DNA of 43,477 nt from positions 1-43,477 of the forward strand of contig JAFAJV010000017.1 in assembly GCA_019235995.1 (NCBI GenBank). Direction: 5' to 3'. Shown one piece after another: positions 1 to 43,477 of the stretch. The notes beneath the pieces are model-generated. The model did not search any database. It was not told where the DNA came from and worked only from the letters and a program-made list of their open reading frames with translations. Position numbers and translations under genes: made by a program. This DNA comes from Vulcanimicrobiota bacterium. GTDB taxonomy: Bacteria > Vulcanimicrobiota > Vulcanimicrobiia > Vulcanimicrobiales > Vulcanimicrobiaceae. Every line of letters starts with the position of its first letter. Positions within the stretch are counted from its first letter, which is position 1.

Positions 1-153
1 CGGCGGACTACCGAAATCCGCCGGCGGTGGCGAGCCCGCCTGCGCGACGCCGTTTCCACTGTTTCCTTGCGTCGCCGACGGAGCTGCGACCGCGTTCAAC
101 CCGCACAGCGCCATGATCAGCGCGGCGAGTAGCCCGGTGCTCAGTCGGTTCAC
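1..153 (-). CDS. Secreted small protein, N-terminal part only (runs off the window)
   Basis: The frame is open from a GTG at 153 to the first base of the window (51 codons). The GTG sits 7 bases after a strong AAAGGAGG ribosome binding site at about 161-168. The product starts VNRLSTGLLAALIMALCGLN and continues AVAAPSATQ, a typical Sec signal peptide (short basic start, hydrophobic core, Ala-x-Ala cleavage region). The visible mature part is rich in Gly, Ala, Ser and Pro. The C-terminal part lies outside the window, so no function can be assigned. A hairpin at 183-207 separates it from the MFS gene upstream. Confidence 0.7.
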   Translation of the reverse strand, partial: MNRLSTGLLAALIMALCGLNAVAAPSATQGNSGNGVAQAGSPPPADFGSPP

Positions 154-182
154 GAAGATGCCTCCTTTGGACAACTCAAACT

Positions 183-207
183 GCCGGTGAGGTGCCTCCT
201 CGCCGGC
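183..207 (-). terminator. Strong hairpin between MFS gene and secreted-protein gene
   Basis: A 10-base-pair stem (183-192 with 198-207, one G-T wobble) closes a 5-base loop. It lies 57 bases downstream of the MFS stop and 30 bases upstream of the next start. On the minus strand it is followed by AGTTTGAGTTGT, which is only moderately U-rich in RNA. It is therefore a possible weak intrinsic terminator for the MFS transcript or a 5' leader structure of the secreted-protein gene. Confidence 0.4.
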
Positions 208-263
208 CCTGGATACGAGCGAACGCCCGAAGCGTTGCTGCCCGCACAGACACACGATAACCG

Positions 264-1472
264 TTATTCTTCTATTGTGCAACGAGATAAGCGCCACAGC
301 CACGCAATTCCTACGAAAGTCTCACCGAGCGCCAGCCCGAAAGCCACCCTGGGAGCCTGGGGGCCGAACGTCCCGAGACGCTGTACAACGAAGGTCGTCA
401 GCGCGGGGGCCACGATCTGGGGCAGGACAATGGCAAGATTCCAGATGCCCATGGCGGCCGCCATGGCGGCGGGCGGCAGCACCCGGCACGCAATTGCCCA
501 ATCGGCGACGAGGAAGACTCCCCAGCCGAGACCCGCCAGCAGCGTGGCCAGCGCCACTCCGGGCATGCCGTGCGATGCGATGAAGACCCCCAACGCGGCG
601 ATGAAACTCGCCGCGCCCAGCGTCGCGACGAGCCGCTTATCGAGCCGGTCGCTGGGGCGCGCCGCTACGGCGGCGCCCGCGGCACCGAGCAGCGTAAAGG
701 CCACGATGAGGATTCCCGTTTCGCGACGGGCATTTGCCAAGCTCGTCACGCCGAGCACGTCCGTGACGTAGAACAGCAGATAGCCGAGCAACGTGTAGAA
801 GCCCACGTAGACGAGCGCGCGCGAGATGAACAGATCGACGAACGCGCGCGTGGCGCGAAACCGAGGCCCCTGCGTCGCCGGCGCGTCGCGTAGCGGCACG
901 CGCGACGCATGCGACACCGTGATCGCGCACGTCGCCAGGAGAAGCGCTCCCAGGGACGCGCCGAGCGCCCGCGCGTTCACGATGAAGCTCGCGGCCAGCG
1001 CGCCGACGGCGTTGCCCGCACCCTGCAGCGCCGCCATCCAAGACGATGCGGCACCGGTCCGCTCGCGTTCGACGAAGTCGGGAATGATCGCCTGATACGG
1101 CCCGATCGCGACGTTGAGCGTGGCCTGCAGGGCGATGAACGCGACCGTGAGCTCGAAGAACGTGCGAGCGCCGTAGAAGCATGCGAGTGTCACGGCGCCC
1201 CCGACCGCGCCCGCGACGTAGAACTCTACGCGCCGGCTCGCGCGGCGGCGCCGCGCATCGGACCAGAATCCGATCGCAACTTGCGTGAGTGCCGCAACCA
1301 GCGCGCCAAGCGTCGCGAGCCGGCCGTACGCGATCAAGGCGTTGCCCGCGGAGAGCTCGATCGTTCGCGACTGCAGGGAGATCCCGAGCAGCGCGCCCCA
1401 GACCGCCTGCACGCCGAGCCAAAACAGCGCGAGCGCAAACGCGCTCGGCGCCCTAACGCTGAGCGCAGGCAT
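264..1472 (-). CDS. MFS transporter
   Basis: The 402-residue polytopic protein has about 12 hydrophobic segments in the usual major facilitator layout. The loop after the second segment carries GFWSDARRRRASRR, the charged Gly-x-x-x-Asp-Arg-type motif A of the superfamily. Residues around 140-165 (GPYQAIIPDFV then ERERTGAASSW) resemble the sugar/cation-symporter-like MFS branch. The start overlaps the end of the nucleotidyltransferase gene upstream by 20 bases, so the two are probably co-transcribed. The substrate cannot be read from the sequence. It is the last gene before a hairpin at 183-207. Confidence 0.8.
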   Translation of the reverse strand: MPALSVRAPSAFALALFWLGVQAVWGALLGISLQSRTIELSAGNALIAYGRLATLGALVAALTQVAIGFWSDARRRRASRRVEFYVAGAVGGAVTLACFYGARTFFELTVAFIALQATLNVAIGPYQAIIPDFVERERTGAASSWMAALQGAGNAVGALAASFIVNARALGASLGALLLATCAITVSHASRVPLRDAPATQGPRFRATRAFVDLFISRALVYVGFYTLLGYLLFYVTDVLGVTSLANARRETGILIVAFTLLGAAGAAVAARPSDRLDKRLVATLGAASFIAALGVFIASHGMPGVALATLLAGLGWGVFLVADWAIACRVLPPAAMAAAMGIWNLAIVLPQIVAPALTTFVVQRLGTFGPQAPRVAFGLALGETFVGIAWLWRLSRCTIEE

Positions 1473-2187
1473 ACGCGTATTCGGACGGGAGGTCCACGTC
1501 GTAGGCGAGCTCGGGCGCGCAGCCGCGAACCGCGCGGGCCGGCATGTGCAGAACGCGCACCGCCAGCGCCTCGAGATCGGCCACGCTCAATCGTCGCAGC
1601 ACGAAGCGCAGCAAGACGAGGGGACTGACGAGGCTCGCCATCTGCCACGGGTGCTTGCGCGCATCGAAGAAGCGCGCGGCGATCGCGGCCAGCGGCTCGG
1701 TGCTTCCGGACGGCAGCGCGAAGACGCCGCCGTTGACGACGCGTTCGCCGGCGAGCGTGATGCCAAACGGGGGCGCACCGGGAAAACGCCGCGCAAAGTC
1801 TGAGAATTCTGCCAGCGCCACCGCGAGCGCTGTGGGCGGTACGCGAGCGGTGAACGCAAGGATTGCCTCGGGCGTCACGTAGGGGAGATCGCTCGTCGCG
1901 TAGAGCAGCGGCTCGCCATCGTCGGGCCAGGCCCGTAGCGCCCGCAGGAGATTCTCGCTGCCCGCAGCGCTCTCGTCTACGAAGCGGTCGATCTGTGAGG
2001 CGGACGCCGCGCGAACCTCTTCGCCTCCGACGACCGCGATGCGGCTCGCCCCGGCGGCGCGCAGCGATTCGATCATGCGCGCGAGCATCGTGCGGCCGTG
2101 CACCGGCGCGAGCGCTTTCACGCGAGTGCCGGCCGCCTCCGCGAACGCGCCGTCGATGCGGCCGCCCGCGGTGATCACCGCCTTCAC
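1453..2187 (-). CDS. MobA-like NTP transferase domain protein
   Basis: This 244-residue protein begins MKAVITAGGR, the nucleotide-binding start of the MobA/GlmU-type nucleotidyltransferase fold. A Lys follows at about residue 25 (RVKALAPVHG) and an acidic metal-site motif TSDLPYVTPEA at about 97-107. Such enzymes transfer a nucleotide to a cofactor or sugar phosphate, but the substrate here is not predictable. It starts with GTG only 6 bases after the rpsM stop, in the position where rpsK normally lies, so it is probably read through from the ribosomal operon. Its 3' end overlaps the MFS gene. Confidence 0.75.
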   Translation of the reverse strand: MKAVITAGGRIDGAFAEAAGTRVKALAPVHGRTMLARMIESLRAAGASRIAVVGGEEVRAASASQIDRFVDESAAGSENLLRALRAWPDDGEPLLYATSDLPYVTPEAILAFTARVPPTALAVALAEFSDFARRFPGAPPFGITLAGERVVNGGVFALPSGSTEPLAAIAARFFDARKHPWQMASLVSPLVLLRFVLRRLSVADLEALAVRVLHMPARAVRGCAPELAYDVDLPSEYAYACAQR

Positions 2188-2193
2188 GCGGCG

Positions 2194-2580
2194 CTATTTC
2201 TTGGCGATGGCCTTCTTCTTGCCCGCCACGGTACGCTTCGGTCCCTTGCGCGTGCGCGCGTTGGTCTTCGTGCGCTGGCCGCGCACGGGGAGGCCGCGCC
2301 GGTGGCGCAGTCCGCGGTAGCAGCCGATGTCCATCAGACGCTTGATGTTGCCCTGCACCTCGCGCCGCAAGTCGCCCTCGACGCGCAGCTGCATCGAGTC
2401 GATCGCATCGCGGAGCTTCTTCTCGTCCTCTTCCGTCATCGCTTTGACCCGCAGGTCGGGATCGACTCCCGCGAACTGCAGCAGCTTGCGAGCCGTCGGC
2501 GCGCCGATGCCGTAGATGTACGTGAGCGCCACTTCGACGCGCTTCTCACGCGGGAGATCGATACCAGCAATACGAGCCAT
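2194..2580 (-). CDS. rpsM: 30S ribosomal protein uS13
   Basis: The 128-residue protein opens [20 protein letters not shown] and keeps the S13 core [14 protein letters not shown] and the RNA-contacting [21 protein letters not shown]. The Lys-rich tail ends in KKKAIAKK. uS13 sits in the small-subunit head and touches the P-site tRNA and uL5. It is the last ribosomal gene of this block: rpsK, rpsD, rpoA and rplQ do not follow as they do in most bacteria. An 18-19 base repeat-like sequence lies just upstream between it and rpmJ. Confidence 0.97.
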
Positions 2581-2600
2581 TACTCAACTTTCCTTATTAA

Positions 2601-2619
2601 TCCTGAGCTTGTCGAAGGA
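2601..2619. repeat. REP-like dispersed repeat unit
   Basis: The 19 bases TCCTGAGCTTGTCGAAGGA form an imperfect palindrome (TCCT pairs with AGGA). From memory, this same string occurs as a very common intergenic repeat in many unrelated bacterial and metagenome genomes, where it gives spurious peptide signatures such as PELVEG. Here it lies between rpmJ (stop at 2621) and rpsM (start at 2580) inside a ribosomal operon. I see only one copy in this window. Confidence 0.5.
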
Positions 2620-2620
2620 C

Positions 2621-2737
2621 TCATCCTTGGACTTGCTTGTGTTTCGGATTGACCTCGCAGATCACCCGCACCCGGCCGTGCCGGCGGATGATCTTGCATT
2701 TTTCACATATTTTCTTGACGGAAGGTCTGACTTTCAT
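2621..2737 (-). CDS. rpmJ: 50S ribosomal protein bL36
   Basis: The complete 38-codon gene encodes [20 protein letters not shown] followed by [18 protein letters not shown]. The length and sequence match bacterial bL36. The zinc-binding set C11, C14, C27 and H33 is intact, so this is the zinc-containing (C+) form. It lies between infA (20-base gap) and rpsM, its usual place in the spc/alpha region. The surrounding gap is AT-rich compared with the rest of the block. Confidence 0.95.
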
Positions 2738-2757
2738 TTTTCTATTTTCTTAAAGAC

Positions 2758-3045
2758 TCACTTGTATCGGTAGGTTATTCTGCCGTGGGTTAAATCGTAC
2801 GGCGAGAGCTCCACGAGTACTCGGTCCCCGGGCAGGATCCGAATGAAGTGCATCCGGATCTTTCCCGAAACGTGCGCCAGGACGCGGTGCCCGTTTGTGA
2901 GCTCGACGCGAAACATCGCGTTGGGAAGCGGTTCGACGATCATTCCCTCGACCTCGATGGCCTCTTCCTTGGGCGTCGCCGTCTTGGCGGCTTTCTCGGC
3001 GGACGCCTTGGCGCGCGCCGGACGCCCGCCTCGCCGGCGGGCCAT
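2758..3045 (-). CDS. infA: Translation initiation factor IF-1 with basic N-terminal extension
   Basis: The C-terminal 71 residues are a clear IF-1 OB fold ([20 protein letters not shown], then [18 protein letters not shown] and [16 protein letters not shown]). IF-1 binds the 30S A site during initiation. The protein is 95 residues because it carries about 24 extra residues at the N terminus ([20 protein letters not shown] and more), rich in Arg, Lys and Ala. No ATG, GTG or TTG lies closer to the core, so the extension appears real. The ATG overlaps the map stop as TGATG, which suggests translational coupling. Confidence 0.93.
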
Positions 3046-3848
3046 CAGGCGATTGCCTCGCGCGCCGGACGATAGCGCTCGATCTCGGGGCGCTCGGCGT
3101 AGTCGCGCAGCGTCAGGATCTTGGGGCCGCTCTCCGTCACCGCGATCGTGTGCTCGAAGTGCGCTGCGAGTTTACCATCCGCCGTGACGACTGTCCAGCC
3201 GTCACCGAGGATCCGTATCCTCGGGCCGCCCTGCGTGATCATCGGCTCGACCGCCAGCACGAGGCCCGGGCGCAGCTCCATTCCGGTGCCCGGTTCGCCG
3301 TAATTCGGCACCTGAGGCTCCTCGTGCATGGATCGCCCCACCCCGTGACCCACCAGCTCGCGGACGACTCCGTAGCCGTGGCGTTCCGCGTGCGCCTGCA
3401 CGGCCGCGCCGATATCTCCGACGCGCTTACCGGCCTGCATCTGCGCGACGCCGATCGTCAGGCACTCTTGCGTAACGTCGAGCAGCTGCCGAGCCTGCGC
3501 AGAGATCGTTCCAACGGGAACCGTCACGGCGCTGTCGCTCACGTAGCCGTCCAGCGTCGTTCCGATGTCGATGGAGAGCAGATCGCCCTCGCGCAGGATG
3601 CGCGTACCGGGTATTCCGTGCACGACCTCGTCGTTGACCGAAGCGCATATCGAGCCTGGAAAGCCGTTATAGCCCTTGAACGTCGGCACGCCGCCCGCCT
3701 GACGAATGCCCTCTTCGGCCATGCGGTCGAGCTCGCTCGTCGTCATGCCGGGTCGCACCGCCTTTATCAGCGCGGTCAGCACGCTCGACGTGATCTTTCC
3801 GCTGCGGCGCATGAGCTCGATCTCACGCGGGGACTTCAAAGTGATCAT
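3045..3848 (-). CDS. map: Type I methionine aminopeptidase
   Basis: The 267-residue enzyme removes the initiator Met from nascent proteins. The metal ligands and catalytic residues of the pita-bread fold are all visible: H77 ([10 protein letters not shown]), D94 and D105 ([14 protein letters not shown]), H168 ([13 protein letters not shown]), E201 (AVEPM) and E232 (HFEHT). There is no N-terminal zinc-finger extension, so it is the short bacterial type I form. It sits between adk and infA, the standard order of the end of the spc operon. Confidence 0.97.
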
Positions 3849-3856
3849 TCGGCCGC

Positions 3857-4510
3857 CTACGTACCCGCGGGCTCGGCGCCGATGGCGCCCGCGATTCGAT
3901 CCGCCACCGCTTCTACGCTCGCGAGCGCATCGACCTCGAGCAACTTGCCGGTCCTACGGTAATACGCCGCGAGCGGCCGCGTCTGTGCGTCGTACACCTC
4001 CAGCCGTTTGGCGATAGTGTCGGCACGGTCGTCCTCACGCTGGATGAGCTCCCCACCGTCCTCATCATCGATGCCCGCAACCTTGGGGGGATTCGTGATC
4101 GCGTTGTACGTACGGCCGTTGCGCGGATTCGTCCAGCGCGACGCGAGCCGCCGGATCAGCGCGGCGCGATCTCCGCTGAATAGCACGGCGGCGGTGAGCG
4201 GCTGGCGGCGCCGCGCGAGCATTACGTCCAGTGCCTCGGCCTGCGCGACCGTGCGGGGAAAACCATCCATGACAAAGCCGGCCCCGGTGTGCTCGAGCTC
4301 GCTCTCGATCATGTGAATCACCAGGTCGTCAGGCACGAGCTCGCCACGGCGCATATATCCCTCGGCCCGCTTCCCGAGCTCCGTCCCCCTCGTGCGATTC
4401 GCACGCAGGATGTCGCCCGTCGAGATCTGGCGCAGCCCGAACCGCTGCTCGAGCAGGCGCGCCTGGGTTCCCTTGCCCGCCCCTGGCGGCCCCAGGAAGA
4501 CCAACCGCAT
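3857..4510 (-). CDS. adk: Adenylate kinase
   Basis: The 217-residue protein starts MRLVFLGPPGAGKGTQARLL, with the P-loop GPPGAGKGT at 7-15. It continues with STGDILR and the AMP-binding MDGFPRTVAQAEALD. A long LID segment (about 126-163) is present but lacks the four zinc-binding cysteines found in many Gram-positive versions. It interconverts ATP, ADP and AMP. The gene lies 17 bases after secY and 8 bases before map, the usual cluster. Confidence 0.97.
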   Translation of the reverse strand: MRLVFLGPPGAGKGTQARLLEQRFGLRQISTGDILRANRTRGTELGKRAEGYMRRGELVPDDLVIHMIESELEHTGAGFVMDGFPRTVAQAEALDVMLARRRQPLTAAVLFSGDRAALIRRLASRWTNPRNGRTYNAITNPPKVAGIDDEDGGELIQREDDRADTIAKRLEVYDAQTRPLAAYYRRTGKLLEVDALASVEAVADRIAGAIGAEPAGT

Positions 4511-4527
4511 GGCGTTGCGCGCGGCCT

Positions 4528-5850
4528 TTATCGTTTGATGAAGCCGCGGTAGTCGCGCATCGCGAGCCGCGCCTCGATCTGGGTAATCGTGTCGAGCGCC
4601 ACGCCAACCACGATCAGGAGCGAAGTCGAGCCGAGATAGAACGTCGTGACCGACAGCCCGCGCTGCAGCGCGCCCGGTAGCACCGCCAGCAGCCCCAGGT
4701 ACACTGCCGCGGCGGTCGTGATCCGCATCAGGATCTTGTTGAGGTAATCGACCGTCGGCTGTCCCGGCCGAATCCCGGGAACGAAGGCCCCCGTCTTCTT
4801 TAGGTTGTCAGCCACGTCGCGCGTGTTGAGCACGACGGAGCTGTAGAAGAACGTGAAGACCACGACGAGTAAGAAGTAGACGATGTTGTAGAGCACGCCG
4901 TTGGGCGTGAACCACACGTTGAGCCACGCCGAGAAATTCTGCATCCCGTGCTGGATCGCTGCCCAGACGCCCGTGCCCGTGATCGCCTGGCCGCGCCCGA
5001 ACCACGAGAGAGCCTGCTGCGGCAAAAGCAGGATGGATATCGCGAAGATAATTGAGATCACGCCGGCATTGTTCAGTCGCAGCGGAATGTACGTGGAGCG
5101 TCCTGCGAACATCTTGCGCCCCACGACGCGCCTCGCTTGCTGAACCGGAACACGCCGCTGCCCCTGATAGAGGAACACGATCGAGATGATGATGAAGATC
5201 GCGATCACGATATAGAGCACCAGGTTGAGCAACGATTCCGCGCCCTGGCTCGCCGACGCGTAGGTCTGCTTGACGTACTGCGGATAGCGCAGCACGATGC
5301 CGATGAAGATGATCAGGGAAACGCCGTTGCCGATCCCCTTGTCGCTGATCTGCTCGCCGAGCCACATCAAAAACAGCGTACCGCCGACCATCGCGATGAT
5401 GGCGTACAGCAGATACCAGAGCGACGTGTCGTAGAATACGCCCGAGCGCTCCATGGAGATCGCCATGAAGGTCGCCTGGATGGCCGCGAGCACGATCGTG
5501 AGCCAGCGCGTGTACTGGCTGATCTTCTTACGGCCTTCCTCGCCGCCTTTCTTCGCCATCTCCTCGAGCTGGGGCATGACGACCGTCATCAGCTGCATGA
5601 TGATCGAAGCGTTGATGTACGGCGTGATGCCCATCGCGATGATCGAAAGCTTCTGCAGCGCGCCGCCCGAAAGAAAGCCGAGAAGGTTGTAAAACGCCCC
5701 GCTTTGCAGCACGCGCTGCCATGCGTCCTGGTTGACGTTGGGCAGCTGAACGTGGATCATGAACACGAACCAGCCGAACGCGAAGAACACGAACAGGATC
5801 CGCTGGCGGATCTCCGGGACGAGCACCGCGGCTCGCAGGTTGTCAAACAT
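4528..5850 (-). CDS. secY: Preprotein translocase subunit SecY
   Basis: This 440-residue inner-membrane channel has about 10 membrane segments. The signature GITPYINASIIMQLMTVVMP lies near residues 73-92, and the conserved cytosolic loops IVFLYQGQRRVPVQQARRVV and NLKKTGAFVPGIRPGQPT are present. It forms the SecYEG pore for secreted proteins and for inner-membrane proteins. It follows rplO by 4 bases and precedes adk, as in other spc operons. Confidence 0.97.
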   Translation of the reverse strand: MFDNLRAAVLVPEIRQRILFVFFAFGWFVFMIHVQLPNVNQDAWQRVLQSGAFYNLLGFLSGGALQKLSIIAMGITPYINASIIMQLMTVVMPQLEEMAKKGGEEGRKKISQYTRWLTIVLAAIQATFMAISMERSGVFYDTSLWYLLYAIIAMVGGTLFLMWLGEQISDKGIGNGVSLIIFIGIVLRYPQYVKQTYASASQGAESLLNLVLYIVIAIFIIISIVFLYQGQRRVPVQQARRVVGRKMFAGRSTYIPLRLNNAGVISIIFAISILLLPQQALSWFGRGQAITGTGVWAAIQHGMQNFSAWLNVWFTPNGVLYNIVYFLLVVVFTFFYSSVVLNTRDVADNLKKTGAFVPGIRPGQPTVDYLNKILMRITTAAAVYLGLLAVLPGALQRGLSVTTFYLGSTSLLIVVGVALDTITQIEARLAMRDYRGFIKR

Positions 5851-5854
5851 CCGT

Positions 5855-6343
5855 TTATTCCGGCGGGAGGGCGGCGCCGGCTTTCGTCAGCGCCTCGCGG
5901 GCCTTCTTCGAGAAGAACACGTCGCGCAGCCGCAGTCCCGCGGGCAGCGCCGCGTCCGACTGCGTGGCGAGGATCTTGACGCCGTCCAGAATCGTCGTCA
6001 CGAGGCCGTAATCGCGGAGCGACTCGGGCGTGATCTCGACGGTCGCATCCCAATGCGCGAGCTGACGGAGGTTGACGACGGCGAACCGGCTCCGGAAGTG
6101 CCCGCGATCGCGGGCCTTCTGCGAGTAGCCGCGCCGGTGCGGGAGGCGCCGCGACCAGGCGGTCTGACCACCCTCGAACGCGGGACCCTTTCCGCCGCCG
6201 GAGCGGACGGTCTGACCCTTCCCGCCTTCGCCCCCGGTCTTGACCATGCCCGACCCATGTCCGCGCCCGATGCGCTGGCGCTTCGGCCGGCTGCCGGGTG
6301 CGGGCTTGAGAGCACCGAGTTTGAGGAGCTGCTTCTCTGCCAT
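5855..6343 (-). CDS. rplO: 50S ribosomal protein uL15
   Basis: The start chosen is the ATG at 6343, giving MAEKQLLKLGALKPAPGSRP and 162 residues. This ATG is one base after the rpsE TAA. Longer readings would run back through rpsE. The conserved glycine-rich KRQRIGRGHGSGMVKTGG and the RSGGGKGPAFEGGQ region identify uL15. In most bacteria rpmD (uL30) lies directly upstream, but here rpsE and rplO are adjacent. Confidence 0.95.
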   Translation of the reverse strand: MAEKQLLKLGALKPAPGSRPKRQRIGRGHGSGMVKTGGEGGKGQTVRSGGGKGPAFEGGQTAWSRRLPHRRGYSQKARDRGHFRSRFAVVNLRQLAHWDATVEITPESLRDYGLVTTILDGVKILATQSDAALPAGLRLRDVFFSKKAREALTKAGAALPPE

Positions 6344-6344
6344 C

Positions 6345-6869
6345 TTACGCGATCTCGCCTTGAGCGGTGTACACTTCCTTGACCGTCTTGCCGCGCATCG
6401 CCGCAACCTGCTCCGCCGTTCGGAGCGAGCGCAGCGCGGAGACGGTCGCCATCACCACGTTGATGGGATTGTTCGTGCCGAGACACTTCGTCAGGATATC
6501 GTGGATGCCGGCCAGCTCGAGCACGGCACGCATCGAGCCGCCCGCGATCACGCCCGTGCCGGGCGCAGCAGGCTTGAGCAGCACCGTGGCGGCCCCGACT
6601 TCGTGGCGTACCTCGTGCGGAATCGTGCGCTCGACCATTGCGACGGTGATGAGACTCTTGCGGGCCTGTTCGACAGCCTTGCGAATCGCTTCGGGCACCT
6701 CACCGGCCTTGCCGATCGCGAAACCGACCTTGCCCTTGCGATCCCCGACCACGACGAGCGCGCTGAAGCTGAAGCGCTTGCCGCCCTTGACGACCTTGGC
6801 GACGCGGTTGACGCGCACGACGGTCTCTTCCAGCCCGCTCGAATCGCGTTCACGACCACGATACTGCAT
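6345..6869 (-). CDS. rpsE: 30S ribosomal protein uS5
   Basis: The 174-residue protein has the double-stranded RNA-binding half ([20 protein letters not shown]) and the conserved [20 protein letters not shown]. The C-terminal half has [20 protein letters not shown] and [13 protein letters not shown]. uS5 contributes to decoding accuracy and mRNA entry. The start ATG overlaps the rplR stop as TGATG. The gene runs straight into rplO with one base between them, with no room for rpmD. Confidence 0.97.
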
Positions 6870-7225
6870 CAGAACGTCAACCCCGCTTGGCGCGCGGCAT
6901 CGGCCAGCGCGCGGACGCGTCCGTGGTACTTGTAGCCGCCGCGATCGAACACGACCTCCGAGATGCCGGCCGCCTTGGCCTTTGCCGCGATCGCCGAGCC
7001 GACGGCCGCGGCCGCGGCGACATTCGTGCGTGACGACAGCTCACCCGCTAGCGCCTGGTCGCGCGTGGATGCCATCGCGAGCGTGTGCCCCTTGGCGTCG
7101 TCCACGAGCGACGCGTAGATGTGATGCAGCGAGCGCCGAACGCACAGCCGCGGCCGTCCCGGCGTGCCGGACACCCTCTTACGCAGCCGTTCGTGACGCG
7201 CGCGCCGCGCTTGCGCCTTATCCAC
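6869..7225 (-). CDS. rplR: 50S ribosomal protein uL18
   Basis: The 118-residue protein shows the L18 landmarks [30 protein letters not shown] and the ending [20 protein letters not shown]. uL18 binds 5S rRNA. It starts with GTG, overlapping the rplF stop by one base (TAGTG). The order rplF-rplR-rpsE is canonical. Confidence 0.96.
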
Positions 7226-7776
7226 TACTTCTTGGCCGCCTTTCCAGCTTTGCCGAGCTTCTTGCGAATGCGCTCGCCTTCATATCGAATGCCCTTGCCC
7301 TTGTACGGCTCCGGCTTGCGCAGCCGCCGGATGTCCGCGGCCACCTGGCCCACGGCCTGCTTGTCGATGCCGTCCACGTGGATCTTCGTCTGTCCCTCGA
7401 CCGTCAGCGCCACGCCCTTGGGCGCCGTGAACGCCACCGGATGCGAGAAGCCCAGGCTCAAGTTGAGCCGCTCGCCCGACTTCGCGACGCGATAGCCGAC
7501 GCCGCTGATCTCGAGGCTCTTGCGAAACCCCCTGCTCACGCCCTCCACCATGTTCGCGATCAGGGTCCGAGTGAGGCCGTGTGCGCTGCGATGCTGCTTC
7601 GCCTCGCCCTTGCGATCGACCATGACTTTCCCGTCGGCCAACCGGACCTCGACCACGTCGCTGAGGATGCGCTGGCGCAACTCGCCCTTCGGTCCCTTGA
7701 CGAGCACTTCGCCGCCCTCGACCCTCACGTCGACGCCCGACGGTAGCGCTACCGGCAGCTTACCTATCCGCGACAC
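7225..7776 (-). CDS. rplF: 50S ribosomal protein uL6
   Basis: The 183-residue protein starts with GTG ([20 protein letters not shown]) after a GAGGGAG site 7 bases upstream. It has the two tandem uL6 folds and the C-terminal signature [20 protein letters not shown]. uL6 lies near the sarcin-ricin loop, where elongation factors bind. The Lys-rich tail ends [12 protein letters not shown]. Confidence 0.97.
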
Positions 7777-7788
7777 GCCGCGACTCCC

Positions 7789-8187
7789 TCACCAAACATA
7801 CGCGAGAACCTCTCCTCCGACGCCGCGCTTGCGCGCGCGCTTACCGGACATGATGCCCTGCGGCGTCGATATGATGACGAGGCCGAGACCGCCCAGCACG
7901 CGCGGAATCTCGGTCTTGCCGGTGTACACGCGAAGCCCCGGACGCGAGATGCGCCGCAGCCCCGTGATGATCTTCTCCTTCTCGGGACCGTAACGCAGCT
8001 GAATGCGGATCGTGCCCAGCGGGCCCTCCGACACGCGCTCGAAGCTCTCGATGAAGCCCTCGTCTTGAAGAATCTGCGCGATCGCCTGTTTCGTGCGCGA
8101 CGCCGGCACGTCCACCGTCTTGTGGCTCGCGGTGTTCGCGTTGCGGATGCGCGTCAGCATGTCGGCGATCGGATCGGTAATCGACAT
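7789..8187 (-). CDS. rpsH: 30S ribosomal protein uS8
   Basis: The 132-residue protein opens [20 protein letters not shown] and ends with the conserved [20 protein letters not shown] followed by VLAYVW. uS8 binds the central domain of 16S rRNA and in E. coli also represses its own operon. It follows rpsN by 13 bases and precedes rplF. Confidence 0.97.
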
Positions 8188-8200
8188 CAGCTCGTCTCCC

Positions 8201-8386
8201 TCACCACGATGCCTTGGTCACGCCGGGCACAACGCCGGCGTGCGCGTTCTCGCGAAAGCAGATGCGGCACATCGCAAACTTCCGCAGATAACCGCGCGGC
8301 CGGCCGCAGACCCTGCACCGGTTGTGCCGCCGCACCCCGAATTTCGGGGCGCGACGCGACTTGATGATCAAGCTCGTCTTCGCCAT
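8201..8386 (-). CDS. rpsN: 30S ribosomal protein uS14, zinc-binding (type Z)
   Basis: This 61-residue protein is the short form of uS14 with two intact CxxC pairs at C24/C27 (NRCRVCGRP) and C40/C43 (MCRICFRE), which bind one zinc. The conserved ending is PGVTKASW. The short zinc form is typical of Firmicutes, Actinobacteria-like and several deep-branching phyla, and differs from the longer E. coli form. Confidence 0.97.
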
Positions 8387-8389
8387 CGC

Positions 8390-8953
8390 CTATCTCTGCT
8401 TCCCCGAAGCCGCCGGCTTCTGCAGCGGCAGGCCCATCGCGCTCAAGAACTCCGTCGCCTCTTCGTCGGTTTTGGCGGTCGTCACGATCGTGATGTCCAT
8501 GCCGCGAGTCTTGTCGACCTTGTCGAAGTTGATCTCCGGAAACACGAGCTGTTCGCGCAGACCCAGGTTGTAGTTTCCGCGCCCATCGAACGACTTCGTC
8601 GGCAGCCCGCGGAAGTCGCGGATGCGCGGTAGGACGACGTTGAAGAGCTTGTCCACGAACACGTACATCCGGTCGCCGCGCAGCGTAACTTTGGCGCCGA
8701 GATTCGTGCCCGCGCGCAGCTTAAACGCCGCGATCGATTTCTTGGCCTTCGTGACGATCGGCCGCTGACCCGTTATCGCCGACAGCTCACTGACGGCTGC
8801 GTCGAGGGCCTTCGGATTGACGATCGCCTCGCCGACGCTCATGTTGACCACGACCTTTTCGAGCTTCGGGATCTGGTTGACGTTCTTGTAGCCGAAACGC
8901 TCCTGGAGTCGGGGGCGAATCTGCTTGTCGTACATCTCTCGCAGGCGTTCCAA
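8390..8953 (-). CDS. rplE: 50S ribosomal protein uL5
   Basis: The 187-residue protein shows the L5 landmarks [35 protein letters not shown] and [20 protein letters not shown]. uL5 binds 5S rRNA and contacts P-site tRNA. The first start is a TTG at 8953 with GGGAG 9 bases upstream. An ATG six codons later (8935) is possible but has no well-placed site. It follows rplX by 4 bases. Confidence 0.95.
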
Positions 8954-8957
8954 GAAC

Positions 8958-9305
8958 CTATGCTCCCTTCGCCGAGTCTCGCGCCGGCTCGCCGCAGCGC
9001 GCGCAAATCCGGTGCACGGACCCGTCGGCCGTGCGCCCGTGGCGCAGCCGCACCGGCAGCTTGCACTTCTCGCAGACGTATTGCAGGGCCGAGATCGGCA
9101 GCGGTGCCTCTTTCTCGACGATGCCGCCGGTCTGCATGGCTGCGCCCATGTTGCCGGACTTCGTTCCCTGCTTCGTGTGACGCTTTACGACGTTCACACC
9201 CTCGACGGTTGCGGTCCGCGCACCGGGTTGAATCGCCTTGACCGTCCCGCGCTTGCCGCGCTCCTTACCGCGCCGGATCATGACCGGATCGCCCTTGATG
9301 ATCAC
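8958..9305 (-). CDS. rplX: 50S ribosomal protein uL24 with C-terminal zinc ribbon
   Basis: The GTG at 9305 gives [20 protein letters not shown], the KOW-type start of uL24. It is preceded by GGAGG 9 bases upstream and starts one base after the rplN stop. The product is 115 residues. The C-terminal part has CEKC (about 77-80) and CARC (about 100-103), a zinc-ribbon form seen in many non-proteobacterial L24 proteins. uL24 helps initiate 50S assembly. Confidence 0.94.
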
Positions 9306-9306
9306 T

Positions 9307-9684
9307 TCACAAAACCTCCGGAGCGAGCGAGGCAATCTTCAGGAAGCCGCGCTCGCGAAGCTCACGCATGACCGGGCCGAAAACCCGCGTGCCGCGAGGA
9401 TCGAGATTGTCCTTCTCCCCCTTGATGATCACGCATGCGTTGTCGTCGCACCGCACGACGGAGCCGTCGCCGCGGCGAACGGGCGCACTCGTTCGCACGA
9501 CGACCGCCTTCACGACCTGCCCCTTCTTCACGGCGGCGCCCGGGATCGCGCTCTTGACGGTGCCTACGACGACGTCGCCGACGTGCGCGTAGACGTGCCG
9601 GCCGCCGCCCGTGATGTGAATCACGAGCAGCTCGCGTGCGCCGCTGTTGTCCGCCACCTTCAGACGAGTCTCTTGCTGGATCAT
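9307..9684 (-). CDS. rplN: 50S ribosomal protein uL14
   Basis: The start ATG at 9684 gives [20 protein letters not shown], the conserved uL14 N terminus (125 residues). The start overlaps the rpsQ stop as ATGA. Other landmarks are [36 protein letters not shown] and the ending [20 protein letters not shown]. uL14 is at the subunit interface and binds the silencing factor RsfS in other bacteria. Confidence 0.96.
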
Positions 9685-9965
9685 CGCGCGCGTTCCACGA
9701 TTTCGAGCAGCCGCCAGCGCTTCTCGCGCGACAGCGGACGGCATTCCATGATGCGTACCAAGTCCCCGACGTTGGCTTCGTTGCGCTCGTCGTGGGCCTT
9801 GAAGCGCGCCGACTTGCGCACGATCTTACCGTAGGCCGCATGCGGCACGCGGGTCTCCGACACGACGACGATCGTCTTGTCCATCTTGTTCGACGCGACG
9901 CGGCCCTGCTTCACGCGCCGCGTTCCGCGCCCGTCGACAAGACGGCCTTCCTTACGCGGCTCCAT
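9681..9965 (-). CDS. rpsQ: 30S ribosomal protein uS17
   Basis: The ATG at 9965 has GAGG 6 bases upstream and is preferred over a GTG two codons earlier (9971). The product is 94 residues, slightly longer than usual because of a basic start ([20 protein letters not shown]) before the core [20 protein letters not shown]. The core continues with [18 protein letters not shown]. The first bases overlap the rpmC 3' end by 14. uS17 is a primary 16S rRNA binder. Confidence 0.95.
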
Positions 9966-10173
9966 GCTCACCCTCGGCGAGACGCTTCTCGGAGATCACG
10001 GTCTGGATTTGCGCGTAGGAGCGCCGCATCGCGCGGATCTTGCTGAAGTCCGTCAGGTGCCCGGTCCGCAGCGCGAAACGCAAGTTGAAGAGCTCCGCTT
10101 TTGCATCGCGGGCCTTCTGCTGCAGCTCGTTCACGGTGAGATCGCGCAGTCCGTCGAGATCGTTGCGTTTCAC
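9952..10173 (-). CDS. rpmC: 50S ribosomal protein uL29
   Basis: The GTG at 10173 overlaps the rplP stop (GTGA) and has GAGGAGG just upstream. The 73-residue product has the uL29 pattern [40 protein letters not shown] and [20 protein letters not shown]. It forms a two-helix hairpin near the peptide exit tunnel. The 3' end overlaps rpsQ. Confidence 0.94.
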
Positions 10174-10586
10174 GCCGCCTCCTCGCGAGAGATGATCTTC
10201 GTGCTGATCGGCAGTTTTGAGGCCGCGCGCTGGAGCGCTTCGCGTGCGACGATCGGCGCCACGCCCGATAACTCGAAGAGCACGCGTCCGGGCCGCACGA
10301 CGGCGACCCACAGCTCGGGATTGCCCTTGCCGGAACCCATGCGCACTTCGGCCGGCTTCTTCGTCACCGGCTTGTCGGGGAAGACTTTGATCCAAACCTT
10401 GCCGCCGCGCTTGATGTGGCGGGTCATCGCGATACGGGCCGCCTCGATCTGGCGATTGGTCATCCAGCACGGCTCCATCGCCTGAAGGCCGTAGTCGCCG
10501 AAACTCAGCGAGTTGCCGCGCGTCGCGGCACCCGACATGCGGCCGCGCTGCGCCTTGCGCCACTTGACGCGCTTGGGGGTCAGCAT
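10170..10586 (-). CDS. rplP: 50S ribosomal protein uL16
   Basis: The 138-residue protein opens [20 protein letters not shown] and has the conserved [40 protein letters not shown] and [20 protein letters not shown]. uL16 organises the A-site tRNA pocket. It follows rpsC by one base and overlaps rpmC by 4 bases. Confidence 0.97.
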
Positions 10587-10587
10587 T

Positions 10588-11493
<906 letters not shown>

Positions 11494-11997
11494 CTACGCT
11501 TCTTTGTGTTCCTTCACGGCGCGCTTGCGCCCGGATTGCTTCTTGCGCGCCGGCTTTGCCGCCGTGGCCGCGGCCGCTGCGCGGCGCACCCGCTCGACCG
11601 CCTGAACCGATGCACCCGGCCTGCGGCCCCGCTTGACGGGCGCGCTCTCGCTCACGATCACCGTGACGTGTGAGAGCCGCTTGCGCTTGAACGCCGCGCG
11701 TCCTTGCGCGCGAGGATCGAGCCGCTTCGTGAAGCGGCCGCCTGGTCCGCCGTCGACGGTGATGCGCGCGATATAGAGATCGTCGGCGTTCATGTTGTGG
11801 TTGTTGCCGGCGTTGGCGACCGCGCTGCGTACGAGTTTCTCGATCGGAGCCGCCGCAAAGACGCCCGCGAACTTCAGCAGGACTAACGCCTCGCGCACGC
11901 TCTTGCCGCGAATGGCGTCGGCGACGCGCCGAAGCTTGCGCGGCGCGGTGCGGACGAAACGCAGGTGCGCGACCGCCTGTGGACCGGCGCCCGTCAC
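11494..11997 (-). CDS. rplV: 50S ribosomal protein uL22 with basic C-terminal extension
   Basis: The GTG at 11997 overlaps the rpsS stop (GTGA) and gives a 167-residue protein. The core (about 1-117) shows [40 protein letters not shown] and [19 protein letters not shown]. About 50 residues rich in Ala, Arg and Lys follow (for example [20 protein letters not shown]). uL22 lines the exit tunnel. Typical length is 110-120, so the tail is a lineage feature. Confidence 0.94.
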
Positions 11998-12272
11998 GTT
12001 TTCACCGTCGCCTTCTCGCCGCCGTGGCCACGAAAGTGCCGCGTCGGGGCGAACTCGCCCAGCTTGTGCCCGACCATGTTCTCGCTGATGTACACCGGTA
12101 TGTGGGTCTTGCCGTTGTGCACGCCGATCGTGTGTCCGACCATCGAGGGCAGCACCGTCGAGGCGCGGCTCCACGTCTTGATGACGCGCCGCTCGCGCGT
12201 CTCGTTTAGCCGCTCGATCTTGCCTACGAGGTGATCGGCCACGTACGGGCCCTTCTTGAGCGATCGCGCCAT
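11994..12272 (-). CDS. rpsS: 30S ribosomal protein uS19
   Basis: The 92-residue protein opens [20 protein letters not shown] and has the conserved [40 protein letters not shown] and FRGHGG. uS19 lies in the 30S head next to uS13. It sits between rplB (one-base gap) and rplV, the canonical place. Confidence 0.97.
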
Positions 12273-12273
12273 G

Positions 12274-13101
<828 letters not shown>

Positions 13102-13104
13102 GAC

Positions 13105-13413
13105 TTATTGCTCGAAGTAGTTGACGCCGCCCAGCTCGATCTTTTGGCCGGGCTTGATCGTGACGATCGCCTTCTTGTAGTCGCTCTGCCTACCGGTCGT
13201 CCGCCTTCCACGGCGCGCAAAGTTCCGCGACTTTCCACGAACGTTCAGCGTGTTGACGTGCAGAACGTTTACCTTGAAGATCTCCTCGATCGCATGGCGG
13301 ATCTGCGTCTTGGTTGCATGCGGATGCACGACGAACGTGTACTGCTGGGACAGTGCATCCGCCATCGCCTTCTCGGTGATGCGCGGCGCCACGATCACGT
13401 CACGGGCGTCCAT
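13105..13413 (-). CDS. rplW: 50S ribosomal protein uL23
   Basis: The ATG at 13413 has AAAAGGAG upstream and gives a 102-residue uL23: MDARDVIVAPRITEKAMADA, YTFVVHPHATKTQIRHAIEE and the basic loop RGKSRNFARRGRRTTGRQSD. It forms the exit-tunnel docking site for trigger factor and SRP. The first 14 bases overlap the end of rplD. Confidence 0.95.
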   Translation of the reverse strand: MDARDVIVAPRITEKAMADALSQQYTFVVHPHATKTQIRHAIEEIFKVNVLHVNTLNVRGKSRNFARRGRRTTGRQSDYKKAIVTIKPGQKIELGGVNYFEQ

Positions 13414-14038
13414 CGCCTGACTCCTTTTCGGTCCCCAGCCGCTGCGCGAGCGCGTCGTAGGCCGGCTGCGTGAAGACAATCCGGTCGAAGCGAAGCACGT
13501 CCTTGACGTCGAGTGCGCCGTCGTCGGTGACGGCAACGCGCCTGAGGTTTCGGCTCACGCGGCGTATCTCCGCGGCGTTGGTTTCGTCGCGGCCGCAGAC
13601 GATCAGCGTCGCGGGTCCGCGGCGCGCCGCCTTTGCGCTCCCGAAGAGGAGCGCCGCGAGGCCCGCCGTCTTCGAGACGTTAAAATTCTCCGCGTCCAAG
13701 AGCGTCACGGCGCCGTTGCGGAAACGCTCGGCCAGCGCGGCCGCGAACGCGAGCCGCCGTTCCTTCTTGTTGAGCGATTCGACGTAGTCACGCGGCTGCG
13801 GGCCGAAGACCACGCCGCCGTGCCGCCACTGCGGCGAGCGAATCGACCCATGGCGGGCGCGTCCGGTACCCTTTTGCCGCCACGGCTTACGTCCGCCGCC
13901 GGCGACTTCGTCGCGCTTCTTCGTCGATGCGGTTCCGGCGCGCGCGTTGGCGAACTCGCGGTGCACGGCGCGATAAATCACGTCTAGCTTGCCTTCAAGG
14001 TTCGCCGCAAATGCGGGCACGGGCGCCTCGCGCAACAT
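13400..14038 (-). CDS. rplD: 50S ribosomal protein uL4, short N terminus
   Basis: The 212-residue protein has the extended-loop signature FANARAGTASTKKRDEVAGG, GRKPWRQKGTGRARHGSIRS and GGVVFGPQPRDY, which reaches into the exit tunnel. The ATG overlaps the rplC stop (TGATG). Only about 13 residues precede the conserved LDVIYRAV helix. Most uL4 proteins have some 20-25 more, including the first beta strand (V-x-V-x-x-x-x-G-x-x-x-G). The N terminus therefore looks shortened. Confidence 0.95.
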   Translation of the reverse strand: MLREAPVPAFAANLEGKLDVIYRAVHREFANARAGTASTKKRDEVAGGGRKPWRQKGTGRARHGSIRSPQWRHGGVVFGPQPRDYVESLNKKERRLAFAAALAERFRNGAVTLLDAENFNVSKTAGLAALLFGSAKAARRGPATLIVCGRDETNAAEIRRVSRNLRRVAVTDDGALDVKDVLRFDRIVFTQPAYDALAQRLGTEKESGDGRP

Positions 14039-14670
14039 CAGATGTTGGTTTTCCGGGTCTTCACGCTCTGTCGCACGAGCACGAGCGCGTTCTTCGCCCC
14101 TGGCACGGCGCCGCGCACGAGGAGCAGGTTGCGCTCTCCATCCGCGCGGATGACCTCCAGGTTCTGCAGCGTCGTGCGATCGACGCCGAAATGCCCCGGA
14201 CGGCGGCTACCCTTCGTCGTGCGTCCTGCGTTAGTGTCGCCGTTGCTGGCGGGTTGACGATGGATCATCGAGCCGTGGCTCGCGCCACCGCCGCTGAAAT
14301 TGTGGCGCTTGATGCCGCCGGAAAAGCCGTGGCCCTTCGACATGCCGACGACGTCGACGCGATCGCCGGGCTCGAACCCGGTAACGGTGACGCTCTGGCC
14401 GGGCTCGCCCTCGGCTTCATCGCGAAACTCGCGGACGAAGCGCAACGGCTCGAGACCCTGCTTCTTGAAGTGACCGGCCAGCGCGCGCGTCACCCGGCTT
14501 CGCTTCACGGGCTCAAAACCCAAGGCGACGGCGTCGTAGCCGTGCTGCTCCTTGGTCTTACGCTCCACGACCGTGCAGGGACCCGCCGCGATCACCGTGA
14601 CGGGCACGGAGCGCCCGTCCTCGGTAAACACGCGGGTCATCCCGACTTTCCGGCCCAGAATGTTCTTCAA
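14038..14670 (-). CDS. rplC: 50S ribosomal protein uL3
   Basis: The start is a TTG at 14670 giving LKNILGRKVGMTRVFTEDGR, which matches the invariant uL3 N terminus (210 residues). Readings further upstream would run past the promoter at 14782-14810. The core has GMSKGHGFSGGIKRHNFSGG, ASHGSMIHRQPASNGDTNAG and PGHFGVDRTTLQNLEV. uL3 helps form the peptidyl-transferase centre. It is the first gene of the S10-spc block here. rpsJ, its usual partner, is 8 kb upstream after tuf. Confidence 0.94.
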   Translation of the reverse strand: MKNILGRKVGMTRVFTEDGRSVPVTVIAAGPCTVVERKTKEQHGYDAVALGFEPVKRSRVTRALAGHFKKQGLEPLRFVREFRDEAEGEPGQSVTVTGFEPGDRVDVVGMSKGHGFSGGIKRHNFSGGGASHGSMIHRQPASNGDTNAGRTTKGSRRPGHFGVDRTTLQNLEVIRADGERNLLLVRGAVPGAKNALVLVRQSVKTRKTNI

Positions 14671-14781
14671 TGCGTCTCTTTCGGCGGCTGATTTTTGCAG
14701 TCCACTGACCCTGGCGTATTGGTAGTCGTTTTCGCCGATTCGCAAACGCGTCGCGAACCGGCATGAAATCGCAACTTGGGC

Positions 14782-14810
14782 AGTGTACCAGGGGCGCGCG
14801 CCAAAATCAA
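14782..14810 (-). promoter_or_regulatory. Sigma70-type promoter for rplC and the S10-spc block
   Basis: Read on the minus strand there is TTGATT (14805-14810), a 17-base spacer and TACACT (14782-14787), giving a leader of about 105 bases before rplC. It lies in the 193-base gap between rplC and the divergent protease-like gene. It makes sense of why rplC can be the first gene of a block separated from rpsJ. Confidence 0.65.
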
Positions 14811-14863
14811 GCGGGGCCGCGGGTTGGAGCGGTGCGCCGCGCCGAACCAAGGGCGCCGTGCGA

Positions 14864-16714
14864 ATGCGATTTCTCAGGGCTCTTTTCGCAGCCTGCCTGC
14901 TGGCCATCGGCGGGGGCCTCGCCCCGCCGCCGGCACAGGCCTCCTCGAAAAGCCTGCTCGACGATCTCCGCCGCGCGATGCTCGGCCGCCCCATCGGCTC
15001 CATCGTCTCGATCCATACCGTGGGGAGCATGCAGAGCCTCGGCATCCCGGGTAGGGCGCAAGAATGGGACGACGTGCGCGGCGCGCGCTTCACCGTCGAC
15101 CAGAACGCCGGGCCGTTGAGCGGCGCATCGGGGTGGGACGGAAAGGTTGCCTGGAGCCAAGATTACGCCGGGCTCGTGACGATCGACGGCGGCGCCGCGG
15201 GGCGGCTGCAGGCAATCGACCAGGCCTACCTCGACAACCTCCGCTACCTCCGCGCCGACGCCGGCGGAGCCGTAGTGATTTATGCCGGGCAGCGCAGCGC
15301 GGAGAACCGGCAGTACGACGTCCTCGCCGTTACCCCGCCGCAGGGCAGCGAGCTCGACCTCTGGGTCGATCCCCGGACGCATCTGATCGCGCGAGTGACG
15401 GCGACGATCGGAATTGTCTCCACCACGACGGTGTTCTCTAACTACCGCCGCGTCGACGGCGTCGTCTATCCCTTTGCGGCCTCGACGCAGACGTCCACCG
15501 GCAATTCCTTCTCGGAACGCGTCTCCGGCGTCGAGTTCAATAGCGATGTGGCCGAGCGCATGCGCGTGCCGGGCAGGAGCGTGCACGACTGCTCCATTGC
15601 GGGCGGCGCCACTACAAACGCCCCGCTTGCGATCGTCAACAATCACGTGTACGTCGGCGTCACGATCGATGGCCACGGCCCCTATAGGTTCGTCCTGGAC
15701 AGCGGCGGCGATTACATCGTCACGCCCGAGGTTGCCGCGGCCCTGCACGCAAGGATCATCGGAGGAGTGCGGCTATCCGGCGTCGGCAGCGCTACCGAGG
15801 GCGCCGCGTTCACGCGCGTCGATACGATCGCCGTCGGCACCGCGCAGGTGCGCAACCCATACCTGCTCGTCCTGCCGATCGCGACCGGATTCGGAGTCGC
15901 CGAGGGCATGCGCATCGACGGAATGCTCGGCTACCAGTTTCTGAGCCGCTTTCTGGCCACGGTCGACTATGCCAACGCGAAGCTCACGCTCGCGATGCCC
16001 GCACCGGCGCCCGAGCAGAGCCAGGGAGCCGCGGCGATCCCCTTCTTCTTTAACGGGACGATCCCGAACATCCCGATCGTCGTCAACGGCGTCGCGACGA
16101 CGGCGGAAGCCGACACGGGAAACCGCGCAGGACTGGAGTTGCTGGCACCGTTTCTCGCATCCCACGCGGCGATCAGCGCACTTGCCAAGACCGCTCCCGC
16201 CGTGACGGGTTTCGGCGTCGGGGGCCCGTCCTACGCGCGCCTGGGACGAGTACCGTCGTTGCAAATCGGTCCGTATAGCCTTTCCAACGTCGTGACCTCG
16301 TTCAGCGTAGAAACGGCGGGCGCGCTCGCCGATCCCTTTACCCCTGCGAATATCGGCGGCGCGGTTTGGCGCCGCTTCGATCTCACGTTCGACTACCCGC
16401 ACGAGCGGCTGCTGCTCGCAAAGGGCGCGCTGTTCGATCAACCCGTCCCGTACGACCGATCCGGACTCTTCCTGATCGACTCGGGCGGCACGCATACCGT
16501 GCTCTCGGTCGTCCCGGCGTCGCCCGGCGCCGCCGCAGGGCTGGCAAAAGGCGACGTCGTGCTTGCCGTCAATGGTGCTCCGGCCGCGAACCTTTCGCTC
16601 GCCGCGCTGCGCGAGCTCCTCTCCGGGCCCCCCGGAACGGTCGTGCGCCTGCACGTCCGCGGACCGCGCGGCGCCGAGCGCGACGCGAGCCTAACGCTGG
16701 CCGACTACGTCTAG
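14864..16714 (+). CDS. Secreted retropepsin-like aspartyl protease homologue with PDZ domain
   Basis: The ATG at 14864 gives a signal peptide (MRFLRALFAACLLAIGGGLA, then PPPAQA) and 616 residues. Residues about 30-240 form an N-terminal domain resembling outer-membrane-lipoprotein-type beta sheets, with no clear family. Two retropepsin-like half-domains follow, each with an active-site-type motif: D279 in FVLDSGGDYIV and D417 in EADTGNRAGLEL. A C-terminal PDZ domain (about 535-612) contains AAAGLAKGDVVLAVNGAPAA. The first motif has Ser (D-S-G), the second Thr (D-T-G). It probably acts outside the cytoplasm. Its stop interlocks with the stop of the convergent acyl-CoA dehydrogenase gene. Confidence 0.8.
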   Translation: MRFLRALFAACLLAIGGGLAPPPAQASSKSLLDDLRRAMLGRPIGSIVSIHTVGSMQSLGIPGRAQEWDDVRGARFTVDQNAGPLSGASGWDGKVAWSQDYAGLVTIDGGAAGRLQAIDQAYLDNLRYLRADAGGAVVIYAGQRSAENRQYDVLAVTPPQGSELDLWVDPRTHLIARVTATIGIVSTTTVFSNYRRVDGVVYPFAASTQTSTGNSFSERVSGVEFNSDVAERMRVPGRSVHDCSIAGGATTNAPLAIVNNHVYVGVTIDGHGPYRFVLDSGGDYIVTPEVAAALHARIIGGVRLSGVGSATEGAAFTRVDTIAVGTAQVRNPYLLVLPIATGFGVAEGMRIDGMLGYQFLSRFLATVDYANAKLTLAMPAPAPEQSQGAAAIPFFFNGTIPNIPIVVNGVATTAEADTGNRAGLELLAPFLASHAAISALAKTAPAVTGFGVGGPSYARLGRVPSLQIGPYSLSNVVTSFSVETAGALADPFTPANIGGAVWRRFDLTFDYPHERLLLAKGALFDQPVPYDRSGLFLIDSGGTHTVLSVVPASPGAAAGLAKGDVVLAVNGAPAANLSLAALRELLSGPPGTVVRLHVRGPRGAERDASLTLADYV

Positions 16715-17892
16715 GTAAATGCCGATAAGCCAGTGATTTCTTTGCCGACGACGAGCGCGTGCATCTCGCTCGTGCCTTCGTAGGTGAGGACCGACTCGAG
16801 ATTGTTCATGTGGCGAATGATCGGATACTCGAGCGTGACGCCGTTAGCGCCGAGAACCGTTCGCGCCTCGCGCGCGATCGCGAGTGCCTCGCGCACGTTG
16901 TTGAGCTTCCCGAAGCTGACCTGAGCCGGATGCAGGCGACCCGCGTCTTTCGCGCGTCCCAGATGCAATGCGAGCAGCGTTCCCTTGTCGAGCTCGAGCA
17001 GCATGTTGACCAGCTTCTCTTGGGTCAACTGGTAGCCTCCGATCGCGCGGTCGAACTGTACGCGCGTCTTGCTATATTCGAGTGCGGTCTCGTAACACGT
17101 GCGCGCTGCGCCCATCGCGCCCCAAACGATGCCATAGCGCGCCTCGTTCAGGCATGCCAGCGGGGCGCTCAGGCCATCCGCCAGCGGCAGCAGCGCTTCC
17201 GCCGGTAGCCGGCAATCCGTTAGCACCAGCTCGCTGGTGATCGAGGCGCGCAGGGAGAGTTTGCGATGGATGTCGGACGCCGCGAAGCCCCTCGTTTCGC
17301 GCGGCACGATGAAGCCGCGGATCCCCTCATCGGTCGCGGCCCAGACGATTGCGACGTCCGCGATCGATCCGTTCGTGATCCACATCTTCGTTCCGTCGAG
17401 GATCCAGCCGGCGCCGGCCCGGCGCGCGCGCGTTCGCATGCCGCCCGGGTTGCTGCCGAAATAGGGCTCCGTGAGACCGAAGCAGCCGATGAGCTCGCCG
17501 GTCGCCATTGCGGGCAGCCACGCGACCTTTTGGCCCTCGTCTCCCCAACGATGAATCGCGTACATCGCAAGCGATCCCTGAACGGATGCGAAGCTGCGCA
17601 CGCCCGAATCGCCGGCTTCGAGCTCCATGCACGCCAGGCCGTATGCAACCGCGCTCGCGCCGGCGCAGCCGAAGCCGTGAAGGTGCATGCCGAGCAAGCC
17701 CAGCCGTCCGAGCTCGTGACCGAGATCTCGCGGCAGAGTTCCGGCCTCGAACCATCCTGCGACGTTGGGCAGGACGCGCTCCCGGACGTATGCGTTTACG
17801 GTATCGCGTACGAGCCGCTCTTCGTCTGAGAGCAGACTCGCGACGTCGAGGAAGTCGGTCGCGTCCGGCGCGGCGGCCTTCGCCTTGAGCAT
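16711..17892 (-). CDS. Acyl-CoA dehydrogenase, glutaryl-CoA-dehydrogenase-like
   Basis: The 393-residue flavoenzyme has the FAD-binding FGLTEPYFGSNPGGMRTRAR, WITNGSIADVAIVWA and the C-terminal catalytic region LTYEGTSEMHALVVGKEITG, with the expected base at E372. The segments RSFASVQGSLAMYAI and the YEGT-x-x-x-HAL-x-x-GK-x-ITG ending are closest to glutaryl-CoA dehydrogenase (lysine, tryptophan and aromatic catabolism). An alternative is another short-chain acyl-CoA dehydrogenase. It is the last gene of a minus-strand group with a SRPBCC protein and a chromate transporter pair. Confidence 0.85.
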   Translation of the reverse strand: MLKAKAAAPDATDFLDVASLLSDEERLVRDTVNAYVRERVLPNVAGWFEAGTLPRDLGHELGRLGLLGMHLHGFGCAGASAVAYGLACMELEAGDSGVRSFASVQGSLAMYAIHRWGDEGQKVAWLPAMATGELIGCFGLTEPYFGSNPGGMRTRARRAGAGWILDGTKMWITNGSIADVAIVWAATDEGIRGFIVPRETRGFAASDIHRKLSLRASITSELVLTDCRLPAEALLPLADGLSAPLACLNEARYGIVWGAMGAARTCYETALEYSKTRVQFDRAIGGYQLTQEKLVNMLLELDKGTLLALHLGRAKDAGRLHPAQVSFGKLNNVREALAIAREARTVLGANGVTLEYPIIRHMNNLESVLTYEGTSEMHALVVGKEITGLSAFT

Positions 17893-17905
17893 GCTCAGAA
17901 CACGG

Positions 17906-18331
17906 TCAACGCTTCAAGACGCGGGCGAGTTTGTCGAAAAGCGCCTCCGTCGAGCGCTCGAACTGGTCCTCGAAGCGCCGCCAAAGTAGCCGCCCGTCGG
18001 TATCGGAGAGCATCGCATCCACGCGATACTCCAGCAGCGTCTCCTTGCCTTCGCTAGACAGATGGAAGCCATGGGTGCCGTCAAATCCCTCGTTGCGGAA
18101 ACGCCACACGATCCGCTCCTCCGGCACGGCTTCATCCAGGACGCCGTGGATGCCGAGGTGCCATTCCTCCGTGCGGCCCACGACGAGCGGACCGGGAGAG
18201 CGCATGAAGGGCTGCGATGCGAACGGCCAGATCTGGTCGCCCGAGGTGCCCATCTCCTCGAGCAGATGATAGATGCGCCGTTTCGTGCCGTGAAACGAGC
18301 GCGATCGGAGTTCGTGAAGCTCGATGGGCAT
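17906..18331 (-). CDS. SRPBCC (START-like) family protein
   Basis: The 141-residue protein starting MPIELHELRSRSFHGTKRRI has the pattern of small ligand-binding START/polyketide-cyclase-like folds: SGDQIWPFASQPFMRSPGPL, VGRTEEWHLGIHGVLDEAVP, ERIVWRFRNEGFDGTHGFHL and a long C-terminal helix. Members bind hydrophobic ligands, but no ligand can be named here. It follows the chromate transporter half by 14 bases and precedes the acyl-CoA dehydrogenase by 13 bases. Confidence 0.7.
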   Translation of the reverse strand: MPIELHELRSRSFHGTKRRIYHLLEEMGTSGDQIWPFASQPFMRSPGPLVVGRTEEWHLGIHGVLDEAVPEERIVWRFRNEGFDGTHGFHLSSEGKETLLEYRVDAMLSDTDGRLLWRRFEDQFERSTEALFDKLARVLKR

Positions 18332-18345
18332 GGCCGGTCGTTCGC

Positions 18346-18888
18346 TTAGCGAAGCGCGGCGACCCCTACGACACCCGATAGGAGGATGAGCACGGGCGTA
18401 CTGAGTTTGGTACGGAGCATCAGGACCGTCACGACCGCAGCCACTGCGTATGCCACCCAGCTCACCGCAACGCCTCGCGCGATCGTCCAGACGCTGGACC
18501 AGACCAGACCGACGATCGCCGGCGCCAGGCCCTGCGCGATGATGACGCGCCACGGCGACGCCTGGAAGCGCACCCAGAGCGCATCGAAGGCCACCATGAT
18601 GGCGCTCGACGGAACGAACATCGCGATCGTCGCCACGGTCGCGCCGAGCAACGGTCGCCCGGGGATAGCCGCGTAGCCGACCAGCGCCGCGAAGATGGTC
18701 GTCGGGCCGGGCACGAGCTTGCCGATCGTGTAGAACTGCGTGAACTGTTGCGAAGTCACCCATTGGTAACGCGTCACCGCATCGTAGTGCATCTGCGGGA
18801 TGATGCCCTTGCCGCCTCCGAAGCCCAGCACCGAGAGCTGCGCAAAGGTCCACAGCAGGTGCAGCAGATTATCGGCAAACCCGCTCAT
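18346..18888 (-). CDS. chrA: Chromate transporter, second half-size subunit
   Basis: The 180-residue membrane protein starts MSGFADNLLHLLWTFAQLSV and carries the CHR domain motifs GFGGGKGIIPQMHYDAVTRY and GKLVPGPTTIFAALVGYAAI. About six hydrophobic segments follow. It is a short-chain (single-domain) CHR protein and pairs with the adjacent half to form the equivalent of the two-domain ChrA. Family members export chromate, but other anions are possible. The ATG overlaps the preceding stop (ATGA). Confidence 0.88.
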   Translation of the reverse strand: MSGFADNLLHLLWTFAQLSVLGFGGGKGIIPQMHYDAVTRYQWVTSQQFTQFYTIGKLVPGPTTIFAALVGYAAIPGRPLLGATVATIAMFVPSSAIMVAFDALWVRFQASPWRVIIAQGLAPAIVGLVWSSVWTIARGVAVSWVAYAVAAVVTVLMLRTKLSTPVLILLSGVVGVAALR

Positions 18889-19442
18889 TGCTTGGGCCTT
18901 CGCGTCGTGACGTATTGGTGCACTATGCCGATGCCCCCGAAGATCACGAGCACGAGCAGCAGGGGCATGTGCAAGAGCGATACGGTAACGGCGGTCAGCG
19001 CGAGCAGGACGATGCGCGCCCAATCGGCGCGTTCGTCCCAAGCGAGCTCCAGCGCGTTGCCGACCGTCAGCCCGAGCGCGCCGGCCGCGCATCCGCGCAA
19101 CGCTCCTTGAACGAATGGGTTCGCCGAGTACTTGAAATAGAGCGCGCCCGCGATCAGCACGATGATGAACGGCGGAATGCTTGCGCCCAAGAACGCCGCG
19201 ACGGCGCCGGGGACGCCGCGCACGCGCTGGCCGCAATAGAGCGCGAGGTTTAGGATGTTCGGCCCGGGGAGGATCTGCGAGATCTCTAGGCCGTCCATGA
19301 AACAGTCGCGGTCCATCCAGCCGCGCTTGAGGACCTGCTGTCGGACGCTCGCCTTTTGACCTCCGCCGAACGCCGTCGAGGAGATCGCCGCAAAAGTCAG
19401 CGCAATGCTGGAAAGCGATGGGCGAGCATCGTCACGAGACAT
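18885..19442 (-). CDS. chrA: Chromate transporter, first half-size subunit
   Basis: The 185-residue membrane protein has the CHR motifs STAFGGGQKASVRQQVLKRG and ISQILPGPNILNLALYCGQR. Its partner starts inside its stop codon, so the two are translated as a coupled pair. Its start overlaps the end of the HIT-family gene upstream by 11 bases, giving a HIT-chr-chr-SRPBCC-acyl-CoA dehydrogenase transcript order. Confidence 0.88.
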   Translation of the reverse strand: MSRDDARPSLSSIALTFAAISSTAFGGGQKASVRQQVLKRGWMDRDCFMDGLEISQILPGPNILNLALYCGQRVRGVPGAVAAFLGASIPPFIIVLIAGALYFKYSANPFVQGALRGCAAGALGLTVGNALELAWDERADWARIVLLALTAVTVSLLHMPLLLVLVIFGGIGIVHQYVTTRRPKQ

Positions 19443-19875
19443 CGGCGAGCGGGCCGTCGACCATCGGCGACGTGTGCTTGCCCGCGAGGATGTGTATGTG
19501 CACGTGCTCGGTGTGCTGGTACGGCGGAAGCACTCCCATGCGGATCATGAAGCCCTTGTCGCAGAGGCCCAGCGCGAACGCGACCCGCTGGATCCCGGCG
19601 ACCAGGCGATGCCAAACCTTTCCGTCGCCGAGCCCCAAGTCGAGGAGCGTGGGGACCCACTTCTTGGGGATGATGACGACGTGGTACTCCCACCACTCTT
19701 CCTTGCTCTGATCGATGTTGTGACGGAACGCGAACACGTCGTCGTCTTCGTAGACGATCTCGTCGGCCTTGGCGCGCGTACCGTCGAGCCGGCCCCGGAA
19801 CGTGTGCTCGGGATCGGGCTTCTCCCAGACGCGCTGCTCCGGCCCGCTGATCAATTCCGAAATCCAGAGAGCCAT
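19432..19875 (-). CDS. HIT-family nucleotide hydrolase/transferase
   Basis: With the ATG at 19875 the protein has 147 residues (an ATG at 19890 is also possible). The histidine triad is intact: HTEHVHIHILAGKH, with H124, H126 and H128. The N-terminal part has DEIVYEDDDVFAFRHNIDQS and the HVVIIPKKWVPTLLDL strand typical of HIT folds. HIT proteins act on nucleotide-phosphoramidate or dinucleoside substrates. It is divergent from a HIT-like paralogue starting near 19936, and its 3' end overlaps the chromate transporter gene. Confidence 0.85.
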   Translation of the reverse strand: MALWISELISGPEQRVWEKPDPEHTFRGRLDGTRAKADEIVYEDDDVFAFRHNIDQSKEEWWEYHVVIIPKKWVPTLLDLGLGDGKVWHRLVAGIQRVAFALGLCDKGFMIRMGVLPPYQHTEHVHIHILAGKHTSPMVDGPLADVS

Positions 19876-19935
19876 TGAACGATGCTTCATGCACCGCAGG
19901 CAGGCGTCCTCTTGGAAACGGTGAAGCTGCGCCGC

Positions 19936-20373
19936 ATGAGCGCGTTGCGAAAGAGGGACACCCTCAGTCCCGCCGAGGTCTTGGGAGCGCGCCCGAACTG
20001 GACCAAGGAGCCCAAGGCGTGGGAGCACGCGGTGGGCGACAGCGAGATCGTGTACGAAGACCGGCACGTTATCGTCTTTCACGATCCGGAAGACGAGGAG
20101 CACGAGTCGGAGCGCATCGCCGGCGAGATCCGGCTGACGCTGCTGGCCAAAAAAGACGGCGTCGACAGCCTCATGGATCTGGGCGTCGCCGACGAGACGC
20201 TCAACGCCGCGATCCTGCACGGCATCCAGCAGGCCGCGCTGCGGCTCGGCCTCGAGAAGAAAGGCTTCGAGGTGCGCGCGCACGTGTATCCTCCGCTGCA
20301 GCACCGGCCCGAGCTCGCGTTCAAAATTCGCGCCGGCAAACCCCCGAAGAAAGCCGCCGACTCGCTAGGCTGA
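19936..20373 (+). CDS. HIT-like paralogue lacking the histidine triad
   Basis: The 145-residue protein (ATG at 19936; ATG at 19882 and GTG at 19921 are alternatives) is collinear with the divergent HIT protein. Shared blocks are SEIVYEDRHVIVF, DSLMDLGV, HGIQQAALRLGLEKKGFEVR and YPPLQHRPELAFKIRAGK. Where the active paralogue has H-x-H-x-H this protein has E126, A128 and K130, so the catalytic triad is gone while the flanking QH and AGK remain. It is probably a binding or regulatory protein, or a heterodimer partner. Its stop overlaps the glyoxalase-fold gene. Confidence 0.75.
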   Translation: MSALRKRDTLSPAEVLGARPNWTKEPKAWEHAVGDSEIVYEDRHVIVFHDPEDEEHESERIAGEIRLTLLAKKDGVDSLMDLGVADETLNAAILHGIQQAALRLGLEKKGFEVRAHVYPPLQHRPELAFKIRAGKPPKKAADSLG

Positions 20374-20741
20374 GCTCCGAGATCCGCCGCATCGACCACG
20401 TGCAAATCGCGATCCCGACGGGGAGCGAGGAGCGGGCGCGCGCGTTTTACGTCGGGCTGCTCGGCCTCGACGAGATTCCGAAGCCGCCCGATCTGGCGGC
20501 GCGCGGCGGCGTGTGGCTGCGTGGCGGCGAGGCGCACCTGCACCTGGGAGCGGATCCGGATTTCCGCGCGGCCCGCAAGGCGCACGCGGCGTTCGTCTGC
20601 GCCGACTACGACGCGCTGCTGCGGCGGCTCGAGTCGAGCGGCGCTCTGTTGGAACACGACGAGAGTCTCTTTGAAGGGAAGGCGCACTGCTACGTGGCCG
20701 ATCCGTTCGGCAACCGCATCGAGCTGATCGCGGGAGGCTAG
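20370..20741 (+). CDS. Glyoxalase/bleomycin-resistance fold protein
   Basis: The core is unmistakable: RIDHVQIAIPTGSEERARAF, YVGLLGLDEIPKPPDLAARG, GVWLRGGEAHLHLG and the ending CYVADPFGNRIELIAGG of the VOC (vicinal oxygen chelate) superfamily. No ATG, GTG or TTG lies in frame just before the core. The best start is a CTG at 20370 overlapping the previous stop (CTGA), giving about 123 residues. The start is therefore uncertain. The likely metal ligands are H10, an Glu/His in EAHLH, and the Glu in RIELI. The substrate is unknown. Confidence 0.75.
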   Translation: MSSEIRRIDHVQIAIPTGSEERARAFYVGLLGLDEIPKPPDLAARGGVWLRGGEAHLHLGADPDFRAARKAHAAFVCADYDALLRRLESSGALLEHDESLFEGKAHCYVADPFGNRIELIAGG

Positions 20742-20742
20742 A

Positions 20743-21294
20743 GTGAACCTCATCTTGGTGCGCCCGGCGGCCAAATATTTGCCGGCGTACGTCGCGGCTT
20801 TGAAACGCGGCTATTCACCGAGCACCAGCCGGCCCGAGAAACGGCTTCAGGAGCTCGAGGCGATCGCCGCCGACCCGGACGCGTTTCTCGGGTCGTGCGA
20901 AAACTTCGAAGGGCGCGGCACGCCGATCAAACTGCGGGACGGATCGCACGTCGCGCCGCTGCCGGGCTTGGTGCGCTGGATGTGGGACGGCGATTTCGCC
21001 GGCGTCATCGCATTACGCTGGCAGAACGGTACGCCCGAGCTGCCGGAGTGGTGCCAAGGACACGTCGGGTACAGCGTGGCGCCGTGGAAGCGGCGGCGCG
21101 GCTACGCGACGGCGGCGCTGCGCTTCATCCTTCTCGAAGCTCGTCAAGTCGGGCTTCCTTACGTGGAGGTCACGACCGATCCCGACAACACCGCGTCCCA
21201 GCGCGTAATCGCGGCGAACGGCGGCGTGCTGCTCGGGCGCAAGGCCGCGGCCTACGGCTCGAGCGAGACGCTGCGCTACCGAATACCGCTCTAG
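20743..21294 (+). CDS. GNAT-family N-acetyltransferase
   Basis: The 183-residue protein starts with GTG preceded by GGGAGG at 5 bases. It has the acetyl-CoA-binding region VGYSVAPWKRRRGYATAALR (the R/Q-x-x-G-x-G/A equivalent) followed by LPYVEVTTDPDNTASQRVIA, a common GNAT motif for the donor and the C-terminal fold. The acceptor is unknown. It starts one base after the glyoxalase-fold gene, so both are in the same short plus-strand operon with the HIT-like gene. Confidence 0.8.
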   Translation: MNLILVRPAAKYLPAYVAALKRGYSPSTSRPEKRLQELEAIAADPDAFLGSCENFEGRGTPIKLRDGSHVAPLPGLVRWMWDGDFAGVIALRWQNGTPELPEWCQGHVGYSVAPWKRRRGYATAALRFILLEARQVGLPYVEVTTDPDNTASQRVIAANGGVLLGRKAAAYGSSETLRYRIPL

Positions 21295-21306
21295 GCCGCG
21301 TCAGGG

Positions 21307-21573
21307 CTATTCCTGCGGCTTCTTGCCGAACGGCAATCGCGCCGCCAGGGCAGCCTCCCTTTCGGCGAGCTTCGCCAGCGACTGAATCACCACGATCGCG
21401 ATGAGCGTCACCACCACGGCGTACAGGAGCTCCGCCCAGATCCCGTTACCCGGTTTCAAGAACACGGCAATGAGGTCCGCGATGAACTTGTTCCAAGCGC
21501 CCGCCGCGAGGAGCCCGAAAGCCACCGTTGCCAATGCGATCATCGTGCCGAGATAGGTCGGTTTGATTTCCAT
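21307..21573 (-). CDS. DUF5654-like small membrane protein
   Basis: The 88-residue protein has two hydrophobic segments (IALATVAFGLLAAGAWNKFI and LLYAVVVTLIAIVVIQSLAK) and ends with a charged cytosolic tail. The AFGL-x-AA-x-AWN-x-x-I pattern matches what I remember of the DUF5654 family, which has no known function. A strong AGGAGG ribosome site lies just upstream of the ATG. It is convergent with the GNAT gene and divergent from the MFS gene. Confidence 0.7.
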   Translation of the reverse strand: MEIKPTYLGTMIALATVAFGLLAAGAWNKFIADLIAVFLKPGNGIWAELLYAVVVTLIAIVVIQSLAKLAEREAALAARLPFGKKPQE

Positions 21574-21638
21574 TATGCCCTCCTAAAGTGGGTACGATAA
21601 CGCCCTTGGAAACGATCGTACCTGCTTCGGCCCGCGCG

Positions 21639-22808
21639 ATGAACGGAGTGCCTGCCCGGTGGATCGTCGCGGCCATGATCGGCGTCGCATTCATGGGCAG
21701 CGGACTGATCACGCCGCTCTACGCGATCTACCAGCGAGCGTTCAACTTCCCCGAGGTCACCCTCACCTTCGTCTATGCGGTATACGCACTTGGAAATCTC
21801 GCGGCGCTGCTCTTTTTTGGAAAGGTTTCCGATTGCATCGGGCGCCGCATCGTCGGCATCGCGAGCGTTGCTCTCGGGTGCGCGAGCATGCTGCTGTTTT
21901 TCTTCGCGGCCGGCACCGCATGGCTGTTCTTCGGGCGCATCCTCAGCGGCATCGCCGTGGGCCTCGCCTCGGGCACGGGCACGGCGTGGCTGGCCGACCT
22001 CGACGAGGACCGGTCCCGAGCGACGCTGATCGCGACGCTGGCCAACGCGTTGGGATTCGCGCTCGGTCCGCTTCTCGGCGGGCTGCTGGCGCAGTATGGG
22101 CTCGCGCCGCTGCGCACGCCGTTTCTCCTCTACTTGCCGGTGCTCGTCGTCATCGGACTCCTCGTTGCCTTCACGCACGAAACGGTGAACTCACGCGGGA
22201 AAGCAAACCTCGAGCTGTTACGTCCCCGCGTCGGCGTGCCCAAGCCGATCCTTGGACAGTTCATCGCGCCCGCAGTGACGTGCTTCGCGACCTTTGCGCT
22301 CGTCGGCTTTTATGCGGGGCTCATTCCGACGGTGCTGAAGGAGTATCTTCACCTGTCCGCGCCGGCGGCGTCGGGAGCCGTGGTTTTCGAGCTGGCGCTG
22401 GCCGCGGCGGTCGCGACGTACCTCGGACGGGACGTCGAAAGCCGCGCCGCTATGCTGAGCGCGTTGGTCCTGCTGCTGCCCTGCGTCGGACTTCTGTTAG
22501 CAGCACAGTCGACGCACTCTTTGGCGACGCTTCTCGTGGCGACCGCGCTCGGTGGATTCTGCTGGGGACTGGGCATCCGCGGCTCACTGCACATCGCTAA
22601 CGAGATCGCGCCCAGCGATCGTCGAGGCGAGGTCGCCTCGACGTACTTCATAGCCGGCTTCGTGGGGAATTCGATTCCGGTGATCGTCGTCGGCCTGATT
22701 ACCGTCGTGTCAAACTCGTGGATCGCGAGCCTGACGTTCGGCTGTTCGATCGCGCTGTTTGCGGTAGCCGCGGTGCTCGTCGGGGCGCGTTATCCCTCTA
22801 CGCCTTGA
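21639..22808 (+). CDS. MFS transporter, drug-efflux-like
   Basis: The protein has 12 predicted hydrophobic segments. Motif A is visible as [15 protein letters not shown] in the second loop, and a proline/glycine-rich [14 protein letters not shown] (motif C-like) lies in segment 5. This places it with 12-segment drug or metabolite efflux MFS proteins. I chose the ATG at 21639 (389 residues). A GTG at 21588 is in frame but would leave almost no room for divergent promoters. The 3' end overlaps the convergent rpsJ by 11 bases. Confidence 0.8.
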
Positions 22809-23106
22809 GCTCGATGTCCACGCCCGCGGGCAGGTCGAGGTGCATCAGCGCGTCCATCGTTTTCGGCGAGGCCTGAAGGATGTCGATGAGCCGTTTGTGC
22901 GTGCGCATCTCGAAGTGCTCGCGCGACTTCTTGTCGTTGTTGGTCGAACGTTGCACGCAAAACCGATTGATCTCGGTCGGGAGGGGCACCGGGCCGCTGA
23001 CGAAGGCGCCGGTGCGCTTCGCCGTCTCGACGATGCGCTCCGCCGACTGATCCAGGACCTTGTGATCATACGCCTTGAGGCGTATGCGAATCATCTGCTT
23101 CGCCAT
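22798..23106 (-). CDS. rpsJ: 30S ribosomal protein uS10
   Basis: The 102-residue protein ([60 protein letters not shown]) is a standard uS10/NusE. It is also a transcription antitermination factor partner in other bacteria. It follows tuf by 27 bases with AGGA before its ATG. Normally rplC follows; here the next minus-strand ribosomal gene is 8 kb away and the convergent MFS gene runs into its stop. Confidence 0.97.
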
Positions 23107-23133
23107 GAATTCCTATGCGTGCTTATAGAACGT

Positions 23134-24333
23134 TTATTCGGCGACGGCCGTGACGACGCCCGCGCCGACGGTGCGGCCACCCTCGCGGATCGCGAAACGC
23201 AGACCCTCTTCGCACGCGATCGGCGTGATCAGCTCGACGTCCATCTGAACGTTGTCGCCGGGCATGACCATCTCGACGCCGTCCGGCAGCTTGATCGTTC
23301 CCGTGACGTCGGTCGTGCGGAAATAGAATTGCGGCCGGTAGTTTCCGAAGAACGGCGTGTGGCGCCCGCCCTCCTCTTTTGAGAGCACGTAGACTTCAGC
23401 CTTGAACTTCTTGTGCGGCTTCACCGAGCCCGGCTTCGCGAGAACCTGTCCGCGCTCGATCTCGTTGCGGTCGACGCCGCGCAGCAGCACGCCGATGTTG
23501 TCGCCGGCGATGCCGGCGTCGAGCAGCTTGCGGAACATCTCGATGCCCGTCACGACGGTCTTCTTGGTCTCGTCCTTGAGACCGACGATCTCGACCTCTT
23601 CGCCGACCTTGACCTGCCCGCGCTCGACGCGGCCGGTGCCGACCGTGCCGCGCCCCGTGATCGTAAAGACGTCCTCGACCGGCATCAGGAAGGGCTTGTC
23701 GACTTCGCGCTCCGGCTGCGGGATGTAGTCGTCGATGGTGTCCATCAGCTTGAAGATCGGCTCCGCATCCGCGTCGCCGCGCTTCCCGCTGGAGTTGAGC
23801 GCCTTGAGCGCCGAGCCGCGAATGATCGGCGTGTCGTCGCCCGGGAACTCGTACTGGGTGAGCAGCTCGCGGATCTCCATCTCGACCAGCTCGAGCAGCT
23901 CCTCGTCGTCCACCATGTCCACCTTATTAAGGAAGACGATGATGCGGGGCACGCCGACCTGGCGCATGAGCAAAATGTGCTCGCGGGTCTGCGGCATCGG
24001 GCCGTCGGTCGCCGCCACGACCAGCACCGCGCCGTCCATCTGCGCCGCTCCGGTGATCATGTTCTTGATGTAGTCGGCGTGACCGGGGCAGTCCACGTGC
24101 GCGTAGTGGCGCTTGGCCGTCTCGTACTCTTGGTGCGAGATGGCGATGGTAATCCCGCGCTCTTTCTCTTCAGGAGCGTTGTCGATTTGATCGACGCCGA
24201 CTTTCTGCGCCAGCCCCTCGGTCGCCAGGCAATGCATGATTGCCGCGGTCAGCGTCGTCTTACCGTGATCGACGTGTCCCGTCGTCCCGATATTGACGTG
24301 CGGCTTGGTGCGCTCGAACTTTTGCTTTGCCAT
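23134..24333 (-). CDS. tuf: Elongation factor Tu
   Basis: The 399-residue GTPase delivers aminoacyl-tRNA. G motifs are visible: GHVDHGKT (19-26), DCPGH (81-85) and NKVD (136-139). Domains II and III follow, with conserved [20 protein letters not shown] and ending [16 protein letters not shown] precedes the ATG. A strong promoter and a hairpin lie in the 130-base gap after fusA, so tuf has its own expression. Confidence 0.98.
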
Positions 24334-24396
24334 CTCTATCTCCTAAATACACGGGGCCAGGCGTTCCGGTCGTCTCTGCGGCCCTGACGCGTTAAA

Positions 24397-24414
24397 CGCC
24401 CTCATCCGAGGGCG
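24397..24414 (-). promoter_or_regulatory. Perfect hairpin at the 5' end of the tuf mRNA
   Basis: A perfect 7-base inverted repeat (CGCCCTC and GAGGGCG) with a 4-base loop lies just downstream of the tuf promoter, within the first 10-30 bases of the predicted transcript. It is not followed by a U-run, so it is unlikely to be a terminator. It may stabilise the mRNA or regulate translation. Confidence 0.5.
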
Positions 24415-24426
24415 CACGACCACGGA

Positions 24427-24456
24427 ATACTATCAGGGCGCGGGAACCCCTGTCAA
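24427..24456 (-). promoter_or_regulatory. Sigma70-type promoter for tuf
   Basis: On the minus strand: TTGACA (24451-24456, full consensus), an 18-base spacer, TAGTAT (24427-24432). It lies directly downstream of the fusA stop and about 95 bases before the tuf start. Confidence 0.7.
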
Positions 24457-24463
24457 CGGAGCC

Positions 24464-26560
24464 TTACGCCGGGGCCAGCTTCTTGCCCGCCGCCTTGGCG
24501 ACGATCTCTTCCTCGACGCTCTTGGGTGCCTTCTCGTAGTGCGCGAACTCCATCGTATAGGTCGCGCGGCCCTGCGTCGCCGACCGCATGTCCGTCGCGT
24601 AGCCGAACATCTCCGACAGCGGCACGTGCGCCGTGATTACCTGCGCGCCGCCCGGCGCCTCTTCGGTCGCGTGAATCGCGCCGCGGCGCCGGCTGAGGTC
24701 GCCGTTGATCGCACCCATGTACTCTTTGGGCGTCGTCACCTCGACCTTCATGATCGGCTCGAGCAGGATTGGGCCGGCCGCGCGGTTGGCCTCCTTCCAC
24801 GCCATCGAGGCTGCGATTTTGAACGCCATCTCGGACGAGTCGCCCCCGTGATCCGAGCCGACGAAGGCCTCCGCACGGAAGTCCATCACCGGGAAGCCCG
24901 CCAGCACGCCGCTCTGGGCGGACTCGCGCACGCCCTCCTGGACCGCCTTCGCGTACTCTTTAGGAACAGCGCCGCCGACGATCTTCCACTCGAAGACGAA
25001 GCCGGTTCCCGGAGGTTGCGGCTGCACGCGCAGCCAGACGTCGCCGTACTGGCCTTTGCCGCCGGTCTGGCGCACGAAGCGCCCTTCCTTTTCGACCGTC
25101 CTCGTGATCGCTTCTTTGTACGCGACTTGCGGTTTGCCGACGTTGGCCTCTACCTTGAACTCGCGCCGCAAGCGGTCGAGGATGATCTCGAGATGCAGCT
25201 CGCCCATGCCTGCGATGATCGTCTGCTGCGTCTCCTCGTCCGTGCGCATCCGGAACGTGGGGTCTTCCTGCGCGAGGCGCGTGAGCGCGAGGCCGAGCTT
25301 GTCCTGATCCGCCTTGCTCTTCGGCTCGATCGCCTGATGGATCACGGGTTCCGGGAACGTGATCGATTCGAGCGCGATCGGAGACTTTTCGTCGCACAGC
25401 GTGTCGCCGGTGCGCGTGTCGGAGAGGCCGACCGCGGCGGCGATGTCGCCTGCGCCGATCGAGTCGATGTCCTCGCGGTGATTCGCGTGCATCCGCAAGA
25501 TCCGCCCGATGCGCTCTTTGCGGCCGGTTCGAGAGTTCAAGACGTAGCTGCCCTTGTTGAGTACGCCGGAGTAAACCCGGAAATACGTCAAGTTGCCGTA
25601 GGGGTCCGTCGCGATCTTGAAGGCGAGCGCGCAGAATGGCTCCGAGTCCTGCGGCTTGCGTACGACTTCTGCGCCGGTTTTCGTATCCTGGCCGACGATC
25701 GGCTTTGCCTCGAGCGGCGAGGGCATGTACTCGACGACAGCATCGAGCAGCGGCTGGATGCCCTTGTTCTTGAACGCGGACCCGCAGAGCATCGGAAGAA
25801 CCGTTCCTTCGATGGTCGCCTTGCGCAACGCCGTCTTCATGCGCTCGATGGGCAGCTCTTTGCCCTCGAAGAACATCTCGAGCAGCTCGTCATCCTGTTC
25901 GGCGATCGCCTCGACGAGGTGCTGGCGCCACTCGAGCGCAAGCTCGCGCAGTTCCCCCTCGACGTCTTCCTGCGCCATCGTCGAGCCGAGATCGTCCGTG
26001 TAGACGATCTTCTTCATCGTGAACAGGTCGACGACGCCTTTGAACTTGTCCTCGGCGCCGATCGGCACCTGAATGGGCACCGCGCGAGCGCCGAGGCGCT
26101 CGCGGATCTTGTCGACGACGTTGAAGAAATCGGCGCCGACCCGATCCATCTTGTTCACGAAGACGATGCGTGGCACCTTATATTTGTTTGCCTGGCGCCA
26201 GACCGTCTCGGACTGCGGCTGCACCGCAGCCACCGAATCGAAGAGCGCCACCAGGCCGTCGAGCACGCGCAGCGAGCGCTCGACCTCCACGGTGAAGTCG
26301 ACGTGGCCGGGCGTATCGATGATGTTAATGCGCGTATCGCGCCAAGTCGTCGCCGTCGCGGCCGACGTGATCGTGATGCCGCGCTCCTGCTCCTGGACCA
26401 TCCAGTCCATCGTGGCAGCGCCGTCGTGGACCTCGCCCATCTTATGGACGCGGCCCGTGAAGAACAGGATGCGTTCGGTGCACGTCGTCTTGCCGGCGTC
26501 GATGTGCGCCGCAATGCCGATATTCCTCGTGCGCTCGAGCGGATATTCCCTTACAGCCAT
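24464..26560 (-). CDS. fusA: Elongation factor G
   Basis: The 698-residue GTPase drives translocation and ribosome recycling. It opens [20 protein letters not shown] with the P-loop AHIDAGKTT (18-26), then [20 protein letters not shown] and [13 protein letters not shown]. The later domains include the conserved [20 protein letters not shown] and [20 protein letters not shown]. It follows rpsG by 18 bases, as in standard str operons. A large open frame on the opposite strand is a GC-rich shadow. Confidence 0.98.
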
Positions 26561-26578
26561 GGTGTTAGTCTAGAATAG

Positions 26579-27049
26579 TTACCAACGGTAATGGGCGAAG
26601 GCTTTGTTCGCTTCCGCCATCTTGTGCGTGTCCTCACGCTTCTTGATCGTAGCACCGGTGTTGTTGGATGCGTCCAGCAGCTCCCCGGCCAGCTTCTCTT
26701 CCATCGAGCGGCCGCCGCGCGCGCGCGCAAAGCCGATCAGCCAGCGCATCGCCATCGCCTGACGGCGATCGGGCCGGACCTCCATGGGCACCTGATAGGT
26801 GGCGCCGCCGACGCGCCGCGGGCGAACCTCGACCAGCGGCATCGCGTTCGAGAGGGCTTGTGAGAAGACTTCCATCGGGTCGCGCCCGGTCTTCTCGGCC
26901 ACGATGTCCAACGCGCCATAGGTGATGTGCTCCGCGGTCGACTTCTTGCCGCGGAGCATCACCTTGTTGATGAAGCGCGCCAGCACTTTGGAGTTGAAAC
27001 GCGGATCGGCCAAAATCTGACGCTTGGGGGCGGGTCCTTTTCTCGGCAT
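26579..27049 (-). CDS. rpsG: 30S ribosomal protein uS7
   Basis: The 156-residue protein opens [20 protein letters not shown] and has the conserved [20 protein letters not shown] and [20 protein letters not shown]. uS7 nucleates 30S head assembly and contacts the E-site tRNA. The ATG overlaps the rpsL stop as TAATG. Confidence 0.97.
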
Positions 27050-27489
27050 TACTTCTTCTTCTCGCGCTTGGCGCCGTACTTGGAACGGCCTTGCTTGCGG
27101 TTCGCCGTGCCCGCCGTATCCAGCGTGCCGCGAATGATGTGATAGCGAACCCCGGGCAGATCCTTGACGCGTCCTCCACGGACTAGCACGACCGAGTGCT
27201 CCTGAAGGTTGTGCCCGATGCCCGGGATGTAGGCGGTGACCTCTTCGCCGTTGGTCAGGCGGACGCGCGCAACCTTACGGAGCGCAGAGTTCGGCTTCTT
27301 GGGCGTGACCGTCTTGACTTGCGTGCAGACCCCTCGCCGCTGCGGATTCCCGGTGACCTCGAAGGTGCGCGTCGGCAGGTCGGGATGCCCCGGTTTGGGT
27401 CCCGTAAGGATCACGCGGAACGCCCGCGTCTTGACCTTCTGCTCGGTCTTCTCGCGCCCGCGGCGCACCAGCTGATTTATCGTCGGCAA
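27049..27489 (-). CDS. rpsL: 30S ribosomal protein uS12 with an internal insertion
   Basis: The chosen start is a TTG at 27489, giving the invariant [14 protein letters not shown] codons at 27516 and 27525 are alternatives that add 9-12 residues. The core shows [40 protein letters not shown] and [20 protein letters not shown], the decoding-centre and streptomycin-region residues. Between VRRGR and GNPQRRGVC there are about 34 residues instead of about 13. The extra segment includes [19 protein letters not shown]. It is the first gene of the str operon; no rpoC lies upstream. Confidence 0.94.
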
Positions 27490-27560
27490 AGCCTTCTGAC
27501 GTCCCCCCCAAGGCATCATACACAAACAACGGCCTCACCCGCAGGTGGGACCGAGACACA

Positions 27561-27589
27561 ACTATACCAAGGCCCCTTTTGGGCGTCAA
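27561..27589 (-). promoter_or_regulatory. Sigma70-type promoter for the str operon
   Basis: On the minus strand: TTGACG (27584-27589), a 17-base spacer, TATAGT (27561-27566). It matches the consensus at 10 of 12 positions and lies about 65 bases before the rpsL TTG start. This is the best promoter-like sequence in the window. Confidence 0.75.
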
Positions 27590-27690
27590 ATACGGCGTAA
27601 AGGCAGCGCTTGCCCGGTTGCGCGAAGCTGCCGGCGTTCCTCGATACGTCTCCTTCATAATAGGGGAATAAGGCTCCCTAGGAGGGCGCT

Positions 27691-27930
27691 ATGGCCGACG
27701 TAGATCGGGTTTGGGCACGGATCCACCAGCTAGCCGAGGCGCGCGCCCGGGAGAATGCCCTGCTCACCGCGCTGGACGCTCGGCGCATCGTCGCGCGCAT
27801 CTGCCTCCAGGAGTGCCCGGAGCAACCACCCGACATCGCGATCGAGTTCCTGGCGAGAGAATTCGTTCGGCTTACGCTCGAAGGCATCAACCCCTCCGGA
27901 CGCTATCGCTTCGAGCGGGGTATCGCGTAG
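27691..27930 (+). CDS. Small hypothetical protein
   Basis: The 79-residue protein has a clear start: ATG preceded by AGGAGGG. It is soluble, helical and charged (ARIHQLAEARARENALLTAL, REFVRLTLEGINPSGRYRFE), with two cysteines. I do not recognise a family. It is divergent from rpsL, and its stop is shared in a palindrome with the convergent GntR gene. Confidence 0.65.
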   Translation: MADVDRVWARIHQLAEARARENALLTALDARRIVARICLQECPEQPPDIAIEFLAREFVRLTLEGINPSGRYRFERGIA

Positions 27931-27944
27931 CGGCGCGGCCGCTA
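27928..27944. other. Palindrome holding both convergent stop codons
   Basis: TAGCGGC-GCG-GCCGCTA is a perfect 7-base inverted repeat with a 3-base centre. The left arm starts with the TAG of the plus-strand gene and the right arm ends with the TAG of the minus-strand GntR gene. It could act as a bidirectional stem-loop at both mRNA ends. Confidence 0.55.
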
Positions 27945-28325
27945 GGCTTCGCCGGTAGCCCGATCCAGCTCTGCGGCGATTTCGTCCGACGTGAAGCCGC
28001 GATGTCGCAGCGAGGTGACGAATCTCTCGGTGGCGTCGCGCAGCGCACGTAGACGCGCGCGCCGGTTGAGCGCAGGTAGCTGGCCCGAGACGCGGGTCCC
28101 GCGCCGGCCGTCGCTGACGAGCCATCCCTCCAACTGGAGATCGGAATAAGCTCGCGCAACCGTGTTGGGCGCCACGCCGAGGTCGCCCGCGAGCTGCCGC
28201 ACCGTTGGGAGGGGCGACTTCGGCACTAGCTCGCCACGTTCGATCGCGGAACGGATCTGCTCGACGATCTGCTGGTACGGCGCGATCTCGAGGTCGGGAT
28301 CGACGACGAGATACGAATCGCTCAC
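27942..28325 (-). CDS. YtrA-type GntR family transcriptional regulator
   Basis: The GTG at 28325 overlaps the stop of the membrane-protein gene (GTGA). The 127-residue product has a GntR winged helix (APYQQIVEQIRSAIERGELV, LPTVRQLAGDLGVAPNTVAR, AYSDLQLEGWLVSDGRRGTR) and only a short C-terminal helical tail. That size is the YtrA subfamily, which usually represses a linked transporter or membrane protein operon. A 24-base palindrome at 29082-29105 in front of the operon is a likely binding site. Confidence 0.85.
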   Translation of the reverse strand: MSDSYLVVDPDLEIAPYQQIVEQIRSAIERGELVPKSPLPTVRQLAGDLGVAPNTVARAYSDLQLEGWLVSDGRRGTRVSGQLPALNRRARLRALRDATERFVTSLRHRGFTSDEIAAELDRATGEA

Positions 28326-29083
28326 GCGGTCCGGATAGATTGCATCACCGAGTGGGCGTACGTGGCGCCCGCGACGGCAAACGCGGCGTACACTGGGTAG
28401 AAAACGGCCGACGCGTATGGCTGCGCGAAAGCAACGACCAGGGCGCCCGTGGCGCACACGAGGACGGTGACGTTGCGAGCGCGGCAGACGCGTATGCGTT
28501 CGTCCACGGCGTACTCCCATTGCGGATCGTCCCCCAGTAAGAGCGCCGGCGCCTGCGCGATTCGCCATGCCACCCACACCAGAACGGCCATGGCGACGGC
28601 CCCCACCAGGGCCTCCAGGCGCTGGGGCGGGTATGCCGCCACCGCGAGCACCGCTACAAACGAGCACGCCATCGCCGCGATGCCGAACGGCGACAGCACG
28701 TGTACGGGAGAGCGTCGAACCAGCGGTGCGACGCGACGGTCCGTCGCTCGCCGGAACCGCAGGTATGCAAGCAGAGTGAAGCCCGCCATCACCAGACACA
28801 TGAGCGCATACGGTAAGACCGGCGGTACCGCGGGCACGAGCTCGAGCAGCCCTAACCCCAAGACGGCCAGAGCCAAGTAGCGGCCATACGCGGCGGGGAT
28901 GTCTTCGGCATCGTCGCGCGCGTCGAGCACGCGATCGATCCGACCGCGCTCCGGCAGCGCTAATCGTCCGACGCATTTGAAGTATGGACGGGGTGAGGCG
29001 TAGCACGGCCGCGCCCAAAGAAAGGCACCGAAGCCGCCGATGACCGCAGCCGTGAAGATCCGCGCGAGTTCTGGATTTCCCAT
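28322..29083 (-). CDS. Polytopic membrane protein, unknown function
   Basis: The 253-residue protein has about six to seven hydrophobic segments (for example YLALAVLGLGLLELVPAVPP and VTVLVCATGALVVAFAQPYA) with Arg-rich loops. I do not recognise a named family. It is the first gene of an operon with the YtrA-type regulator. The start ATG at 29083 overlaps the end of the palindrome and has no good ribosome binding site, so the mRNA may be leaderless or very short-leadered. Confidence 0.7.
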   Translation of the reverse strand: MGNPELARIFTAAVIGGFGAFLWARPCYASPRPYFKCVGRLALPERGRIDRVLDARDDAEDIPAAYGRYLALAVLGLGLLELVPAVPPVLPYALMCLVMAGFTLLAYLRFRRATDRRVAPLVRRSPVHVLSPFGIAAMACSFVAVLAVAAYPPQRLEALVGAVAMAVLVWVAWRIAQAPALLLGDDPQWEYAVDERIRVCRARNVTVLVCATGALVVAFAQPYASAVFYPVYAAFAVAGATYAHSVMQSIRTA

Positions 29084-29105
29084 TGTATCAGGAGTCTAAT
29101 ACAAT
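29082..29105. promoter_or_regulatory. Candidate operator of the YtrA-type regulator
   Basis: ATTGTAT (29082-29088), a 10-base centre and ATACAAT (29099-29105) form a perfect inverted repeat ending in the start codon of the minus-strand membrane-protein gene. A TTGACA at 29117-29122 and a TATTAG at 29096-29101 (15-base spacing) suggest that the repeat overlaps the promoter, as expected for a repressor site. Confidence 0.6.
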
Positions 29106-29161
29106 CCTCACGTTTGTGTCAACCCATTGGTTCGAAAGATCGCGACACCCGCCGCGACCGG

Positions 29162-29180
29162 CGCTCCGCTCAGGATGACA
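29162..29180. repeat. Possible dispersed repeat fragment
   Basis: CGCTCCGCTCAGGATGACA resembles, from memory, a common bacterial intergenic repeat (usually CGCTTCGCTCAGGATGACA). It lies in the leader of the acyltransferase gene, before its ATG at 29206. It is a single copy here. Confidence 0.35.
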
Positions 29181-29205
29181 GCCGGAGAAGGGCGTATCTC
29201 GCGGG

Positions 29206-30327
29206 ATGGAGCGGCTTGGGGTGCTCGACGGACTGCGCGGCATCGCCGTCCTGCTCGTGCTGTGGTACCACGCGTGGGAGATCTCGTGGCTCGCACCGCC
29301 GCCCTGGCTGGCGTTCCTCCCGGCGACGGGCTTCGTCGGCGTTCACCTGTTCTTCTTCCTCAGCGGATTCGTCATCTCGTACCCGTTCGTGAAGGCCGCG
29401 GTGTACGGCACTGCCGCCCCGACATGGGGACATTTCGCATGGCGGCGCTTCATCAAGATCGTGCCGTCCTACGTGCTCTCGATCGCCGTCGCATATGCCG
29501 TCGGTTACGCCCAGGCGCAGCCGAACGCGTCCGCGATCCCGGACCTGGTCACGCACCTGCTCTTCATCCACACGTGGTTTCCGGACCGCTACGGCACGAT
29601 CGACGGGGTGCTCTGGACGCTCGCCGTCGAGGTCGAGTTCTACTGCATCTTCCCGCTGATCTGGGCGTGCTTCAGGCGCAGCCCGTGGTTGACCGCGGGC
29701 GGGATGATCGCCGTCGCCTGGATATGGCGAGCCGCGCTCGCACAGTGCTGTTACGATACGCTCTTCGCGCAGTGGGAGGAGAACTTGCCGGGCTACCTCG
29801 ACATCTTCGCGTTCGGCATGTTGGCCGCGCAGGTGTTTACGCGCCTGGGCGAGCGCTGGCGCGGCTCGCGCGCGAGCCTTGCTTCACCGGTCGTCGCGTT
29901 GGCCGGCATCTATCTGCTGGTCGAGCTCTTGGAGAGCCTGTACCACTTCAGCCTGCACGATCAATGGGCCGCGGTCTGGCAGATCGACAAACGGCCGTTG
30001 CTCGGCGCGGCGTTCTTCCTGATCGCACTCGGCTCGCTTACCAGTCCCCGCTGGTGGCGAATCGTTCTCGACAACCCGCCGCTCCGTTTCATGGCGGCGA
30101 TATCGTACAACCTGTATCTCTACCATCAGCTCGTCGCGCGCGAGCTGCTGTCGCACCACTTCCCGCCTTATGCCGGCGATCCGCATCGCGATAGGGCATG
30201 GCAAGAGCGTTACACCGCCAGCGCGTTCGCATTCGCGATCGCGCTGGCGACCCTGGTGACCTACTGCTTCGAGCGCCCGCTACTGCGGCTAAAGGTTCCG
30301 GCTCGGAGCCCGGGCGGCTCTAGGTGA
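29206..30327 (+). CDS. OafA/YrhL-type membrane acyltransferase
   Basis: The 373-residue protein opens MERLGVLDGLRGIAVLLVLW followed by YHA, with the catalytic-type H22 of the Acyl_transf_3 family. The conserved GVLWTLAVEVEFYCIFPL (family pattern LWSL-x-x-E-x-x-FY) is also present. About 10 membrane segments follow. Members O-acylate polysaccharides, lipids or antibiotics at the membrane. No SGNH domain is fused. It is convergent with the DUF4870-like gene, with an 8-base overlap. Confidence 0.87.
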   Translation: MERLGVLDGLRGIAVLLVLWYHAWEISWLAPPPWLAFLPATGFVGVHLFFFLSGFVISYPFVKAAVYGTAAPTWGHFAWRRFIKIVPSYVLSIAVAYAVGYAQAQPNASAIPDLVTHLLFIHTWFPDRYGTIDGVLWTLAVEVEFYCIFPLIWACFRRSPWLTAGGMIAVAWIWRAALAQCCYDTLFAQWEENLPGYLDIFAFGMLAAQVFTRLGERWRGSRASLASPVVALAGIYLLVELLESLYHFSLHDQWAAVWQIDKRPLLGAAFFLIALGSLTSPRWWRIVLDNPPLRFMAAISYNLYLYHQLVARELLSHHFPPYAGDPHRDRAWQERYTASAFAFAIALATLVTYCFERPLLRLKVPARSPGGSR

Positions 30328-30670
30328 GTACCGACTTGAAGACGCTCTGCGTGATGCTGTCGACCCCAGGCACGCGCACCTCCTTACCCTGGAAGCCGCT
30401 GACCGTCGTCCAAATCCAGACGACGAGCGCGAGAATCCAAAGGATCGGATAGAGTAGCCAGAGGTGAATGAAGCTCAATACGAACGATAGGATGAAGTAC
30501 AGCGCCCAGATCGTGATCGACTGCGCGGCGGCCCACTTCACGAATCGATTCGTCCCGCCTCCGACGAGCATAATGATGCCGCCGAGAAGACAGAACAGAT
30601 AGGCGAGACCGGCGGCGACGTTAGGCTCGAGTCCGAACGGAGTGTCCTTCGGGGGTTGGGTTACGGACAT
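30320..30670 (-). CDS. DUF4870/Tic20-like membrane protein
   Basis: The start ATG at 30670 has AGGGG 7 bases upstream and gives 116 residues. Three to four hydrophobic segments are visible (VAAGLAYLFCLLGGIIMLVG, AQSITIWALYFILSFVLSFI, LYPILWILALVVWIWTTVSG). The pattern with N-terminal LEPNVAAGLAYL and RFVKWAAAQSI matches DUF4870-type proteins. Function is unknown. Confidence 0.75.
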   Translation of the reverse strand: MSVTQPPKDTPFGLEPNVAAGLAYLFCLLGGIIMLVGGGTNRFVKWAAAQSITIWALYFILSFVLSFIHLWLLYPILWILALVVWIWTTVSGFQGKEVRVPGVDSITQSVFKSVLT

Positions 30671-30802
30671 GATCATGCCCCTTTCGCTAATGGAAGATGT
30701 GCTCCGAGCGAGTTGGGTGTTGGCTTCGAAGCGGGGTCCACCCTCTATCGAGCGCTCGCCCGCGACAGGCCCGCGGCAGAGGGCGCGTGAAAACCAGCCC
30801 GA

Positions 30803-30997
30803 ATGCGCGGTCGCTGGTCGTATGCGCTGCTGACGTTGCCGTTTATCGGAACGCTGATCCCGGTGCTGTACAACCATCCGCGCCCGGCGCTCTTCGGGAT
30901 GCCGTTCTTCTACTGGTATCAGCTCGCGTGGGTGGTGGTGACGCCGCTGCTGCTCGGCATCGTCGTCGTGCTCACGCGGGACGGCGGTCGTGTCTAG
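30803..30997 (+). CDS. DUF3311 small membrane protein (symporter partner)
   Basis: The 64-residue protein has two membrane segments with the family pattern LPFIGTLIPVLYNHPRPALF followed by GMPFFYWYQLAWVVVTP. DUF3311 proteins are usually encoded just before an SSS-family symporter, as here, and are thought to be its small subunit. The stop overlaps the symporter GTG by 8 bases. Confidence 0.85.
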   Translation: MRGRWSYALLTLPFIGTLIPVLYNHPRPALFGMPFFYWYQLAWVVVTPLLLGIVVVLTRDGGRV

Positions 30998-32486
30998 CGC
31001 CGGCGTCATCCTGGCCGTCGCCGTCGCTTCCGTCATCGTGCTCGGCTTCGGTGCGGCGCGTTGGGGCCGCGCGAACCTCGGCGAGCTCGAGCAGTGGGCG
31101 CTCGGCGGGCGCGGCTTCGGAACGATCGTCTCCTGGTTCTTGCTTGGCGGCGACCTCTACACCGCTTACACCTTCATCGCCGTGCCGGCGCTCGTCTACG
31201 GCGTCGGCGCCCTTGGGTTTTTCGCGGTGCCCTACGCGACGCTCGCCTACCCCATCGCGCTCGTCGTCTTGACACGCTTCTGGACGGTCGCTCGAGCGCG
31301 GGGCTACGTGACCGCGGCCGACTTCATCCGGGACCGTTACGACGACCGCGCGCTGGAAGTCGCCATCGCGCTCACCGGAGTGGTGGCCTCGATGCCGTAC
31401 ATCGCGCTGCAGCTCGTCGGAATGCGAGCCGTGCTCGGCCAGTTCGGCGTGCTCGGTGCCGCCGGGGCCGTGCCGGCACTGACGATCGCCTTCGTCCTGC
31501 TCGGGGCCGTCACGTACACGAGCGGCCTGCGCGCGCCGGCGCTGATTGCCTTCGTCAAGGACACCCTGATCTACATCACCGTCATCGTCGCCGTCATCGT
31601 GCTTCCGGCGCGCCTCGGGGGCTGGTCACACATTTTCGCAACCTCAGCCGGAGCGCTCGCGAGCCGTCCCAAGCCGTCCTCGATCTTTCTCGCGCCGTCG
31701 CAGTACTTCACCTATTCGACGATGGTCTTTGGGTCGGCGCTGTTTCTCTTTCTCTATCCGCATTCGATTACGAGCGTGCTGTCGGCCCGCAGCCGCGAGG
31801 TGCTTCGGCGCAACTGTGCCTTGTTGCCGATCTACTCGCTGCTTCTCGGCCTCCTCGCGCTGCTCGGATACTGTGCCGTCGCCGCCGGCATCTCCGCAAA
31901 GGACACCAGCAGCATCGTGCCTCTGCTCTTTGCTCGCTATTTCCCGGACTGGTTCGCGGGCGTGGCTGGGGCTGCGATCTTCATCGGCGCGCTCGTTCCC
32001 GCTGCGGTCATGAGCATCGGCGCCGCGAACCTCTTCGCAAGCAACGTCTTCCGCGAGTTCTCACCGCAGCGTCCTTCCGTCGAGGTCGTCGCGGCCAAGG
32101 CGCTGACGCTCGTCATCTGCGCGCTCGGGCTGCTCTTCGTCTTCTTCGTGCCCGTGCCGTACGCGATAGACTTCCAGCTGCTCGGCGGAGCGCTGATGCT
32201 GCAAGCGTTTCCTGCGTTCGTCATGGGGCTGTGGACGCGCTGGTTCCATCCGAAGGCGCTGCTCCTGGGTTGGGCCTGCGGCTTGGCGACCGCGTGCGCA
32301 ATGGCCTACGCCTCCGGCTTCACGTCGAACTTCACCGTGCGCGCGTTCGGCGGAACGCTCACGGGCTTCATCGCCTTCTACTCGTTTCTGGTCAACTTGC
32401 TAATCAGCGCGGCGCTCACGCTCGCGCTGCGCGCCGCGGGCGTCGCCCGCGGCAGCGATCGAACCACCGCGGGAGACTACGCATGA
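30990..32486 (+). CDS. SSS-family sodium:solute symporter
   Basis: The 498-residue protein (GTG start) has about 13 membrane segments. The SSS-type start ends in WALGGRGFGTIVSWFLLGGD followed by LYTAYTFIAVPALVYGVGAL, and later FVMGLWTRWFHPKALLLGWA is visible. The family imports organic acids, sugars, vitamins or amino acids with Na+. Because a RidA-family gene follows with an ATGA overlap and the aromatic CoA-pathway genes are next, an aromatic or short organic acid is a reasonable guess. This assignment is inference. Confidence 0.85.
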   Translation: MSSAGVILAVAVASVIVLGFGAARWGRANLGELEQWALGGRGFGTIVSWFLLGGDLYTAYTFIAVPALVYGVGALGFFAVPYATLAYPIALVVLTRFWTVARARGYVTAADFIRDRYDDRALEVAIALTGVVASMPYIALQLVGMRAVLGQFGVLGAAGAVPALTIAFVLLGAVTYTSGLRAPALIAFVKDTLIYITVIVAVIVLPARLGGWSHIFATSAGALASRPKPSSIFLAPSQYFTYSTMVFGSALFLFLYPHSITSVLSARSREVLRRNCALLPIYSLLLGLLALLGYCAVAAGISAKDTSSIVPLLFARYFPDWFAGVAGAAIFIGALVPAAVMSIGAANLFASNVFREFSPQRPSVEVVAAKALTLVICALGLLFVFFVPVPYAIDFQLLGGALMLQAFPAFVMGLWTRWFHPKALLLGWACGLATACAMAYASGFTSNFTVRAFGGTLTGFIAFYSFLVNLLISAALTLALRAAGVARGSDRTTAGDYA

Positions 32487-32893
32487 GCGACATCATCAAC
32501 CCGGCGGGCCGGCCACGCCCGAGCGGGTATGCGAACGGCGTCCTCGCGGAAGGCCGCTACCTCGCCGTTTCCGGTCAGATCGGGTGGAACGAGCGCAACG
32601 AGCTCGTCTCCGGCGAGTTCCTCGAGCAAGCCCGACAGGCGCTGCGCAACGTGGTCGCTGTGGTGCGCGCCGCGGGCGGCGCGCCGGAGCATCTTGCGCG
32701 CCTCACGTGGTACGTCACCGACAAGAACGAGTACCGCGCCGCGCTCAAGGAGCTCGGCGCATCCTATCGGGAGATCGTCGGCGAGCACTATCCGGCGATG
32801 GCCCTCGTCGAGGTCGCCGGCCTGCTCGAAGAGGGCGCCAAGGTGGAGATCGAGGCGACCGCGGTGCTTCCCCTCAAAGCACCACGGTCATAG
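32483..32893 (+). CDS. RidA/YjgF/L-PSP-family protein without the usual catalytic Arg
   Basis: The 136-residue protein (MSDIINPAGRPRPSGYANGV) has the family order: GRYLAVSGQIGWNERNELVS, FLEQARQALRNVVAVVRAAG, and the C-terminal block YPAMALVEVAGLLEEGAKVE followed by IEATAVLP. Classical RidA has P-A-R-S-x-x-E-V, in which the Arg binds the carboxylate of the imine substrate. Here it is P-A-M-A. It therefore probably does not act as a standard imine deaminase. The start overlaps the symporter stop (ATGA), and it is convergent with a secreted-protein gene 3 bases away. Confidence 0.85.
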   Translation: MSDIINPAGRPRPSGYANGVLAEGRYLAVSGQIGWNERNELVSGEFLEQARQALRNVVAVVRAAGGAPEHLARLTWYVTDKNEYRAALKELGASYREIVGEHYPAMALVEVAGLLEEGAKVEIEATAVLPLKAPRS

Positions 32894-32896
32894 GCG

Positions 32897-33274
32897 CTAC
32901 ACCGGCGGGCCGATGACGATCCAGGTCTTGCCCTGATAGCTTTCGACCATCACGACCGCGCCCGAGTCGACGCTGCCGACGAGGAACGCGTCCTCGTACT
33001 TTTCCATGCCCGACTGCTGGATCTCCTGAGCGCCTTTCAAGGGGCCGTGATACCAGGCTTTGACCTTCGCGAAGCCGTCGTTGGTCACATACGTCTTGGC
33101 TTGCGGCGGCGGCGCCTTTTTGAGACCGAGTCCGGCGGGATGGGCGGCCGCGACCGCTCCGGGATATACCGGGACGCTGGGGGTGCCGGCGCCGGCCGCA
33201 AGCGGGGCCAGCCCGATTCCGAGGCAGGCCGCGAGAACCGCGGCCGGGATCGCTGTTTTTGCGTGCGGGAACAT
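32897..33274 (-). CDS. Secreted small protein, unknown function
   Basis: The 125-residue protein has a signal peptide (MFPHAKTAIPAAVLAACLGI followed by GLAPLAAGAG). The mature part has repeating short motifs: VYPGAVAAAHPAGLGLKKAP, the KTYVTNDGFAKVKAWYHGPL block, FLVGSVDSGAVVMVESYQGK and TWIVIGPPV. Such VYPGA...WY...L proteins occur in several phyla without known function. It lies 3 bases from the convergent RidA gene and 79 bases after the ligase stop. Confidence 0.7.
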   Translation of the reverse strand: MFPHAKTAIPAAVLAACLGIGLAPLAAGAGTPSVPVYPGAVAAAHPAGLGLKKAPPPQAKTYVTNDGFAKVKAWYHGPLKGAQEIQQSGMEKYEDAFLVGSVDSGAVVMVESYQGKTWIVIGPPV

Positions 33275-33353
33275 TATTGAGCCTCCTTGGGGTAGGACGA
33301 GTAACCTGGCTCCATCCTAGCGGCCGACCCGTACGGGATCGTGCGAGCCGGGA

Positions 33354-34973
33354 TCAGGATGGATCCCGAAGCTTGTAGCGCTGCAGCTTGCCGGTTTGCG
33401 TCCGCGGAAGCGTCGCGACGAACTCGATCTCGCGCGGCGCCTTGAACGGCGCGATCTGCGACTTGCAGAACTCCCGGAGCTCCTCGATCTTTGCATCACC
33501 GCCCGCGCACCCGTCGACTAACACGACGAACGCCTTGACGTAGTTGGTCTCCTTCTGCGCGTCGCGCTTGCCGACGACGGCGACTTCCTTGACGTCCGCG
33601 TGCGCGATGAGAGCCTGCTCGACCTCGGGCCCCGAGATGTTGTAACCCGCGGAGACGATCATGTCGTCGACGCGAGCCACGTACCAGAAGTAGCCGTCCG
33701 CGTCGCGCCTGTAGGCGTCGCCGGGATAGTTCCAGCCGTTTTGCACGTAGAGCTCTTGGCGCTCGTCCTGCAGGTATTTGCAGCCCGTCGGGCCGCGGAC
33801 CGCGAGCCGCCCGACGACGCCGTCGGGCGCGCGGTTTCCCGCCTCGTCGTGAATCTCCGCCACATAGCCGGGCACGGCGCGTCCCGTGGAGCCCGCGCGG
33901 GCCTCCGCCTCCGGCGAGCCGACGAAGATGTGCAGCATCTCCGTGCTGCCGATGCCGTCGAGAATCCGCAAACCGGTCTTGGCGTGCCACTCCTGCCACA
34001 CGGCTTTCGGCAGCGCCTCTCCCGCCGAGACGCAGCTGCGCAGCGCCGAGACGTCGCGGCCGGCGACGCCCGCAGCCATTGCCCGATACGCGAGCGGCGC
34101 CGTGAAGAGCGTCGTCACGCGGTACTCCTCTATCGCCGCGAGGAGCTCGGCCGGTCCTGCCTTCTCGAGCAGCAGCGTCGCCGCGCCGGCGTAGAGCGGA
34201 AAGAGCAGCAGCCCGCCCAGGCCGAACGTGAACCCGAGCGGCGGGCTCCCGCAAAACAGATCGTCGCCGTGCGGTTGCAGCACGCGGGCGCAGTACGTGT
34301 CGCAGACGGCCAGCACGTCGCGGTGGTAGTGCATCGCGGCCTTCGGCGCGCCGGTCGTTCCGGAGGTGAACGCGATGAGCGCGACGTCCTCCGCAGAGGT
34401 CGCGACGTTCTCGAATCGCTCGGGCTTGCCGCTCATCAGGGCTTCGAGGGACATCGAGCCCGGCGCGTCGCCGCCGAAATATGCGACTCGGACGCCGCCG
34501 TGGTGCTCGCATGCGCGCTGCAGCTCCTCGCGCAGCCGCGCGTCGCAGAGCGCGTGCTTCACCTGCGCCTTCTCCATCATGAAGCGAAGCTCGCCTGCGC
34601 GATAGAGCGGCATCGTCGTCACCGCGACGCCGCCGGCCTTCAGCACCGCGAACCAGCATGCCGCAAGCATCGGAGTGTTCGGAGCTCGCAGCAGCACGCG
34701 ATTGCCCGGCTCGAGCGCTAGCTCGTCGACGAGCACCCCCGCGATGCGGTTCGCCTCGTCGAGGAGCCGCCCGTACGTCCACGGCTCGGCGCCGGGCGCG
34801 AGGATGCAGCGGCGCGCTGCGCCGGCGCTCGCCCGCCGGTCGAGCAACTGCGCCGCCGCATTGAGTTTCTTCGGGTATTCCAGTCCCTCCAAGAGCAACG
34901 CCGGCATCCGTTCGGGCCGCGGCAGCCGGTCCTCCGCGAATCGGTCGACGTGCGCGGTCGCGCGCGAGCTCAC
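33354..34973 (-). CDS. Benzoate/2-aminobenzoate-type CoA ligase
   Basis: The GTG at 34973 (GGAG 8 bases upstream) gives 539 residues, the length of known benzoate-CoA and 2-aminobenzoate-CoA ligases. The AMP-binding P-loop-like SGTTGAPKAAMHYHRD is at about 204-219. The core has VSAGYNISGPEVEQALIAHA and the C-terminal lysine is K529 (TLPRTQTGKLQRYKL). It would activate an aromatic acid to its CoA thioester with ATP. Sequence alone cannot separate benzoate from 2-aminobenzoate or salicylate. It follows the acyl-CoA dehydrogenase by one base. Confidence 0.82.
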   Translation of the reverse strand: MSSRATAHVDRFAEDRLPRPERMPALLLEGLEYPKKLNAAAQLLDRRASAGAARRCILAPGAEPWTYGRLLDEANRIAGVLVDELALEPGNRVLLRAPNTPMLAACWFAVLKAGGVAVTTMPLYRAGELRFMMEKAQVKHALCDARLREELQRACEHHGGVRVAYFGGDAPGSMSLEALMSGKPERFENVATSAEDVALIAFTSGTTGAPKAAMHYHRDVLAVCDTYCARVLQPHGDDLFCGSPPLGFTFGLGGLLLFPLYAGAATLLLEKAGPAELLAAIEEYRVTTLFTAPLAYRAMAAGVAGRDVSALRSCVSAGEALPKAVWQEWHAKTGLRILDGIGSTEMLHIFVGSPEAEARAGSTGRAVPGYVAEIHDEAGNRAPDGVVGRLAVRGPTGCKYLQDERQELYVQNGWNYPGDAYRRDADGYFWYVARVDDMIVSAGYNISGPEVEQALIAHADVKEVAVVGKRDAQKETNYVKAFVVLVDGCAGGDAKIEELREFCKSQIAPFKAPREIEFVATLPRTQTGKLQRYKLRDPS

Positions 34974-34974
34974 G

Positions 34975-36120
34975 TCAGAGCTCCAGGAGCTGTTTCGCGA
35001 TGACGATCTGTTGGATCTCATTCGCTCCTTCATAGATGCGGAGCGCGCGGACGTCACGATAGAGCCGCTCCACCACCTCGCCGCGCGTGACGCCACGCCC
35101 GCCGAACAACTGCACGGCGCGGTCGCATACGCGCCCCGCCGCCTCGGTCGCGAACCACTTCGCCATCGCCGACTCGCGGCTGACGCGACCGCGTCGCACG
35201 TCCTTCATCCATGCCGCGCGATGCACGAGCAGCGCGCTTGCATCGACGTCCGTGGCCATCGTCGCGATCGCCGCCTGCGTCAGCTGCAGCGCTGCCAGCG
35301 GCGCACCGAAGAGTCGGCGCGATCTCGCGTGCTCGAGCGATTCGTCGAGCGCGCGGCGAGCGAAGCCCACGGCCGCGGCGCCCACAGTGCTGCGGAAGAC
35401 GTCCAACGTCGCCATCGCGATCTTGAAACCATCGCCCTCTTCGCCGATACGGCGCGATGCGGCAACCCGCGCGTGCTCGAGGCGCAGCGTGCCGAGCGGA
35501 TGCGGCGACATCGTCTCGATCCGCTTACCCGAGGAACAGCCGGCCGTCGCGGCGTCCACGGCGAACGCCGTCAGGCCCCGTGCCCCGTCGCCGCCGGTTC
35601 GAGCGAACACGACGTACAGGTCCGCGATTCCGGCGTTGGAGATCCAAGTCTTCTCGCCGTCGAGCACGTACGCATCGCCGTCGCGCCGCGCGCGCGTAGC
35701 GAGCGCCGCGACGTCGGAGCCCGCCTCGCGCTCCGAGAGCGCGAACGCCGTGACGCAGCGACCGTTCGCGACGTTGGGCAGATAACGCCGCGCGAGCTCG
35801 GCGTTGCCGAACAGCGCGATCGGCGCGCTCCCCAGCCCCTGCATCGCAAACGCAAAGTCCGCCAGCGCCGATCGGTATGCGAGCGCCTCGCGCGCAAGGC
35901 AGATCGTTCGCGCGTCCAGTTCGGCTCGCACGCCGCCGAACGTACCGGGGACGCAGGCGCGCAGCCAGCCGGCCTCGGCGAGCGCGCGCACCCACGCGCG
36001 GCAGCTCGCGTCCGCGTTGCGTTCGTCGTCGAGCACGTCAGCCTGCGCCAGCCAGCGTTCCAGACCCGCGCTGAACGCGCGGTGCTCCTCGTCGAAGAAC
36101 GGCAGCTCGAGCCCGCTCAC
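34975..36120 (-). CDS. Acyl-CoA dehydrogenase
   Basis: The 381-residue flavoenzyme (GTG start overlapping the crotonase stop as TAGTG) has FALSEREAGSDVAALATRAR, TWISNAGIADLYVVFART and the catalytic ending RALRIYEGANEIQQIVIAKQ with E364. It would desaturate an acyl-CoA intermediate. Close homologues occur in 2-aminobenzoyl-CoA clusters. The GTG is preceded by AAGG. It lies between the crotonase and ligase genes. Confidence 0.87.
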   Translation of the reverse strand: MSGLELPFFDEEHRAFSAGLERWLAQADVLDDERNADASCRAWVRALAEAGWLRACVPGTFGGVRAELDARTICLAREALAYRSALADFAFAMQGLGSAPIALFGNAELARRYLPNVANGRCVTAFALSEREAGSDVAALATRARRDGDAYVLDGEKTWISNAGIADLYVVFARTGGDGARGLTAFAVDAATAGCSSGKRIETMSPHPLGTLRLEHARVAASRRIGEEGDGFKIAMATLDVFRSTVGAAAVGFARRALDESLEHARSRRLFGAPLAALQLTQAAIATMATDVDASALLVHRAAWMKDVRRGRVSRESAMAKWFATEAAGRVCDRAVQLFGGRGVTRGEVVERLYRDVRALRIYEGANEIQQIVIAKQLLEL

Positions 36121-36908
36121 TAATTGCCTTCGAACTTCGGCGCGCGTTTCGCCATGAACGCCTCGTAGGCGCGCCGGAAATCGTTAGTCTCCATGCAGGT
36201 CGCCTGGGCCGATGCCTCCGCATCGACGGCCTCGTCGAGCGGCAGCGCCCACTCATACTTGAGCATGCGCTTGGTCATCGCGTGCGCCAGCGTGGGGCCC
36301 CGGGCTATCGTCCGAGCGAACTCCAGTGCGCGGTCCCTCAGCTCGATCGGCGCGCAGAGCTCGTTGTAAAATCCCCATTCGTGAGCCTGCGTGCCCGACA
36401 TCGAGCGACCCGTGTAGAGCAGTTCCGCCGCTCTGCCGAGGCCCACGATGCGCGGGAGCATCGCGCACGCGCCCATGTCGCTGCCCGCGAGCCCGACCCG
36501 CACGAACAGGAATGCCACGCGCGATCGTTCCGTGCCGAAACGGAGGTCGCTCGCCATCGCCAGGATCGCGCCGGCGCCCGCGCACGCGCCGTCAACCGCG
36601 GCGACGATCGGCTGCGGGCACGCCGTCATCGCCTTCACGACGTCTCCGGTCATCTGCGTGAACTCCATGAGCCCTTTGGCGTCGGCGCGGGTCAGCGGCC
36701 CAATGATTTCACCGACGTCGCCGCCGGAGCAGAAGTCGCCGCTTGCCCCCGTGAGGACGACGGCCTTCACGCCGGCGTCATTGGGCAGCGAACGAAAACG
36801 GTCGCGCAGCTCGCCGTAAAGCTCGAAGGTCAGCGCGTTTTTGTGCGCCGGCCCATCGAGCGTGATGGAGAGGACGCCGTCGGTGATCTCGTAACGGGCC
36901 TTCGTCAT
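36120..36908 (-). CDS. Crotonase-family enoyl-CoA hydratase-like protein lacking both catalytic Glu
   Basis: The 262-residue crotonase fold has the oxyanion-hole segments [10 protein letters not shown] (58-67) and [10 protein letters not shown] (108-117). At the position of the first hydratase Glu there is Ile (GAILAMASD) and at the second there is Arg ([16 protein letters not shown]). Asp144 in GSDMGA is a candidate acid/base. That pattern is what I remember for enoyl-CoA hydratase-like proteins of 2-aminobenzoyl-CoA gene clusters. It may act as a hydrolase or ring opener rather than a simple hydratase. The start overlaps the lipoprotein gene stop (ATGA). Confidence 0.83.
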
Positions 36909-37318
36909 CGTATCCGAAACGGCAGGTCTTCTTCATACGTGTCGCCCGCGCTGTTGCGAGCGATCACGCGCAGTCTGTACGAGCGAATGAAGATCGGCGG
37001 AGCATCGAGCACGTCGAGTGAGAACGCGAAGCGTCCAGGGCTGCGATGAGGCACGTTGATTGAAAAGAGATTCGTGCGCACCTCGACGCTCGCCACGTTC
37101 GTGCCGGTGACGAACGCTCCGGACCAGCGCTGCCCGCGCCGCACGTCGAGCGAGGAGAAGCGCATCGCCAGAATGCTCGGTAGAGCTCCATTGGGTTCGA
37201 CGCGCGGCTTCGGTAAAACCGTCGGCCCGACCGCCGCGTTCGCCGGCACATCCGCAGGACGCGACACACATCCTCCAAGCAGCGCCGCCAGCCCGAGCGC
37301 TCCGATGCGAACAAGCAC
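36905..37318 (-). CDS. Lipoprotein of unknown function
   Basis: The 137-residue protein has a lipobox ALLGGC with the lipidated C17 after a short hydrophobic start ([17 protein letters not shown]). The mature part is beta-rich ([40 protein letters not shown]) and could be an Ig-like or similar envelope domain. It is not a known catabolic component, although its stop overlaps the crotonase start. Confidence 0.7.
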
Positions 37319-37398
37319 GCTAGGCCTCGTACGCAGCGCGCACGGACGCCACCTGCTCGCAGAAGGCGCCTCGCACGCTCCCGCATAACGCCCCGTTC

Positions 37399-38445
37399 AT
37401 GCAGCAGCACGCAGCTCCGCGCAGTCTCGTGCTCGATTATGCAATTGGCGTCTGCGGCCTATGGATCTCGGGCGGATTCTTCCTCGACGCTTGGGCGCAT
37501 GGCCACGTTCCGGTGGAGAATTTCTTCACGCCCTATCACGCGGTGTTTTATTCCGGCATGGTGGCGCTGGCGTTGGTCCTAGCGATCTTCTCCTTGCGCT
37601 ATCACGCCCAGGGGTATGACTGGGCGAACACCTTTCCGCGGCCGTACCGTTTGGCATTGCTCGGCATTCCCATCTTCGTCCTGGGCGGCGTCGGGGATGT
37701 GCTCTGGCATCGCGCGCTCGGCATCGAGGAGGGAGTGGACGCGTTGCTGAGCCCCACGCACCAGGTCCTCGGGCTCGGTATCTTCTTCTTATCTAGCGGA
37801 CCGATCCGTTCCGTAATTTCCGACCGGCTCCACTCGACGACGCTAGGGCGTCAGCTGCCGCTGGCGCTGGGGCTGGCGACGTGGCTGATCTTGGCCCACT
37901 TCGGAACCGCGTACGCCTTCGACCCCGCCGCCGGCCGAAGCGACGCGCCGCCGCCCATCGTTCCCTTCACGTCGAACTACCTGACCGCGCTCAGCATCGG
38001 CTATTACAAGATAGCGACCGGCGTGCTCATCGTGATCTTTCAGGGCACGCTGATCGCGGGCTTCGTTCTCTGGCTCGTGGCCCGCATGCACCCGTGCCTC
38101 GGGATGCTGACGATCCTATTGCTCATCGGCAACCTTCCGGCCGCGGCCGCATTCACGAACCAGTCGCCGCTCCTGGCCGTGACGATCGCGCAGTCGCTCG
38201 TCACCGGGATCCTCGCCGACATCTTCATCGCCCGATACGATCCACATCCGGCGCCTGGCTACACGCGAGCGTTCCGCACGTTTGCGATCGGGGTGCCTAT
38301 GACGTACATCGGCATCTACCTGCTTGGAACGTTTGCGAGCGAGCGCATCTGGTGGGACTGGAACGTCGTGCTCGGCTCATGGATCTGGTCCGGAGTCTGT
38401 GGTTTCGCCCTGAGCCTGATGGTCCTCGCGCGCCGCACCGCGTGA
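37399..38445 (+). CDS. His-rich polytopic membrane protein
   Basis: The 348-residue protein has about 9 membrane segments. Striking conserved-looking motifs are DAWAHGHVPVENFFTPYHAV (H34, H36, H47) and GDVLWHRALGIEEGVDALLS followed by PTH (D100, H104, E110, H121). I recall similar proteins with a W-H-x-x-x-G-x-E ... SPTH pattern in bacteria and archaea. These look like metal- or heme-binding sites. The glycosyltransferase gene starts inside its stop (GTGA). It splits the catabolic minus-strand set. Confidence 0.7.
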   Translation: MQQHAAPRSLVLDYAIGVCGLWISGGFFLDAWAHGHVPVENFFTPYHAVFYSGMVALALVLAIFSLRYHAQGYDWANTFPRPYRLALLGIPIFVLGGVGDVLWHRALGIEEGVDALLSPTHQVLGLGIFFLSSGPIRSVISDRLHSTTLGRQLPLALGLATWLILAHFGTAYAFDPAAGRSDAPPPIVPFTSNYLTALSIGYYKIATGVLIVIFQGTLIAGFVLWLVARMHPCLGMLTILLLIGNLPAAAAFTNQSPLLAVTIAQSLVTGILADIFIARYDPHPAPGYTRAFRTFAIGVPMTYIGIYLLGTFASERIWWDWNVVLGSWIWSGVCGFALSLMVLARRTA

Positions 38446-39968
38446 TTGGCGTCGCCCTGGCGCTCGGAGCGCTGCTGTTCCACGCTGCCGCGGCATCGCG
38501 CTACGGTTACTTCCGCGACGAACTCTACTTCATCGCCTGCTCGAAGCACTTGGCCTGGGGCTATGTGGATCAGCCTCCGTTCGTGGCCGCCGCGGCGTGG
38601 CTTGCGGGCCCGGCAGGCTATTCGCTCCTCGCCCTCCGCGCGCTGCCGATCGTGGCGGCGGCCCTCACCGTTTATCTCGCCGTACGGCTCGCGGCCGACC
38701 TCGGCGGCGGACGCTTCGCCCAGTGTTTGTGTGGTGTCGCCACGATGCTCATGCCTGCGTATCTGCTGCTCGGCAATACGCTCACGACCACGTCCTTGGA
38801 GCCCTTGTTTTGGACGCTGGCAACCCTTCTCGCCGTGCGCATCGTTCGCTCGGCGCCCGCGAACGCGCCGCCGCTATGGGCGGCCCTCGGCGTCGTAGCC
38901 GGACTCGGCGCGTACGCAAAATACTCGATGGCGCTGCCCATCGCCGGCATCGGCGCCGGGCTCCTCGCGACGGCCGAACGACGGGTGTTGCGTTCTGCGT
39001 ATCCACTGTACGCGTGCGGTCTTGCGGTGCTCCTGCTGTCGCCAAACCTCGCATGGCAAGCCGCACACGGCTGGCCCTTCATCGAGGTACTGCGCGGCGA
39101 CGCCACGCATCGGCCCGAGCTCGCGGGCGGCTACGCGCTGGAGTATCGAGCGTGGCTCGCCAACGCGGGTGCTTTCTCCGCCGAGCAGTTCATCTATACC
39201 AATCCCGCCGCCGTGCCGATCTGGGTCGCGGGCCTGATCGCGCCGTTTCGGCTCGCGACGCTGCGCGAGCTGCGGTTCGTTCCAATCGCCTATGCCGTCG
39301 TCGTTCTCGTCGCGCTCGCGTTCGGCGCGAAGGGTTACTACGTCATCGGCTTTTACGCGCCGCTGCTCGCCATCGGCGCAGTGGCGCTCGAGCGTGTGAC
39401 GGCGTACGTGCGCGCGACGCTGTTCGCCCTCGTGGTCGCGCTCGGTCTTGCGGCGCTACCGCTCTCGCTCCCCGTTCTGCCCGTCGACGGCCTGATCGCC
39501 TACACGAAGCTCCTCGGCCTGACCGGCCGAGACCGAACGCCGCCGCGGCTCATCCAGCCGCTCTTCGCCGAAGAGTTCGGCTGGCAGCGGCTCGCGCGCG
39601 ACGTCGCGATAGTCTATTTCTCCCTGCCGCCAAGCCTGCGCGCGAGGACCGCCGTCTACGCCGACACCTACGGAGACGCCGGAGCGCTCGATTTCTACGG
39701 GCCACGCTATGGCCTGCCCGGCGTGATCTCGAGCCAAAACAACTACTACTTGTGGGGCACGCGCGGCTATGACGGCCGCTCACTCATCGCGATCGGCGCG
39801 ACGCGCACAAACCTCCTGCGGCGCTACTATCGCAGCGTCGTGCTCGTGCGCACCTCGGCGGAGCCCTACAAATGGATCGTCGAAGGCCCGGCGCCAATTT
39901 ACCTCTGCCGCGATCCGGTTGCGCCGCTGTCGCTCATTTGGCCGCACCTCCGCTGGTATGGAGCGTAG
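38442..39968 (+). CDS. GT39/ArnT-like membrane glycosyltransferase
   Basis: The GTG at 38442 overlaps the previous stop. The 508-residue protein has about 10-11 membrane segments and the family motif in the first periplasmic loop: YGYFRDELYFIACSKHLAWG, with D26/E27 as the catalytic acid pair, followed by DQPPF. It belongs to the PMT_2 (dolichyl-phosphate-mannose-protein mannosyltransferase-like) family. It transfers a sugar from a lipid carrier to protein or cell-envelope glycan. The exact substrate is unknown. Confidence 0.85.
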   Translation: MIGVALALGALLFHAAAASRYGYFRDELYFIACSKHLAWGYVDQPPFVAAAAWLAGPAGYSLLALRALPIVAAALTVYLAVRLAADLGGGRFAQCLCGVATMLMPAYLLLGNTLTTTSLEPLFWTLATLLAVRIVRSAPANAPPLWAALGVVAGLGAYAKYSMALPIAGIGAGLLATAERRVLRSAYPLYACGLAVLLLSPNLAWQAAHGWPFIEVLRGDATHRPELAGGYALEYRAWLANAGAFSAEQFIYTNPAAVPIWVAGLIAPFRLATLRELRFVPIAYAVVVLVALAFGAKGYYVIGFYAPLLAIGAVALERVTAYVRATLFALVVALGLAALPLSLPVLPVDGLIAYTKLLGLTGRDRTPPRLIQPLFAEEFGWQRLARDVAIVYFSLPPSLRARTAVYADTYGDAGALDFYGPRYGLPGVISSQNNYYLWGTRGYDGRSLIAIGATRTNLLRRYYRSVVLVRTSAEPYKWIVEGPAPIYLCRDPVAPLSLIWPHLRWYGA

Positions 39969-39978
39969 CCGCTCAGTG

Positions 39979-40692
39979 TCACGCGGAGCGTTCCGGGTGT
40001 GGAACGACGAGCGCTAAGCCCGTCTGCGCGCCCATCGCGAGCGCCACTATAGCCTCGGCGACCTCTTCCGGCGCGGCGATGCGCCCTGCGGGGTTGCCGC
40101 GCGCCAGCAGCTCGCTCGTCTCTCGTTCGCTGCGACCCGTCTTCGCCGTGATGTTCGCGAGCGTGCGGCCAAGCATCTCCGTGTCGGTGTAGCCCGGACA
40201 GACGACGTTGGCGGTGATCCCCTTGTCCGCGTACTCCGCGGCGACCGCCTTGGTGAAGCCCACGACGCCGTGCTTACTCGCGCAGTAGGCCGCGATGTAG
40301 GGGGCGCCCTCGAGGCCCGCGACGCTCGCGACGTTCACGATGCGACCCCACCCCGCAGCGATCATGTCCGGCAAAGCCTCTCTCGTGCACAGAAACGTGC
40401 CGGTCAGGTTGACGGCGATGATTCGATCCCACGTCGCGCGGTCCGTGCGCGTTAAGGCCGCCGACTCCGCGATTCCGGCGTTGTTGACGAGGATCGCGAT
40501 CGGCCCGTTAGCTTCGCGGCACTCTTCGAAGGCCTTGCGCACCTGCTCCTCGTCCGTAACGTCTCCGCGGACGCCCGCGGAGCGGCTTACGACGCTCACC
40601 CGCGCGCCGCGACGCTCTAAGAGGTCCGCCGTCGCGCGCCCGATGCCCCGGCCGCCGCCCGTAACGACCGCGTGCTTTCCGGCGATGCTCAC
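39979..40692 (-). CDS. Short-chain dehydrogenase/reductase (3-hydroxyacyl-CoA type)
   Basis: The GTG at 40692 overlaps the stop of the fused oxygenase gene (GTGA). The 237-residue protein has the NAD(P) motif TGGGRGIG (11-18), the NNAG region at 70-73 and the catalytic S123-Y136-K140 ([16 protein letters not shown]). The tail ends [12 protein letters not shown] instead of a usual final strand with VDGG. By position it would oxidise or reduce a hydroxylated CoA intermediate made by its neighbour. Confidence 0.85.
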
Positions 40693-42947
40693 CGCGCGGC
40701 CTCGGCCGCGCGTGCGATCAGCCGCTCGAGCTGTTCCTTGCCCGCGAGGTACTGTATCGGCCACGCAGCATCGCGATAGCCGAGCTGCGCCGCGGCATGC
40801 AGCGTCCAGAATGGATCGGCGAGATGCGGCCGGCCGAGCGCCACGAGGTCCGCGCGACCCCCCGCGAGGATCGCGTTGACCTGATCGACGTCGGTAATGT
40901 TGCCCACCGCCATCGTCGCGATCCCCACCTCGTTGCGAATCTTGTCGGCGTAAGGCGTCTGAAACATGCGTCCGTAGATCGGCTTGGCGTCCGGCGAAGT
41001 CTGGCCCGTGGAGACGTCGATCAGGTCTGCCCCCTCCGCCTTGAGCGCGCGCGCAATGGCGACCGCGTCGTCGCCCGAAACTCCGCCGTCCACCCAATCC
41101 GTCGCCGAGATGCGCACCGACATCGGGCGCTCCTTCGGCCAGACCGCCCGCATCGCGCGAAAGACCTCGAGCGGATAGCGCAGGCGGTTTTCGAGGGGGC
41201 CTCCGTATTCGTCGGTGCGGCGGTTCCGCAGCGGCGTGATGAAGGATGACAGCAGATACCCGTGCGCGCAGTGAAGCTCGAGCATGTCGAAGCCGGCCTC
41301 CAGGCCCATCTCCGCCGCGCGCACGAACGCCGACCGAATTGCGTCCATCTGCGCGCGCGTCAGCTCCAGCGGAATTTGGTTCACCGCAGCATACGGGATC
41401 GCAGACGGTCCGACCACCGGCCAGTTGTCCCGCTCGAGCGGCTCGTCCATACCCTCCCATATCAGCTTCGTCGAGCCCTTGGGCCCGGAGTGGCCGAGCT
41501 GCAGACAGATCTTCGCACGCGACGAATCGTGCACGAACTTCACGATGCGCTTCCACGCCCCGACGTGCTCCGCCGCATACATGCCGGTGCAGCCCGGGGA
41601 GATGCGACCCTCGCGCGTCACGCACGTCATCTCCGTAAAAACCAGTCCCGCGCCGCCGAGCGCCCGCGCGCCGAGATGCACCATGTGGAAGTCACCCGGC
41701 GTCCCGTCGATCGCGCTGTACATATCCATCGGCGACACCACGATCCGGTTCTGCAGCTCGAGGTCGCGCAGCCGAAAGGGCGTGAACATCGGCGGCACCT
41801 CGCGCCCCGCGAACCACCGCTCCATCGCGGCCACGTACGTCGTGTCGCGCAGGCGCAGGTTCTCGTGTCCGATGCGCTGGCTGCGTGTCAGGAGGCTGTA
41901 GGCGAACTGCTCGGGCGGCAGCGTCGCATAGCGCGCCACGTTCTCGAACCACTCGGTCGAATTCCGCGCCGCGTTCTGCAACTTCAAGACTTCGAGCCGA
42001 CGCGTCTCCTCATAGCGGCGTAAGGCTGCGGCCCTGTCGGCGTCGGCCGCGAGGGAATCCACCAGCCCGATCGCGTCCTCCATCGCGAGCTTCGTCCCCG
42101 AGCCGACCGAGAAGTGCGCCGTGTGTGCGGCGTCGCCCATGAGCACGGCGCTTCCGTTTACCCAGCGTGCATTGTTCACGCGCGTGAAGTTCAGCCAGTC
42201 GCGACCGCGTAGGTGCGCGCTGTTCGCCATCAGCCGGTGTCCGTGCAGGTACGGCTTGAACAGACCCTCGCAGAAGGCGATGGTCTGCTCCGTCCCCGCC
42301 GAGTCGAGTCCGTGCGCCATCCAGGTCTCCTCGCGGCACTCCACGATAAACGTGCTCAGACGCTCGTCGAAGCGATACGCGTGCACCGTGAACCAGCCGT
42401 GCTCCGTGCGCTCGAAGAGAAACGTAAATGCATCGAGCGGCAAGGTCGTCCCGAGCCAGACGAAACGGCAGCGTCCGCGGTCGAGGCTCGGCCGAAACGC
42501 CTGCGCATAGGCGCTTCGAACGCGGCTGTTGACGCCGTCCGCCCCGACCAGCAGGTCGCACTCGCGGCGCTCCGCTTCGACGTCGCCGACGTCGCATTCG
42601 AAGCGCACGTCGACGCCGAGCTCTGCAGCGCGGTCCTGGAGGATGTTCAGCAAACGTTTTCGTGAGATGCCGCAGAAGCCGTGCCCTCCGGATCGCATCG
42701 TTCGTCCGCGAAAGTGCACCTCGATGTCGTCCCAATGCGCAAACGCCTGCGTGATATCCCGATGCGTCGGTTCATCCGCGGAACGAAGATTATCGAGCGT
42801 GGCGTCCGAGAAGACGACGCCCCAGCCGAAGGTATCGAGGGGACGATTGCGCTCCAGGATCCGAATCGACCAGTCCGGGAAGCGCTGCTTCGCCAGAATG
42901 CCGAAATACAGTCCGGCGGGACCGCCTCCGATGCATGCAACGCGCAT
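40689..42947 (-). CDS. Fused FAD monooxygenase/Old-Yellow-Enzyme reductase (2-aminobenzoyl-CoA monooxygenase/reductase type)
   Basis: The 752-residue protein has two parts. Residues 1-375 are a PHBH-type flavin monooxygenase: [37 protein letters not shown] (134-147) and [20 protein letters not shown] (268-287). Residues about 386-740 are an FMN-dependent Old Yellow Enzyme: [60 protein letters not shown] and [15 protein letters not shown]. This domain order is that of 2-aminobenzoyl-CoA monooxygenase/reductase of Azoarcus (AbmA), which hydroxylates and dearomatises the CoA-activated ring. Salicylyl-CoA 5-hydroxylase-like annotations are the main alternative. It is the first gene of a two-gene operon with the SDR. 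Confidence 0.87.
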
Positions 42948-43030
42948 TAGCCGCTAACCACCAGCTTACACTTTGATGAGAGGCGCAGACGAATCCCGCC
43001 GTGTGTGGTAACCTACGCTCGAATCCCGTG

Positions 43031-43477
43031 ATGTCACCAGCCGCGCTCCGCGCTTTCGTCATCCTTCTTTGCCTCGGCGCGTTTTTCACCGCGATCTCGC
43101 GCGACGCGCATCCCGCTTCGGCGTCGGCACCGACGAGCCTGGCGAGCGGCTTCAACGCGACGCGCACGACGATTCCAGTGACCATTGAAGGGCAGCGCAC
43201 CTCATGCGTGTTGGACACGGGCAGTTCGGCGATACTCGTCTCGCCCGCACTCGCGCAGGCAGCGCACCTCCAGGGACGCGCCGGAACGTTTGAAGTCGCC
43301 CCCGACGGTCGTACCTACGTCGATCGCCAGACCGATATCGCGCGGTTCGGCGTGGCCGGCTACACGCTGCGCGACGTCCCCGCGTTGATCTCCTCAAACC
43401 TGACGGGGTACAGCGCGCTCTGCGGTTACGATTTCTTCACCCACTTCCCGACTCTCATCGACAGGGCGCGACGGGTC
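43031..43477 (+). CDS. Retropepsin-like secreted aspartyl protease homologue, N-terminal part
   Basis: The frame is open from an ATG at 43031 (or a GTG one codon earlier) to the window end, 149 codons. MSPAALRAFVILLCLGAFFT is a signal anchor or signal peptide. VLDTGSSAILVSPALAQAAH is a full retropepsin active-site motif (D-T-G-S/T), followed by a flap-type region. The C terminus lies outside the window. It starts 83 bases after the divergent oxygenase gene. Confidence 0.75.
   Translation, partial: MSPAALRAFVILLCLGAFFTAISRDAHPASASAPTSLASGFNATRTTIPVTIEGQRTSCVLDTGSSAILVSPALAQAAHLQGRAGTFEVAPDGRTYVDRQTDIARFGVAGYTLRDVPALISSNLTGYSALCGYDFFTHFPTLIDRARRV

Follow-up and report, generated by a model that had tools for sequence, protein, structure and literature searches.

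The stretch of DNA analyzed here (the window) comprises 43,477 nucleotides of contig JAFAJV010000017.1, from assembly GCA_019235995.1 of a Vulcanimicrobiota bacterium, and carries two divergent genes for HIT proteins. The gene for protein A lies on the reverse strand (19432..19875) and that for protein B on the forward strand (19936..20373), with coordinates, strands and motifs as described in the first-pass annotation. The genes stand head to head, as had also been proposed, with 60 bases between the likely starts at 19875 and 19936, and this divergent intergenic region (19876..19935) is common to both. Behind A, on the reverse strand, lie the first and second halves of a split CHR (chromate-type) transporter, ChrA1 (18885..19442) and ChrA2 (18346..18888), and in the window these genes overlap, ChrA1 sharing 11 bases with the end of A and ChrA2 sharing 4 with ChrA1. 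A DUF5654 protein is encoded beyond B on the opposite strand (21310-21573), and further out are two ribosomal genes of the S10 operon, L3 (14041-14670) and S10 (22801-23106). The operon is split in the window: S10 and L3 are 8.1 kb apart, and between them lie unrelated genes that include the four-gene unit of B, A, chrA1 and chrA2.

Protein A has 147 amino acids (its sequence includes PPYQHTEHVHIHILAGKH) and bears an intact triad, HVHIHIL (H124-V-H126-I-H128), with H65 as the helper histidine. Its match to PF01230 scores 32.6 bits (E 1.3e-7), above the curated cut-off of 21.5, and the three triad histidines and the helper histidine are present in all 20 complete A orthologues. In genome G005 only part of A is present, at the edge of a contig and with an in-frame TAG some 20 bases away from this edge; this copy was therefore excluded from the A counts and alignments. 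An AlphaFold2 model of A is HIT-like at modest confidence (pLDDT 69.1); against the PDB, its best Foldseek match has an E of 1.3e-5, and its best VIA match (100 residues aligned, rmsd 3.2) has a Z of 8.7, barely higher than the Z of 7 to 8 that serves as a noise guide. With its triad intact, A looks like an active HIT enzyme. It resembles the HINT branch (E. coli HinT, human HINT1) in its triad and helper histidine and matches hinT by sequence, but it differs from hinT in carrying an insertion before strand 3, which by alignment B shares, and a long conserved N-terminal extension (residues 1-36; 19768-19875, reverse strand) that lies outside the matched HIT domain. Within this extension, KPDPxHTFRGRLDGTR is invariant at 15 of its 16 positions across the 20 complete A proteins. 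The FRDISPQ Asp of E. coli hinT, a ribose contact, corresponds to a histidine in A (H52, 20/20), and the strand 2 Asp by which the HINT branch is recognized is thus not found in A. A was also considered as an ordinary housekeeping HIT protein, and this assignment was rejected: its own genome carries a separate and stronger PF01230 match (82.9 bits, contig C19), and the tree described below gives A and B a branch of their own. A PADLOC search for defence systems returned one weak match for A (ThsC, E 0.0034) and none for B or ChrA1.

Protein B has 145 amino acids (including PPLQHRPELAFKIRAGKPP) from an ATG at 19936, a start supported by where its orthologues begin in the alignment. That it is a paralogue of A, as first suggested from shared motifs, is confirmed by BLASTP (40 of 107 residues identical, 37%; E 7e-18) and by comparison of the A and B family profiles (99.6% probability, E 7e-25). 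The triad site of the window B reads ELAFKIR (E126-L-A128-F-K130), and the helper histidine is replaced by R66. The reported replacement of the triad by E-x-A-x-K consequently stands, with the refinement that the residues vary somewhat among the 21 B orthologues: the first position is E in 17, A in two, and F and Y in one each; the second, that of the nucleophile, is A in 18 and otherwise T, K or R; and the third is K in 19 and otherwise R or Q. No histidine occupies any of the three positions in any of the 21 proteins, and the helper histidine is an arginine in all of them. A frameshift restoring the triad, which had been named as a possible refutation, is ruled out, as the frame is open in all 21 and the alignment continues across the triad and beyond it. 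An Asp corresponding to that of hinT FRDISPQ is kept in 20 of 21 B proteins. B also carries a set of basic residues (R66, K72 and R132 in 21/21, R114 invariant, K130 in 19/21), which would suit an anionic ligand, and an invariant glutamine, Q122 (21/21).

The window B has no match to PF01230 up to an E of 1, and this family is listed for one of the 21 B members (E 0.0026). Against DcpS_C (PF11969) the window B scores 15.9 bits, under the curated cut-off of 24; the same family is listed for 15 of the 21 members at an E of 0.1 or less (best 4.1e-5), values among which some may correspond to scores over the cut-off. Besides this weak DcpS_C match, the Pfam search of the 145 residues found no other domain. 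An AlphaFold2 model built from the B-only alignment is again HIT-like at modest confidence (pLDDT 69.6, pTM 0.63), with best PDB matches to 4inc_B by Foldseek (E 5.0e-5) and to 4zgl_A by VIA (Z 11.6, rmsd 2.8, 96 aligned), and among the PDB matches listed HINT-like proteins lead for the models of both A and B. B is predicted, then, to retain the HIT fold, and by homology it should be without HIT catalysis. It is under purifying selection and is not decaying: in eight hand-picked genome pairs, the same for both genes, dN/dS (Nei-Gojobori) ranges from 0.064 to 0.239 for B and from 0.045 to 0.126 for A, with dS above 0.9, near saturation, in three of the eight pairs for each gene. B evolves faster than A (mean column identity of 59% versus 84%), part of the lower value being due to gappy B tails. 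A longer, charged C-terminal tail and the site Y-x-R-x-K set the B protein of G125 (L105, 5733-6254) apart from the remaining B proteins.

A search of relatives for the same head-to-head pair, which the first-pass annotation had recommended, located it in 21 of the 149 phylum genomes searched. The B profile matched in 22 of the 149, one of which (G052) was set aside because its match is a canonical HIT protein, and the remaining 21 genomes belong to six genera, all within one family. In each of these 21, B stands head to head with A; the A profile, run on the same 149 genomes, identified the long form of A in these 21 and nowhere else, its matches in other genomes of the phylum having an E of 8.1e-10 or weaker. 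None of the 149 genomes yielded just one of the two genes. In the genus of the window the pair is present in 14 of 18 genomes, and both A and B are absent from the other four (G001, G011, G012 and G014), two of which are 94 and 96% complete. A weak A match in G014 (E 1.5e-4) was rejected as a canonical HIT protein by its position in the tree. A scan of a wider genome collection with the A profile yielded 15 loci, of which 14 are in Candidatus Eremiobacterota or Eremiobacteria MAGs and the fifteenth, in Elusimicrobia, is only distantly related (30% identity); the scan was built on two peptide patterns, so that distant relatives could be missed. In the phylum set, 13 A and 14 B sequences are letter-for-letter identical to sequences in those scanned loci. 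A plasmid search with A returned two Proteus records at 31% identity, and searches with B of plasmids and of viral contigs gave no match. In a tree of 57 rows, A (96/95) and B (95/93) each form a clade, and the joint A and B clade (100/100) is separate from 16 canonical HIT proteins of the phylum, which represent 16 of 18 such loci (L120 and L143 were missed by the motif filter). G125 and G019 are deepest within both the A and the B clades; the B of G019 was flagged for its long branch and L133 for its composition. The simplest history compatible with this tree would be a single ancient duplication, after which the two genes were inherited, or transferred, together.

The strongest clue to function, absent from the first-pass annotation, is the conserved split CHR transporter. 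ChrA1 (121.2 bits, E 5.9e-35) and ChrA2 (122.4 bits, E 2.6e-35) both score far above the PF02417 cut-off of 28.6 bits, and in 20 of the 21 genomes both halves lie behind A, on its strand; in the twenty-first, G005, the contig stops within A. The ChrA1 of G016 (L097, 8659-9106) matches in two pieces, which suggests a broken frame or an assembly error. CHR (ChrA) transporters made as two halves are an established type, from which ChrA1 and ChrA2 differ in being linked to a HIT pair. CHR matches occur in 83 of the 149 genomes, so that the CHR family as such is not special. No HIT-like gene lies beside the other CHR copies at nine loci, L121-L129 (one chance match, E 0.63), and since these include three further CHR loci, those of the pair-bearing G000, G010 and G125, CHR transporters do not generally depend on the pair. 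The pair-linked ChrA1 proteins are 46-95% identical to that of the window, against 25-41% for other CHR copies in significant matches (eight loci in seven genomes, three of which, G000, G010 and G125, carry the pair; L125 was left out), in a comparison restricted to pieces of at least 100 amino acids, and hence without the first half from G016. A quick CHR tree, in which rows are labelled by best-matching query and not by true half, unites the linked first halves in one group (SH-aLRT 97); the second half from G125 is without firm placement, and several long branches are flagged.

The proposal of a dead partner beside an active-looking enzyme is borne out by the loss of the triad and helper histidine in all 21 B proteins, by the selection acting on B and by the co-occurrence of A in all 21 genomes. 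Conservation of a dead copy side by side with its counterpart suggests a working partner and not a relic, and a heteromer of A and B, also raised at first pass, is plausible on indirect grounds. Identity between A and B over residues 94-118 of A averages 53% (range 32-68%) across 20 genomes, compared with 31% (22-41%) elsewhere in the domain, and this segment matches the helix and strand of the HINT1 dimer interface. The segment was picked after viewing the alignment and hence constitutes support and not a blind test; its similarity may instead reflect a folding constraint. HINT1 dimerises via its sheet and central helix (PMC6789022), with Tyr94-Glu100 at the interface of a homodimer of identical chains (PMC7934415); in the present case, by contrast, a separate dead paralogue exists. 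As to the companion suggestion, a sensor of the same ligand, a common ligand is not evident, because the pocket residues of A and B differ.

In view of the co-occurrence of A and B in 21/21 genomes and of both CHR halves in 20/21, also where other neighbours differ, we see the evidence as evenly poised on whether B, A, chrA1 and chrA2 work together as a single functional module, in which an A:B heteromeric HIT unit would be tied to an anion transporter. After duplication, the ancestral HIT homodimer would have become an A:B heterodimer or mixed oligomer. A would cleave a nucleotidyl adduct (nucleoside-5'-phosphate-X) via its central histidine, and B would contribute its side of the dimer contact along with the C-terminal tail, which in HIT dimers may line the pocket of the adjoining chain; in MccH, the pocket has been modelled as lined partly by the C-terminal loop of the neighbour chain (PMC7157772). 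The basic residues of B (R66, K72, R114, R132 and, in most orthologues, K130) might bind an anionic or nucleotide effector, so that B would regulate A or set its specificity while A catalyses. The HIT unit might then serve the CHR transporter, in the simplest case by processing or sensing the transported anion or its adenylylated form, and one divergent intergenic region would keep the two subunits balanced, even if opposite strands are no guarantee of equal expression of A and B. We infer that an A:B heterodimer, with A catalytic and B in charge of regulation or specificity, is the most economical model, and it is likewise by conjecture that a substrate and a transported ion are assigned to the unit. 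The link to an anion transporter fits the heteromeric model but is not proof of it. The open-licence literature searched contained no report linking adenosine 5-phosphosulfate with the histidine triad, and a connection to adenylyl-sulfate consequently stays a guess.

B could instead act as a stand-alone, homodimeric and non-catalytic sensor of a nucleotide or anion that A makes or destroys, regulating the transporter or its expression without any complex with A. The Asp kept in 20/21 B proteins and the invariant R66, R114, R132 and K72 are congruent with a ligand-binding role of this kind, and so is a stretch of the intergenic region that is common within the genus. This stretch, GCAGGCGTCCTCT (19900-19912), lies midway between the two starts; GCAGGCGTCCTYT occurs between A and B in 10 of the 13 genus genomes compared and in none of seven from outside, and the core CGTCCTYT in all 13 of the genus. 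GCAGGCGTCCTYT is found once in its own genome, as is a control in which it is read backwards. A free-standing regulator is harder to reconcile with the lack of any recognized domain in B other than the weak DcpS_C match, and with the peak of A/B resemblance at what is probably the dimer interface. We regard this reading as possible, albeit unlikely.

The pair might also represent an inverted duplication left in place, with B in an unrelated role and its adjacency to A just inherited. The unit lies in an S10/L3 context in 13 of the 21 genomes (11 with both S10 and L3, G077 with L3 only and G004 with S10 only within the fetched stretch), all 13 of which also have the DUF5654 gene, and much of the adjacency could thus be co-inherited. 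Nevertheless, the four genes stay together in different surroundings in G003, G009, G016, G017, G019 and G125, where none of ACAD, DUF5654, S10 and EF-Tu is found beside the unit in stretches reaching at least 5 kb past one of its ends (the contigs of G005 and G015 are too short to judge the context), and the genes of the pair are missing together where they are missing. The gap from S10 to L3 was measured between match ends and compared by hand. Among genomes that carry S10 and L3 on a single contig, it is 5-31 bases in all 11 class-mates belonging to family f3, and 2.0-8.9 kb within the genus of the window. It measures 6.0-8.9 kb with the pair inside (G000, G002, G006, G007, G008, G010 and G013); with the pair on another contig, it is 2.2 kb in G009, 3.2 kb in G003, 3.4 kb in G016 and 4.1 kb in G019; and without the pair it is 2.0 kb in G001 and G012 and 2.5-4.2 kb in G021, G022, G023, G025 and G026. 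Given these gaps in pair-less genomes, the operon split is wider than the pair. The unit as a whole seems to be gained and lost, or to relocate, in one piece. Mere inheritance of the arrangement is improbable in our estimation.

Less probable still is that B is an enzyme with a new, non-histidine chemistry based on R66, K130, R132 and Q122, three of which are invariant (R66, R132 and Q122, 21/21) while K130 is present in 19/21. A precedent is MccH, of the HxHxK phosphoramidase clade, an active HIT enzyme that naturally has Lys in place of the third histidine and Phe in place of the helper one, and in which a change of the nucleophile (H101N) abolishes activity (PMC7157772). The third histidine replaced by Lys and the loss of the helper histidine are features of 19 of the 21 B proteins as well. 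However, MccH retains the nucleophile histidine and is active, whereas B has A, T, K or R at the central position in 21/21 and thus lies outside the HxHxK clade; moreover, the first and second triad positions of B drift (E/A/F/Y and A/T/K/R). Finally, the view of B as a decaying pseudogene or an assembly error, for which its faster evolution might be cited, can be practically discarded, as it is refuted by frames open in 21/21, a dN/dS of 0.06-0.24 and conservation in six genera.

The pairing of A with B has a parallel among known proteins. GalT (galactose-1-phosphate uridylyltransferase) combines two HIT-like halves in a single chain, of which one alone has the active-site motif, and the likeness lies in the pairing of an active with a degenerate HIT domain. 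GalT is one polypeptide and has HPH, the motif given for this member of the histidine triad superfamily, whereas here there are two divergent genes and a full triad in A. For many bacterial HIT proteins, to our knowledge, neither the natural substrates nor the mode of regulation has been settled. In open-licence literature, which includes few subscription journals, we found no report joining HIT proteins with a CHR transporter and none describing a HIT pseudoenzyme pair, nor, among the titles and abstract openings listed, one on a dead HIT paralogue; neither "histidine triad" nor "HIT family" appears in the main text of a study on Arthrobacter chromate resistance genes (PMC2751784). HIT proteins, pseudoenzymes and CHR transporters are each already known.

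A conserved active/dead HIT pair with its transporter offers a genetic handle of four small genes, through which the control of a HIT enzyme by a pseudoenzyme and the role of HIT proteins in anion handling become directly testable, and CHR transporters whose substrate is unknown gain a new context. It is tempting to go further and postulate an obligate two-gene hetero-HIT enzyme, with one catalytic and one pseudoenzyme subunit, that cleaves or senses a nucleotidyl-anion adduct and thereby controls the split CHR anion transporter, a speculative and rather unlikely proposal as it stands. If true, this enzyme would be a direct link from HIT nucleotide chemistry to oxyanion transport, and, spread over two genes, an equivalent of the active-plus-degenerate arrangement of GalT.
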